DNA of 49,124 nt, taken from assembly GCA_902778925.1 (NCBI GenBank), contig CACYZN010000005.1, positions 1-49,124 on the forward strand, read 5' to 3'. The DNA is from an uncultured Bacteroidota bacterium. GTDB lineage: Bacteria > Bacteroidota > Bacteroidia > Bacteroidales > P3. This document shows, one piece after another, positions 1 through 49,124 of this stretch. A model generated the notes under the pieces. The model saw only the letters and a list, made by a program, of their open reading frames with translations, had not been told where the DNA came from and ran no database searches. How positions within the stretch are numbered: the first letter of the stretch is position 1; each line of letters opens with the position of its first letter. A program made the position numbers and the translations under genes.

Positions 1-627
1 CAGCACCGGTGTCTCCACCTCGAGGTAGCCCTGCTCGTTGAAGAAGGAGCGCATCGTGTTGATTATCTTGGTGCGCTGCACAAAGGTCTCGCGCACCTGC
101 GGGTTGACGATAAGGTCGACGTAGCGCTGGCGGTAGCGCAGCTCGGGGTCGCTGAAAGCGTCGTAGACCACCCCGTCTTTCTCCTTGACGATGGGCAGCG
201 GGCGCAGGCTCTTGCTGAGCACCGTGAGAGTCTTCACATGTATCGAGGTCTCGCCCATCTGGGTCACGAAGACGTAGCCTGTCACACCGATGATGTCGCC
301 AATATCGAGCAGGCGCTTGAAGACGGTGTTGTAGAGGGTCTTGTCCTCGTCGGGGCATATCTCGTCGCGCTTTATGTAAAGCTGTATGCGGCCGTAGCTG
401 TCCTGTAGCTCGACAAACGAAGCGGCGCCCATGATGCGGCGGCTCATGATGCGGCCGGCAATGCTTACTTGTTGGTACAGTGTGTTGTCTTGCGGATAGC
501 GCTCCAGGATTTCGGCGCTGGTGCAGTTCACCTCATACAAGGCGGCGGGGTAGGGATTGATGCCCAACTTCTTCAACTCGGCCAGCGAATTGCGGCGTAT
601 CTGTTCTTGCTCAGTTAGTTCTGCCAT
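1..627 (-). CDS. lysS: Lysyl-tRNA synthetase, class II (5' part, cut by window edge)
   Basis: This enzyme charges tRNA-Lys with lysine in the cytoplasm. The visible 209 residues start MAELTEQEQIRRNSLAELKK. They cover the N-terminal OB-fold anticodon-binding domain (about residues 55-150, with SIAGRIMSRRIMGAASFVEL) and then class II motif 1 around residues 180-209 (RYVDLIVN, FFNEQGYLEVETPVL). The catalytic core (motifs 2 and 3) lies beyond base 1. The ATG at 627-625 is the natural start, and a TAnnTTTG-type promoter element lies 25 bp upstream. The layout is that of the bacterial class II LysS. Identification is secure although only about 40 percent of the protein is present. Confidence 0.95.
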   Translation of the reverse strand, partial: MAELTEQEQIRRNSLAELKKLGINPYPAALYEVNCTSAEILERYPQDNTLYQQVSIAGRIMSRRIMGAASFVELQDSYGRIQLYIKRDEICPDEDKTLYNTVFKRLLDIGDIIGVTGYVFVTQMGETSIHVKTLTVLSKSLRPLPIVKEKDGVVYDAFSDPELRYRQRYVDLIVNPQVRETFVQRTKIINTMRSFFNEQGYLEVETPVL

Positions 628-651
628 TGATGTTGCGTTTTATTTTGGGTG

Positions 652-659
652 CAAAAGTA
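652..659 (-). promoter_or_regulatory. Putative Bacteroidetes -7 box of lysS
   Basis: On the minus strand the sequence TACTTTTG fits the TAnnTTTG consensus of Bacteroidetes promoters. It lies 25 bp before the lysS start. No convincing TTG -33 element is seen about 19 bp upstream, so support is partial. Confidence 0.45.
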
Positions 660-714
660 CTACTTTTATTTAATATGGCGAAATAAACTTTGTATCTGCC
701 GCACAATGTGGTCG

Positions 715-1935
715 CTACTGCTTCACTACCAGACGACGGGTGGTTGGGCCTTGGGTGGTGGTGAGGCGGACCAGATAGATGCCGTCGGGCAGACCTTCTA
801 GGTCGAGGGAACAGCGTGTGACGCCTGCCATGGGGCGGCGCAGCAGCACCTCGCCAGTGGCGGCGACGAGCTCGACCAGCAGTATGGGGGCCGAGGCGGC
901 TACCGTCGCGCTGCCGGTTGCGGGGTTGGGCGAGAGGGAGCAGACAGGGTGGTCGACGGGGCGGCCGATGGCGAGGGAGGAGGTGTCGGGCTCGGTGGTG
1001 CCGAGGTAGAAGAGTGTCGGCGGCCCCCACGGGCTCCAGACGGTGGTGTCGTCGTGTATGGGGCAGGAGTGGTGGCACTCGGCGCGCAGGCGTGCGGCGT
1101 AGTAGACGCCGGAGTCGAGGCCGAGGGCGGTGTAGGCGGTGTCGGCAAGCGAGAGCACGAGGCCCGAGTCGGGCATCACGTTGTAGGGAGCGAGCGAGAG
1201 CTGGTAGCTGCCGTCGCCCAGGGGCCATTGCAGCATGGCATAGTCGTCGCCGCGTTCCACCACCCATGGCGCCTCCGCCATGCAGGTAATCCTCTCTGGC
1301 TGCACGATGGGGAATAATGCCCCCCACCAACCGTGACAAATTGTTCTTTGATACGATGGAAGGTACCAATATTCTTTGTTGTCAGGACCTGAGAATGCTC
1401 GGTATAAACTATAGATACCCAAGTCTCCCGGTTCGGGTAATTCCTTTCGTCTAATTCCGACATAAATATTACCGCTAATGCTATGTGGTTCGTTGAAATA
1501 GAATTCCACGCAGGGGACAATACTATCGTAGTTTACCCCTTCTGCATGGGCATGATAGTGAAAATGGTTGATGCATGAGTAGGCAGTAGAGCTGTCAATT
1601 AGGACGATATCATCGTTTATTTTTTCATACAGGTAAGCTGAATACCGGTCGGGGACTGGTTCGATTTCGTTTAATAAGACTGTTGCTGCAACACCATAGA
1701 CATTAATCCGTATGTCGTTTTCTGTTATTTTTAGTTCATAAGTATTATATGCATTTGCATAACATGCAAGTGGTATAGTATCACCTGGGGCATAAATCGG
1801 AGGAAGTTCCGAGGCCAATGGTGTAAACAGATAGCAAGAATCACCGTACTGCACAGTGTCTTGTGCATGGAGTGTTGTCACTAATGTTGTTAAAGTGAAA
1901 TGTATTGCTATGTAAAATAAGACCTTTTTTTTCAT
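715..1935 (-). CDS. T9SS-sorted secreted protein, function unknown
   Basis: The 406-residue protein has a signal peptide (MKKKVLFYIAIHFTLTTLV... cleaved near LHAQ), so it is exported. Its last 75 residues form a T9SS type A sorting domain (SLSPNPATGSATV at the start, GLPDGIYLVRL near the end), predicting transfer across the outer membrane and anchoring or release at the cell surface. The middle (about residues 215-300) resembles a fibronectin type III-like beta-sandwich (WVVERGDDYAMLQWPLG...YQLSLAPYN). The N-terminal 200 residues match no family I recognise. Base composition changes sharply near 1290: the part coding for the N-terminal half is AT-rich and the rest GC-rich, suggesting a mosaic gene. 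It lies 4 bp downstream of the 145-residue ORF and is probably co-transcribed with it. The start is the ATG at 1935. Confidence 0.8.
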   Translation of the reverse strand: MKKKVLFYIAIHFTLTTLVTTLHAQDTVQYGDSCYLFTPLASELPPIYAPGDTIPLACYANAYNTYELKITENDIRINVYGVAATVLLNEIEPVPDRYSAYLYEKINDDIVLIDSSTAYSCINHFHYHAHAEGVNYDSIVPCVEFYFNEPHSISGNIYVGIRRKELPEPGDLGIYSLYRAFSGPDNKEYWYLPSYQRTICHGWWGALFPIVQPERITCMAEAPWVVERGDDYAMLQWPLGDGSYQLSLAPYNVMPDSGLVLSLADTAYTALGLDSGVYYAARLRAECHHSCPIHDDTTVWSPWGPPTLFYLGTTEPDTSSLAIGRPVDHPVCSLSPNPATGSATVAASAPILLVELVAATGEVLLRRPMAGVTRCSLDLEGLPDGIYLVRLTTTQGPTTRRLVVKQ

Positions 1936-1939
1936 TTAA

Positions 1940-2377
1940 TTAATTTGAACAATTTGTACTAAAAACATAGGTGGTAATTGGTCTATTATCAGATGAAACT
2001 GAGTTGAGAGGGAACGAGGGCGTAATGATATGTTGGATGCTGTATGTTTCTATTTTGTCAACAATAATAACAGGCAGTGTATTGTACTCTGGGCAATTAG
2101 GGTTGGTAAGCGATGCTGGCGGTACCTGAGCGTCTTTATAGAACCATTGTGAGCTGATGCCAGCAAGGTAGAACTTCTTGTCGCGGGTGGTGATGGACTG
2201 GAAGAGAATGCCTTTCAGGTATTCCACATTGGTGGTGTATGACAAGGAGGCGAATGGGTCTATGTAAACAAAGTTGGACTGGAAGGAGCCGTTAAAGAGG
2301 AAATCCTGCATCAGCACCAGCGTTTTGGCGTCAATGGCAAAGGTCAGGTCGCGGGGCTCGGTCTTCATAAGGCTCAT
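1940..2377 (-). CDS. Hypothetical protein, 145 aa
   Basis: I do not recognise this protein. It starts MSLMKTEPRDLTFAIDAKTL, has no signal peptide or membrane segment, and ends TTYVFSTNCSN. An in-frame TAA lies about 30 bp upstream of the ATG, so it is not simply an N-terminally shortened call. It ends 4 bp before the T9SS protein at 1935, and a good promoter lies at 2489-2520, so it can be the first gene of a two-gene unit. Its AT-rich composition matches the N-terminal half of its downstream neighbour rather than the rest of the window. That fits recent transfer, or a remnant of a larger replaced gene. Whether it is translated is uncertain. Confidence 0.5.
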   Translation of the reverse strand: MSLMKTEPRDLTFAIDAKTLVLMQDFLFNGSFQSNFVYIDPFASLSYTTNVEYLKGILFQSITTRDKKFYLAGISSQWFYKDAQVPPASLTNPNCPEYNTLPVIIVDKIETYSIQHIITPSFPLNSVSSDNRPITTYVFSTNCSN

Positions 2378-2488
2378 GGTTAATACTTGTTCGACTGTCG
2401 TTTAAGGGTGAAGTGTTTGGCTGTGGGCTGTAGTAAGGTGTTGATGTGTAGGAGTGTAGGATGGGAAGGTGTGGTGCGTGTATATGTG

Positions 2489-2520
2489 CAAATATACAAA
2501 TAAAATTGAAATGTAAACAA
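2489..2520 (-). promoter_or_regulatory. Putative promoter for the 145-aa ORF and T9SS gene
   Basis: Reading the minus strand, a TTG (2520-2518) is followed after 21 bp by TATATTTG (2496-2489). This matches the Bacteroidetes -33/-7 pattern. It implies a leader of roughly 100 bases before the ATG at 2377. Confidence 0.55.
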
Positions 2521-2579
2521 GGGCCTGCTTTTTTTCTTGATATAAAGTGAAATGCTTTATTGCATTCCCGCCCCGACCC

Positions 2580-2810
2580 CTCCAGAACCTCTTCCCCTCC
2601 GCTTCCGGTAGGGTCGTTGTACTATCGTTGTACTATTGTTGTACTATCGTTGTACTATTGAAAACATAAGAACGATAGTACAACGATAGTACAACAATAG
2701 TACAACGATACATAAGAACGATAGTACAACGATAGTACAACAATAGTACAACGATAGTACAACGACCGAAGGGGAAGGGGAGGGGAACGGGAGCGGAGGG
2801 GGTGGGCCGA
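2580..2810. repeat. Family A palindromic array of 11-bp units, copy 1
   Basis: The array proper spans 2616-2763. Four units of GTTGTACTATC/T (2616-2659) are followed by a core GAAAACATAAGAAC (2660-2673), then three units in the opposite orientation (GATAGTACAAC, with AATAGTACAAC variants), a second partial core (CATAAGAAC, 2711-2719) and four more opposite-strand units to 2763. The whole is a large inverted repeat. GC-rich flanks extend the symmetry (CTTCCCCTCCG on the left, CGAAGGGGAA on the right). It lies between the divergent genes at 2377 and 3078. A second copy is at 46190-46415. No ORF or transposase is inside. Confidence 0.9.
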
Positions 2811-3022
2811 CAGGGGTGAGCTGAGTGGGAACAGGGGGCGGGACTGACTGTGTCGTTTAAAAGGGGTGCCGAGGTCGGTTTGGTGCCGAGATTCGGCGTA
2901 TGTAAATGTCCGTGAAGTGGTGTGATGAGTGTCTTTTTGCTCACTTTCGTCCCTATAATGCGGGGTTTCGCCACCAGGTGGGTGTATTTCGCCACTTTTG
3001 CCGGTTTCATGGAACAATGACG

Positions 3023-3052
3023 TTGGTGGGACGAAAAATAGTGGTATTTTTG
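3023..3052 (+). promoter_or_regulatory. Putative promoter of the truncated acyl-CoA synthetase-like gene
   Basis: TTG at 3023-3025 is followed after 19 bp by TATTTTTG at 3045-3052. Spacing and both boxes fit the Bacteroidetes consensus, and the ATG follows 25 bp later. This suggests the downstream gene is transcribed even though its product is shortened. Confidence 0.6.
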
Positions 3053-3077
3053 CATCCGAAATTGAAAAAGAACGGCT

Positions 3078-3812
3078 ATGAATAGACATGACAATCCTAC
3101 CCGACTGTTTGACATAGTCGCCGAGCGTGCTTCGCGCGGCTCGCGCCGACCCTGTTTTCGATATGGCGATGTGCGATTGACGGCAGAGGAATATCTGCGC
3201 CAGGCCGAACGCCTCAGTCTGTGGCTTGTGGGCCATGGCTTGCGGCGAGGCGAGGCGGTGGCCTTGATTTCCGACAACCGCCCCGAGTGGAATATAATAG
3301 ATATAGGTGTGATGCAAGCAGGCGGTGTGCTGTTGCCGTTGTGCAAGGGTCTTTCGGCCGAGGAATATGTGGAGTGCCTCACGCAGGCCGGTGTACGTAC
3401 CCTGTTTGTGGAGGATTGCGAGTTGCTTTCCCGATTCCGTCTACTGTTGCCTCAGGTGGAGTCGGTAGAGCAGGTGGTGCTCTTGTCTGGTGATGCCGAG
3501 GTGTTGACGCTGAATGCATTGCTGGCCGAAGAGGTATGTGCAGAAGAGGAGCCTACGGTGGAACGGCGCCGCAATATGGTGACTACCGACGACGTGTGCA
3601 CGCTGGTGTATACCGGTGGCGGAACCTACAGCCGGTTGACGCACCGCCAGCTGTTGTGTGATATAGAGGCTATGGCAGAGGTGGAAGTTGCCGGCCGCCA
3701 TGCGGCCAGCGGCAACAAGGCACTCTGCACCCGCTACGGGCGCTTGCAGAATTATGCTTGCCAGATGGTCGGGCGCACGGTGGAATATCCGGTGCGCGAG
3801 GCTGTGGCTTAG
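3078..3812 (+). CDS. Truncated AMP-binding (acyl-CoA synthetase-like) protein
   Basis: The first 200 of 244 residues align in pattern with the N-terminal part of long-chain acyl-CoA synthetases (FadD type): TRLFDIVAERA, FRYGDVRLTAEEYLRQAERLSLWL, GEAVALISDNRPEWNIIDIGVMQAGGVLLPL. Family members have over 550 residues; here the protein stops after the first third of the adenylation fold. The phosphate-binding motif that should read YTSGTTGxPKG is replaced by YTGGGTYSRLTH, a deletion of its core. The last 40 residues do not look like the family. It cannot be a working ligase as seen. A good promoter and intact reading frame argue against plain decay, so a repurposed fragment is possible; a pseudogene remains the simpler reading. 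Its stop overlaps the convergent peptidase gene by 4 bp. Confidence 0.7.
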   Translation: MNRHDNPTRLFDIVAERASRGSRRPCFRYGDVRLTAEEYLRQAERLSLWLVGHGLRRGEAVALISDNRPEWNIIDIGVMQAGGVLLPLCKGLSAEEYVECLTQAGVRTLFVEDCELLSRFRLLLPQVESVEQVVLLSGDAEVLTLNALLAEEVCAEEEPTVERRRNMVTTDDVCTLVYTGGGTYSRLTHRQLLCDIEAMAEVEVAGRHAASGNKALCTRYGRLQNYACQMVGRTVEYPVREAVA

Positions 3813-4378
3813 TTTAAGATACGGCGTATGGAATGGAGCGCATGCGAGTAGGCGTGCGCTTTTTCGTTGTAGATACCCTGCGAGTCGAGGGTGTCGATGC
3901 GCACGCAGCCCGAGGCGTGCACTATGTGGCCGTCGCCGAGGCAGATGCCCACGTGCACGATGCGGCCTTCGGGGTTGTGGAAGAAGGCCAGGTCGTCGCG
4001 GCGGGCGTCGCAAAGGCATACCTCGACACCGGCGGTGGCCTGCTGCGAGGCGTCGCGTGGGAGCCAGATGCCGTTGGCCTTGAAGCAAATCTGTGTGAGC
4101 CCGGAGCAGTCGATGCCTCCGGTTGAGCGGCCACCCCACAGGTAGGGGGTGCCCAGGAAGAGGCTGGAGGCCAGGTCGGCGGCATCGGCAAAGGGGGCGA
4201 ATTGCTTGTTGTCGACCCAGCCGCGGTAGCCGTCGTAGTGCGAACAAAGCAGGCTCCATTTCTCCTGATGCTCAACGATGTCGGCGGTATCGCCCAGTAC
4301 GAGTTGGTTGACCATCTCGGCGCGGTCGCTGGGGGTGGCGCGCATGGGGACGGCGGCAAGGTGGCAATAGGCTTTCAT
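3809..4378 (-). CDS. NlpC/P60 family cell-wall peptidase with SH3-like domain
   Basis: This is a 189-residue cysteine peptidase of the NlpC/P60 family, which cuts gamma-D-glutamyl-diamino acid bonds in peptidoglycan peptides. Residues 1-60 form an SH3b-like domain (MRATPSDRAEMVNQLVLGD, WSLLCSHYDGYRGWVDNKQF). The catalytic domain follows, with Cys91 in GIDCSG, His142 in HVGI and His154 in HASG, the expected Cys-His-His triad. It resembles Bacteroidetes dipeptidyl-peptidase VI-like enzymes that trim muropeptides. No signal peptide is visible, which fits a cytoplasmic recycling role. It lies 9 bp downstream of the DUF4294 gene and is likely co-transcribed with it. Confidence 0.9.
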   Translation of the reverse strand: MKAYCHLAAVPMRATPSDRAEMVNQLVLGDTADIVEHQEKWSLLCSHYDGYRGWVDNKQFAPFADAADLASSLFLGTPYLWGGRSTGGIDCSGLTQICFKANGIWLPRDASQQATAGVEVCLCDARRDDLAFFHNPEGRIVHVGICLGDGHIVHASGCVRIDTLDSQGIYNEKAHAYSHALHSIRRILN

Positions 4379-4387
4379 GGTGCAGGT

Positions 4388-5089
4388 TTAGATTTGGCCG
4401 CGTTCAATCGAGATGCAGATGCGGTTGATGAGGTCGTCCTTCTTGTTGCGTTTGGGGTCGAAGGTGTCCTTCAGGTTGTAGCCAAAGAGTTTGGCCAGGG
4501 CTTGGTATAGGCCGGCGCGCAGTGAGCCGCGCAGCTCGCCCACGATTTTGTAGGCGGTACGGTTGGTCTCGCGGTCGATGAGCTTGATGAGCACCAGACC
4601 CTGGGAGAAGGTGTAGTTGGATATTTCGCCTTTGTACTGTGCCAACAGGTCGCGCTCGGCTTCCTTGATGGCGGCCTTGCGCTCCTTGCGCGGCAGGGCG
4701 GCAATCTCGACCTCGAGGGCGTCGAGGCGGCGCTTGCCTTCCTGGGCATAGGGCAGCATGAGGCGCACGTTGCGTATCAGCTTGGCGTTGCTTTTTATCT
4801 CCTTTGGTGTCAAGAGCATGCCGTCGGCATAGATGGTGACCTCGCGAAGGTTGTAGAGGGGCACAGTGTCGCCGTCGAGTATGGTGCCAAAAGTATAGTG
4901 CCCTTTGTTGGCGGGTTGCGGGTCGGGAGTGGCGGCGGCTATGGTTGGCAGTTTGACGTGGCTCCGCAGCATGGGGCCGTTGCCGACTCCGCGCACAGGG
5001 CGACGGGTCGGTGCATCCTGCGCCGAGATTGCCGTGGTGGCGGTCAGCAGCAGTGCAAGCAGTGCAAGGCGGATGGTGGTCGTTTTCAT
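4388..5089 (-). CDS. DUF4294 domain-containing exported protein
   Basis: The 233-residue protein has a signal peptide (MKTTTIRLALLALLLTATTA, cleavage near ISAQ) and a DUF4294 domain from about residue 65 (GTILDGDTVPLYNLREVTIY). A lysine/arginine- and glutamate-rich helical middle follows (RKERKAAIKEAERDLLAQYKG), then LVLIKLIDRETNRTAYKIVGELRGSLRAGLYQALAKLFGYNL. This family is widespread in Bacteroidetes and of unknown function; it is exported, probably periplasmic. Length and motif order are typical. It is followed after 9 bp by the NlpC/P60 gene. Confidence 0.85.
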   Translation of the reverse strand: MKTTTIRLALLALLLTATTAISAQDAPTRRPVRGVGNGPMLRSHVKLPTIAAATPDPQPANKGHYTFGTILDGDTVPLYNLREVTIYADGMLLTPKEIKSNAKLIRNVRLMLPYAQEGKRRLDALEVEIAALPRKERKAAIKEAERDLLAQYKGEISNYTFSQGLVLIKLIDRETNRTAYKIVGELRGSLRAGLYQALAKLFGYNLKDTFDPKRNKKDDLINRICISIERGQI

Positions 5090-5174
5090 GTCGTTTATAA
5101 CGTTGTTTCTAATGATTTAGTATTACAAATGTCGAGAAACATGCATTTTGGACGAAAAAAATGCAATATTTTTC

Positions 5175-5203
5175 TTGTAGAATAGGAAAAGTTTGTATCT
5201 TTG
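5175..5203 (+). promoter_or_regulatory. Putative promoter of the SPFH operon
   Basis: TTG at 5175-5177 and TATCTTTG at 5196-5203 are separated by 18 bp, a good Bacteroidetes promoter. The SPFH start lies 63 bp downstream. It is the only strong promoter seen for the five-gene plus-strand unit. Confidence 0.6.
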
Positions 5204-5265
5204 CATTCGAAATGACATCAAAATAATATCACTTAATAGAGGCAAACGAATTAAAATACAATGAT

Positions 5266-6219
5266 ATGGAAACAAAAGAAAGAAACAAGAAAATGAGTGT
5301 GGCGAACAACGGATTCCTGCACTTGATCATCAATCTGGTGCTACTTTGCCTGGCGGTGTGGCTATGCATTGTGGCTGGCGAAAAAGAGAATGCCATTGCC
5401 GGTGTCGTCGGTGGCCTGTGCTGGGTGCTGTGGGGCTTCCATCTGCCAGGCTTCATGGTTATCCAACCCAACCAGTGTCGAGTGCTGACCTTCTTTGGCC
5501 GCTACAGTGGCACGGTGACCGACAACGGCTTCTTCTGGACCAATCCTTTCTACGTGAAGCGCAAGCTCTCGTTGCGAGCACGTAACATGGACGTGCCCCC
5601 CATCAAGGTGAATGATAAGTGTGGCAACCCGATAATGATCGGTTTGGTGCTGGTGTGGCGCATCAAAGATACCTACAAGGCCTGCTTCAACATCGACGTC
5701 GAGGGTGCTGCCCAGCCTACCCACCGCCAGATTGGTACCGACAACAGTACCGTGCAGCAGCAGCTTAAAGGCTACGACAACTTCGTGTCGGTGCAGAGCG
5801 ACTCGGCCCTTCGCAAGGTGGCGAGCCTCTTCGCCTATGACAACCTCGAGGATCTGAACGAGGTGACGCTACGTAACGGTGGCGACGAGGTGAACCGCCG
5901 CCTGGAGCAAGAGATTAGCAAGCACCTCGAGATAGCCGGTATCGATGTGGTCGAGGCCCGTATCAACTACCTAGCCTACGCCCAAGAGATAGCCAGTGTG
6001 ATGCTCAAGCGGCAGCAGGCCGAAGCCATCATCGCCGCCCGCGAGAAGATTGTGGAAGGCGCTGTCTCGATGGTCGATATGGCCCTGCGGAAGCTGGCTG
6101 CCGACAACGTGGTGGAGATGGACGAAGAGCGCAAGGCCGCCATGGTGAGCAATCTGATGGTGGTGCTTTGCGGCGACGAAGGTGCCACGCCGGTATTGAA
6201 TACTGGTAGTATATACTAA
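5266..6219 (+). CDS. SPFH (band 7) domain membrane protein
   Basis: This 317-residue protein has two hydrophobic segments near the N-terminus (about residues 18-37 and 43-62) and then an SPFH/band 7 domain (PGFMVIQPNQCRVLTFFGRYSGTV; FYVKRKLSLRARNMDVPPIKVNDKCGNPI; LVWRIKDTYKACFNIDV). A helical C-terminal region carries EISKHLEIAGIDVVEARINYLAYAQEIASVMLKRQQAEAI. SPFH proteins such as stomatin, flotillin and HflK/C scaffold membrane microdomains and modulate partner proteins. In Bacteroidetes this subfamily usually sits next to a small ribbon-helix-helix protein; here that partner lies three genes on, with an ABC exporter between. The start is the ATG at 5266; an overlapping ATG at 5261 opens only a short frame. 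Confidence 0.9.
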   Translation: METKERNKKMSVANNGFLHLIINLVLLCLAVWLCIVAGEKENAIAGVVGGLCWVLWGFHLPGFMVIQPNQCRVLTFFGRYSGTVTDNGFFWTNPFYVKRKLSLRARNMDVPPIKVNDKCGNPIMIGLVLVWRIKDTYKACFNIDVEGAAQPTHRQIGTDNSTVQQQLKGYDNFVSVQSDSALRKVASLFAYDNLEDLNEVTLRNGGDEVNRRLEQEISKHLEIAGIDVVEARINYLAYAQEIASVMLKRQQAEAIIAAREKIVEGAVSMVDMALRKLAADNVVEMDEERKAAMVSNLMVVLCGDEGATPVLNTGSIY

Positions 6220-6236
6220 AGAACAATATACAGGAT

Positions 6237-7013
6237 ATGGAAGAGATACTGAAAGTCGAGGGGTTGAGCAAGACGTTCACCCTCTCGCGTAAACAACAGA
6301 AGATTGAGCGCACGGCCGACCGACGCAAGGTTGCGGTCGACAACCTTTCATTTGTGGCCGGCAAAGGCGAGATATTCGGCCTGCTGGGTCCAAACGGTGC
6401 CGGCAAGACTACTACCCTGCGTATGCTGAGCACGCTGATTAAGCCCGACAGTGGCGACGCCATACTCGACGGCTACAGTGTGGTGTCCGACCCTGCCATG
6501 GTGCGCTCCAAGATAGGCTTCCTTACGTCAGAGCTCAAGCTTGAAGACTTCTTTACCCCCAACTACCTGTTCGACTTCTTCAGCGAGTTGCACGGCGTGG
6601 AGCCCGAGGTATGCAAGGAACGCAAGCAGAAGATGTTCGAGCGGTTCGGTATCGACAAGTTTGCCGAGGTGAAGGTGGCTAACCTGAGTACCGGAATGAA
6701 ACAGAAGCTGTCGTTGGTTATCTCGCTGGTACACGATCCCGAGGTCATCATCTTCGACGAGCCCACCAACGGGCTCGATGTACTCACCGCCCGTACGGTG
6801 ACCGACTACCTGCAGGAGCTGCGTGCCGAGGGTAAGACCATAATACTGAGCACACACATCTTCAGCCTCGTGGAGCGCCTGTGCGACCGCGTGGGCGTCA
6901 TCATCGACGGACGTCTGGTGGCCTGTGGCGCACTGGACGAGGTGTGCGACGGCATGAGCATAGAAGACCGTTTCTTCAATATGTACAAAGAAGTGAAAGG
7001 AGGTGAAGAATGA
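6237..7013 (+). CDS. ABC-2 type transporter ATP-binding protein (NatA-like)
   Basis: The 258-residue ATPase carries Walker [10 protein letters not shown] (51-59), signature LSTGMKQK (150-157), Walker B VIIFDE (170-175) and the H-loop STHIF (His207). It energises export through the permease encoded next. The closest recognisable group is NatA, the sodium/drug exporter ATPases. It starts 17 bp after the SPFH stop, and its last 4 bp (ATGA) overlap the permease start, which suggests translational coupling. The substrate cannot be read from sequence. Confidence 0.92.
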
Positions 7014-8191
7014 AAAGCAACACATGGACAATAATCAAGAAAGAGTTTGCACGCTTCTTCGGCGACCGCCAGCTGCTGTTCACCACGGTGATTATGCCGG
7101 GCCTGCTGATATACATCATCTACAGCCTTATGGGCAACGGCATACAGAAGATGGTTACCGAAGGTGCCGGCGAGGTGGTGACAATGCGCGTGGAGAATAT
7201 GCCCACAAGCCTGGCGCCGATGTTCTCTACCATGGACAGCAGTCTGGTAGTGGTGGAGCAGCCGGTGACCGATGCCGACATTGCCATGCTCGAGGATAAA
7301 GAAATCAACGCCGTGTTGGTGCGCTTTCCCGAGCGCTTCGAGGAGGCTCTGGCCGGCGTGCAGGTGGCCGATAGCGGCATGCTGCCCAACGTGGAGATTT
7401 ACTACAACAGCACCAACAACGCCGCTAGCCGTGTGTACATGACGGTGAGCACGGTGCTGGGCAATATAGGGCGCACCTTCACTGTCAATGTGCCGCAGGA
7501 CGAGGGACAGCGCTTCGACCAAGCTACCGACGAGAGCATCGGTGCCATGATATGGAGCAAGATACTGCCCATGCTTATCATCATGATGCTCTTCAGCGGT
7601 GTGATGGCCATCGCCCCCAGCGCCATTGCCGGCGAGAAAGAGCGCGGCACCATAGCCACCCTGCTGGTGACGCCGATGAAGCGCAACGAGCTGGCCCTGG
7701 GCAAGATTGTCTCCCTCAGCGCTATCGCACTGCTCAGCGGCATCTCGAGTTTTGTCGGTATTGCCCTCTCGTTGCCCAAGATGGTGGGCATGGGGGATAG
7801 TGTCGACCTGGGCTTCCACTACACCACGAGCGACTATGTGGCTCTGCTGCTGGTCATCCTTGCCTCGGTGCTCATCATGGCGTCGGCTGTCAGCCTGCTG
7901 TCGGCCTTGGCTAAGGACGTGAAAAACGCCGGCACCATGGTGGTGCCCTTCATGCTGGTGGTGATGCTGGCCGGTTTGCTGCCGATGTTCCAGAATGGTG
8001 CCTCTGACTCGTTGGTAGTGTACCTCATACCCTTCTACAACAGCATTGAGGTGATGACCGCTGTCTTCTCGCACGAACTTGCGTGGACGCCGGTCATCGT
8101 CACCCTGGTCTCCGATGTGGTCTACACCGGCATCGCCGTGTGGGGCCTGACCAAGATGTTCAACAGCGAAAAGATCATGTTTGCCCGATGA
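7010..8191 (+). CDS. ABC-2 type transporter permease (NatB-like)
   Basis: This 393-residue inner-membrane permease has the NatB/ABC-2 layout. One N-terminal membrane segment (FTTVIMPGLLIYIIYSLM) is followed by a large extracytoplasmic domain (about residues 45-180) and then a block of five or so membrane helices (ILPMLIIMMLFSGVMAIAPSAIAGEKERGT..., LSAIALLSGISSFVGIALSL, VALLLVILASVLIMASAVSL, VVPFMLVVMLAGLLPMF). The motif GEKERGTIATLLVTPM is typical of this family. It overlaps the ATPase gene before it and the ribbon-helix-helix gene after it, each by an ATGA. Confidence 0.92.
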   Translation: MKSNTWTIIKKEFARFFGDRQLLFTTVIMPGLLIYIIYSLMGNGIQKMVTEGAGEVVTMRVENMPTSLAPMFSTMDSSLVVVEQPVTDADIAMLEDKEINAVLVRFPERFEEALAGVQVADSGMLPNVEIYYNSTNNAASRVYMTVSTVLGNIGRTFTVNVPQDEGQRFDQATDESIGAMIWSKILPMLIIMMLFSGVMAIAPSAIAGEKERGTIATLLVTPMKRNELALGKIVSLSAIALLSGISSFVGIALSLPKMVGMGDSVDLGFHYTTSDYVALLLVILASVLIMASAVSLLSALAKDVKNAGTMVVPFMLVVMLAGLLPMFQNGASDSLVVYLIPFYNSIEVMTAVFSHELAWTPVIVTLVSDVVYTGIAVWGLTKMFNSEKIMFAR

Positions 8192-8355
8192 AGAAGAGTT
8201 TCGCACTGAGGATTGATACTGAAGTCTACGACGCCATCGAGAAATGGGCCGCCGACGAGTTCCGCAGTGCCAACGGGCAGATAGAATGGATACTGGCAGA
8301 AGCCTTGAAAAAGGCCAAGCGGCACCCTAAGCAGAAAAACAACAACAAGACATGA
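8188..8355 (+). CDS. Arc-type ribbon-helix-helix small protein
   Basis: This 55-residue protein starts at the ATG at 8188, which overlaps the permease stop as ATGA. Longer in-frame upstream readings fall inside the permease gene and are not used. The sequence KKSFALRIDTEVYDAIEKWA followed by an amphipathic helix (RSANGQIEWILAEALKKAKR) matches the Arc/CopG ribbon-helix-helix fold: a beta strand with alternating side chains, then two helices. Such proteins usually dimerise and bind operators. In Bacteroidetes an Arc-like gene commonly accompanies SPFH genes. It may regulate this operon or act with the SPFH protein; neither can be shown here. Its stop overlaps the hydrolase start by ATGA. Confidence 0.85.
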   Translation: MKKSFALRIDTEVYDAIEKWAADEFRSANGQIEWILAEALKKAKRHPKQKNNNKT

Positions 8356-9695
8356 AGAGAATACTGATTACTGTGCTGCTGTGCATGGCCATGGCAGCAC
8401 AGGCTCAGTGGTACAACGGCTGGAGCGCGAAGACGGGTCTGGTGCTTAGCCTGCATCTGACCGACAGTCTGCCCGAACTCTACAGCCCCATGCAGAGCGA
8501 GGCTCCGCTGCCTGTGAGCCAAAGCAGCCGTCGCGGCGATACCTTGCGCATCGAGTGTTCGAGCCTCAATCTCAAGATTACCTTGACGCCGCGCGACGGC
8601 GACTTGGTGGGCACCTGGCGGCAAGGCTTCTTGCGCGAGGATATAACCTTCGAGGCCTCGGACACCATCTTCCTGATGCGCCGCCCGCAAACCCCGCAAC
8701 CGCCCTATGCCTTCGACGAGGAGACCATTGTGGCCGACTATACCGACAGCCAGGGCAACGCGGTGCATCTGGAGGGTACGCTGACCTATCCGCGCGGCGA
8801 CGGGCGATACCCCTGCCTGGTACTGGTGAGCGGCAGCGGCCAGCAGAACCGCGACGAGGAGCTCTTCTTCCACAAGCCTTTCCTGGTATTGGCCGACTAC
8901 CTGGCCTCGCGTGGCATAGCCACCCTGCGCTACGACGACCGTGGCGTGGGTGCCAGCACCGGTGTGCTCGACAGCGCCGACACGCGCCTTTTTGCCGAGG
9001 ATGCCGAGGCTATGTTCAAGGCCGTGCAAGGCAACCGCCATGTCGACCGCAAGCGTCTGGGCCTTGGTGGCCATAGCGAAGGTGGCGCCATAGCTCCTAT
9101 GGTGGCGGCCCGCAACCGCGATGTGAAGTTCGTGGTGATGTTGGCAGGCCAAGGCTGTTCGGGACTGGACGTGATGATGCAGCAGAACGAGGCCATATAC
9201 CGTGCAGCCGGCCTCGGCGAGTCCCTGCTGGCCGAGCGGCTGGCGTGCATGCGCGAACTGTTTGCCATGCCCCAGGGCGCCACCCTTGACGAGTACCGTG
9301 CCGTCATAAAGCGCCACACCGCCGAACTCACCCCCGCCCAGGTCGACAGCATAGGCCTTGGTCGCGGTGCGGCGGCCCAAGTCAAGCAGCAGCTTGACAG
9401 CCGCTGGATGCAGACTTTCCTGAAACTCAACCCCGCCGAGTGGCTGCCCAAGGTGAAGTGTCCCATGCTTGCGCTGAACGGCAGTACCGACTGTCAGGTG
9501 GTGGCCCGCCCCAACCAGGCGCGCATACGCGAACTGACCAAGCACCGTGCCGAATGCCGTGAGCTGCCGGGCCTGAACCACCTGTTTCAGCACAGTGCCA
9601 CGGGAGCCCCAGCCGACTATGTGAAAATCGAGGAGACCATGGCCCCCGAGGCCATGCAGGCTGTGGCCGAGTGGGTTCTCAGCCTTCGAAAGTGA
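8352..9695 (+). CDS. Exported alpha/beta hydrolase
   Basis: The 447-residue protein has a signal peptide (MKRILITVLLCMAMAAQAQ) and a short N-terminal beta-rich domain. From about residue 125 it has an alpha/beta hydrolase domain (VHLEGTLTYPRGDGRYPCLVLVSGSGQQNRDEE; LRYDDRGVGASTG). The nucleophile is Ser242 in GHSEGG. The acid is probably the Asp of NGSTDCQV and the base the His of GLNHLFQ. This is the COG1073-like family of serine hydrolases or peptidases common in Bacteroidetes; the substrate is unknown and the signal peptide places it in the periplasm. It closes the SPFH-ABC-RHH operon through an ATGA overlap and overlaps the convergent porT-like gene by 17 bp, with no terminator visible between them. 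Confidence 0.9.
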   Translation: MKRILITVLLCMAMAAQAQWYNGWSAKTGLVLSLHLTDSLPELYSPMQSEAPLPVSQSSRRGDTLRIECSSLNLKITLTPRDGDLVGTWRQGFLREDITFEASDTIFLMRRPQTPQPPYAFDEETIVADYTDSQGNAVHLEGTLTYPRGDGRYPCLVLVSGSGQQNRDEELFFHKPFLVLADYLASRGIATLRYDDRGVGASTGVLDSADTRLFAEDAEAMFKAVQGNRHVDRKRLGLGGHSEGGAIAPMVAARNRDVKFVVMLAGQGCSGLDVMMQQNEAIYRAAGLGESLLAERLACMRELFAMPQGATLDEYRAVIKRHTAELTPAQVDSIGLGRGAAAQVKQQLDSRWMQTFLKLNPAEWLPKVKCPMLALNGSTDCQVVARPNQARIRELTKHRAECRELPGLNHLFQHSATGAPADYVKIEETMAPEAMQAVAEWVLSLRK

Positions 9696-10434
9696 AACTC
9701 AACATGAAGGTGCGCGTCGACAGATTGTCGAACGAGCGGATGTAGACATCCTGGTCCTCGACCTTGAGGTCGAGCAGGCCGAAGTTCATCTTGAACTCGA
9801 TAGCAAACTTGACGTAGCGCAGAAACACGTCGAACCCCATGCCCAGCGAGTAGCGCAGGTCGTGGGGTTCGAGACGTATGATGGCTTGGTTGGTTTGGTT
9901 GCGGTTCTTGCGCAACGAAGCAAAGTCGAAGCCATAGCTGGCGCCGGCGGTCAGGTAGGGGCGGAAGTTGTTCCACCGCACCGAGCGGAACTTGACCTCG
10001 ATGGGTATGTCGCCGTATACCGACTCGACGTTGCGGCTGCGCTCGGCGTTGCGGTGGGCGACCAGATAGCCGCTTTCCCACGAGTAGCTTATGTCGCGTG
10101 TGACCAGTGTGACGCCGGGAAGCATGCGCAGGTTGAACCAGCGGCCCATGCGCAGGTCGCCGATGACGGCTATGTGGAAGCCGGGGGCGTAGTAGGATGT
10201 GACGCCTTGCAGCGTCTGTCGCAGGCTGTCGCTCTCACTGAAGGCCAGGTCGAACTTGGACTGGGTGTAGCCCACCTGTATGCCGTAGTGCAGCAGGCGG
10301 TTGTCGAAGTGGCCCAGGTTGCCGGGTTGCACTTGGGCGCTCGCGGTTGAGGGTGAAAGGTGTAGGGTGAGCACCATCGCAGCAACCGCGATGCGCCACC
10401 ACCCGTTCTTCGTACAACGATCAAGCCTGTTCAC
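9679..10434 (-). CDS. porT: PorT-family outer-membrane beta-barrel (T9SS component)
   Basis: The 251-residue protein looks like PorT, a small outer-membrane barrel needed for type IX secretion. A signal sequence (about residues 14-34, ending STASAQ) is followed by alternating amphipathic strands: LLHYGIQVGYTQSKFDLAF, FHIAVIGDLRMGRWFNLRMLPGV, IPIEVKFRSVRWNNFRPYLTAGASYG, and a C-terminal strand ending in aromatic residues (MLSFTFEG). Length fits PorT. The five T9SS-sorted proteins in this window require such a system. The start given is GTG at 10434 because the next ATG (10377) would leave a very short signal peptide. It follows ansA by 30 bp and is probably co-transcribed with it. Confidence 0.75.
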   Translation of the reverse strand: MNRLDRCTKNGWWRIAVAAMVLTLHLSPSTASAQVQPGNLGHFDNRLLHYGIQVGYTQSKFDLAFSESDSLRQTLQGVTSYYAPGFHIAVIGDLRMGRWFNLRMLPGVTLVTRDISYSWESGYLVAHRNAERSRNVESVYGDIPIEVKFRSVRWNNFRPYLTAGASYGFDFASLRKNRNQTNQAIIRLEPHDLRYSLGMGFDVFLRYVKFAIEFKMNFGLLDLKVEDQDVYIRSFDNLSTRTFMLSFTFEG

Positions 10435-10464
10435 CTATAGTACAGTTTAATGATGAATGACCAC

Positions 10465-11502
10465 TCATTCGGAAATCTCGCCTCGCAGCGAGTCGCTGAG
10501 GCGCTGCTTCACATGCTCTTTGTCGTTGGGGTAAATGCCGAGCAGGTACATCATCTTGGTAATGGCGGCCTCGATGGTGATGTCGCCGGCGCCTACCACG
10601 CCTATGCGGTCCAGGTCGCAGCTGGCGGCGTATTGGCGCATCTTGACCGCGCCGGCCTTGCACTGGGTCACGTTCATCACAATCACTCCGCGGTGTATGG
10701 CCTCGTCGAGGGCCGATATGAACCATTGGCCCGTGGGTGCGTTGCCCGAGCCGTAGGTCTCGATGACGACGCCCTGCAGTCCGGGAGCGTGCAGCACGGC
10801 GTTGACCACCTCGGGTCCGATGCCGGGGAAGAGCTTGAGCACCGCCACACGTGTGTCGAACTGGGTGCGCACCATCAGCGGCTGGGTGGGCATGGGCAGG
10901 AAGAGGTGCTCCTTGAAGGTGATGTTGATGCCGACCTTGGCCAGCGACGGGTAGTTGTAGCTCTCGAAGGCGTCGAAGTTCTCGGCGTTCATCTTGGTGC
11001 AGCGGTTGCCGCGGTAGAGGTGGCTCTCGAAGAAGATGCACACCTCGGGTATGGTGGCCAGGCGGGTCGACGCAATCTCGAGGGCGCAGATGATGTTCTC
11101 GCGGCCGTCGCTGCGCAGCATGCCCAAGGGCAGCTGGCTGCCGGTCAGTACGACAGGCTTCGACAGGTTCTTCAGCATGAAACTCAGCGCCGAGGCCGTG
11201 TAGGCCATGGTGTCGGTGCCATGCAGCACCACGAAGCCGTCGTAGCGGTTGTATTCGCGCTCTATGATGCCCGCTATCTCGCCCCACATGGCAGGGGTCA
11301 TGTTCGACGAGTCGATAATCTCGTCGAGGGTGACCGAGTCGATGTCGTAGCTGCAGCTTTTCAGCTGGGGCACGGCGTCGTAGATGCGGTCGAGGGCGAA
11401 GGGATGGAGCGACCCGTTTTCGTCCTGCACCATACCAATGGTGCCGCCTGTGTAAATGATGAGGACCTTGTTGTTCACTTTCGTTGCTCTTGTTTTCTCC
11501 AT
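10465..11502 (-). CDS. ansA: L-asparaginase, type I
   Basis: The enzyme hydrolyses L-asparagine to aspartate and ammonia, and the lack of a signal peptide makes it cytoplasmic. The two catalytic threonine motifs are present: IIYTGGTIGM (Thr21) and VVLHGTDTMAYT (Thr96-Asp97). The total of 345 residues is normal for AnsA. I chose the ATG at 11502 because GGAGG lies just 4 bases upstream; the frame stays open to a TTG at 11520 but there is no reason to use it. The aspartate produced could feed the aspartate ammonia-lyase encoded at 46528. Confidence 0.93.
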   Translation of the reverse strand: MEKTRATKVNNKVLIIYTGGTIGMVQDENGSLHPFALDRIYDAVPQLKSCSYDIDSVTLDEIIDSSNMTPAMWGEIAGIIEREYNRYDGFVVLHGTDTMAYTASALSFMLKNLSKPVVLTGSQLPLGMLRSDGRENIICALEIASTRLATIPEVCIFFESHLYRGNRCTKMNAENFDAFESYNYPSLAKVGINITFKEHLFLPMPTQPLMVRTQFDTRVAVLKLFPGIGPEVVNAVLHAPGLQGVVIETYGSGNAPTGQWFISALDEAIHRGVIVMNVTQCKAGAVKMRQYAASCDLDRIGVVGAGDITIEAAITKMMYLLGIYPNDKEHVKQRLSDSLRGEISE

Positions 11503-11620
11503 AACGCCTCCACGGGCCAATTATTGCCCCCGCAGGCTCTTTTTCTTGCACGGTGTTGATATTCTGCGAGATACCAATTTGTGCAAAAACCGAAATTCGT
11601 GTCGAAAATCGGCCGATGTA

Positions 11621-11735
11621 AGTGCCTGGCTGTCAGCACCTGGTCCGTATCAAGTCCGTATCAACTCCGTATCTGGTCCGTATCAAGTCCGACTATGGCC
11701 GGAGATGGGGCGGTGGGGGTGCGTAGGGGGTGCGG
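11621..11735 (+). repeat. Family B dispersed 11-bp repeat element, copy 1
   Basis: Left anchor AGTGCCTGGCTGTCAGC (11621-11637), then five consecutive 11-bp units: TCCGTATCAAG (11644), TCCGTATCAAC (11655), TCCGTATCTGG (11666), TCCGTATCAAG (11677) and end unit TCCGACTATGG (11688-11698). A tail containing GGGGGTGCGTAGGGGG follows. It sits in the gap between the ompA 3' end and the ansA start. Confidence 0.9.
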
Positions 11736-11774
11736 CGCAGTGGGGGCGATGGTGGCGGCAGGGACGCAAAAAGA

Positions 11775-11803
11775 GGCCGCCGCGACCATCGGTCGCGGCG
11801 GCC
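11775..11803 (-). terminator. Rho-independent terminator of the OmpA gene
   Basis: A perfect 13-bp GC-rich stem (GGCCGCCGCGACC, 11775-11787, with its complement at 11791-11803) has a 3-base loop and is followed on the minus strand by TCTTTTTG. It lies 23 bp past the stop codon. Confidence 0.85.
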
Positions 11804-11825
11804 CGCTTACATATATTATTATGTA

Positions 11826-13709
11826 TTAGTTCAGCACCACGGTGGCGCGGCGGTTCTGCTGACGGTGCTCGTCGGTGTCGTTGGGCACTATCGGGTCGTT
11901 CATGCCGTGGCTCTCGCACTTGATGTTCTCGGCAGGAGCTCCGAGTTTCACCATGAGCTTCTTCAGGGCCTCGGCGCGGCGCATGCCGTACTTCATGTTG
12001 CTGGCGGCCGAGCCCACGTTGTCGGTGTGGCCGGTGATGGTGACCTTCAGGGTCGGGTCGGCCATCATCGAGGCGCAGAGGGTGCGGATGGTGGCATCGG
12101 TCTTGGCGTCGAAGTGCGGGTCGGTGCCGCTGAACTCGAAGTACACGGTGGCGTTGATGTCGTCGAGCTGCTTCTGCATCTCCACGCGGTCTACCGGCTT
12201 GGCGGGGGCGTTCTCGGGCATCTTGGGAGCCTCGATCTTGGTGGCGTTCTCGCCGGCGCGGCGGGCCAGCTCGTAGTTGATGCGGGCGTTGCGGTTGGCG
12301 GCCATGGCGCCGTCCAGGTCGTTGCGTGCGGCGGCAGCGGCATAGGTGGCGGCATCCTGGGCAGCCTTGCGTGCCTCGTCGCCCTTGGTCACAAAGGTCT
12401 GGGCGGCGGCGGCATAGCAGGCGGCCATGCGGGCATAGGCTTCCTTGTACAGGTCGTAGGCCTCGCAGGCGCGGCCGTGGGTGTAGGCATCCTTGGCGGC
12501 GGCGGCTTTGGCGCGGGCATCGGCCAGGGCCTGGTTCGACTCGTTGTTGTTGGCGGCGTTGGCGGCAGTCTCGAGGTCGTTGTCGATAGCGGCCACGGCC
12601 TGCACCATGTCGGCGCGGGTCATGCACGAGGCCTCGCGTGCGGCGGCTTCGGCCTGGCGTGCAGCCTCGGCTTCGGCCTGGGCGGCTTCGGCTTGGGCTT
12701 GACGTGCGGCCTCTTCGGCAGCGGCAGCCTCGCGTGCGGCGCGCTCGGCAGCCTCACGTGCGGCAGCTTCGCGCTCGGCTTCGGCGCGGCGTGCGGCTTC
12801 AGCCTCGTAGGCCTTCAGACGGGCAGCTTCGGCCTCGTCGTCGTGCTGGCGCGGCTCACAGTTCCAGCCAAAATCGATACCAAGCTTCAGGCCGACATTG
12901 AGCAGGCGCAGGGCGTCGATTTCGTTCGAGGCCAAGGTGCCCTTGTAGTCAAGCTGCGAGGCGTCGGCCTCCGAGATGGCCAGCACCGGGCTGGTGCTCA
13001 CGCTGTCGAGCAGGTTGGTCAAACCATAGCTGCCGTAGACACCGAGGTATAGGCCCCAGTGGCGGCCGAGGGCGAAGCGGAAGCCCAGATCGGCCAGCAC
13101 GCTGATGCCAAGCTTGTTGATCTTCAGGTCGCTCTCGAAGTCGGCGTCGTACGAGCGGAAGCCATGGTCGGGCAGGTCGCTGACGGAGTAGCCCAGGGCG
13201 GGGAAGTAGCCGGTGGTACTATAAGAGCCCTCGGTGGCGCTGTAGCGCACCTTCAGGGGCATGTCGAGGCTGGCGCCCAAGCCCAGGATGAAGGCGGTGT
13301 TCTCGCCCATCGGGGCACGCCAGAACAGCTCGACGGGCACGCTCAGCACCATCAGGTGCTGGTGCTCGTTCCAATTGTTGAAGGTGGTGCTCAGGTCGTA
13401 CAGCACGTTCTGGTTGTCGGCATGGGTCATGCCGATGCTGACCTCGGTGAAGTCGTACGTTGTCGAAGCCTGGTTGTAGCTGAACTCCACGCCGAAGCCG
13501 ATACCGAAGTGGCGGCCAAAGAAGTGGGTGTAGCGCGGACCGCCGTTGAAGCCGAGGCCCATGGAATAATTGCCGTGGGTGGGGTTGTACATGAGGGTGT
13601 TGAGGCCTCCACCGACATAATATCCGATATAATTGCTGTGCTGGTTCTGCTGTGCCTGTGCTCCGAAGGCTATGGCCAGCGCACCGAACAGGATGAATAT
13701 GCGTTTCAT
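11826..13709 (-). CDS. OmpA-family outer membrane protein with long Ala/Glu-rich coiled-coil linker
   Basis: The 627-residue protein has a signal peptide (MKRIFILFGALAIAFGAQAQ) and an N-terminal beta-barrel (about residues 25-275; repeated GxGxxxxFGRHFGIGFGVEFSY-type strands). A highly charged, alanine-rich helical region covers about 295-370 (runs of AEAARxAEAxxxAAAREAAE), and a second helical segment about 370-500. The C-terminal OmpA domain (about 515-627) carries TGHTDNVGSAASNMKYGMRRAEAL and ends NRRATVVLN, the peptidoglycan-binding signature. It probably ties the outer membrane to the cell wall across the periplasm; the helical linker could span it. The linker codes in a repetitive GC-rich tract. 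It begins 27 bp after the T9SS protein gene upstream and ends in a strong terminator. Confidence 0.9.
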   Translation of the reverse strand: MKRIFILFGALAIAFGAQAQQNQHSNYIGYYVGGGLNTLMYNPTHGNYSMGLGFNGGPRYTHFFGRHFGIGFGVEFSYNQASTTYDFTEVSIGMTHADNQNVLYDLSTTFNNWNEHQHLMVLSVPVELFWRAPMGENTAFILGLGASLDMPLKVRYSATEGSYSTTGYFPALGYSVSDLPDHGFRSYDADFESDLKINKLGISVLADLGFRFALGRHWGLYLGVYGSYGLTNLLDSVSTSPVLAISEADASQLDYKGTLASNEIDALRLLNVGLKLGIDFGWNCEPRQHDDEAEAARLKAYEAEAARRAEAEREAAAREAAERAAREAAAAEEAARQAQAEAAQAEAEAARQAEAAAREASCMTRADMVQAVAAIDNDLETAANAANNNESNQALADARAKAAAAKDAYTHGRACEAYDLYKEAYARMAACYAAAAQTFVTKGDEARKAAQDAATYAAAAARNDLDGAMAANRNARINYELARRAGENATKIEAPKMPENAPAKPVDRVEMQKQLDDINATVYFEFSGTDPHFDAKTDATIRTLCASMMADPTLKVTITGHTDNVGSAASNMKYGMRRAEALKKLMVKLGAPAENIKCESHGMNDPIVPNDTDEHRQQNRRATVVLN

Positions 13710-13736
13710 ATCTTTGTCTCTTTGTTGATGGTTTAC

Positions 13737-16664
13737 TTACTTCTTAATCACACGTACCACAATGCCGTCGACGCTGACCACGTAGTTGCCGCTCTGGTAT
13801 TGGCTCATGTCCACGGTGGTGCTGTTGCCGTCGAAGGTGGTGCTCTCCAGGGTCAGACCCATGATGCTCATCACACGCAGGGTATGGCGCTCGGCCATCG
13901 AGTTGTCGATGCTCACCACCACGCGGTCGGTGGCAGGGTTGGGGTAGGCCGATACCTTGGTGTCGGAAGTTTCCTCGTCCGAGATTAGCGTCGTCACGTC
14001 GGTCTGCGGGCAGGTGAAAGTGGGCACGCCGGCCATGGTGGCGCTCACGCGGTACTCGCCTGTCAGGCCGCCCACCTGCTGGTAGTAGTGGCCGGTGGCG
14101 CCGGGTATCAGCGTCCAGGCAGTCTCGCCGCTTTCGCGGTGGTACCACTGTATGTCGGTGAAGCAATGGCAAGTGTCGACCAGCGCTATCACGTCGCTGA
14201 ACAGAGGCATCGTGTAGGTCTCGGGCAGGTTCACGTGGAAGGTGATGCTTATCGGGGCGCTCTCTATCTGGGGATAGGCGCTGTTGCCGAATACCAGGGT
14301 GGCGGTATAGTCGCCAGTCACTACGCCGGCGGGCACGGTGATGTCGATCGAGCCGGGAGTGGTAATCGGGGTCCAGTCGACATTGGTGAAAGCGGCATCG
14401 TTGAAGGTAAGCTTATACTGGTCAGGGTTGCCGCTGCTGAGGTAGTAGCGCACGGCACCATTGCCTGCGCAGTAGCCGGTGGCGTCGACGTCTATGCCGT
14501 TGTCCTCGCGTGCAGTGTCAGGTGTGATGGCAGTGAGGATAACGCCGTTGTGGGTGACGGTGTCGCGCTGCTTGGAGAGGCTGTAGTTGATGGCTTTGTC
14601 GCCGGCCAGGAGGTAGGCAACGATGACGTCTTTGCCGGTACCGACGTTGGCGTCGGTATACCAGGCGGTGGCACTGTGGCTCAGCAGGTCGCTGCCCTGT
14701 ACGCCGCTGATGGCGCCAAGGTTGCTTACGTGGGCGGTGTCACTTCCGTCGTAGTATTTGATGCTGTCGACCACTATGCCGCTGATGGTGACGGTGGCGG
14801 GCAGTATGGTGAGGGTAGTGATGTTGTTGCCCAAATGGTAGGCAGGGTTGATGGGCACGGCGTAGATGGTGTAGATGCCGGCGTTGACGGGCATCTCGGG
14901 CGAGTAGATGGTGTCGTTGCCCTTGATGTACACGAGGTTGGCAGCGAGGGTGAGATTAGTGTCATTTGTATAGGAGGCGACGATACCGCTCACAGGAAGG
15001 CTGTTGTAGACGACAGTCTGGTTGTCGCCAGTCCAGCTGACGGGGTAGGTCTTGGCAAGGTATTGTGCCGAGATGGTGAGGTCTTGTGCGGGCATGGTAG
15101 TGAGGTTGAGCGACCAGCCGGTGTGGGTGAAGCCTTCGCGGTAGGGAACGTGGAGGCTGTAGTTGATGGTGTCGCCATAGCGTAGGCTGTCGAAGACCAT
15201 CTGGAAGTTGTTGTGGTCGGGGAAGACGCCGTCGACGGCCCACCAGGTGATCTGGAAGGTGTCGCGGGCGTAGATGAAGGTGAGCACTGTGTCGTTGGCA
15301 GTGAGGTTGTCGATGACAATGGAGTCTTGCGACGGGTGGAAACCGTAGTAGATGACAGGGTATGCCACGACGGTGGTGTCTATTTTGCCGATGTAGGTGA
15401 TGCTGTCGGTGGTGACAGTGTCGCCGGCGAGGGTGATTTGGCGGTGACGCACGCTGTAGGTGGTCTGCAAAGTGCGGTCGATGACTTCCCAGCGGGCGTA
15501 GAGGTTGGTGTCGCTCACCAGCTCGTCGGTGAGGAAGCTCCAGGGTGTCTGCCAAGTGCCGTTGTCGACGTACCATGCGAAGAAGAGGGTGTCGGTGTAG
15601 TTGGGGCGCGAGGGCAGCACGGGGCGTATCTTGCGGTCGCTTTCGTTGTAGACGATGGTGGTGTCGTTGCCCAGGTAGTCCCAGTTGACCCAAGTCACGC
15701 TGTGGCCGTCGACCACTTTGTAGGCAAACTGGGCGGCGTCCTCGTCGGGATTGGGACCGAAGGTCTTGTTGCCGAAGAGAGATTTAGGCAGACGCTGGTT
15801 GAATTTGCCACCGTTGATGAAGAGGGTGGAGCCGGTGGTGTCAATCCAGTTGAAGCGGCCTTCGTTGATGGTGGTGACATGGCCGCGGGGGATGAAGTTA
15901 CCGGCTATGTCGATGTCGTTGATGACGATGGTGGTGGTGCCGGTCTCGTCGGCGTCGAGCACGTTGATGCGGCCATTGGTGAGGACCACGACGCCGTTGG
16001 AATGGCAGAGGTGCAGGCTGCCGAGCATGGTGTCGCCGTTGAGGTTGAGGGTCATGGCACGGTTGATGGTGTCTTTTGCCTCGGCAGGCAGGTTGCGCAG
16101 CAGGTAGACGGTGTTGGCTGTGCCCTGGATGGCACCGGCGAGGGTGGTGTAGCTCCAGTTGTCGTTGTCGCGTGCGGTGAGGCTCGAGGGCATCAGCATG
16201 TTGCCTTGTCCGGTGAGGGGTGCTCCGCCGTTGTCGACGATGGCGGTGGTGGCGAAGAGGGGGGCCAGCAGGAAGACGCCCTGTTGGCGGTTGCTCGCCG
16301 TGGCGTTGGCCAGCACGTAGAGGTTGCCGCCCATGTCGCGCGCCACGATGGCCGAGAGACCGAAGGTGAGGCTGTCGACGGTGCCGCTGATGCTGTAGCC
16401 GTCGGCCCCGATGGTGAGGGCCTGCGAGGCCTCGGCGGTGTCGGCCCATACGAGGTCGCCCGTGTAGCCCGCGTCGAGGTGGGCCGAGTCGATAAAGTAG
16501 ATGCTACCGGCTGTGGTGCCGGCCACAATCCAGGCGCTGTCGAGCGTTGCGTGGTCGACAGTGCGAACATTGAGCGCGATGCTCTTGCTCTGTGCCATGG
16601 CATTGGTGCCTGGCAGCATGGCCACAAGCATGGCTCCCAGCATAAAACATAGTGATTTCTTCAT
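13737..16664 (-). CDS. Large T9SS-sorted surface protein with MBG-like and InlB-type repeats
   Basis: The start is the ATG at 16664 (MKKSLCFMLGAMLVAMLPG), which opens a good signal peptide cleaved near NAMAQ; the longer open frame to 16769 lacks such a start. The 975-residue protein has several parts: an N-terminal region (about 25-300) with parallel-repeat character (GNMLMPSSL, NTVYLLRNLPAEAKDTINRA, NGRINVLDADE); an InlB B-repeat/Listeria-Bacteroides-like segment near 370-420 (FFAWYVDNGTWQ...DTNLYARWE); two MBG/YDG-like beta domains at about 540-720 (YPVSWTGDNQTVVYNSLPVS; VDSIKYYDGSDTAHV); and a T9SS type A sorting domain (VSAYPNPATDRVVVS ... YVVSVDGIVVRVIKK). It is exported to the surface and probably adhesive; the ligand is unknown. 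It is followed by ompA 27 bp on. Confidence 0.85.
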   Translation of the reverse strand: MKKSLCFMLGAMLVAMLPGTNAMAQSKSIALNVRTVDHATLDSAWIVAGTTAGSIYFIDSAHLDAGYTGDLVWADTAEASQALTIGADGYSISGTVDSLTFGLSAIVARDMGGNLYVLANATASNRQQGVFLLAPLFATTAIVDNGGAPLTGQGNMLMPSSLTARDNDNWSYTTLAGAIQGTANTVYLLRNLPAEAKDTINRAMTLNLNGDTMLGSLHLCHSNGVVVLTNGRINVLDADETGTTTIVINDIDIAGNFIPRGHVTTINEGRFNWIDTTGSTLFINGGKFNQRLPKSLFGNKTFGPNPDEDAAQFAYKVVDGHSVTWVNWDYLGNDTTIVYNESDRKIRPVLPSRPNYTDTLFFAWYVDNGTWQTPWSFLTDELVSDTNLYARWEVIDRTLQTTYSVRHRQITLAGDTVTTDSITYIGKIDTTVVAYPVIYYGFHPSQDSIVIDNLTANDTVLTFIYARDTFQITWWAVDGVFPDHNNFQMVFDSLRYGDTINYSLHVPYREGFTHTGWSLNLTTMPAQDLTISAQYLAKTYPVSWTGDNQTVVYNSLPVSGIVASYTNDTNLTLAANLVYIKGNDTIYSPEMPVNAGIYTIYAVPINPAYHLGNNITTLTILPATVTISGIVVDSIKYYDGSDTAHVSNLGAISGVQGSDLLSHSATAWYTDANVGTGKDVIVAYLLAGDKAINYSLSKQRDTVTHNGVILTAITPDTAREDNGIDVDATGYCAGNGAVRYYLSSGNPDQYKLTFNDAAFTNVDWTPITTPGSIDITVPAGVVTGDYTATLVFGNSAYPQIESAPISITFHVNLPETYTMPLFSDVIALVDTCHCFTDIQWYHRESGETAWTLIPGATGHYYQQVGGLTGEYRVSATMAGVPTFTCPQTDVTTLISDEETSDTKVSAYPNPATDRVVVSIDNSMAERHTLRVMSIMGLTLESTTFDGNSTTVDMSQYQSGNYVVSVDGIVVRVIKK

Positions 16665-16766
16665 TGCTTTTGGTTTATTTATATATTCACTGTTCTCTAT
16701 ACTTATATGGCTACCACCCACGCTTACAGCCGCTTGTCGGGGGCTGTGCGTGGTGGTTGCATGTGG

Positions 16767-16774
16767 CAAATATA
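16767..16774 (-). promoter_or_regulatory. Putative -7 box for the large T9SS protein
   Basis: TATATTTG on the minus strand fits TAnnTTTG, about 100 bp before the ATG at 16664. A -33 TTG at the right spacing is not clear. Confidence 0.45.
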
Positions 16775-16914
16775 CAACTTTTTGTTGAAAGTGCAGCGTA
16801 TTTTTTTGTATTCCCCGTGCCTTTTTTGTTCCAATATGAAGGCGGTTGCTTGTAAAAGGTATGTAATCAGTCTGTTATGATGGTTGTGTCGGCGCTGCTT
16901 CTCCTGCTTCTGCA

Positions 16915-17040
16915 AGTGACTGGCTCTCAGGTCCTGCTCCGTATCCGGTCCGTATTTGGTCCGTATCCGGTCCGTATATGGTCCGACTCTGGTCGGTGCG
17001 GAGTCGGTGTGGGGTCGGTGTGGATACGTGGCGTAGAGGG
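16915..17040 (+). repeat. Family B dispersed 11-bp repeat element, copy 2
   Basis: Anchor AGTGACTGGCTCTCAG (16915-16930), then units TCCGTATCCGG (16938), TCCGTATTTGG, TCCGTATCCGG, TCCGTATATGG and TCCGACTCTGG (16982-16992). The 11-bp register then continues with TCGGTGCGGAG, TCGGTGTGGGG and TCGGTGTGGAT, and a tail with ACGTGGCGTAGAGGG. It fills the gap between the T9SS gene start and the rluD stop. Confidence 0.9.
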
Positions 17041-17042
17041 CG

Positions 17043-18044
17043 CTAGTGCTGGGCGCTGGTGTAGGTGTCCCAGCGGTCGACGAGTTGCTGCATGTCGGGC
17101 GGCATGGGGCTTTCGAAGCAGAGGTGGCGTCCGTCGGTGGGGTGGTCGAAGCCGAGTATGCGGGCGTGCAGTGCCTGACGCGGGCAGATGGCGAAGCAGT
17201 TCTCCACAAACTGGCGGTAGCGCGAGAAAGTGGTGCCTTTCAGTATGGCATCGCCACCGTAGGAGGCGTCGCTGAACAGCGGGTGGCCTATGTGGCGCAT
17301 GTGTGCGCGTATCTGGTGGGTGCGGCCGGTCTCGAGCACACATTCCACAAGGGTTACGTAGCCGAAGCGTTGCAGCACGTGCCAATGGGTGACGGCGTGT
17401 TTGCCGTGCTCGTCGTCGCACACGGCCATGATGCGGCGGTCTTGCGGCGAGCGGGCCAGGTTGCCCACTATGGTGCCGTGGTCGTCGGGCATGTCGCCCC
17501 AGACGAGGGCGTTGTATTTGCGCTCGATGGTGTGGTCGAAGAATTGGCGTGCGAGCACCACCTGGGCGTCCTCGGTCTTGGCGGCTATGAGCAGGCCCGA
17601 GGTGTCTTTGTCTATGCGATGTACGAGCAACGGTGGGTAGCCGAGGTGATGGTAGAGGCCGGCGGCCAGGGTGCCGGTCCAGTTGCCCACGCCCGGGTGC
17701 ACCACGAGGCCGGCGGGCTTGTCGACCACGATTACGGCGTCGTCCTCGTACACTATCGGGAAGTCGACCTCCTCGGGCTCCATCTTGAACTCGTGCGGCG
17801 GTTCGGGCAGCAGCACTGTGATGACGTCGAGTGGCTTTACCTTGTAGCTTGACTTGACGGGCTTGTCGTTGACACACACGCACTCGGCGCGAGCGGCGGC
17901 CTGCACCTTGGTGCGCGAGATACCCTCGAGACGCATCTGCAGGTAGCGGTCCAGGCGCATGGGCTCCTGGCCGCGGTCGACGGTGAAGCGGTGGTGCTCG
18001 TATAGTTCAGTCTGTTGCTCGATGTCGAGGTCTTCGGTGGCCAT
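17043..18044 (-). CDS. rluD: RluD-family 23S rRNA pseudouridine synthase
   Basis: The 333-residue enzyme isomerises uridines to pseudouridine in 23S rRNA. An S4 RNA-binding domain (about 19-80; MRLDRYLQMRLEGISRTKVQAA) precedes the catalytic domain with HRIDKDTSG, catalytic Asp145. Later motifs GRTHQIRAHMRHIGHPLFSD and LHARILGFDHP are typical of RluA/RluD. The start is the ATG at 18044, 2 bp after the stop of the T9SS protein gene; a longer open frame upstream runs antisense-free but out of phase with that gene and is not real. It is the last gene of the miaB-PASTA-T9SS-rluD unit. Confidence 0.93.
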   Translation of the reverse strand: MATEDLDIEQQTELYEHHRFTVDRGQEPMRLDRYLQMRLEGISRTKVQAAARAECVCVNDKPVKSSYKVKPLDVITVLLPEPPHEFKMEPEEVDFPIVYEDDAVIVVDKPAGLVVHPGVGNWTGTLAAGLYHHLGYPPLLVHRIDKDTSGLLIAAKTEDAQVVLARQFFDHTIERKYNALVWGDMPDDHGTIVGNLARSPQDRRIMAVCDDEHGKHAVTHWHVLQRFGYVTLVECVLETGRTHQIRAHMRHIGHPLFSDASYGGDAILKGTTFSRYRQFVENCFAICPRQALHARILGFDHPTDGRHLCFESPMPPDMQQLVDRWDTYTSAQH

Positions 18045-18046
18045 GG

Positions 18047-19888
18047 TCAGTGTTGTACTATCAATTTGGTGGTGGCGCCGATGCCGTCGGGAGTCATCGT
18101 GCGCAGTATATATACGCCGTTGGGCAGCGGCTCCACGTCGATGCGACCTCTGCGGCTGGTTGCCATCAGGCGGCCTTGCATGCTGTAGACCAGCACCGTG
18201 CTGCCTTCTGGAACGCCTGTCAGCAGCACCGTGCTGCTGGCCGGGTTGGGGCTGGCGCAAGGGTGCATGGCGGCCACCGGGGTTATGCCCACCGTGGCCC
18301 GTTGGCCGAAACAGGGCCGCAACAGCAGCGAGCCGCTCAGGATGCTCTGTTTCCACTCGGGCGAGGCCAGGTGCCAGATGCGCTCCGAGCTGTTCATGCT
18401 GCGGTCGAAGCCTATGTTGATGAAGGTGTTGCCCACCTGCTCGAAGCCTACGAGTATGCTGCCGTCGACCACCACGCCCTGCTCGAGCAGGTAGCGGTTC
18501 CAGCGGCCTGTGGCGGGCAGACGCCGGCTGCTGTCGCGATAGAGCACGGTCGAGGGGCGCCCGCTGGCGTCGGCCTGCCAGATGGTGATATAGAACTGCA
18601 CCGCCTCGTTCTGCCGCTGGTAGGTCTGGTTGAAATACATGTCCACAGCCGTCAGCGTGTCGGCCACGTTCAGGTCGAAGCGGTAGGCCAGCGAGATGCG
18701 CGATGCCGTCGAGGTGATGCCGTAGCCGTTCTCGGCCACACCGTCGTCGTAGGCATAGTAGTTGTCGAACACCTGCACGAACCGAGTGGTGTCGTTGGCC
18801 TGATGGTCGTCGCCGGCAGCGCCCTCGCGCACGGTGTGCACCACCGTGTAGGTGTGGGGCGTGGCGCTCTGCTCGAAGGTGTAGCCCACCGTGGGGTTGG
18901 TGTGTACGGGCGAGGTCTGGTACGAGCCTGCGGGTGCGTTCTCGTAGCCGCCGTCGTAGGTGTACAGCGTGTTGCCGTCGCCGTCCAGCACGCTGTAGCC
19001 GTAGTGGGTGGCGAGGGTCGACGAGTAGAGGTTGCCGATGCGCATGTTTATCTTCTGGGCCATGTCCGAGGGACGGAACTGGCGTGCCGGCATGGCCTGG
19101 TAGTGGCGCAGCATCGTGGGCGCGGGGTCTACAAAGGCTATATCGTGCGACACCGGCCCCAGGCTGGTATCGCGCCCGCGGTCCAGCAGCACGTAGTCTA
19201 TGCTCCACTGGTCGCCGCCCACGGTACGACCAGCCTTGCCGTCGCTCTCGAGCGAGCAGTAGTTGCGAAAGCGGAAGCGGAAGGTCGAGTCGAAGTAGAG
19301 GTCGTCGGCAATCGGTATCGCCACGTACTGCCAGGCGTGGCCGGTCCGGGCCAACAGCGTGTCCACGCTCACTCCGCCACGGCTCCACACCGTCTGCCAT
19401 TGGCCGCCGCCGTAGAACTCGAGCACCAGCGAGTCGTGGGCGTCCGGGCTGTCGCCCACGCGCTCCCACATATTGCCACTGCCGCCTCCCGGCAGGTAAT
19501 AGAAACTGAACACCACCGAGTCGGCAGCGCTCACCGTGTCGAGCCTGATGGGCAGCGATGTGGCGGTGTCGGCTGGGAAGAGCGATGTCGTGGCCTGGTC
19601 GTACAGGCTTCCGTCGGCGTCGTAGGCGTCGAGCGTAAGCACCCCGATGGTAGGCGGCAGCGGGGCGAACCCGTTGTCGACCGTGGCGCTGCTGCGGTCC
19701 CACAGTGTGGGATTGGCGGCGCCGCTGTAGTCCGAGAAATCGTCGAAGAAGGGCAACCCTACGGCCGTGGCGCTCTTGGCGGGCATGGGTTGCGCAAAGG
19801 CATGCCCTGCCGGCACCAGCATCTCCTGGGCCGTGGCCCAGGCGGTTGCCATCGCGAGCAGCAGCAATATCAGTCCGTGCTTTACCAT
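18047..19888 (-). CDS. T9SS-sorted secreted protein within the PASTA-rluD operon
   Basis: This 613-residue protein starts at the ATG at 19888 (MVKHGLILLLLAMATAWATAQ, a signal peptide); a GTG two codons earlier is possible. The body is beta-rich, with FFDDFSDYSGAANPTLWDRSSATVDNGFA near residue 45 (the DDF...W start seen in many Bacteroidetes lectin-like surface proteins) and jelly-roll-type stretches (DSVVFSFYYLPGG; DSTFRFRFRNY). It ends in a T9SS type A sorting domain (ASPNPASSTVLLTG ... NGVYILRTM). The function is unknown; surface location is predicted. Its start overlaps the PASTA gene end by 7 bp and its stop is 2 bp before rluD, so the three are translated from one message. Confidence 0.85.
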   Translation of the reverse strand: MVKHGLILLLLAMATAWATAQEMLVPAGHAFAQPMPAKSATAVGLPFFDDFSDYSGAANPTLWDRSSATVDNGFAPLPPTIGVLTLDAYDADGSLYDQATTSLFPADTATSLPIRLDTVSAADSVVFSFYYLPGGGSGNMWERVGDSPDAHDSLVLEFYGGGQWQTVWSRGGVSVDTLLARTGHAWQYVAIPIADDLYFDSTFRFRFRNYCSLESDGKAGRTVGGDQWSIDYVLLDRGRDTSLGPVSHDIAFVDPAPTMLRHYQAMPARQFRPSDMAQKINMRIGNLYSSTLATHYGYSVLDGDGNTLYTYDGGYENAPAGSYQTSPVHTNPTVGYTFEQSATPHTYTVVHTVREGAAGDDHQANDTTRFVQVFDNYYAYDDGVAENGYGITSTASRISLAYRFDLNVADTLTAVDMYFNQTYQRQNEAVQFYITIWQADASGRPSTVLYRDSSRRLPATGRWNRYLLEQGVVVDGSILVGFEQVGNTFINIGFDRSMNSSERIWHLASPEWKQSILSGSLLLRPCFGQRATVGITPVAAMHPCASPNPASSTVLLTGVPEGSTVLVYSMQGRLMATSRRGRIDVEPLPNGVYILRTMTPDGIGATTKLIVQH

Positions 19889-20766
19889 GACCACGTGTCG
19901 CGTTCTTCAATCTCGTCGGGCGAGGGACGTCCGTCGTCGATGTACCCGTCGTCCAATATCTTCGACGAGTCTACCTGGAATTCCTTTATCATCTTCTTCA
20001 CGTCGACCTCGTCGGCATCGACGTACCACAGCTCGACGCTGGTGCCGTAGGGGTAGCGCGAGACGCCCGTGTAGTCGGGCTCCTGGCGGTAGACCACGGC
20101 CGTCTGCCGGTCGCGCACGCCGCGGAAGTGCTCGCTGCCCACATTGAGCGAGGCTGAGAGTATGTCGCGTCGGGCTTTGTCGCGGGTCTTGCCGATGGCG
20201 AAGGGTACCACGCTGCGGCCGGTGCTGTCGCCGAGGCCGACGGTGAGGTCGACCACGGTGCCGCGCTCTATCTGTTGACCGGCGTAGAGGGTCTTGCCCT
20301 TGCTGCTCTGGTCTATGACGCTGTTCTTGTAGCGGTCGGCCACGAAGCGGAGGGTGCCTACCTCGAGGCCGGTATTGATTAGCTCGTTGACGGCTTGCCG
20401 CACAGTGAGGCCTGCCAGCTCGGGCAGCACGGCGTCCTCTGGCGTGTAGGCCGTCATGGTGATGTAGAGCTTGCGGCCGCGCTTGACGAGGGTGCCGGGC
20501 TTGGGGTCTTGGGTGAGTATGATGCCGCCGGCCTGGCCCGGACGGAATATCGAGTCTAGCACCACGACGTCGAGCGCCAGCGGGTTGTCGGCTTTCAGTT
20601 CGGCTATGTTGCCGCCCACGACGTCGGGCAGTTCGTATTCCTGTCCCTGCCGGGCGTAGATGCGTATGAACTGGAACACGATGAACAGTATGACCAGCGA
20701 GATGCCGAGCATGATGAGCACGTGTAGTACCCAGGGGTGTTGCTTGAGGAAGGGTTCTTTTGCCAT
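19882..20766 (-). CDS. PASTA domain membrane protein
   Basis: The 294-residue protein has one membrane helix near the N-terminus (about residues 13-36, LHVLIMLGISLVILFIVFQF) and three PASTA domains facing the periplasm (about 43-108 YELPDVVGGNIAELK; 112-183 AVLPELAGLTVRQAVNELINTGL; 187-258 SVVPFAIGKTRDKARRDIL). It has a charged tail. PASTA domains bind peptidoglycan stem peptides or beta-lactams. In many Bacteroidetes a PASTA gene of this kind precedes rluD and ddl. Here it starts 13 bp after miaB and overlaps the following T9SS gene. No kinase domain is present. Confidence 0.9.
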   Translation of the reverse strand: MAKEPFLKQHPWVLHVLIMLGISLVILFIVFQFIRIYARQGQEYELPDVVGGNIAELKADNPLALDVVVLDSIFRPGQAGGIILTQDPKPGTLVKRGRKLYITMTAYTPEDAVLPELAGLTVRQAVNELINTGLEVGTLRFVADRYKNSVIDQSSKGKTLYAGQQIERGTVVDLTVGLGDSTGRSVVPFAIGKTRDKARRDILSASLNVGSEHFRGVRDRQTAVVYRQEPDYTGVSRYPYGTSVELWYVDADEVDVKKMIKEFQVDSSKILDDGYIDDGRPSPDEIEERDTWSW

Positions 20767-20779
20767 AATGGTGGTTTGT

Positions 20780-22087
20780 CTATATCAGGTGTCCGAGCAG
20801 GGTGGCGGCGGTGCAGGAGTCGACGTGCACCTGGCGGTAGGTGCCGGGTACGGCGTCGCGGCGGTCGAAGACGAGCACTTTGTTTTGGCTGTTGCGGCCG
20901 AAGAGCTGTTCTTTGCTGCGGTGGCTTTCGCCCTCGACGAGCACCTCGTAGTCGCGTCCCACTTCGAGCTGGTTGTTTTCCAGGGCTATCTGTCCCTGGA
21001 GGTTGATTATTTCGTTGAGGCGCCTTGTCTTCTCGGCGTCGGCTATGTCGTCGGCCATGTGGCGGGCGGCGTAGGTGCCGTCGCGCTGCGAGTATTTGAA
21101 CATGAAGGCGTAGTCGTAGCGCACGCGGCGGAAGAGGTCGAGGGTGGCTTGGTGGTCCTCGAGGGTCTCGCCGCAGAAGCCTGCTATCACGTCGGTGGTG
21201 ATGGAGCAGTCGGGCAGGTGGCGCCGTATGGAGTCGACGCGGTCGAGGTACCACTCGATGGTGTAGTGCCGGTTCATGGCCTTGAGCATGCGGTTGCTTC
21301 CGCTCTGCACAGGCAGGTGTATGCAACGGCAGATGTTGGGGTGCGCTGCCATGACTTCGAGCAGGCTGTCGCTGAGGTCTTTGGGGTGCGAGGTGGCGAA
21401 GCGCACTCGCAGCGCGGGGTCGATGGAGGCCACACGGTCCATCAACTCGGGAAATCCGGCCTCGGTGTTGCGGTAGCTGTTTACATTTTGCCCGAGGAGG
21501 GTCACTTCGCGGTAGCCGCGGTCGAAGAGGTGCTGCGCCTCGGCCACGATGGTCTGCGGGTCGCGGCTGCGTTCGCGGCCTCGGGTGTAGGGCACCACGC
21601 AGTAGGAACAGTAGTTCTGGCAACCGCGCATGATGCTGATATAGGCCGAGATACCGTTGCTGCCCAGGCGCACGGGCTCGATGTCGGCGTAGGTCTCGGT
21701 GGTGCTCAGCTCGACTTCGGCGGCCTGCCGCCCATCGGCCACTTCGGCAAGTACTTGGGGCAAACGACGATAGGCGTCGGGACCGCACACGAACGACACG
21801 TTGTCTTCCTCGGCCATCAGCTGGTTCTGCAGGCGTTCGGCCATGCAGCCCAGCACGCCTATGCGCAGGCGCCCGTCGCGCACCTGCCGGGCCCGCAGCT
21901 CACGCACGCGGTGGCGCACCCGTTGCTCGGCGTTGTCGCGTATGGCACAGGTGTTTATCAGGCAGTAGTCGGCGTCGTCGAGGCTCTCGGCCATCGTGTA
22001 GCCGGCCTTTTGCAATATGGAGGCCACCACCTCGCTGTCGGCGAAGTTCATCTGGCATCCGTAGGTCTCTATATACACCTTTTCCAT
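20780..22087 (-). CDS. miaB: tRNA-2-methylthio-N6-isopentenyladenosine synthase
   Basis: This radical-SAM methylthiotransferase modifies A37 of tRNAs reading UNN codons. From the ATG at 22087 it has 435 residues. The N-terminal domain binds a second 4Fe-4S cluster through Cys11 (ETYGCQMN), Cys47 (NTCAI) and Cys81 (GCMAER). The radical-SAM motif is Cys156-x3-Cys160-x2-Cys163 (RGCQNYCSYC). A C-terminal TRAM domain follows (about 375-435; VLVEGESHRSKEQLFGRNSQNKVLVF). The TTG start at 22114 seen in the longer frame is not needed. A TAnnTTTG box lies 25 bp upstream. It is first in the miaB-PASTA-T9SS-rluD operon. Confidence 0.95.
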   Translation of the reverse strand: MEKVYIETYGCQMNFADSEVVASILQKAGYTMAESLDDADYCLINTCAIRDNAEQRVRHRVRELRARQVRDGRLRIGVLGCMAERLQNQLMAEEDNVSFVCGPDAYRRLPQVLAEVADGRQAAEVELSTTETYADIEPVRLGSNGISAYISIMRGCQNYCSYCVVPYTRGRERSRDPQTIVAEAQHLFDRGYREVTLLGQNVNSYRNTEAGFPELMDRVASIDPALRVRFATSHPKDLSDSLLEVMAAHPNICRCIHLPVQSGSNRMLKAMNRHYTIEWYLDRVDSIRRHLPDCSITTDVIAGFCGETLEDHQATLDLFRRVRYDYAFMFKYSQRDGTYAARHMADDIADAEKTRRLNEIINLQGQIALENNQLEVGRDYEVLVEGESHRSKEQLFGRNSQNKVLVFDRRDAVPGTYRQVHVDSCTAATLLGHLI

Positions 22088-22111
22088 GTGGTCGTACTCG
22101 AAAAGTGGATG

Positions 22112-22119
22112 CAAAAGTA
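22112..22119 (-). promoter_or_regulatory. Putative -7 box of the miaB operon
   Basis: TACTTTTG on the minus strand, followed by GCATCC, closely matches the equivalent element before lysS. The -33 box is poor: a TTTG occurs at 22135-22132 but only 12 bp away. Confidence 0.45.
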
Positions 22120-22225
22120 CGAATAAATTTCCAAACGACAGTAATTTTTATTCAACACTTGCAGTATCAATATGTTATGGCTTTTTGACAAAACTCGGAA
22201 AAACCACGATTTTTCGCCTATTGCA

Positions 22226-22350
22226 ACTGCCTGGAAATCAGCTGCTGGTAGGTATCAAGTCCGAACCAACTCCGAACCAACTCCGGACCATCTCCGGACC
22301 ACCTCCGGCCATGGTCGGTGATGGTACGTTGGGGGTACGTTGAAAGTACG
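22226..22350 (+). repeat. Family B dispersed 11-bp repeat element, copy 3
   Basis: Anchor ACTGCCTGGAAATCAG (22226-22241), units TCCGAACCAAC (22260 and 22271), TCCGGACCATC (22282), TCCGGACCACC (22293) and end unit TCCGGCCATGG (22304-22314). The 11-bp register then continues as TCGGTGATGGT, ACGTTGGGGGT and ACGTTGAAAGT to 22347. It lies between the miaB start and the lipoprotein gene end. Confidence 0.9.
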
Positions 22351-22409
22351 ATTGCTGTGCGGTCGGGGTAGGGCGGTGGCGCGGCGCGCAAGGTGCTGTA
22401 ATACAAACA

Positions 22410-22435
22410 AAGACCGAGGCCTGAGCCCCGGTCTT
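22410..22435 (-). terminator. Terminator of the coiled-coil lipoprotein gene
   Basis: AAGACCGAGG (22410-22419) pairs with CCCCGGTCTT (22426-22435) with one mismatch around a 6-base loop. It lies 30 bp beyond the lipoprotein stop on the minus strand. The stretch after the hairpin (TGTTTGTATT) is moderately T-rich. Confidence 0.65.
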
Positions 22436-22464
22436 CGCTGTGTATGCTATATGTATTCTTGCGT

Positions 22465-23337
22465 TTATTTGGTCGAAACCACCAGATAGTCAGTGTATTT
22501 CCAGAACTGGGTGGGGTTGAGTATGCGCAGGTAGGCTGTGATGTTGGGGTCTTCCTCGTCGGCCACCAGCTCGTAGCTGTCGACCGGGTGCTGCGAGATG
22601 ACCTGGGCCTTGCGCTTGTTGACGGCTATGGTGGTCACGGTGGTGCGGTCGATTTGAGTGAAGAGGGCGGTGTTCATGTCGGCCACGGTGGTCTGCTTGC
22701 GGCCGATGCCTATGAAGCCGCCGGTCTTGACCACTATGCCGGCCTCGCTCAGCTCGTCGTACGAGCCGACGATGAACCAGGCGCGGTTGGCGTCGGCGGT
22801 CTGGCGGGCTATGTGCTCGTCGCGCTTCTGCACGTCGGCGGTCAGCTGGTCGATATTGTCGTTCAGGCCTTTGATGACGACCTTGTTGTTCTCGAGCTCA
22901 GTCATGAGCTGGTTGATTTGTGCTTCCTGGGCGGCGCTGCGCTCTTCGAGGCGGGCAATGTAGGCCTCGAGGTCGCTGCTCTTCTTGCCCATGGCGCCGA
23001 TGCGCGAGTTGAGGTCGGCAATCTTCTTCTTATTGGCGGCCATGATGCTCTCTATCGAGCTCATCTGGTCGGCAATCTCCTTTTTGTGGCTGTACGAGCC
23101 TTCGGTATTGTTGCGACGCATCTCCTGTACGGTCGAGTACTTGGAGTTGATCATAGAAAGGTTGCTCTCGATGTCGTTCAGCATCTGGAAGAGGTCGTCG
23201 ATTTCGGTCTCCTTGGCGTCGACCACACCTTGCAGCGAGTCGATGGTGGCCTTCTGGCTTTCAATCTCTTTCTGGTTGCAGGCGGCCATGCCGAGGGCAA
23301 GTGTTGCGATGCCGACAAAGTAGATTATTCTTTTCAT
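22465..23337 (-). CDS. Coiled-coil lipoprotein, function unknown
   Basis: The 290-residue protein has a lipoprotein signal with the lipobox LGMAAC (lipidated Cys20). A long coiled coil follows (about residues 22-175), rich in heptad-like I/L spacing (IESQKATIDSLQGVVDAKETEIDDLFQMLNDIESNLS; LEERSAAQEAQINQLMTELENNKVVIKGLNDNIDQL). A small C-terminal globular domain starts with WFIVGSYDELSEAGIVVKTGGFIGIGRKQT and ends FWKYTDYLVVSTK. This architecture is frequent in Bacteroidetes and has no assigned role. It is probably anchored to a membrane, with the coil reaching into the periplasm. It is a single gene with its own terminator. Confidence 0.85.
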   Translation of the reverse strand: MKRIIYFVGIATLALGMAACNQKEIESQKATIDSLQGVVDAKETEIDDLFQMLNDIESNLSMINSKYSTVQEMRRNNTEGSYSHKKEIADQMSSIESIMAANKKKIADLNSRIGAMGKKSSDLEAYIARLEERSAAQEAQINQLMTELENNKVVIKGLNDNIDQLTADVQKRDEHIARQTADANRAWFIVGSYDELSEAGIVVKTGGFIGIGRKQTTVADMNTALFTQIDRTTVTTIAVNKRKAQVISQHPVDSYELVADEEDPNITAYLRILNPTQFWKYTDYLVVSTK

Positions 23338-23453
23338 TTCTTAGTGGTTTTACTATTGTCCCTAGTTGGGGTTCAACTGTTTCGACGTTTATAACGCGAA
23401 TGTCGATGCGATTATTGCACATTGTGCGGCTGCAATGTGTTAAATATTCCTAA

Positions 23454-23495
23454 AGTGCCTCTCTTTTCCCCTGTGTAGAGGGAAAGAGAGGCACT
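23454..23495 (-). terminator. Terminator of the dcp-rnr operon
   Basis: A 16-bp stem with one bulge: AGTGCCTCTCTTTTCCC at 23454-23470 and GGGAAAGAGAGGCACT at 23480-23495, around a 9-base loop. On the minus strand it is followed by TTTAGGAATATTT. It lies about 70 bp past the rnr stop. Confidence 0.8.
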
Positions 23496-23565
23496 GCTGC
23501 GTTGCTGGAAACCAGATGGTTGATGGGGTGAGCCCTGTGCGTGGGACTTCCGCCGTGCGCGGGTG

Positions 23566-25875
23566 CTACTTTGTGGCCTGCTTGGAGTGTTTCTTCGGGT
23601 GCCGACGCGGCTTCTTCCCGTCGGCTTTGCCGTTCTTGGCGTCGCCGCGCTGTGGCTTCTTGCTGCCGCCTTTGGCGGGCTGCTTTGTGCGCTGGGGTTC
23701 CTCGTCGTCGACCAGTTCGAAATCTATCTGTTTCTTCAGCATGTCGACGCGCTTCACGCGTATGTTCACCGGGTAGCCCAGTTTGTATGTGCGGCCGTGG
23801 CGGCGGCCGATGACCTGGTAGTTGTCCTCGTCGAGCATGTAGTAGTCGTCCTTCAGCGAGCCGATGGGTATCATGCCCTCGCACTTGTTGCCCTCGATTT
23901 CGGCATAAACGCCCCACTTGCTTACGCCGCTGATGAGGGCGGGGAAGACCTGTCCCAGCTTGTCGGCCAGGAACTCGGCTTGCTTGTACTTCACGCTGGT
24001 GCGCTCGGCGTCGGCGGCCTTCTTCTCCATCACCGAGCAGTGCTTGCAGTACTCCTCGTACTCGTCGGCGTTGGCCGACTTGCCGTCGTGCAGGTACAGG
24101 TCCAGCAGGCGGTGCACCATCAGGTCGGGGTAGCGGCGTATGGGCGAGGTAAAGTGGGTGTAGTACGGGAAAGCGAGGCCGTAGTGGCCTATGTTCTCCG
24201 TGCTGTAGTAGGCCTTGCTCATGGTGCGGATGGCTATAGTGTCTATCATGTTCTCCTCGCCGCGGCCGGCAATGTTCTCGAACAGCCGGTTGTAGCTTTC
24301 TGCAAGGGCCTTGCGGCTGCCGGTCTTCATGCTGAAGCCCAGCTTGGCCACAAACTCGACAAATGTGTTGAGCTTCTCGGGGTTCGGCTCGTCGTGTACG
24401 CGGTAGACGAAGGTCTTGGCCTTGTTGGTGGTGCCGTTCTTGGCTTTGCCGGAGGGCTTGCCTATGTATTCCGCCACGGTCTTGTTGGCCAGCAGCATGA
24501 ACTCCTCGATTAGCCAGTTGGCCTCCTTGCTCTCCTTGATGTAGACACCTATGGGCTTGGCGTTCTCGTCCAGCTGGAATTTCACCTCCTGGGTCTCGAA
24601 GTTTATGGCGCCTGTCTTGAAGCGGGCCTCGCGCAGCTTGCTCGCCAGGGCGTGCAGGCTCAGTATGGCATGCTCCAGTTCCGTGGAATCTCCGCTTTTC
24701 TCTTTCGGCACTCCGTTCTCGATTATCTCCTGAGCCTCCTCGTAGGCCATTCGGCGGTCGCTGCGTATCACAGTCTTGCCCATCCAGCTCCCGAGGACTT
24801 TTGCTTTGGCATCCATCTCCATCACCACGCTGAAGCAGAGCTTCTCCTCGTCCTGGCGCAGGGAACAGACGTCGTTGCACAGTTTCTCGGGCAGCATGGG
24901 TATGGTGCGGTCGACCAGATAGACGCTGGTGCCGCGCTCGTAGGCTTCGCGGTCTATGGCGCTGCCGGGCTTGACGTAGTGGCTGACGTCGGCTATGTGC
25001 ACGCCCACCTCGACGTGGCCGTTCCCCAGCTCGCGGTAGGAGAGGGCGTCGTCGAAGTCCTTGGCGTCGGCTGGGTCGATGGTGAAGGTGAGCACATCGC
25101 GGAAGTCGCGCCTGCTGGCCACTTCTTTCTTCGTCGGGCGGCGTATCTTTTTGGCTTCGTCTTCGGCGGCCTTGGGGAATTCGAGCGGGAAGTCGTACTC
25201 GGCCAGGATGGACTGCATCTCGACGTTGTTGTCGCCGGGTTTGCCCAGCCGCTTGACGACCTTGCCCACAGGGTTGTTCATGCGCTCGGGCCAGTCGGTC
25301 ATCTCTACCAGCACCTTCTCGCCGTTCTCGGCACCGCCCAGATCGTCGATGTGGATGAATATATCTACCGGCATGGTGCGGCTGTCGCTGACCATGAAGG
25401 CAAATCGTTCCTGCTTCTGGATGACACCCACAAAGCGGGTCTTGGCGCGCTTCAGTATCTCGACCACCTGTCCCTCGGGCTTGTGCATCTTGCGCTGGGG
25501 GAACATCAGCACGCGCACCGTGTCGCCGTGCAGGGCGTGGTGGGTGTTGTTGGGGGCTATCTGTATGTCCTCGCGGCCTTCCTCGTTGGGTATTACATAG
25601 GCCTTGCCGCTCTGCTTCATGTCGATGGTGCCCTCGACGTAGTTCTTCGGCACCAGGTCGTCGTCGATGCTCTTGGGGTTTATCTTGTACTTGCCTTTGT
25701 GGTCGTCTTCGATGAGGTGCTTGTCCTCGGCGAGCTGCTGGATGGTGCGTATCACCTCCTGCCGCTCGGCTTTGCTGCCGGCGCCTATGCGCGAGCTGAT
25801 TTGCTTGTGGTTGTAGGCGTCGAAGGGATTGTTGGCGAATATCTTTAGTATCTGTTTTGCTAAAATCTCGTTCAT
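23566..25875 (-). CDS. rnr: Ribonuclease R
   Basis: This 3'-5' exoribonuclease degrades structured RNA in the cytoplasm. The 769-residue protein has an N-terminal helix-turn-helix-like RNase II/R domain, two cold-shock-like domains (about 80-240; GTIDMKQSGKAYVIPNEEGREDI and FVGVIQKQERFAFMV), and the RNB catalytic domain with DPADAKDFDDALSY (267-280) carrying the metal-binding aspartates. A C-terminal S1 domain follows (FPALISGVSKWGVYAEIEGNKCEGMI), then a Lys/Arg-rich tail. About 8-10 extra residues (VPKEKSGDSTE) appear after EAQEIIENG compared with the usual family spacing. The start ATG overlaps the dcp stop as ATGA. Confidence 0.95.
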   Translation of the reverse strand: MNEILAKQILKIFANNPFDAYNHKQISSRIGAGSKAERQEVIRTIQQLAEDKHLIEDDHKGKYKINPKSIDDDLVPKNYVEGTIDMKQSGKAYVIPNEEGREDIQIAPNNTHHALHGDTVRVLMFPQRKMHKPEGQVVEILKRAKTRFVGVIQKQERFAFMVSDSRTMPVDIFIHIDDLGGAENGEKVLVEMTDWPERMNNPVGKVVKRLGKPGDNNVEMQSILAEYDFPLEFPKAAEDEAKKIRRPTKKEVASRRDFRDVLTFTIDPADAKDFDDALSYRELGNGHVEVGVHIADVSHYVKPGSAIDREAYERGTSVYLVDRTIPMLPEKLCNDVCSLRQDEEKLCFSVVMEMDAKAKVLGSWMGKTVIRSDRRMAYEEAQEIIENGVPKEKSGDSTELEHAILSLHALASKLREARFKTGAINFETQEVKFQLDENAKPIGVYIKESKEANWLIEEFMLLANKTVAEYIGKPSGKAKNGTTNKAKTFVYRVHDEPNPEKLNTFVEFVAKLGFSMKTGSRKALAESYNRLFENIAGRGEENMIDTIAIRTMSKAYYSTENIGHYGLAFPYYTHFTSPIRRYPDLMVHRLLDLYLHDGKSANADEYEEYCKHCSVMEKKAADAERTSVKYKQAEFLADKLGQVFPALISGVSKWGVYAEIEGNKCEGMIPIGSLKDDYYMLDEDNYQVIGRRHGRTYKLGYPVNIRVKRVDMLKKQIDFELVDDEEPQRTKQPAKGGSKKPQRGDAKNGKADGKKPRRHPKKHSKQATK

Positions 25876-27890
25876 AATAGGTTCATTCTTTTAATTAATG
25901 CTTTATTGTCTGGTTCGCGACCCATGAAGCGGCGGAAGAGCACGGCTGGGTGCTCGGTACCGCCTCGGCTTAGGATTTCGCGGCGGAAGGCTTCGGCGGT
26001 GTCGGGGTTGAAGATGCCGTCGTGCTTGAAGCGGGAGAAGATGTCGGCGTCGAGCACTTCGGCCCACTTGTAGCCATAGTAGCCGCTGGCGTAGCCACCG
26101 CCGAAGATGTGGTTGAAGTTGGTGGCGGTGCAGCAACCCTCGATGCGCGGCAGCAGGTCGGTCATGGCCGAGGCCTCGATATTCTCTGCTTTCCACTCCC
26201 CACTCTCCGCTTTCATGGTGTGGAAGGCAATGTCGGTGTAGCCGAGGTTGAGCTGGCGCAGGCAGAGCCAGGCGGCCATGTGGTTCTGTGCAGCGCGTAT
26301 CTTGTCGATGTACTCGGTCGGTAGCGGCTCGCCGGTCTGCCAGTGGCGTGCGAAGGTGGTGAGGAACTCGGGCTCGTAGCACCAGTTCTCCATCACCTGC
26401 GACGGCATCTCGACAAAGTCGCGCTTCACATTGGTGCCGCCGAGACTCTCGTACTGCACCTCGCTGAGCATGCCGTGCATGGCATGTCCCATCTCGTGCA
26501 TGAAGGTCTCCACCTCGCTGAAACGCAGCAGGGCGGGGGTGTCGGCGGTGGGTTTGGAGAAGTTGCACACTACCTGTATCTGCGGGCGCACCGTGCCGTG
26601 CTGCCCACGGAATTCGGTCATCCAGGCACCGCTGCGTTTCGACGGACGCGGGTGCATGTCGAGGTACAGCAGCCCCATGTGCTTGCCGTGGCGGCTCACG
26701 CGGTAGACGTGCACGTCCTCGTGGTAGACGGGCACACTGTCATCCTCGACAAACTGCAGCCCGTAGAGGCGGCCGTAGAGGTCGAAGATGCCTTGGCGGA
26801 CGGCGTCGAGCGGGAAGTAGGGTCTCAGGGCTTCGCTGTCGAAGTCGTGGCGCTGCCGGCGCAGTTTCTCGGAAAGGTAGCTCATGTCCCATGGCATGAC
26901 GGCCTGGGGCTGCGGCGAGGTCGGCTGCAACGACGATGCCGCACACTGGACCACCTCGGCCAGCTCCTTCTGGGCGGCTGGCAGCACGGCGTCCTTCAAC
27001 TCCTGCATGAAGCGGCGCAGGTTGGGCAGGCTCTGGACCATGCGGTCGCAGAGCACGTAGTCGCAGTAGGTGTCGTAGCCCAGCAGTCGGGCCTGCTCGG
27101 CGCGCAGGGCCACGATGCGGCGTATCACCCCGTTGTTGTCGTGCTCGTTGCCGCGGCCGCCGATGCTGCCGTAGGCGCGGTACATGCGTTCACGCAGGTC
27201 GCGGCGTGCGCTGTATGTCATGAAAGGCAGGTAGGACGGGGCAGCGAGGGTGAAGAGCCATCCCTCGAGGCCACGGGCGGCGGCCTCCTCGCGGGCGGCG
27301 TCGCGCACGGCTTGGGGCAGACCGTCGAGGTCGGCGGGGTCGGAAAGGTGCAGCGTCCAGTCGTTCTGGTCGGCCAGTGCGTTCTGCCCAAAGTGCAGTT
27401 TCAGCTCGCTCAGCTCCTCTTCGTTGTGCCGGTAGCGGTCGGCAGCTTCACCCTCGAGGGCTACGCCGTGGCGCACGAAGCTCTTCAGGGTGTTCTCCAG
27501 CAGAGTCCGCTGCTCGGGACTTCCGAGGTGGTCGGCCTGCTCGGCGACCCGCTTCACGCGGTCGTACAGGCGACGGTCGGTCATCACACGCATGCTGAAG
27601 CGGGTGATTTCGGGCTCCATGCGCATCACCACCTCCTGCAGCGCCTCGCTGGTGCAGCACTCGTTGAGGTTCGACATGATGGCGCCCACGCGGTCGAGCC
27701 TGAGCGAGGCGGTCTCCAGGGCCTCGACGGTGTTGGCGAATGTCGGCGCCTCGGGGTTGGTGGCTATGGCCTCGATGTTGCGTTCGGCCTCGGCGATGGC
27801 GGCGGCGATGGCGGGCTCGTAGTCCTCGGTGTGAATCTGGTCGAATGGGGGCAACTCCCACTCTTGTAGCAATATGTTGCCGTTACTCAT
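25872..27890 (-). CDS. dcp: M3-family metallopeptidase (peptidyl-dipeptidase Dcp / oligopeptidase A type)
   Basis: The 672-residue zinc peptidase degrades short peptides. The zinc motif HEMGH is at residues 465-469, with the glutamate ligand expected in the following NWCYEPEFL segment. Family hallmarks FDQIHTEDYEPAIAAAIAEAERNI (start) and CCTATNFNHIFGGGYASGYYGYKWAEVLDADIFSRF (near the end) are present. Length is typical. No signal peptide is seen, so it is probably cytoplasmic. A short segment at residues 559-573 (MKAESGEWKAENIEA) looks like a simple-repeat insertion in the coding sequence. The stop overlaps the rnr start. Confidence 0.93.
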   Translation of the reverse strand: MSNGNILLQEWELPPFDQIHTEDYEPAIAAAIAEAERNIEAIATNPEAPTFANTVEALETASLRLDRVGAIMSNLNECCTSEALQEVVMRMEPEITRFSMRVMTDRRLYDRVKRVAEQADHLGSPEQRTLLENTLKSFVRHGVALEGEAADRYRHNEEELSELKLHFGQNALADQNDWTLHLSDPADLDGLPQAVRDAAREEAAARGLEGWLFTLAAPSYLPFMTYSARRDLRERMYRAYGSIGGRGNEHDNNGVIRRIVALRAEQARLLGYDTYCDYVLCDRMVQSLPNLRRFMQELKDAVLPAAQKELAEVVQCAASSLQPTSPQPQAVMPWDMSYLSEKLRRQRHDFDSEALRPYFPLDAVRQGIFDLYGRLYGLQFVEDDSVPVYHEDVHVYRVSRHGKHMGLLYLDMHPRPSKRSGAWMTEFRGQHGTVRPQIQVVCNFSKPTADTPALLRFSEVETFMHEMGHAMHGMLSEVQYESLGGTNVKRDFVEMPSQVMENWCYEPEFLTTFARHWQTGEPLPTEYIDKIRAAQNHMAAWLCLRQLNLGYTDIAFHTMKAESGEWKAENIEASAMTDLLPRIEGCCTATNFNHIFGGGYASGYYGYKWAEVLDADIFSRFKHDGIFNPDTAEAFRREILSRGGTEHPAVLFRRFMGREPDNKALIKRMNLL
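26181..26216 (-). repeat. Purine-rich simple-repeat insertion inside dcp
   Basis: On the minus strand these bases encode MKAESGEWKAEN as imperfect GAGAGTGGGGAGTGGAAAG-type repeats, unlike the surrounding codon use. They fall between two conserved parts of the peptidase. Similar ESGEW-coding repeats are, from memory, scattered in Bacteroidales genomes. Confidence 0.5.
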
Positions 27891-27984
27891 GCTTTATTTA
27901 ACGTAGAAGCCTCGAATATAGTATATCACTCCACGAAAAAGCCATCCCCGCCGCCTGCCGTGCCATCGTAGCCCGGTAGCTGCC

Positions 27985-28060
27985 CGTACTTTCTACGACG
28001 ATAGTCGGACTTGATACGGACCGGATACGGACCAAACACGGACCGGATACGGACCGGAAG
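27985..28060 (-). repeat. Family B dispersed 11-bp repeat element, copy 4 (inverted)
   Basis: Read on the minus strand: TCCGTATCCGG (28053-28043), TCCGTGTTTGG, TCCGTATCCGG, TCCGTATCAAG and end unit TCCGACTATCG (28009-27999), followed by a tail with GAAAGTACG as in copy 3. The left anchor is not recognisable here. It lies between dcp and the cobalamin riboswitch promoter. Confidence 0.85.
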
Positions 28061-28122
28061 GGGTGGAGAACAGGCTGCTACGGCGAGGGAAATTTTTTTT
28101 CGGTGGGATTGATTTTATTTTG

Positions 28123-28130
28123 TATTTTTG
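28123..28130 (+). promoter_or_regulatory. Putative -7 box driving the cobalamin riboswitch transcript
   Basis: TATTTTTG fits TAnnTTTG. It sits immediately before the first paired bases of the riboswitch, so transcription would start at or near the aptamer. The -33 region is a T-rich tract ending at about 28100 without a clean TTG. Confidence 0.55.
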
Positions 28131-28345
28131 CCGCCGATTTGGTCGCCCCGGAAAGGCGATAATAGGGAAGCCGGTGCAAGTCCGGCGCAGTCCCGCTGCT
28201 GTAAGCTCGAAAGTTGAGCCCCAATCTGTTAAGTCACTGTGCGACGCCATAGTCGCATGGGAAGACGGGGAGTTCGCGAGCAAGCCAGAAGACCTGCCAA
28301 ATCTGAGAAATCGGTAACGCTTTCGAGGAAAAAGCCCGCCGGACA
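28131..28345 (+). ncRNA. Cobalamin (B12) riboswitch
   Basis: The conserved core is plain: AATAGGGAAGCCGGTGCAAG (28161-28180), then TCCGGCGCAGTCCCGCTGCT (28181-28200), AAGTCACTG (28231 on), GGGAAGACGGGGAGT and AAGCCAGAAGACCTGCC (28282-28298). The outer stem P1 pairs GATTTGG (28136-28142) with CCAAATC (28297-28303). A rival pairing, CCGATTT (28134-28140) with AAATCGG (28308-28314), uses the same 5' bases and could form the switch. Cobalamin-bound riboswitches normally turn downstream genes off. Here it precedes two secreted surface proteins instead of btuB. Confidence 0.95.
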
Positions 28346-28409
28346 CAACACGAGATGAGCCGCCCCACCGGCCGCCGTGGCTTCCGAATTTCCCCCCGAC
28401 AGCATTGCC

Positions 28410-28450
28410 GATACTGTAAGGAACAATATTAATAAAATAAAAACAGTATC
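28410..28450 (+). promoter_or_regulatory. Hairpin covering the translation start region
   Basis: GATACTGT (28410-28417) and ACAGTATC (28443-28450) form a perfect 8-bp stem around a 25-base AT-rich loop. The 3' arm ends 3 bases before the ATG at 28454. It may be part of the riboswitch expression platform by hiding the initiation region; this is inference. Confidence 0.5.
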
Positions 28451-28453
28451 AAC

Positions 28454-30592
28454 ATGATGAAAAAATTATTGACAATTGTTATGGGCCTCGGCTTGGCATT
28501 CGGAGCCAGCGCCCAGACGGAAAGCACCATTACTGCTTCCGACATCCTCTATTGGGTTGGATCAGGCTCGCAGTCTGCCATCTTTGTGATTGACTACGGC
28601 ACTGGTGCCGTGGCATGGGGCTACCACTTTGACGCATCCGGCAACGAGACAGTCGAGGACATGGCAACGGCAATCTCCGATGCCGACCCCCGCATGTATT
28701 ATGGCTATGGAATGCTCTCCTATGTCGCCTATCCTGCCGACTTCGAGTCTTTCGATGGAGTCTACAGTTTCAAGGTGGATGGTGAGCTCGCCGACTATGA
28801 AGAGACTCTCGGAGACTACGACCTCGAGGACGGCATGCTCGTCAAGGTGTCGGAAAGCACGGATGAAGTGTGGAGCACAACTATTACTCCCGCCACTGTT
28901 ATGGCTACTCCAGTGGATGCCACGATAGCAGCCAGCGCAATCCAATACTGGGTCGGCGAGGGCAGCGATTCACTCGTGTTTGCCGTCAACTGGGGCAACC
29001 CCGACACCGCTTTGGCATGGGGCCTCAAGTTCGATGGTCCGCTGACGATAAGTGGCGCCCTCGCTGCTGTGTGCGCCGCCGATGAGCGCCTTAGCTCCAA
29101 CGATCCCTTCACCACCATCACGTTTGCCAATGGTGACCTGCTTCTTGACTTTGACACAGTCTCGTCCTTCACCAATGTGCCACAGTTTATTCTCAATGGC
29201 AATGGTAATGTCAATGTCGGTACTTCTGTAGAGAATGGAGACTTCTTGAAGATTGGCGAGTCTCACTATGGCTTTGGTTTCGATTCTGTTATGGGATATG
29301 CCATGGGTGTGGTGTGGCCCACCGAGATACACCCTGTCAATGTGCCCGCAGCCGATACTGTGCAGCCCATACACCCCAACGACGCCACAATCGCCGCCGA
29401 CCAGATTCTCTACTGGGTTGGCTCCGGCAACAATAGCGTGATACTCGCCATCAACTGGGCCGACACCGCCCTCGCCTGGGGTTACCGCTTCAGCGACAGT
29501 AGCATCACTGTCGACTCTGTCATGAACGACATCGCTGCCGCCGACCCGCGCTTCTCCTACACCGCCTCCAACGGCTGGCTGTTAGACATCGTGTTCGACA
29601 ACGGCGAGGATAGCCTCCACAATGCTGTCCTGGGCAACTGGATGAGCACCGTCAACGGCAACAGCTCAATTTCGTGGGGTATGTCTTCCAGCCTCACCAA
29701 TGGCGACATCTTCAAGTGGGGTGATATGGCAGCAGCAACCAACTTCGACAGCATTTACGTGGTAGATAGCGCCTATGGCAACTACTGGATGTTCAGTAGC
29801 GTCTTCACCGCCGAGGTGCACCCCGTCAGCGTGCCCGACACCGTGCAGCCTCAGCCCGTACATCCCGTTGATGCCACCATCGCTGCCGACCAGATTCTCT
29901 ACTGGGTTGGCTCCGGCAACAATAGCGTGATATTCGCTGTCAACTGGGCCGACACCGCCCTCGCCTGGGGTTACCGCTTCAGCGACAGCAGCATCACCGT
30001 CGACTCTGTCATGAACGACATTGCTGCCGCCGACCCGCGCTTCTCCTACACCGCCTCCAACGGCTGGCTGTTAGACATCGTGTTCGACAATGGCGAGGAT
30101 AGCCTCCATAATGCTGTCCTGGGCAACTGGATGAGCACCGTCAACGGCAATAGCTCGATTTCGTGGGGTATGTCTTCCAGCCTCGCCAACGGCGACATCT
30201 TCAAGTGGGGTGATATGGCTGTGGCCACCAACTTCGACAGCATTTACGTAGAGGATAGCGCCTACGGCAACTACTGGATGTTCAGCAGCGTCTTCACCAC
30301 CGAGGTGCACCCCGTCAGCGTGCCCGACACCACCCATGAGGGTATCTCCACTGTGGCCGATGTCGAGGTCAGCGTATATCCCAATCCTGCTACCGAATGG
30401 GTCAACGTCCGCTTCGACGCCCTCGGCAATGACACTGAGGCCGCCATGTACGACCTGAATGGCCGTCGCCTGTTTGTGCGCACCATTGAGGCCGGCGCCA
30501 CCGGTATGCGCATTGACACCAACGCCATGCCCAACGGTATCTACATGCTCCGCATTGGCGCAGCTTCGGCCAAGGTCGTAGTACGCCACTAA
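28454..30592 (+). CDS. B12-riboswitch-controlled T9SS surface protein with four repeated modules
   Basis: The 712-residue protein has a signal peptide (MMKKLLTIVMGLGLAFGASAQ), four modules of about 130-163 residues (roughly 22-153, 155-308, 309-471, 472-633) and a T9SS type A sorting domain (VSVYPNPATEWVNV ... NGIYMLRIGAA). Each module starts ILYWVGSGSxS-like, then has a strand such as AINWADTALAWGYRF, a helix with DxxxxDIAAADPRF, and, late in the module, a VNG or VDG followed by GDxFKWG or DGMLVKV. This order (DxL helix, W/Y...VNG, xxGDxVxW) resembles the transcobalamin-like DUF4430 fold. Modules 3 and 4 are nearly identical at DNA level. Together with the riboswitch this points to corrinoid capture at the cell surface; direct proof is lacking. 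The next gene follows 13 bp later. Confidence 0.85.
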   Translation: MMKKLLTIVMGLGLAFGASAQTESTITASDILYWVGSGSQSAIFVIDYGTGAVAWGYHFDASGNETVEDMATAISDADPRMYYGYGMLSYVAYPADFESFDGVYSFKVDGELADYEETLGDYDLEDGMLVKVSESTDEVWSTTITPATVMATPVDATIAASAIQYWVGEGSDSLVFAVNWGNPDTALAWGLKFDGPLTISGALAAVCAADERLSSNDPFTTITFANGDLLLDFDTVSSFTNVPQFILNGNGNVNVGTSVENGDFLKIGESHYGFGFDSVMGYAMGVVWPTEIHPVNVPAADTVQPIHPNDATIAADQILYWVGSGNNSVILAINWADTALAWGYRFSDSSITVDSVMNDIAAADPRFSYTASNGWLLDIVFDNGEDSLHNAVLGNWMSTVNGNSSISWGMSSSLTNGDIFKWGDMAAATNFDSIYVVDSAYGNYWMFSSVFTAEVHPVSVPDTVQPQPVHPVDATIAADQILYWVGSGNNSVIFAVNWADTALAWGYRFSDSSITVDSVMNDIAAADPRFSYTASNGWLLDIVFDNGEDSLHNAVLGNWMSTVNGNSSISWGMSSSLANGDIFKWGDMAVATNFDSIYVEDSAYGNYWMFSSVFTTEVHPVSVPDTTHEGISTVADVEVSVYPNPATEWVNVRFDALGNDTEAAMYDLNGRRLFVRTIEAGATGMRIDTNAMPNGIYMLRIGAASAKVVVRH
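29381..30331 (+). repeat. Near-identical tandem duplication of a 489-bp module
   Basis: The stretch 29381-29842 reappears at 29870-30331, with a constant offset of 489 bp (163 codons) and only scattered substitutions by eye. It corresponds to modules 3 and 4 of the surface protein. The other modules are much more diverged, so this duplication is recent or kept uniform by gene conversion. Confidence 0.9.
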
Positions 30593-30605
30593 TCACATTA
30601 CGAAA

Positions 30606-33600
30606 ATGAAATTACGCATTTCTGTATTGGCCTTGCTCCTGTGCGGCGTTATGTCGGCACAGGGGCAAGCCCCTTTATATGACTACCCCTTCCCGGAGAG
30701 CAATGTGCTTTTCTGGGCGGGAAGTGGCTCGAACAGCGCCGTGGTCAACATCGACTTCGACGGTACATGTCTTATCTACGGTGTCCATTGGAACGGCAGC
30801 CTCAAGGTTGACGACATCATGGACACAATCAACACCTATGACCCGCGTATTACGATGGATGGCATCTCGGACTGTTATATCAGTTCGATGGAGTATAACG
30901 ATGCCGAAACAGGCGACGTCTACACAGAATTGGGTATGGGTTGGGTGTACATGGTGAATGGAGTGATGGCTAGCGCTATCTGCTCTCAGAGTATTGCCGA
31001 CGGCGATTATGTCCATTTCAGCGACAATTTCGAGTACCCGACAGATACCTATGTCTTTGTGACGGTGCCGCAGGGTGGCGACACTCCTGGCAATGAATTG
31101 CCCATTACCGCCGACGACATCCTTTACTGGGTAGGCTCCGGAGCTGGCAGCTCCATCGTGGCCATCTCGTGGGACGAGGAAGAAACGGCCCTTGCCTGGG
31201 GCGTGCGCTACGACGACGAATACTATCCATCGGTCATCGACCTGCTGGATACGATCGATAGCTACGACCCCCGTTTTGACTATTATGTGAGCTATTACAT
31301 GAGCACCCCATACATTATCAGCTCAATCACCTTCACCGAGGGTGACATCAGTCTTTCGCAGACCAACACCTCGAATATACAGGTGAGGGTTATCACAGCA
31401 GACGGTGAAGTTGATGGTGTGAGTGGCAGCGAATTGGAGGACTATAGCATCTGGGATGGCGACTTTGTGGAGATTTCCACCAGTGGCCTATTTGATTTCA
31501 ATGAGGTAGAAGCCGTAGAGCCGCCGGCAGTAACGCCTGACCCCGAAGAGCCCGACACATTGTGCAACGTGGCGCATACATTGCCCTATTTCATGGATTT
31601 CTCGGGTTACACGAGTGACCAAAGTGTTCGACCTTACGATGCAGGTGCCCCGGTGCCTGAATGCTGGAGTCTTTATGGTAATGGCCGGTTTACGCAAGAC
31701 TATGATACTGCCACTACGGCTTCCATATACTTTGGTGGTATCGGCTATGCCACATCGACCAATAGCTTCGGCTGTATGGAGGTTGGCAATCCTTTCCTTG
31801 CGCTAATTGCTTGTCAAGACTATGATGGCACCTATGCAAATGCTATCGCCAATGTGCATAAATATGGTACCAAGCGCTTTGCCGTCCTGCCGTTGTTCGA
31901 CCAGCCACTTGGACAGACTGTACTTACGTTCAACCATCGCAGCACTGCACATGAAGGTTCTGCACTATTTATGGTGGGTTATATTGTAACTGACACAGCC
32001 GATTTCGTGGTGGTCGACTCTATCCCTGTAGACTATCGTGTGACGCATGACGATACAGTTCGGTTCAGCCAGTTTGCCGATATTCCTGCCGATGCACGTC
32101 TTACCCTTCTTTGGCAGAGCATCGATACGGCTCATCAGAACGATTATCCCTCCAACTACTACTGTGGTATTGACAATATCATGGTTGTACTCGACAGCAC
32201 GGCCGTGGCTCCCGACACCTCGGTGACACCGGATCCGCAACCCGAGCTTCCCGAAGAAGCCTCCATTGCCGCAGATGATATCTTGTTCTGGATTGGCGAA
32301 GGCGAAAATCATGTTGTTATGGCCGTCAATTGGGCTGATACAGCACTGGCTTGGGGATACCGTTTCTCGACCGATAGCGTCTCCTCGGCAACGGTGTTGA
32401 ATGATATTGCCGCCGCCGATCAACGCCTCAGTTGTATTGCATCGGGAATGCTTTCCGACATCAACTATATAGACACCGCCACAGGAATGGTCGACACCTT
32501 GGGTATCACAGCAGGCAACTACTGGAGCAGCTTGAGGAATGGTACCTATGACGGCGGTTTGCCTCAGATGCTTGGAACAGGCGATTTCAAGAAGTGGGCT
32601 GACCCAGCTGCAGGTTTTGCGGTCGACAGCAGCTATTATGAAGGTTATGGCTGGATGTATACCCATGTTTTCCCGATGGCGATCCATGCCGTCTCGGTGC
32701 CGGATACAGCAAGTGACGAGCCTGAACCTGAACCGGAACAAGGGCCGTTCTGCGGCGCTGTCGGTACAGAGGGCTGTAATGCCATCCGTGTTGACAGCAG
32801 TGCTATAGTGGCATGGGCCACGGGTTGTAGCCTCGAGCGCGGACCAATCAGGATTGATGCTGCTGCCCAAGTTGCGGCTTCGTTTGGTGACAGTACCCAG
32901 GCTATAGGTCCTGCCACTGTCAATACGTCCACCAATGCTGTGAGCCTTGGCGACGGTGGTACTGCAACGTTGACCTTTGCCCATCCGATTCGTAATGGTG
33001 AAGGTCCCGATTTCGCAGTGTTCGAGAATGGCATTGTCAGCAATGTTACGGGCAATGCATTCCTTGAGTTGGCCTTTGTGGAGGTGAGTAGCGACGGCGA
33101 GCGTTTTGTACGCTTCCCTGCCACATCGCTTACTCCTACGGAAACACAGATGGGCTCCTTTGGCGAGGTTGACCCCACTATGATTAACAATTTGGCTGGC
33201 AAATACCAGATTGGATATGGTACCCCGTTCGACTTGGAGGAGCTGCGCGACAGTGTCGGCATTGATATCGACAATATAGTGTTTGTTCGCGTAGTAGATG
33301 TAGTGGGTACCATTAACCAGCAGTATGCCACATACGACGCTTTCGGCCATATTGTCAATGACCCGTTTCCCACGCCGTTCAACAGCTCTGGCTTTGACCT
33401 TACCGGTGTTGCGGTGATGTACGAGAATACCGATACGTCCAGCCATTCATCCATCGTCGAAGCCCGGGCGGCAACGCTGTCGGTATATCCTAATCCTGCT
33501 GTCGATCGTGTTGCGGTGCTGTCGACCGTGGCTGGAGATGGCGAGGTGCTGGATATTCGTGGTTGCCGTAGAATGGAGGTTCGCCTGCGTGAAGGCAGCA

Positions 33601-33686
33601 ACATAGTGGACCTCTCAGGTCTGCCGCAGGGTGTATATATGCTGCGTGTGGATGGAGCAGCCTGCAAGATTGTGAAGAAGAAGTAA
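30606..33686 (+). CDS. Second T9SS surface protein of the B12-riboswitch operon, multi-domain
   Basis: The 1026-residue protein has a signal peptide (MKLRISVLALLLCGVMSAQG). Visible parts in order: module 1 (about 25-157; VLFWAGSGSNSAVVNIDFDG, GWVYMVNGVMAS, IADGDYVHF); module 2 (163-305; ILYWVGSGAGSSIVAISW); a beta-sandwich, lectin-like stretch (320-535; LPYFMDFSGYTSD, CGIDNIMVVLDS); module 3 (550-700; ILFWIGEGENHVVMAVNW, ALAWGYRF); a domain with PDFAVFENGI, FLELAFVEVSSDG and YATYDAFGHIVNDPFPTPF (about 715-940); and a T9SS sorting domain (LSVYPNPAVDRVAV ... GVYMLRVDG). The modules match those of the preceding gene. The FAVFENG domain is one I recall from surface proteins in B12-regulated loci of other bacteria. 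Predicted role: surface corrinoid binding. Confidence 0.85.
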   Translation: MKLRISVLALLLCGVMSAQGQAPLYDYPFPESNVLFWAGSGSNSAVVNIDFDGTCLIYGVHWNGSLKVDDIMDTINTYDPRITMDGISDCYISSMEYNDAETGDVYTELGMGWVYMVNGVMASAICSQSIADGDYVHFSDNFEYPTDTYVFVTVPQGGDTPGNELPITADDILYWVGSGAGSSIVAISWDEEETALAWGVRYDDEYYPSVIDLLDTIDSYDPRFDYYVSYYMSTPYIISSITFTEGDISLSQTNTSNIQVRVITADGEVDGVSGSELEDYSIWDGDFVEISTSGLFDFNEVEAVEPPAVTPDPEEPDTLCNVAHTLPYFMDFSGYTSDQSVRPYDAGAPVPECWSLYGNGRFTQDYDTATTASIYFGGIGYATSTNSFGCMEVGNPFLALIACQDYDGTYANAIANVHKYGTKRFAVLPLFDQPLGQTVLTFNHRSTAHEGSALFMVGYIVTDTADFVVVDSIPVDYRVTHDDTVRFSQFADIPADARLTLLWQSIDTAHQNDYPSNYYCGIDNIMVVLDSTAVAPDTSVTPDPQPELPEEASIAADDILFWIGEGENHVVMAVNWADTALAWGYRFSTDSVSSATVLNDIAAADQRLSCIASGMLSDINYIDTATGMVDTLGITAGNYWSSLRNGTYDGGLPQMLGTGDFKKWADPAAGFAVDSSYYEGYGWMYTHVFPMAIHAVSVPDTASDEPEPEPEQGPFCGAVGTEGCNAIRVDSSAIVAWATGCSLERGPIRIDAAAQVAASFGDSTQAIGPATVNTSTNAVSLGDGGTATLTFAHPIRNGEGPDFAVFENGIVSNVTGNAFLELAFVEVSSDGERFVRFPATSLTPTETQMGSFGEVDPTMINNLAGKYQIGYGTPFDLEELRDSVGIDIDNIVFVRVVDVVGTINQQYATYDAFGHIVNDPFPTPFNSSGFDLTGVAVMYENTDTSSHSSIVEARAATLSVYPNPAVDRVAVLSTVAGDGEVLDIRGCRRMEVRLREGSNIVDLSGLPQGVYMLRVDGAACKIVKKK

Positions 33687-33710
33687 TAGTTATTTAAGTT
33701 TATTATGAAT

Positions 33711-33739
33711 GGAGCGGCCCGCCGAAGGCGGGCCGCTCC
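33711..33739. terminator. Bidirectional terminator between the B12 operon and fabG
   Basis: A perfect 13-bp stem (GGAGCGGCCCGCC at 33711-33723, complement at 33727-33739) with loop GAA. It is 25 bp after the B12 operon stop and 27 bp after the fabG stop on the other strand. Confidence 0.85.
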
Positions 33740-33765
33740 TGTTGTATATGCTATGCAAATTTCTT

Positions 33766-34512
33766 CTACAGCGAAATACCGCCGTCGACGCATATCACCT
33801 GACCGGTGATGTACTCGGACAGGTCGCTGGCCAGGAAGAGCGAGGTGCGGGCAATGTCGAGCTCAGTGCCGCCACGGTGCAGCGGTATGTCGTCCAGCCA
33901 TTTCTTGCGTGCCTCTTCGGGCATGGCGCGGGTCATGGCGGTCTCGATAAAGCCGGGGGCTATGGCATTGCAGCGGATGCCGCGAGAGCCAAGCTCTTTG
34001 GCCAGACTCTTGCTGAAGCCTATGATACCGGCCTTTGAGGCCGAGTAGTTGCACTGGCCTGCGTTGCCGTTTACGCCCACTACCGACGAGGTGTTCACTA
34101 TCGAGCCGGAGCGTTGCTTGAGCATCATGGGGGCAAAGGCCTTGCAGTAGTTGAACACCGAGCGCAGGTTCACCTCAAGCACCAGGTCCCAGTCTTTGGG
34201 CGTCATGCGCAGCAACAGGTTGTCGCGGGTGATGCCGGCGTTGTTGATAAGGGCGTCGAGGCGGCCGAATTCCTTCTGTACCTGCTCGGCCACAGCCACG
34301 GTCTGCTCGTAGTCGGCCGCGTTCGAGGCGATGAAGGTGCTCTTGGGCGACATTTGGCGCAGTTCGGCCAGCAGTTCATTGCTGGCGTCGTTCTCCTGTA
34401 GGTCGGTGAATATCACGGTAGCGCCGTTCTCGGCAAAGAGTTGGGCGGTGCGCTTTCCAATGCCGCGCGAGGCACCCGTTACAAGGGCTATTTTGTTTTC
34501 TAACAGTTTCAT
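33766..34512 (-). CDS. fabG: 3-oxoacyl-ACP reductase
   Basis: This NADPH-dependent short-chain dehydrogenase reduces 3-oxoacyl-ACP in fatty-acid elongation. The 248-residue sequence has the cofactor motif TGASRGIG (13-20), NNAG (90-93), and catalytic Ser143 (NTSSVVG), Tyr156 and Lys160 (YSASK). The tail ends VICVDGGISL as usual. It lies 6 bp after fabZ and is last in the fab cluster. Confidence 0.94.
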   Translation of the reverse strand: MKLLENKIALVTGASRGIGKRTAQLFAENGATVIFTDLQENDASNELLAELRQMSPKSTFIASNAADYEQTVAVAEQVQKEFGRLDALINNAGITRDNLLLRMTPKDWDLVLEVNLRSVFNYCKAFAPMMLKQRSGSIVNTSSVVGVNGNAGQCNYSASKAGIIGFSKSLAKELGSRGIRCNAIAPGFIETAMTRAMPEEARKKWLDDIPLHRGGTELDIARTSLFLASDLSEYITGQVICVDGGISL

Positions 34513-34518
34513 GTCCGT

Positions 34519-34935
34519 TTATTTGTTATCGATTAATGCAAACGTAAGTTCTCCCGAGCAGCACACTTTGCCGTTGACCATGGCTTTGGCGTCGACAAAG
34601 AATATCATGCCGCGGCGGCTGGTGATGCGTGCGTGCAACTCCATGGTGTCGCCTGGACGTACCGGCTGGCGGAAGCGCACGTTGTTGATGCCGCTGTATA
34701 ATGGGGTGCGGCCGACCAGCTCGTCGCGCACCAGGATGCATGATGCCTGCGCCATAATTTCGCACTGTATTACGCCAGGCACTACCGGGTTGCCTGGGAA
34801 GTGGCCTTGCAGGAAGAATTCGTCGCCACGTACGTGGTAGTGGGCTATGGCTTCGTCGCCTTCCATCACCACATCGTCGACGAGCAGCATGGGCTCGCGG
34901 TGGGGGAGGAATGTCTTTATTTCGTCTCTGTTCAT
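34519..34935 (-). CDS. fabZ: 3-hydroxyacyl-ACP dehydratase
   Basis: This hot-dog-fold enzyme removes water from 3-hydroxyacyl-ACP. Catalytic His45 is in GHFPGNPVVPGV and Glu59 in QCEIMAQAS. The 138 residues are a normal length for a stand-alone FabZ, with LPHREPMLLVD at the start. In other Bacteroidetes FabZ is often fused to LpxC; here it is separate and inside a fab cluster. It is 24 bp after fabF. Confidence 0.93.
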   Translation of the reverse strand: MNRDEIKTFLPHREPMLLVDDVVMEGDEAIAHYHVRGDEFFLQGHFPGNPVVPGVIQCEIMAQASCILVRDELVGRTPLYSGINNVRFRQPVRPGDTMELHARITSRRGMIFFVDAKAMVNGKVCCSGELTFALIDNK

Positions 34936-34959
34936 AAGTGTATAGGTTTTGGTTGTTTC

Positions 34960-36198
34960 TTATATTCTGCGCAGTGCGACACTGGCGTTGTTTCCGCCGA
35001 AGCCGAAGGTGTTGCTTATGGCAATGTCGGCCTGCCACTGGCGGGCGGTGTGCGGCGTGTAGTCGAGGTCGCATTCGGGATCGGGCTCGTCGAGGTGGAT
35101 GGTGGGCGGTACGATGCCGTTCTTCAGCGCCATGGCCGAGATGATGAGCTCCACAGCACCGGTGGCGCCGAGCATGTGGCCGTGCATCGACTTGGTGCTG
35201 CTTATGACGGCCTTGCGGGCGCCATCGTCGCCCAGGGTTGTCTTGATGGCGCGGGTCTCGCCCTTGTCGTTGAGGGGCGTGCCAGTGCCGTGGGCGTTGA
35301 TATAGAGGTGCTCGTCGTGGTTGAAGCCGGCCTCTTCGAGGGCCAGGCGCATAGCCTCGGCGGCACCGCGTCCCTCGGGGTGGGGGGCTGTGTAGTGGTG
35401 TGCGTCGCAGGTGTTGCCATAGCCGCAAACTTCGGCATATATCTTGGCTCCACGCTTGCGGGCCAGGTCTTCGCTCTCGAGTACCATGATGCCACAGCCT
35501 TCGCCGAGCACGAAGCCACGGCGACGGGCGTCGAAGGGCAGCGATGCGGCCATCGGGTCGTCGCTGGTGGTGAGGGCTTTCATATTGGAAAAACCTCCAA
35601 TGGCCATCTCGCAGATGGCGGCTTCGGTACCGCCGGTGATGACGGCGTCGGCGCGGCCTTCATGTATGAGGCGGTAGGCTTCGCCCACCGAGTGGGTACC
35701 TGTGGCGCAGGCCGTTACGACCGGTATGTTGGGACCTTGTGCGTTGTATGTGATTGCTACATTGCCACCGGCGATGTTGCTGATCATCTCGGGAATGAAG
35801 AGGGGCGAGATGCGACGCAGGCCATACTGCAACTTGTTGGCGTGTTCGCGCTCGAAGGTGACTATGCCGCCGATGCCGCTACCGATGGCGGTGCCGAAGC
35901 GGCGTGGGTCGACGTCGTCGCCCACACGCAGCCCGCTGTCCTGCATGGCCTGTGCCGCTGCGGCAAGGGCATAGAGTGCAAAGGTATCGTTGTGGCGAAT
36001 CATGGTCTTGTCGATACCGAAGTCTTCCGGACGGAAGTCCTTGACCTCGGCGGCTACCTTGACGGGCAGATTCTCGCGGTCGAGTTTGGTGATGTAGTCG
36101 ATGCCGCAAACACCATTGATTACGTTGTTCCACAGCGTCTCGATATTGTTTCCAAGTGGGGTTATACAGCCCACGCCTGTGATGAATACTCTTTTCAT
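34960..36198 (-). CDS. fabF: Beta-ketoacyl-ACP synthase II
   Basis: This enzyme condenses malonyl-ACP with a growing acyl-ACP. The triad is Cys164 (VVTACATGTHSVG), His303 (NAHGTGTPLND) and His339 (KSMHGHMLGATGAVE). The 412 residues are the typical FabF length, and the start MKRVFITGVGCITPLG is canonical. It lies 32 bp downstream of fabH. All active-site residues are present, so it should be active. No acpP gene is in the cluster. Confidence 0.94.
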   Translation of the reverse strand: MKRVFITGVGCITPLGNNIETLWNNVINGVCGIDYITKLDRENLPVKVAAEVKDFRPEDFGIDKTMIRHNDTFALYALAAAAQAMQDSGLRVGDDVDPRRFGTAIGSGIGGIVTFEREHANKLQYGLRRISPLFIPEMISNIAGGNVAITYNAQGPNIPVVTACATGTHSVGEAYRLIHEGRADAVITGGTEAAICEMAIGGFSNMKALTTSDDPMAASLPFDARRRGFVLGEGCGIMVLESEDLARKRGAKIYAEVCGYGNTCDAHHYTAPHPEGRGAAEAMRLALEEAGFNHDEHLYINAHGTGTPLNDKGETRAIKTTLGDDGARKAVISSTKSMHGHMLGATGAVELIISAMALKNGIVPPTIHLDEPDPECDLDYTPHTARQWQADIAISNTFGFGGNNASVALRRI

Positions 36199-36230
36199 AA
36201 CAATATATTATATAATTAGTATCAATAATA

Positions 36231-37193
36231 TTAATAGCGGACAATCGCGGTGCCTGTGACGAAGCCGGCTCCAAAGCCGTTGAAAAGCAGCAGGTCGCCG
36301 CGCTTCACCTTGCCCTCGCGTACTATTTCGTCGAGCAGCACGGGTATGCTGGCCGACGAGGTGTTGCCACGACGCTCGATGTTGTGGTGGAAACGCTCGT
36401 CGGGCAGGTCGAGGTTCTGCTTTATGGCGTCGATAATGCGCATATTGGCCTGATGCAGAAGGTAGTGGTCTATGTCGTCGGGGGTGAGACCGGCCGACTT
36501 GATGGTGTCGGTTATGTCGCGCTGGGCCGATGTGACGGCCATGCGGAACACCTCGCGACCTTTAAGCTGCATGGGCATGTGGGTGTCGATGCCGGGGCCT
36601 GTCTCGAAAGGGGTGGCCTCGCAGGGCAGACGATAGTAGATCACGTCGGGCATGGGGGTCGAGGTGAGCCTGCGGGCCAGCATGGGCTCGCCTTTGCCGA
36701 GCACCATGGCACCGGCCGCGTCGCCGAATAGCACGCAGGTCTCGCGCTGTGTCCAGTCGACCATGCGGGTCACTTCCTCGGCACATATATATAAGATGTG
36801 TTTCGCACGCCCCGTCTCTATGAAGGCGTCGCAGATGTCAAGCCCATATATGAATCCGGCACAGGCCGAGTTGAGGTCCATCGTGGGGCAGTTGGGCCCT
36901 TTGATGCCCAGTATGCCCTGCACCAAACTGGCCAGCGAGGGAGTAACATACACGTTGCAGACGTTGTGGCAGATGATGAAATCAATGTCTTCGGGTACCA
37001 GACCCGCCGCTTCGATGGCACGCTGACCGGCCAGGGCCGCCAGCTCTTCAAATCGCTCGGTGGTGATTATCTGGCGTGATTTTATTCCAGTACGTGTGCT
37101 GATCCATTCATCGTTGGTGTCGACGTATTCCGACAGCATGTCGTTGGTGACGGTATGCTTCGGCAATGCGCTTCCTGTTCCAAGTATTTTCAT
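36231..37193 (-). CDS. fabH: Beta-ketoacyl-ACP synthase III
   Basis: This enzyme starts fatty-acid synthesis by condensing acetyl- or branched acyl-CoA with malonyl-ACP. The Cys111-His247-Asn277 triad is intact (NSACAGFIYG; LLHQANMRI; RGNTSSASIP). The protein has 320 residues and ends FGAGFVTGTAIVRY. It is the first gene of the fabH-fabF-fabZ-fabG cluster. A TTTCTTTG element at 37273-37266 resembles a -7 box but departs from the consensus at the second base. Confidence 0.94.
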   Translation of the reverse strand: MKILGTGSALPKHTVTNDMLSEYVDTNDEWISTRTGIKSRQIITTERFEELAALAGQRAIEAAGLVPEDIDFIICHNVCNVYVTPSLASLVQGILGIKGPNCPTMDLNSACAGFIYGLDICDAFIETGRAKHILYICAEEVTRMVDWTQRETCVLFGDAAGAMVLGKGEPMLARRLTSTPMPDVIYYRLPCEATPFETGPGIDTHMPMQLKGREVFRMAVTSAQRDITDTIKSAGLTPDDIDHYLLHQANMRIIDAIKQNLDLPDERFHHNIERRGNTSSASIPVLLDEIVREGKVKRGDLLLFNGFGAGFVTGTAIVRY

Positions 37194-37371
37194 GTTATCG
37201 TTTTTGTAGACAATGTGTGCTTGTCTGTGTTAGTTTCTTATGTTAATTTGTATTAAAATCGGCCGCAAAGAAACGACATCTTTATAAAACAGAAAAGTTA
37301 AATTTGGTGAATTTTGCAATAATATTGGCGAAATACTGTTATTTTGGGTGAAACTAGCTAATAATTGGTGA

Positions 37372-38259
37372 ATGATGACCGGAAAACTGCTTTACCAAAC
37401 AGGCAAAACTGCCAATTTGCACCTTTTTGTGACCCGTCCGACCTCGGTACTTCACTTTTTGACCGTATTGATACTCTTCTTTGTTGTACTACTGGTGTTT
37501 GCCATGCCTGGACACATGCTGCGGCACACCACGCAAACGTCTGGCATGCCGCCTATTGCACAGCTCTCGCTCACTTTTTCGGCGGGTCTGGTGCTGATGT
37601 CGGCCAGTAGGCTGTTGCTTCTTTTTATAGGGCGCAGGCACATCTTTTCACCTGCCGGAGTGGTGATATGGCTTTTCGCCGAGCTGATTGGCAGTGTGGC
37701 GCTTATGGAGCTTATGATGTGGGCGCTGAGCGGCGGTGGACGCCTGGCGCTGGCCCCTTTGGCCGGCGACCTGACCCTTTACCTCATTGCCCTCGAGGTG
37801 GTGCCATACACGATAGCCTATCTGCTCTTCCTTTTGCACATGGAGCATGCCGAGGTGGAGCGCCTGCGTGCACTGGTTCCGGCCGAGGCGGGCGACGACG
37901 GGACCGGCGCAGACCAGTCGGTCAAGTTCTTCGACAAGGGCGGTCACCTGGCTCTGGCCACCCTGCGCAGCAATGTGCTCTACATCGAGGCCGCCAACAA
38001 CTATACCAATATACATTATCTAAATGACGAGCATGAGGAGACCTTTATCCTGCACAACAGCTTGAAGGAACTCGAGCAGCGCCTGCGCGACACCAGCCTG
38101 GTGCGCTGCCACCGTGGTTTCATAGTCAACGTCGACAATGTGAAGCTGATGCGCAAGGACGGCATGGGCTTCCAGCTCGAGCTGCAGGGCACCCAGCGCC
38201 CGATACCAGTGACCAAGACCTATGCCGACCTGCTGACCAAGCATATCAGCGTGGAGTAG
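37372..38259 (+). CDS. Membrane-bound LytTR-family transcriptional regulator
   Basis: The 295-residue protein has four predicted membrane helices (about residues 26-48, 63-86, 92-118, 133-156) and then a C-terminal LytTR DNA-binding domain (about 190-290). That domain has LRSNVLYIEAANNYTNIHYLND, LEQRLRDTSLVRCHRGFIVNVDNVKLMRKDGMGF and IPVTKTYADLLTKH. There is no response-regulator receiver domain, so it may sense a membrane signal directly or pair with an unlinked partner. It diverges from fabH across a 178-bp gap and could regulate that cluster, though no operator repeat is evident. The start ATG at 37372 is followed at once by a second ATG. A strong terminator follows. Confidence 0.88.
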   Translation: MMTGKLLYQTGKTANLHLFVTRPTSVLHFLTVLILFFVVLLVFAMPGHMLRHTTQTSGMPPIAQLSLTFSAGLVLMSASRLLLLFIGRRHIFSPAGVVIWLFAELIGSVALMELMMWALSGGGRLALAPLAGDLTLYLIALEVVPYTIAYLLFLLHMEHAEVERLRALVPAEAGDDGTGADQSVKFFDKGGHLALATLRSNVLYIEAANNYTNIHYLNDEHEETFILHNSLKELEQRLRDTSLVRCHRGFIVNVDNVKLMRKDGMGFQLELQGTQRPIPVTKTYADLLTKHISVE

Positions 38260-38292
38260 AGGCTGTTAGCTGTTTTGAAACTTTTTTTGAAA

Positions 38293-38324
38293 AAAGCCCG
38301 AAAAACGTCAGTTTTTCGGGCTTT
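38293..38324 (+). terminator. Terminator of the LytTR gene
   Basis: AAAGCCCGAAAAAC (38293-38306) pairs perfectly with GTTTTTCGGGCTTT (38311-38324) around the loop GTCA. An A-rich tract before and TTTATAATT after give the typical form; it could act in both directions. Confidence 0.9.
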
Positions 38325-38328
38325 ATAA

Positions 38329-38440
38329 TTGCCTGGCTCTCAGCGTTCTGTCGGGACCAAGTCCGAACCAACACCGAACCAACTCCGTATCATGTCCGGA
38401 CCAACTCCGGCCGTGGTCGGTGTTGATGCGTAGGGAGAGC
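38329..38440 (+). repeat. Family B dispersed 11-bp repeat element, copy 5
   Basis: Anchor TTGCCTGGCTCTCAGC (38329-38344) directly follows the LytTR terminator. Units: TCGGGACCAAG (38351), TCCGAACCAAC (38362), ACCGAACCAAC (38373), TCCGTATCATG (38384), TCCGGACCAAC (38395) and end unit TCCGGCCGTGG (38406-38416), then TCGGTGTTGAT and GCGTAGGGAG. It sits between convergent genes. Confidence 0.9.
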
Positions 38441-38504
38441 GGAGTGGGTGGGGTTCGGGTGCGAAGGTGGTGGCTATGGAGGTATTGGATTATGGCGCAA
38501 AGAA

Positions 38505-38540
38505 AAGTCCCGGAAGCGTTTTGAGGCGCTTTCGGGACTT
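38505..38540 (-). terminator. Terminator of the folC operon
   Basis: AAGTCCCGGAAGCG (38505-38518) pairs with CGCTTTCGGGACTT (38527-38540) with one mismatch. On the minus strand TTCTTTGCG follows. It lies about 24 bp beyond the folC stop. Confidence 0.8.
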
Positions 38541-38563
38541 GTGTGGTGGGCTATGGGTGCCGG

Positions 38564-39820
38564 TCAGGCCAGTGCGTCGGCTATGAGGAAGATGCTGCCG
38601 GTGACGAGTACGAGGTCGTCGGGCGCGGCTGCGGCGCGGGCGTCGGCTATGGCGTCCTTGACGTTGGCGAAGGCCGGGCCCTCGATGCCGAGGCTGTGGG
38701 CTGCGGCCTGCAGGTCGGTCACAGGCAATCCGCGTGGTACCGAGGGCTGCGAGAAACGCCAGTCGAAGGGACGTCCGATGCGGTGGAACTCGGCCTCGAG
38801 GTGCGAGAGTATTTTGCTGTAGTCCTTGTCGTTGACGCAGCCGTAGATGACGTGTAGGCGCGAGAACGACATGCTTTCTAGCCCTTTCATCATGGCGTCG
38901 ATGCCGGGGGCGTTGTGGGCGGTCTCGCAGATGGTGAGGGGCTGTGTGCCGATGGTCTGCCAGCGGCCGTGCAGGTGGGTGTTGGTGACCACGCGGGCAA
39001 GGCCTTGTTTCAATTCTGAATTCTGAATTTTGAACGTCGAATTCATTCTTAGCACGTCAACGGCCTGTAGCACTGTGGCTATGTTCTTCTTCTGGTATTC
39101 GCCGGTGAGCTCGGTGGTGTAGTCCTCGATGCGGTCGACGCGGTAGTGTCGGTCGGCGAAGGTGATGGGGGCGTGGCGTTCGGCGGCGATGCGGCGGAAG
39201 ACGGGTTCGGTCTCGGGCTGGCTTTCGCCTATCACCACGGGGATGCCCTCCTTGATGATGCCGGCCTTCTCGACGGCTATCTTGTCGAGGGTGTCGCCGA
39301 GGAACTGGGTGTGGTCGAGGCCGATGTTGGTGATGACGCTGAGCAGGGGGGTGATGACGTTGGTGCTGTCGAGGCGGCCGCCCATGCCCACTTCCACGAC
39401 GGCTATGTCGACCCCTTCGCGGGCGAAGTAGTCGAAGGCCATGCCGACGGTCATCTCGAAGAAGGAGAGGTGGAGGCGGTCGAACATGTCGCGGTGGTGT
39501 TCGACGAAATCTACCACAGCAGATTGTGGAATCATCTCGCCGCCAATGCGTATGCGTTCGCGGAAGTCGACCAGGTGGGGCGAGGTGTAGAGGCCCACCT
39601 TGTAGCCAGCTTCCTGCAGTATGGAGGCCAGGAAGTGGCTCACTGAGCCCTTGCCGTTGGTGCCGGCCACGTGGATGCTGCGGAACTTGCGCTCTGGGTT
39701 GCCTAGGGTGGCCATCATGTCGATGGTCGGCTGTATATCGGCCTTATAGGCAGCAGCGCCGATGCGGTGATACATCGGCAGCTGTGCAAACATGAAGTCA
39801 AGTGTCTCTTGATAGGTCAT
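38564..39820 (-). CDS. folC: Bifunctional folylpolyglutamate / dihydrofolate synthase
   Basis: This enzyme adds L-glutamate to dihydropteroate and to folates. The start is the ATG at 39820 (MTYQETLDFMFAQLP), which overlaps the upstream barrel gene's stop; the longer open frame to 40051 is inside that gene. The 418 residues include the P-loop AGTNGKGS (52-59), YTSPHLVDFRERIRI, EVGMGGRLDSTN and HNAPGID. Residues 259-270 (MNSTFKIQNSEL) look like a small repeat insertion. It is the last gene of the thioredoxin-TPR-barrel-folC unit. Confidence 0.93.
   Translation of the reverse strand: MTYQETLDFMFAQLPMYHRIGAAAYKADIQPTIDMMATLGNPERKFRSIHVAGTNGKGSVSHFLASILQEAGYKVGLYTSPHLVDFRERIRIGGEMIPQSAVVDFVEHHRDMFDRLHLSFFEMTVGMAFDYFAREGVDIAVVEVGMGGRLDSTNVITPLLSVITNIGLDHTQFLGDTLDKIAVEKAGIIKEGIPVVIGESQPETEPVFRRIAAERHAPITFADRHYRVDRIEDYTTELTGEYQKKNIATVLQAVDVLRMNSTFKIQNSELKQGLARVVTNTHLHGRWQTIGTQPLTICETAHNAPGIDAMMKGLESMSFSRLHVIYGCVNDKDYSKILSHLEAEFHRIGRPFDWRFSQPSVPRGLPVTDLQAAAHSLGIEGPAFANVKDAIADARAAAAPDDLVLVTGSIFLIADALA
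39009..39046 (-). repeat. AT-rich simple-repeat insertion inside folC
   Basis: The minus strand carries TTCAAAATTCAGAATTCAG-type repeats that encode STFKIQNSEL in frame. The AT-rich composition contrasts with the GC-rich gene. The insertion lies between the two conserved domains of FolC. FKIQNS-coding repeats are, from memory, common in Bacteroidales genomes. Confidence 0.6.
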
Positions 39821-41559
39821 TTGTGGGGAATTGTATAGGTGAGGCCGCCGACGAAGAGGCCGCGCTGCGAGGGGTAGTTGGCCCAGAGGTAGTAGCGCTG
39901 GAAGGCCAGGTTGTCCATCTTCAGGAAGAAGCTGAGGGCGCGGTTGTGGCGGTATTCCACCTCGGCATTGATGCCGTAGCGCATGGGCAGCACCTCGCCC
40001 TGATCGGCCTGCATCTTGCCCAGCAGCTGGGCTTCCACGTGGAAGAACCACTTGTCGTTGTAGTTGGCGCTGGCGCGGACGAAGGCGTCCCAGTCGGGAC
40101 GGTAGAGTTCTGCACGGACTCCGAAGGGGCCGAGGCCGGTGTATTTGTAGCTGTAGTAGTGGCCGCCGGCACGGAGGGTGAGCAGCTCGTCGTTGACGAA
40201 GGCTATGTCGGCACCTATGGTGAGGCGGTTGTCAGAGAGGTAGAAGGTCTGGTATACGTTGTTCAGCGAGTAGGCAGGGTCGAGCATGAATATCAGGTCA
40301 TTGTCGGCCATGCTATAGCTCACCTCGGCGTTGGCCTCCAGCTTGCGGCTCAGCGTCCAACGGGCGTGGCCGGTGAAGTCGTAGTGCGAGGTGGCGCTTT
40401 GTTCGGCGTCGGGGGCAATGTAGGGGTTCACGAGGCGCAGGGTGTTCAGCGTGTTGGCATCGAGGCCGCCGGTGGCTCCCAGGCTCAGCACCAGGTTGTC
40501 GTTCATCAGCTTCTTGCTCACCGTCACATCGGGGTAGAAGTGGAAGGCGACGTCGCTTGACGAGAAGCCGTCCCAGGCGGTGGTGAGGCCGGCGTGGAAG
40601 TGCAGCCCGCCCAGCATGAAGTCGGCATAGGGGGTGAGGCGCACTATGTTGCGGTTGGCGCGGGCGGTGTCGGTCGAGGCAGCGGCGCTGTAGCCCAGCG
40701 GCTCACCCTTGGCGCCGAGGCGGCGGTAGGAGTAGCCCTCCCAGGTGGCGGCCAGATAGGCCACGCCGCGGTACTGGTCCAGCAGGTTGAAGCCGTAGTG
40801 TATGTCGCCTGCAAGGGTCATGTTGAACTGGTTGCGGCCGTAGGTGGCCCACAGATCGTCGATGTGCAAGCCGGCCGAGTAGCCCAGCTTGTTGGGGTCG
40901 AGCTGCATGTTGCGCAGGCCTATGTTCCAGGAGGCCACGTTGTACGAAGCGCGGTAGTCGGCGGTCGAAATGTCGTCGCGTGTATTGCCGAGCACGGCCT
41001 GCAGGGTGCTGTCGCTGAAGCCGTAGTAGAGGTTGTGGTCGTGCTCATAGCCGAGGTCGGTGCTCAGCTGCAGCTTGTCGGCCACTATGTACTTGCCGAA
41101 CAATGTGACGCCGGTCTGGTTCATGTGGTTGGGGCCGTGGTCGGGCAGGCTGCCCCACGACGAGCGGTGGTTTATACGCACGCCGTAGGTCTTCTCGCGG
41201 TCGCGAGTCGAGCTCCAGTAGAGGTCGGCCAGGGGCGACCAGTAGTTGCCCATGCCCAGGCGCAGGTAGTTGTTGTAGAGCTTGGTGGCGGGCTCGCCCA
41301 CGATGCGGGCGGCCTTGATGCGGGCGGGCTCGTAGAGGGCCTTCAGGCGGTGCGGGGTGATGTTGTAGCTGAAGGCATGCTCTATGCGGCTCAGCGTGTC
41401 GGTGATCACTGCCGGGAAGGTCAGCTTCTCGCTGGGCTCTATCTCGGGGTTGTACGAGCCGCGCACCACTACGCTCTCGTTATATCCGCCGCCTTGTTGG
41501 GCCTTCAGTCCGGTGGCGGTGGCCAGTACCAAGGCTAGTATTGCGAATGTGCGTTTCAT
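39817..41559 (-). CDS. Outer-membrane beta-barrel protein without a visible plug (TonB-receptor-like)
   Basis: The 580-residue protein has a signal peptide (MKRTFAILALVLATATGLKAQ), a short N-terminal stretch containing YNESVVVRGSYNPEIEPSEKL, then strand after strand of amphipathic, aromatic-rich sequence (LRLGMGNYWSPLADLYWSS; YGVRINHRSSWGSLP; LSTDLGYEHDHNLYYGF; GINAEVEYRHNRALSFFLKM). It ends GLFVGGLTYTIPHK. The barrel resembles TonB-dependent receptors but no clear plug domain or TonB box is seen. The transported molecule is unknown. It follows the TPR gene by 16 bp and overlaps folC by 4 bp. The partners suggest an envelope role. Confidence 0.75.
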   Translation of the reverse strand: MKRTFAILALVLATATGLKAQQGGGYNESVVVRGSYNPEIEPSEKLTFPAVITDTLSRIEHAFSYNITPHRLKALYEPARIKAARIVGEPATKLYNNYLRLGMGNYWSPLADLYWSSTRDREKTYGVRINHRSSWGSLPDHGPNHMNQTGVTLFGKYIVADKLQLSTDLGYEHDHNLYYGFSDSTLQAVLGNTRDDISTADYRASYNVASWNIGLRNMQLDPNKLGYSAGLHIDDLWATYGRNQFNMTLAGDIHYGFNLLDQYRGVAYLAATWEGYSYRRLGAKGEPLGYSAAASTDTARANRNIVRLTPYADFMLGGLHFHAGLTTAWDGFSSSDVAFHFYPDVTVSKKLMNDNLVLSLGATGGLDANTLNTLRLVNPYIAPDAEQSATSHYDFTGHARWTLSRKLEANAEVSYSMADNDLIFMLDPAYSLNNVYQTFYLSDNRLTIGADIAFVNDELLTLRAGGHYYSYKYTGLGPFGVRAELYRPDWDAFVRASANYNDKWFFHVEAQLLGKMQADQGEVLPMRYGINAEVEYRHNRALSFFLKMDNLAFQRYYLWANYPSQRGLFVGGLTYTIPHK

Positions 41560-41575
41560 ATTCTCGTGTGGTATG

Positions 41576-44500
41576 TTAGAGTTCTATCACTATCTCTTCG
41601 TCGTCGGGCTGGGTGGCCTTCTGCTCGGCCGCCACTATGGCGTCGTACTTGCTGCGTGCCACCGCTATCAGGTCCTCGCCGTCGTAGTTGTCGATGATGC
41701 TTTGCAGCGTCTGCTTGGCCTGTAGGTTGTTGCCTCTGGCGTAGTAGATGTCGGCCCAGAGGATGAACGAGTAGGCCAGCCAGTAGTCGCTTGAGGCGTC
41801 GGCCACGATGCTCTCTATCATCTTCTCGGCTTGTGCGTACTGCTGCTGCAGCATCAGTATCTCGGCTTGGCGGCAGCGGGCCTCGCCATTGTATTCGCCA
41901 TTGGCCGAGTGGGTCAGGTGGCCGTAGACGGTGTAGGCTGTGTCGTATTCTTTGGCGTCGAAGCTGCTGCGCCCCATGGCGAGGTAGGCTTCTTCCTTCA
42001 GCTCGGGCGAGGCCTTGGACTCGCCGAGTATCCTGTAGCCGGCCTCCATGATGCCGGTGTGGCGGCCCAGGGCTACAGCGCAGCGCAGGCTGCCGGTGAC
42101 GCCTTGCAGCAGGCTGGCATCGCTTTCGGCGTTTTCGGTGAGGCGTTGGTATAGGGTGGCGGCCTTGGTGTAGTCGCCCAGCGTGTAGGCTATGTTGGCG
42201 GCATTGGTCAGCGAGCGCTCGCTATACTGGTTGGTGCCGGCCGACGACACTGCTATGTAGTGCGGCAGAGCCTTCTCGTTCTGGCCTTGGCGGTAGTAGC
42301 AGTCGGCCAGCAGGTAGTGCGCCTTGACGGCGAAGAGGCCGTTGGGGAATTTGCCGAGGTAGCTCTCCAGGCCCGGGGCGGCATTGGCGTAGTCGCCCTC
42401 TTGGTAGCGGCCTTCGACGGCAAGGAAGGTGGTGGAGTCCTGCTCCACGGTCGAGATAGTCACCTTGGTGGTGCGCTTCACATAGGCGAAGTACTCGTCC
42501 ACGCGGTTCTGGGCGATGTATATGTTCTTCACGGTGCTCAGGGCGTCGCGTGCTTCGTCGGTGCCAGGGTACTCGGTCAGCAGTCGGTCGAAGGTGGCCA
42601 GGGCTTCGGCATCGCGGTCGGTGTTATAGTATATCAGACCTTGGTTGAGCAGGGCGGTCTTCACGTAGACGCTCTGCGGATACTGCTTGATGAAGTTGTT
42701 GTAGTAGGTCATAGCCATCTCGGCATTGTCGCACATCATGTAGGTGTTGGCTATCTCGAGCATGGCCTTCGACTTGAGGGGCGAGTTGGCAAAGCGTTCG
42801 AAGATGTAGTTGAGGTAAGTGAGTTTCTCGCTGTTCTTGCCCTGGGCGCCATAGGCGAGGGCTTTCTGGTAGGTGGCATAGTCGGCGTCGCGTGCGTTGC
42901 CCTCGATGGCTTTGGTGTATTGCACGATCGACTCCTCGAACTTGCTCTGCACGTACAGGCAGTCGCCCAGGCGGTTGCGTGTGTCGGCCAGCATGGCCTT
43001 CTCCTTCTTGGTGGAGGCGCCTTTCAGCCGGTTGACCAGGTCGGCAAACACCTCTTGTGCCTCGCTGTAGCGCTTCTTGCGCATGAGCAGGTAGCCGTAG
43101 GTGTAGCGTGCGTCGGCGGCATAGTGCGAGGTGTTGGCGTAGGACGAGAGCAGGAACTTGTTGAGGCTCCGTTCGGCTGCGGCGTCCTGCTTGGCCAGGT
43201 ATTGGCTTTCGCCGAGCAGGAAGTTGGCGTCGGCGGTGATGCGTGGCACGGCGTTCAGCTTCACCGCCTTGGCATACATCTCGACTCCTTCCTTGCGGTT
43301 GCCGCTGTTGCAGAGCTCTATGCCGCGGTTGAGCACGGCGCGCTGGTAGGCCTGTTCGAGGCGCGCGTTGCGCTGCGGCACCTTCTCGAGCAGGCGGATG
43401 GCCTCCTTGTAGTTGTTGGTCGAGCAGTAGAGCTCGGTCAGTATCTCTTCAGCCTCGGTCTTGTGGCTGCTTTTGGGGTATTTCTTCAGGTAGCTTTCGA
43501 ACGACTTGATGCTCTCGCCCATGGCGTTGAGGTTGAGCTCGCAGCTGAGTTTGGCGTAGTTGAACAGGGCGTCCTCTTTCACCTTGGCGTTGAAGTCCAT
43601 GGTCGAGGCTTGTAGGAACATGCTGCGGGCGTCCATCTTGCGGCCGAGTCGCACGTAGCAGTCGCCGAGCACGTAGAGGGCGTTCTGCGCCACGCTGTCG
43701 TTGCACTGTGTCTTGTTGGCGAGGAAGGTGGCTGCCGAGTCGTAGCTGCCGAGCATGTAGTAGCTGTAGCCAATCTGGTAGTCGTTGTCCTGCGGGGTGC
43801 AGTTGCCGCCCTGTTCGCGGCGGGCTTCGGCGCTCTGTGCACGGTACTGCTCCAGCGCGCGGCCGTATTCGCCGCGGTTGAAGTACACCTCGCCCACCAT
43901 CTGGTGTATCTCGCTGCGTTTGAAGGCGTCGTTGTCCTTGAGCAGGGTCGGCGCCAGCTCGAGCAGTTCGTCGTCTTTGCCCAGGTAGTAGTATATGCGT
44001 GCTATGTAGCTGGGGGCTATCTTGGCGAACTTGCGGTCTTTCTGCAGTTCGCGGAAGTTGCGCAGTGCCAGGTCGTACTGTCCGTTGAGGTACTGTATGT
44101 GGGCGTAGTAGTAGAGGCTCGAGGCGGCGTATTTCGACTGGCCTCCGATCTGCTGCGAGAAGAGGTCGGCCGCCCTGCGGGTGTCGCCTTTCTGGAAGAA
44201 GCAGTAGCCTTTCTTGAAGTTGTACTCGCTGCGGTGGTTGAACTCCACCTCCTTGGCGTCGACGCTCTTGTAGTACTCCAGGGCGCGCTCGTAGTCGCCG
44301 CGGGTGTAGTGGAAGTTGCCCAGGTAGAAGCGTGCCATGTTGCACCGCGAGCTCTGGGGGTAGAGGCGCAGGAATTCTTCCAGGCGGTAGCTGGCGTCGT
44401 TGTTGTCCAGCTTCTCCGAGCACACGGCGGCGTAGTAGCAGGCGTCGGCGGTGGTGAGGTCGGCGCGGCCTTCGGTGGCTGCGGCAATCTGGTCGTATAT

Positions 44501-44656
44501 CTGCTGTGCGGCGGCGTACTTCTGCTTCTGGTACAGGTCGGTGGCCTGGCGGTAGAGGGTGCGCTGGCGCTGTTCCGGGGTCTGGCTTTGGGCATAGACG
44601 GTGGTGGCCGACAGGGCCAGGGCCATCAGTGCCAGGATGATAAGGGGCTTTCTCAT
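41576..44656 (-). CDS. Large tetratricopeptide-repeat (TPR) exported protein
   Basis: The 1026-residue protein has a signal peptide (MRKPLIILALMALALSATT, cleaved near VYAQ) and TPR-like helical pairs across its length (LYRQATDLYQKQKYAAAQQIYDQIA; MARFYLGNFHYTRGDYERALEYYKSV; ADCYYRQGQNEKALPHY; LTNAANIAYTLGDYTKAATLYQRL). TPR arrays are protein-binding scaffolds. Export implies a periplasmic or outer-membrane-associated position, and the adjacent barrel gene suggests the two proteins work together. It lies 6 bp downstream of the thioredoxin-fold gene. A short acidic C-terminus (PDDEEIVIEL) ends the protein. Pairs of this kind occur in other Bacteroidetes without known function. Confidence 0.85.
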   Translation of the reverse strand: MRKPLIILALMALALSATTVYAQSQTPEQRQRTLYRQATDLYQKQKYAAAQQIYDQIAAATEGRADLTTADACYYAAVCSEKLDNNDASYRLEEFLRLYPQSSRCNMARFYLGNFHYTRGDYERALEYYKSVDAKEVEFNHRSEYNFKKGYCFFQKGDTRRAADLFSQQIGGQSKYAASSLYYYAHIQYLNGQYDLALRNFRELQKDRKFAKIAPSYIARIYYYLGKDDELLELAPTLLKDNDAFKRSEIHQMVGEVYFNRGEYGRALEQYRAQSAEARREQGGNCTPQDNDYQIGYSYYMLGSYDSAATFLANKTQCNDSVAQNALYVLGDCYVRLGRKMDARSMFLQASTMDFNAKVKEDALFNYAKLSCELNLNAMGESIKSFESYLKKYPKSSHKTEAEEILTELYCSTNNYKEAIRLLEKVPQRNARLEQAYQRAVLNRGIELCNSGNRKEGVEMYAKAVKLNAVPRITADANFLLGESQYLAKQDAAAERSLNKFLLSSYANTSHYAADARYTYGYLLMRKKRYSEAQEVFADLVNRLKGASTKKEKAMLADTRNRLGDCLYVQSKFEESIVQYTKAIEGNARDADYATYQKALAYGAQGKNSEKLTYLNYIFERFANSPLKSKAMLEIANTYMMCDNAEMAMTYYNNFIKQYPQSVYVKTALLNQGLIYYNTDRDAEALATFDRLLTEYPGTDEARDALSTVKNIYIAQNRVDEYFAYVKRTTKVTISTVEQDSTTFLAVEGRYQEGDYANAAPGLESYLGKFPNGLFAVKAHYLLADCYYRQGQNEKALPHYIAVSSAGTNQYSERSLTNAANIAYTLGDYTKAATLYQRLTENAESDASLLQGVTGSLRCAVALGRHTGIMEAGYRILGESKASPELKEEAYLAMGRSSFDAKEYDTAYTVYGHLTHSANGEYNGEARCRQAEILMLQQQYAQAEKMIESIVADASSDYWLAYSFILWADIYYARGNNLQAKQTLQSIIDNYDGEDLIAVARSKYDAIVAAEQKATQPDDEEIVIEL

Positions 44657-44662
44657 GAGGCT

Positions 44663-46111
44663 TTATCTGTTGAAAAAGTTGAGGTCGTTGTCCATTTGCG
44701 GTGAGTCGTTCTTCTCCCAGGGGGCGTGCAGCAGGAATCCGCTGGCCGGGGTGGGGGTGGCGTCGTAGACTTTCTCGCCCTGCGGGTTGATGAGCACGAA
44801 GGTGGGGTAGCTCACCACGCCGTACTGCTCGAGCAGCCGGTAGTCGCCGTCGAAGTGCAGCCATGTCCAGTTGTAGTGGGGCCCGCGGCGGCTGTTGCGC
44901 AGCAGGTGGTACATCTTCTGGAACTCGCGGTCGCAGCTGATGCTTACAAACTCGACGTCGGGGTGGTGGGCGTATATGCTGTCGCGGAAGAAGGCCATGG
45001 TCTCGAGCTCGGCGATCGAGTTGGGGTCGTTCACCCGCACAAAGCTCAGGTATATCCACTTGCCGCGCAGCGAGTCGAGGTCGACCAACTGGCGGTCGAC
45101 GTCGGGCAGCACGGTCGAGGGCAGTGCGCCGCCCTCTTCGTGGCGGGCGAACGAGGCCACGAGGCTCTCGGCCAGACGCCGGTGGTCGTCGAAGCGGGTG
45201 GTGCGGCCCAGCTGCTCGACCATGTGGCGCACGTGGGTGCGGTCGTAGGCGGCGTCGTAGTAGCTCTCGCGCAGTGCCTCGAGCACAGCCAGTTCGCGCA
45301 CCTGCTCGTTGCGCAGCAGGGGGTCGAGGCCTATGCTGTCGATGTAGCGCTCCAGGTTTTCGTGCTCCACCCAGTCGACCAGCCGCCACAGCGGTATGCG
45401 GCTGGTGCCCATCGAGATGCTCTCGCGGTAGAGGGCCAGGAAGAGGCGCATGTACTGTTCGTCGTAGTAGCGTATCGGCTGGTCGGCGATATACTTTGTG
45501 ATGAGGCGCTTGCGCGAAGCGAAGCGCATGTCGAGCTGCATCTCGGCCAGCGTGTATTCGGCATAGCGGCCCACGAAGTCGTCGCCGGCGTAGCCGCCCA
45601 CGGCCATCAGCAGGGTGTCGAAGTATCGGCGGCTGGGGTGGAACTTGGGGTCGAAGTGCACGCGGTTGGCCACCACAAAGCTGTCCACCGTGTGGTCGAA
45701 GGCCGACAGGCGCAGGTTCAGCTCGTCGTCGGGCAGGTCGAGGAATTCGACCGGCAGCGGCTCGGGGTCGAGGAATATGTTGCGCTGCTCGTCGAGCGCC
45801 CAGTCGAACTCGGGTATGTATACCACATAGCGCCGGCCAGGCTCTATGTAGAACGACTGGCTGTAGTTCTCCACCTGCAGGAACACCAGCCGGGGGTAGT
45901 TCACATAGCAGGCCAGCTCGAAGGCGCCGGTGCTGTCTATTTCGGTGGCGTCCTCGATGTGCTCGGTCATCGTCAGCATATCGGTGTAGCTGTATAGGCC
46001 TATATCCTTGCCGGCGCCGTTGGCGGCGGTGCCCACAATGTGCACATTCACCTGTGCCGCCAGGCCCGACCACAGCGCCACAAGCAGTGTCAGTATCAGC
46101 AGTTTCTTCAC
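44663..46111 (-). CDS. Exported thioredoxin-fold protein lacking the CxxC motif
   Basis: The 482-residue protein starts with a GTG codon at 46111 and a signal peptide (KKLLILTLLVALWSGLAAQ). Residues 20-120 resemble the DUF4369-like beta domain that often precedes TlpA domains. The C-terminal 150 residues follow the TlpA/thioredoxin pattern (LRGKWIYLSFVRVNDPNSIAELETMAFF, VEFVSISCDREFQKMYHLL, YGVVSYPTFVLINPQGEKV). Where the redox CxxC should be, the sequence reads VRVNDPNS, so it cannot do thiol exchange at that site; the cis-proline (VSYPTF) remains. It leads the operon with the TPR, barrel and folC genes. A binding or scaffold role is more likely than catalysis. Confidence 0.8.
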   Translation of the reverse strand: MKKLLILTLLVALWSGLAAQVNVHIVGTAANGAGKDIGLYSYTDMLTMTEHIEDATEIDSTGAFELACYVNYPRLVFLQVENYSQSFYIEPGRRYVVYIPEFDWALDEQRNIFLDPEPLPVEFLDLPDDELNLRLSAFDHTVDSFVVANRVHFDPKFHPSRRYFDTLLMAVGGYAGDDFVGRYAEYTLAEMQLDMRFASRKRLITKYIADQPIRYYDEQYMRLFLALYRESISMGTSRIPLWRLVDWVEHENLERYIDSIGLDPLLRNEQVRELAVLEALRESYYDAAYDRTHVRHMVEQLGRTTRFDDHRRLAESLVASFARHEEGGALPSTVLPDVDRQLVDLDSLRGKWIYLSFVRVNDPNSIAELETMAFFRDSIYAHHPDVEFVSISCDREFQKMYHLLRNSRRGPHYNWTWLHFDGDYRLLEQYGVVSYPTFVLINPQGEKVYDATPTPASGFLLHAPWEKNDSPQMDNDLNFFNR

Positions 46112-46189
46112 GTGTCGATAGCGTCTTCTGTTCCACCCTTAAACGGTCTTCCCTATTATTTATTGTATCCTGCCTGCAAAAAATACGTT

Positions 46190-46415
46190 CCTGCACCCCC
46201 TCTGCACCGCTTCCCCTCCGGTTCCGGTGGCCTCGTTGTACTATCGTTGTACTATTGTTGTACTATCGTTGTACTATCGTTCTTATGTTTTCAATAGTAC
46301 AACGATCTTATGTTTTCAATAGTACAACGATAGTACAACAATAGTACAACGATAGTACAACGGCCGGAGGGGAACACTGGCGGAACCCTGCCGGAAGGGG
46401 TGTCCGAGGGTGGTT
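46190..46415. repeat. Family A palindromic array of 11-bp units, copy 2
   Basis: Four units GTTGTACTATC/T (46235-46278) are followed by the core GTTCTTATGTTTTC (46279-46292), one opposite unit (AATAGTACAAC), a second core TTATGTTTTC (to 46317) and four more opposite units to 46361. The left flank CTTCCCCTCCGGTTCCGG matches copy 1 at 2590-2608, and the right flank CCGGAGGGGAA mirrors it. Compared with copy 1 the cores are inverted although the flanks are not. It lies between divergent genes (46111 minus, 46528 plus). Confidence 0.9.
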
Positions 46416-46427
46416 GTTTTTATTTTG

Positions 46428-46456
46428 TTGCAAATGGTTTTTATTTTGTATATTTG
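46428..46456 (+). promoter_or_regulatory. Putative promoter of aspA-nqrA
   Basis: TTG at 46428-46430 and TATATTTG at 46449-46456, separated by 18 bp, match the Bacteroidetes consensus. The aspA start is 72 bp downstream. The promoter begins just after the family A array. Confidence 0.65.
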
Positions 46457-46527
46457 CCGGGTCTAAAAAAGGGTAGGTAATGCCCAAAAGATTGAGTAAC
46501 AAATAAAAACAACAAACTGAAATAACA

Positions 46528-47949
46528 ATGAAAGATACTAAGAAACGTACCGAAAGCGACCTCCTGGGCTCGCGCGAGGTGCCCGCCGAGGCTCTCTATG
46601 GTGTTCAAACTTCACGTGCAATCGAGAACTTCCACATCAGCGGTCAGCTGCTGAGCAGCTACCCCAACTTCATACGTGGCATGGCCATCACCAAGAAGGC
46701 CGCCGCCATGGCCAACGTAGAGGTGGGCATGATTACCCCCGAGCAGGGCGAGGCCATCATCTGGGCCTGCGACCAGCTGATCGAGGGCAAGCACCACGAC
46801 CAGTTCCCCATCGACATGATACAGGGCGGTGCCGGCACCAGCACCAACATGGCCGCCAACGAGGTGATTGCCAACATGGCCCTCGAGCGCATGGGCCACC
46901 AGCGCGGCGAGTACCAGTACTGCTCGCCCAACGACGTGGTCAACGCCAGCCAGAGCACCAACGACGCCTACCCCTGCGCCATCCACATGGCCCTGGCCCT
47001 CGAGCACCTGGCCTTCATGCCTCACCTCGAGCAGATTATCGCCGCCCTCGACTACAAGAGCAAAGAGTTCGCCCACGTCATCAAGATGGGCCGCACCCAG
47101 CTGCAGGACGCCGTGCCCATGACCCTGGGCCAGACCTTCGGCGCCTTTGCCGACTCGCTGCGCGGCGAGTACAAGAACCTGCGCGCCACCGCCGACGAGT
47201 TCCTCGTGGTCAACATGGGCGCCACCGCCATCGGCACCGGCATCTGCTCCAAGCCCGGCTACAGCGAGGCCTGCATCAAGGCACTGCGCAAAATCACCGG
47301 CTGGAACATCTCGCTGGCCGACAACCTGATCGAGGCCACCAGCGCCACCACCTGCATGATTGCCTACAGCGCCGCCATGAAGCGCTTGGCCATCAAGACC
47401 AACAAGATCTGCAACGACCTGCGCCTCCTCTCCAGCGGCCCCCGCTGCGGCCTCAACGAGATACACCTGCCCGAGCGTCAGCCCGGCAGCAGCATCATGC
47501 CCGGCAAGGTGAACCCCGTCATTCCCGAGGTCATGAACCAGGTGTGCTACCGCGTCATAGGCAACGACATGACCATCAGCCTGGCCAGCGACAACGGCCA
47601 GCTCGAGCTCAACGTGATGGAACCCGTCATCGCCTACACCCTCTTCGAGAGCATACACCTGCTCGAGAACGGCTACGACACACTCCGCACGCTCTGCATC
47701 GACGGCATCGTGGCCAACGAGGAGCGCTGCCGCCAGCTGGTGGAACACTCCATCGGCATCGTCACCATGCTCAACCCCATCATCGGCTACAAGCAGAGCA
47801 CCAAGATCGCCAAGGAGGCCTCGGAGACCGGCCGCGGCGTATACGAACTGGTGCTCGAGCACGGCCTGCTCACCAAAGAGCAGCTCGACGAGATTCTGAA
47901 GCCCGAGAATATGTTGCAGCCTGTTGATTTGACCGCCAATAAAAAGTAA
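46528..47949 (+). CDS. aspA: Aspartate ammonia-lyase
   Basis: This enzyme converts L-aspartate to fumarate and ammonia. The 473-residue sequence shows the aspartase/fumarase superfamily signature GSSIMPGKVNP (about 320-330, catalytic serine loop), GGAGTSTNMAANEV, NASQSTNDAYPCAIH and MGRTQLQDAVPMTLGQ. The start TESDLLGSREVPAEALYGVQTSRAIENF is typical of AspA rather than fumarase FumC or argininosuccinate lyase. Fumarate formed here can serve as electron acceptor in anaerobic respiration. Its TAA stop overlaps the nqrA start (TAATG), coupling it to the Na+-NQR genes. Confidence 0.93.
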   Translation: MKDTKKRTESDLLGSREVPAEALYGVQTSRAIENFHISGQLLSSYPNFIRGMAITKKAAAMANVEVGMITPEQGEAIIWACDQLIEGKHHDQFPIDMIQGGAGTSTNMAANEVIANMALERMGHQRGEYQYCSPNDVVNASQSTNDAYPCAIHMALALEHLAFMPHLEQIIAALDYKSKEFAHVIKMGRTQLQDAVPMTLGQTFGAFADSLRGEYKNLRATADEFLVVNMGATAIGTGICSKPGYSEACIKALRKITGWNISLADNLIEATSATTCMIAYSAAMKRLAIKTNKICNDLRLLSSGPRCGLNEIHLPERQPGSSIMPGKVNPVIPEVMNQVCYRVIGNDMTISLASDNGQLELNVMEPVIAYTLFESIHLLENGYDTLRTLCIDGIVANEERCRQLVEHSIGIVTMLNPIIGYKQSTKIAKEASETGRGVYELVLEHGLLTKEQLDEILKPENMLQPVDLTANKK

Positions 47950-49124
47950 TGTTCGAAACAATAAAGATTAGGAAAGGCCTCGATGTGCCCGTCGGCGGCG
48001 AACCCTCGCGCGAGGTGGTCGACGCCCGCGGCATAGGCCTCTACGCCGTGAAGCCCACAGATTTTGTGGGCTTCACTCCGCGTTTGCTGGTGGCCGAAGG
48101 CGACACTGTGGTCGCCGGTCAGCCCCTGCTCGAGGACAAGAACGACACCCGCCTGCGCCTGCCGTCACCGGTGGCCGGCGTGGTGCGCGCCATAGTGCGT
48201 GGCGAGAAGCGCCGCCTGGAAGCCGTCGTGGTGGAACGGGTGGCGCAGAAAGAGGACGGCGCGGCCGCCCAGCCGGCCCCTGCCTCCCTCGCGGTCGACA
48301 GCCCCTGCTGGTGGATGCTGCGCGAGCGCCCCTTCGGCACCATCGCCAACCCCAACCACAAGCCCAAGGGCATATACGTCAGCATGCGCGACACCAACCC
48401 CCTGGCGCCCGACATAGACTTCGCGTTGCAAGGCCGTGCCCACGAGTTCGAGGCCGGCGTGAAAGCGCTCGAGGCCTTCGCCGAAGTGCACTGCGTCAAG
48501 GCCGAAGGTCCGCACCCCGCAGGCAACATCGGCACCATCGTCGCCGCCCTCGACCCCATCAACAAGGGCGAGTGCGTGTGGACGGTGCTGGCGCAGGACG
48601 TGGCCAACATAGGCCGCTGGATGCTCACCGGCTGCTACCGCCCCGAACGCATGGTGGCTGTGGGCGGCCCGGCGGCAAAAGCCCCGCACTACTACCGCAC
48701 CCTCTGCGGTGTATGTCTGCAGACCATCGCCGACGCCCAGTCGTTGAACCCCGACTATCCCAGCCTGGCCGACAGCCGACAGGGTGCCCGCATCATCAGC
48801 GGCAGCCCGCTGAGCGGCACGCAGGTCGACGCCGGCGGCTTCCTGGGCGCCTACGACCAGCAGGTGTGCTTCATCGAGGAGGGCGACCGCTACGACTTCA
48901 TGGGCTGGCTCATGCCCGGCCTGAAGAAGTACAGCTTCAGCCGCACTTTCCTCAGCGGACTCTTGAGGCCCTTCAAGGCTCTCGAGCCGATGCTGCCCGT
49001 GAAGCCTTCCTATTCCTTCAATACTAACATGCACGGCTCGGTGCGTCCGTTCCTCTTCACCGGACAGTTCGAGCGGGTGTTCCCGTTCGACATCTATCCC
49101 ATGCAGCTCATCAAGGCCTGCATC
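47949..49124 (+). CDS. nqrA: Na+-translocating NADH:quinone reductase subunit A (3' end cut off)
   Basis: NqrA is the cytoplasmic-side subunit of the sodium-pumping NADH:quinone oxidoreductase, part of the Na+-NQR respiratory complex. The visible 392 of about 450 residues start MFETIKIRKGLDVPVGGEPS. They contain the biotinyl-lipoyl-like hybrid motif LRLPSPVAGVVRAIVRGEKRRL, GTIANPNHKPKGIYVSMRDTNPLAPDIDF, HPAGNIGTIVAALDPINKGE and SGSPLSGTQVDAGGFLGAY, all typical. The start ATG overlaps the aspA stop. The remaining nqr subunits should follow past base 49124. Confidence 0.95.
   Translation, partial: MFETIKIRKGLDVPVGGEPSREVVDARGIGLYAVKPTDFVGFTPRLLVAEGDTVVAGQPLLEDKNDTRLRLPSPVAGVVRAIVRGEKRRLEAVVVERVAQKEDGAAAQPAPASLAVDSPCWWMLRERPFGTIANPNHKPKGIYVSMRDTNPLAPDIDFALQGRAHEFEAGVKALEAFAEVHCVKAEGPHPAGNIGTIVAALDPINKGECVWTVLAQDVANIGRWMLTGCYRPERMVAVGGPAAKAPHYYRTLCGVCLQTIADAQSLNPDYPSLADSRQGARIISGSPLSGTQVDAGGFLGAYDQQVCFIEEGDRYDFMGWLMPGLKKYSFSRTFLSGLLRPFKALEPMLPVKPSYSFNTNMHGSVRPFLFTGQFERVFPFDIYPMQLIKACI

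Follow-up and report, generated by a model that had tools for sequence, protein, structure and literature searches.

A cobalamin riboswitch upstream of two predicted T9SS-exported proteins with transcobalamin-related modules: a probable corrinoid-capture layer in an uncultured Bacteroidales bacterium

Introduction

The closest described systems are known from work on the beta-grasp fold and on cobamide uptake in Bacteroides. Within the SLBB beta-grasp superfamily, Burroughs et al. (2007, PMC1796856) described a DUF4430/transcobalamin-like clade of extracellular multi-domain proteins, marked by a hairpin after the helix and predicted to scavenge B12; the reviewers of that paper cautioned that its members might have ligands other than B12. 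The isolated beta domain of human transcobalamin binds cobalamin (PMC5599065). BtuH (BtuH2, 7biz; PMC8941943) is a lipidated, riboswitch-controlled, modular surface accessory with a single conserved C-terminal domain beside its anchor, and the BtuJ/DUF4465 proteins (PMC12751083, PMC13398666) are cobamide capture proteins, lipoproteins in B. theta, from operons of the same kind. Related proteins may lose binding, as BtuK1 bound and BtuK2 did not (PMC12751083). The probable recipient of captured corrinoid is the BtuB-BtuG receptor complex (PMC10404256).

We describe a locus within a 49,124-nt stretch of DNA, analyzed whole and called the window, that encodes two proteins built largely from one repeated module (M). 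With the transcobalamin-like clade they share the fold order, the Pfam membership of their relatives and a predicted extracellular, multi-domain character; they differ in having tandem arrays, T9SS tails, a cobalamin riboswitch and a Bacteroidales host, whereas the clade as described carries Gram-positive anchors and toroid, Ig, FIVAR, fasciclin and propeller fusions. They resemble BtuH in regulation and modular layout, with a T9SS tail in place of lipidation. DUF4465 is fused in relatives to a T9SS tail and to a second domain found here (H). Its fold is unrelated to that of M, and profile comparison separates it from H and from a third domain (J) as well.

Results

A riboswitch-led two-gene operon encoding predicted T9SS cargo

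The first-pass annotation had read the locus as a full cobalamin riboswitch, two genes 13 bp apart, seven modules, T9SS sorting domains and a terminator, and every element was recovered (RF00174, 119.7 bits; PF18962; TIGR04183; a 13-bp hairpin). The features, all on the + strand, are as follows.

28123-28130, +: TATTTTTG, candidate -7 promoter element abutting the aptamer; it fits the Bacteroidota -7 consensus TAnnTTTG
28123-28315, +: cobalamin riboswitch aptamer, RF00174, 119.7 bits (gathering threshold 31.5), model positions 1-189 of 189
28316-28453, +: leader from aptamer to start codon, with a stem at 28410-28417 / 28443-28450
28454-30592, +: protein 1 gene, 712 aa; signal peptide, four M modules, T9SS sorting domain
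28514-28894, +: M module 1, profile E 1.2e-36
28910-29344, +: M module 2, profile E 1.3e-44
29375-29833, +: M module 3, profile E 1.5e-52; modelled by AlphaFold2, pLDDT 90.8
29864-30322, +: M module 4, 95% (protein) and 93.9% (DNA) identical to module 3
30374-30577, +: T9SS type A sorting domain of protein 1, PF18962 40.5 bits (cut-off 27)
30606-33686, +: protein 2 gene, 1026 aa; signal peptide, M-M-J-M-H, T9SS sorting domain
30678-31052, +: M module 5, PF14478 E 0.024, 15.5 bits (below cut-off 23.8)
31095-31493, +: M module 6, profile E 2.4e-37
about 31569-32192, +: J domain, beta-rich
32250-32699, +: M module 7, profile E 1.3e-47
about 32739-33419, +: H domain, conserved, C-terminal, without a Pfam family
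33483-33680, +: T9SS type A sorting domain of protein 2, PF18962 29.9 bits (cut-off 27)
33711-33739, +: terminator-like hairpin, 13-bp stem (12 G-C), 3-nt loop, tail TGTTGTATAT

The aptamer is the only Rfam match at gathering thresholds in the window. The leader downstream of it has a predicted fold of -32.6 kcal/mol (z -2.18), equalled by 7 of 200 shuffles, and its stem ends 3 nt upstream of the ATG, so that control of translation start is possible. The terminator scan found no terminator-like site in the leader, and the modelled fold suggests regulation at translation. Since that scan returned four sites and shuffled sequence gave 4.2 on average, only the stem length of the hairpin behind protein 2 is notable.

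By their sequences, both proteins are T9SS type A cargo: each carries a sorting domain above the PF18962 and TIGR04183 cut-offs, and the genome encodes the translocon protein SprA (SprA_N, 545.7 bits). The tail is present in 45 of 46 module proteins from the genus-level loci fetched, in agreement with the T9SS delivery originally proposed. Judged by eye, both N-termini resemble Sec signal peptides, and no lipobox cysteine was seen in either.

The M modules are related to DUF4430

A single M profile, built from the seven window modules and ten relatives, recovers all seven (E 1.2e-36 to 2.0e-53), each of which is marked by the motif W[VAI]G[SE]G (protein 1 residues 34, 166, 321, and 484; protein 2 residues 37, 175, and 562). 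The near identity of modules 3 and 4 identifies them, at the sequence level, as a recent duplication. No further M copy was found with this profile at E<=1e-6 elsewhere in the 2.2-Mb, 93% complete genome.

The modules had been called DUF4430-like from the sequence alone, a reading that is supported. In whole-protein scans only module 5 matches PF14478, below the curated cut-off, and the other six give no match at E<=10. Across the family, PF14478 matches 29 of 108 M modules at E<=0.1 (best 1.4e-9), the next family matching 2 of 108; this set was thinned from 198 modules longer than 100 residues. Two relatives' proteins, with two and three modules, exceed the cut-off as wholes (L165, 47.7 bits; L166, 73.2 bits), each downstream of a cobalamin riboswitch, as do single modules of genome G137 (29.1 and 28.2 bits). 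When 107 M modules were aligned by hhalign with five Bacteroidales DUF4430 sequences, the match reached 81% over 91 columns, against at most 1.4% in 30 column-shuffles and 0.2% for the reversed profile.

The model of module 3 runs E20-27, E32-39, H46-56, E60-65/E68-75, that is, strand-strand-helix-hairpin; this is the strand order, with the post-helix hairpin, given for the transcobalamin-like clade in PMC1796856, the comparison being of the model's secondary structure with the published description. Among the 50 of 199 Foldseek matches listed, the highest probabilities belong to 3u7z (0.97; chain B, 0.91), TC:CD320 chain C (0.92) and intrinsic factor (0.66), with E-values all >0.05 and other beta-grasp-containing chains reaching 0.54. 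Searched against the sequences of solved structures, the M profile gave chance-level matches only and four single-domain DUF4430 proteins fared likewise, neither retrieving transcobalamin, intrinsic factor or 3u7z, while L166 returned only T9SS-tail and chance matches; the link from M to vertebrate transcobalamin therefore rests on Pfam family and fold and not on direct sequence. Of the five DUF4430 proteins other than M that were found in 198 genomes, four lie beside cobamide genes. Profile and model together place the M modules in DUF4430 (transcobalamin C-terminal, beta-grasp) as divergent members. In transcobalamin the alpha-toroid domain also touches B12; no such domain was seen in the window proteins.

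The H domain and a possible division of labor

The first-pass annotation overlooked the H and J domains of protein 2. The idea that J is a diverged DUF4465 was ruled out by profile comparison (hhalign 0.1%); H and M score 0.1% and 0.9% against the same family, and PF14717 (DUF4465) has no match at E<=10 in the window proteins. Of 295 Bacteroidales genomes, 84 encode H. It often shares a riboswitch operon with TonB receptors and with T9SS proteins of the DUF4465 (BtuJ) type, and in relatives it adjoins DUF4465, TonB-receptor and DUF5074 genes. Genomes with M have H in 22 of 34 cases, compared with the 84 of 295 overall (Fisher 3e-6, kinship ignored). Twenty H loci were hand-picked from the 84 genomes, and a riboswitch lies near 11 of the 15 scanned, a count that excludes L125 and four loci chosen for a riboswitch already known nearby. 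Against BtuH, H gives short local hhalign matches (60.9% over 41 columns, 67.7% over 56; global 2.7%); its profile retrieved no BtuH chain at E<=10 from solved-structure sequences that included them, and its AlphaFold2 model from four sequences has a pLDDT of 32.9.

In the genus-level loci, H is present once in each of the 42 proteins that carry it and M varies from one to eight copies; H is also by far the better conserved (mean column identity 59% vs 30%). These properties would fit an arrangement in which H alone binds corrinoid and the M modules form a stalk holding it off the surface, as do the Ig-like PKD spacers ahead of the binding domain in BtuH2 (PMC8941943). We consider this unlikely, however: some loci under cobalamin riboswitches encode M-only proteins and have H in a gene of its own (e.g., L131), the DUF4430 family to which M is related has single-domain members in cobamide loci, and H is itself only a putative binder.

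M genes belong to a cobalamin regulon

Forty-one M genes from 38 relatives were drawn from 40 hand-chosen loci. Among the matches listed, a cobalamin riboswitch lies no more than 2 kb upstream of 33 of these genes (a count that includes L063) and within 3.3 kb of two; five are cut by contig ends, and one has no riboswitch. A riboswitch also lies upstream at 14 of 20 M loci of other families, and the M- and H-type domains of other Bacteroidales families have a DUF5074 (BtuG-type) gene and a TonB receptor as neighbors. Downstream of a riboswitch, genome G059 encodes receptor-like and propeller-like products, a true BtuH (8blw, E 9.5e-98; 7biz, 1.3e-59) and a 1452-aa M protein. Receptor-like and propeller-like frames (L119's excepted), mutase-like genes, the cob genes of L192 and the T9SS tail of L156's BtuH were named by eye. 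Judged from these upstream regions, M genes are part of a cobalamin riboswitch regulon conserved in the genus and beyond.

Some other ligand (a corrinoid precursor such as cobinamide, another tetrapyrrole or a polysaccharide) may instead be bound by proteins merely co-regulated with B12 status. Beta-grasp superfamily ligands are varied, as the authors of PMC1796856 concede, and the J-type and choice-of-anchor J domains of some relatives look adhesin-like; yet the regulon is specifically a cobalamin one and the neighbors elsewhere are DUF4465, BtuH, TonB-receptor and DUF5074 genes, and cobalamin is bound by several proteins related to these (PMC12751083, PMC13398666), which leaves this alternative less probable still.

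The initial remark that no TonB receptor lies alongside holds at the locus, from which BtuB-BtuG genes are absent, but not for the genome, in which a BtuB-like receptor gene followed by a propeller-like gene lies on another contig, nor for other families, in which a receptor is adjacent. No riboswitch was detected at this candidate receptor. The genome encodes B12-dependent enzyme domains. Behind the other two riboswitches are acyl-CoA transferase-like and NrdD-like genes (named by eye).

Discussion

It is very improbable that the resemblance of M to DUF4430 is chance and its fold a generic beta-rich repeat, for although the window modules are sub-threshold and the Foldseek E-values not significant, this explanation is largely refuted by same-family members two- to three-fold over the curated cut-off, a 91-column profile match with clean controls, and the clade hairpin in the model.

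We favor, as the probable reading, a T9SS-exported corrinoid-capture layer that feeds a BtuB-type receptor encoded elsewhere in the genome. With a B12 switch ahead of the genes for two exported proteins that carry seven transcobalamin-related modules, the bacterium probably catches B12 outside the cell in a multi-unit net. The riboswitch, operon, T9SS signals and translocon gene, the DUF4430 kinship and fold of M, and the conserved setting of M and H behind riboswitches and in cobamide operons are observed features; we infer the direction of regulation, ligand binding, its multivalency and a hand-over to the receptor. Plentiful internal corrinoid would repress the two-gene operon through the riboswitch; when corrinoid is short, both proteins would be made. 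Sec would export them, the T9SS would carry them across the outer membrane, and they would then be attached to the cell surface or shed. Outside the cell the tandem M modules, and probably also the single H, would bind corrinoids, which would be passed to the BtuB-type TonB receptor. Of the original overall reading, the DUF4430-like modules, the riboswitch regulon and T9SS export stand; its receptor context was incomplete, and it missed H and J.

More tentatively, the proteins may act as a T9SS-dependent "corrinophore", in which each M module binds a corrinoid by itself. A cell starved of cobalamin would then display or shed multivalent arrays with one to eight sites per protein, H would be a further, previously undescribed B12-binding domain across the Bacteroidales, and the whole would work alongside the lipoprotein and vesicle-borne systems known from Bacteroides.

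If the capture layer is real, kin of the animal B12 carrier domain would serve as tandem extracellular nets in gut-type Bacteroidales, by a secretion route unlike that of the known lipoproteins, and DUF4430 would gain a probable function in this order. One 150-residue module and cobalamin would then suffice for a simple test of B12 scavenging by bacterial transcobalamin-like domains, as predicted in 2007, and H, found in 84 of the 295 Bacteroidales genomes sampled, would be a candidate new B12-binding domain.

Operon layout and control region

All the elements reported in the first-pass annotation, namely a cobalamin riboswitch, a gene pair 13 bp apart, seven modules, T9SS tails and a terminal hairpin, were found again:

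28123-28315 (+), full cobalamin riboswitch (119.7 bits)
28123-28130, motif matching the Bacteroidota -7 consensus
28454-30592, protein 1 (712 aa), four copies of the repeated module M
30606-33686, protein 2 (1026 aa), order M-M-J-M-H
33711-33739, 13-bp hairpin after the protein 2 gene

The riboswitch, which lies upstream of both genes, is the sole Rfam match in the window at gathering thresholds. The leader, in which no terminator-like site was found, holds a possible 8-bp stem ending 3 nt upstream of the start codon. At the C-terminus of both proteins is a T9SS type A sorting domain that scores above the curated cut-offs. Modules 3 and 4 (95% identical in protein, 93.9% in DNA) are the product of a recent duplication. 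Two parts of protein 2 had been overlooked in the first-pass annotation: the beta-rich domain J and the conserved domain H, immediately N-terminal of the sorting tail. A further protein (715-1935, minus strand) carries a T9SS-like tail at 26.6 bits against a cut-off of 27.

Kinship of M with DUF4430

The modules had been proposed to be DUF4430-like. The window's own proteins match DUF4430 (PF14478) below threshold (E 0.024; 15.5 bits against a cut-off of 23.8), but relatives exceed it: whole module proteins from loci L165, with two modules, and L166, with three, scored 47.7 and 73.2 bits. A PF14478 search of 198 Bacteroidales genomes gave above-cut-off matches in six, and both matches in one of these, G137, were M modules. 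DUF4430 was matched at E<=0.1 by 29 of 108 thinned modules (best 1.4e-9), any other Pfam family by at most 2 of 108. An hhalign comparison pairing 107 modules with five DUF4430 sequences from Bacteroidales reached 81% over 91 columns, against at most 1.4% for 30 column-shuffles, 0.2% for the reversed alignment, 0.2% for H, 0.1% for BtuH and 0.9% for DUF4465 (the BtuJ-type domain). At the level of sequence, these comparisons settle that M is kin to DUF4430. Speaking against it, transcobalamin was not retrieved when solved-structure sequences were searched with profiles of M or of the DUF4430 proteins.

An AlphaFold2 model of M, built from 17 sequences (window, L012 and L013), was confident (pLDDT 90.8, pTM 0.86) and places two strands before a helix, with a hairpin directly behind it. 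A hairpin in that position marks the transcobalamin-like clade, according to Burroughs et al. (PMC1796856). A Foldseek search with the model returned no match at E <= 0.001. Within the best 50 of 199 matches, probabilities were highest for the DUF4430 protein 3u7z (0.97 and 0.91), TC:CD320 chain C (0.92) and intrinsic factor (0.66), followed by clostridial translocation components (0.54 or less). Given these E values and the clostridial matches, the fold search by itself is no more than suggestive of a likeness to transcobalamin-type folds.

Of the DUF4430 proteins found, five do not belong to the M family:

L192, near cob-like genes (by eye)
L193, no cobamide-type neighbour within the stretch examined
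L194, adjoining CobU- and CobT-type genes
L195, adjoining a CobQ-type gene
L196, adjoining a DUF5074 (BtuG-type propeller) gene

The proteins of L192, L194, L195 and L196 have a single domain and ~135-150 aa, lie next to genes for cobamide salvage or of BtuG type, and are possible small corrinoid carriers.

Conservation of M loci

Protein 1 had a match in all 36 same-genus genomes searched (a count that includes sorting-tail matches), and each yielded a module gene. With G037 and G049 added, the sample comprised 41 module genes at 40 loci in 38 genomes. Among the riboswitch matches listed, a same-strand cobalamin riboswitch lay within 2 kb upstream of 32 of the 41 genes, or 33 with L063, which was counted by hand because its stop-to-stop frame spans the riboswitch and falls outside the script's limit. 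Of the rest, two had a riboswitch ~3.1 and ~3.2 kb away, five were truncated at contig ends, and one (L084) had none among the matches listed. As each genome of 2-3 Mb holds one to six riboswitches among those matches, chance adjacency to M genes would be rare. Module proteins carry 1-8 copies of M; 45 of 46 have a T9SS tail, the lone exception being truncated at a contig end. H is in the same protein in 34 of the 46, and an H gene is in the same locus for 9 of the other 12.

Among 295 sampled Bacteroidales genomes, M occurs in 34 (E<=1e-6), H in 84 (E<=1e-10) and both in 22. A cobalamin riboswitch lies just upstream in 14 of 20 M loci of other families (20 scanned of 30 fetched), although several of the genomes are close kin and the counts are not independent. 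Of 19 H loci scanned, 15 have an upstream riboswitch on the same strand; four of these loci were chosen for a riboswitch already known. Informative loci include:

L119, riboswitch, M protein whose first half is propeller-like by eye, H, TonB receptor (PF00593, 126.8 bits), DUF5074 propeller (84.7 bits)
L115, L123 and L134, H fused to DUF4465, with a T9SS tail
L127 and L132, DUF4465 protein encoded by the gene adjoining H
L156, receptor-like and propeller-like genes, true BtuH (8blw, E 9.5e-98; 7biz, 1.3e-59), 1452-aa M protein (T9SS tail 22.4 bits, slightly below the cut-off of 23)

In L156 (4241-9763), BtuH has an apparent T9SS tail in place of a lipobox and is followed by the M-module protein. 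In L142 and L143, receptor operons linked to a riboswitch run on into a DUF5074-like gene and a pair of paralogous genes for small proteins resembling outer-membrane barrels.

H is the most conserved part. No Pfam family was found for it among 27 members examined, and DUF4430 matched none of the 27 domains. Its resemblance to BtuH is confined to a core of 41-56 columns (60.9-67.7%; 2.7% in the global comparison). From gene context, H (window 32739-33419; L115-L134) is a candidate new cobamide/B12-binding domain.

Other B12-linked genes of the host

The host genome encodes SprA of the type IX system, two B12-binding domain proteins and three cobalamin riboswitches; downstream of the other two (L014 6149-6340; L015 6124-6307) are, by eye, acyl-CoA transferase-like and NrdD-like (anaerobic ribonucleotide reductase-like) genes. 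A BtuB-like receptor on contig 12 (49191-51161) is 24% identical to the L131 receptor (E 1.5e-13); its top NCBIfam model is a B12 receptor, at 94 bits, far below the cut-off of 599.7. The gene after it is propeller-like by eye, with no DUF5074 match, and no cobalamin riboswitch was found at this locus; in G007 and G023 the corresponding position does carry one. Both genes (L141 6084-9223) lie behind ftsY-like and rimO-like genes.

Proposed function

The operon would most likely be off when internal corrinoid is present and on in shortage. T9SS would place proteins 1 and 2 on or beyond the cell surface, where the M modules, perhaps with H, would capture corrinoids and hand them on to a receptor of the BtuB type; we infer the corrinoid binding, the benefit of copy number and the hand-over. 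The isolated beta domain of human transcobalamin can hold cobalamin (PMC5599065), and PMC10404256 proposes BtuH as a surface capture protein acting apart from the receptor. Among the open-access PMC titles and abstracts listed in searches on DUF4430, transcobalamin-like domains and T9SS with cobalamin, none described B12 binders exported by T9SS or arrays of DUF4430 domains in tandem. Riboswitch-controlled extracellular corrinoid capture and DUF4430 as a predicted B12 binder are already known; new here are delivery through T9SS, the arrangement of modules in tandem arrays, and H.
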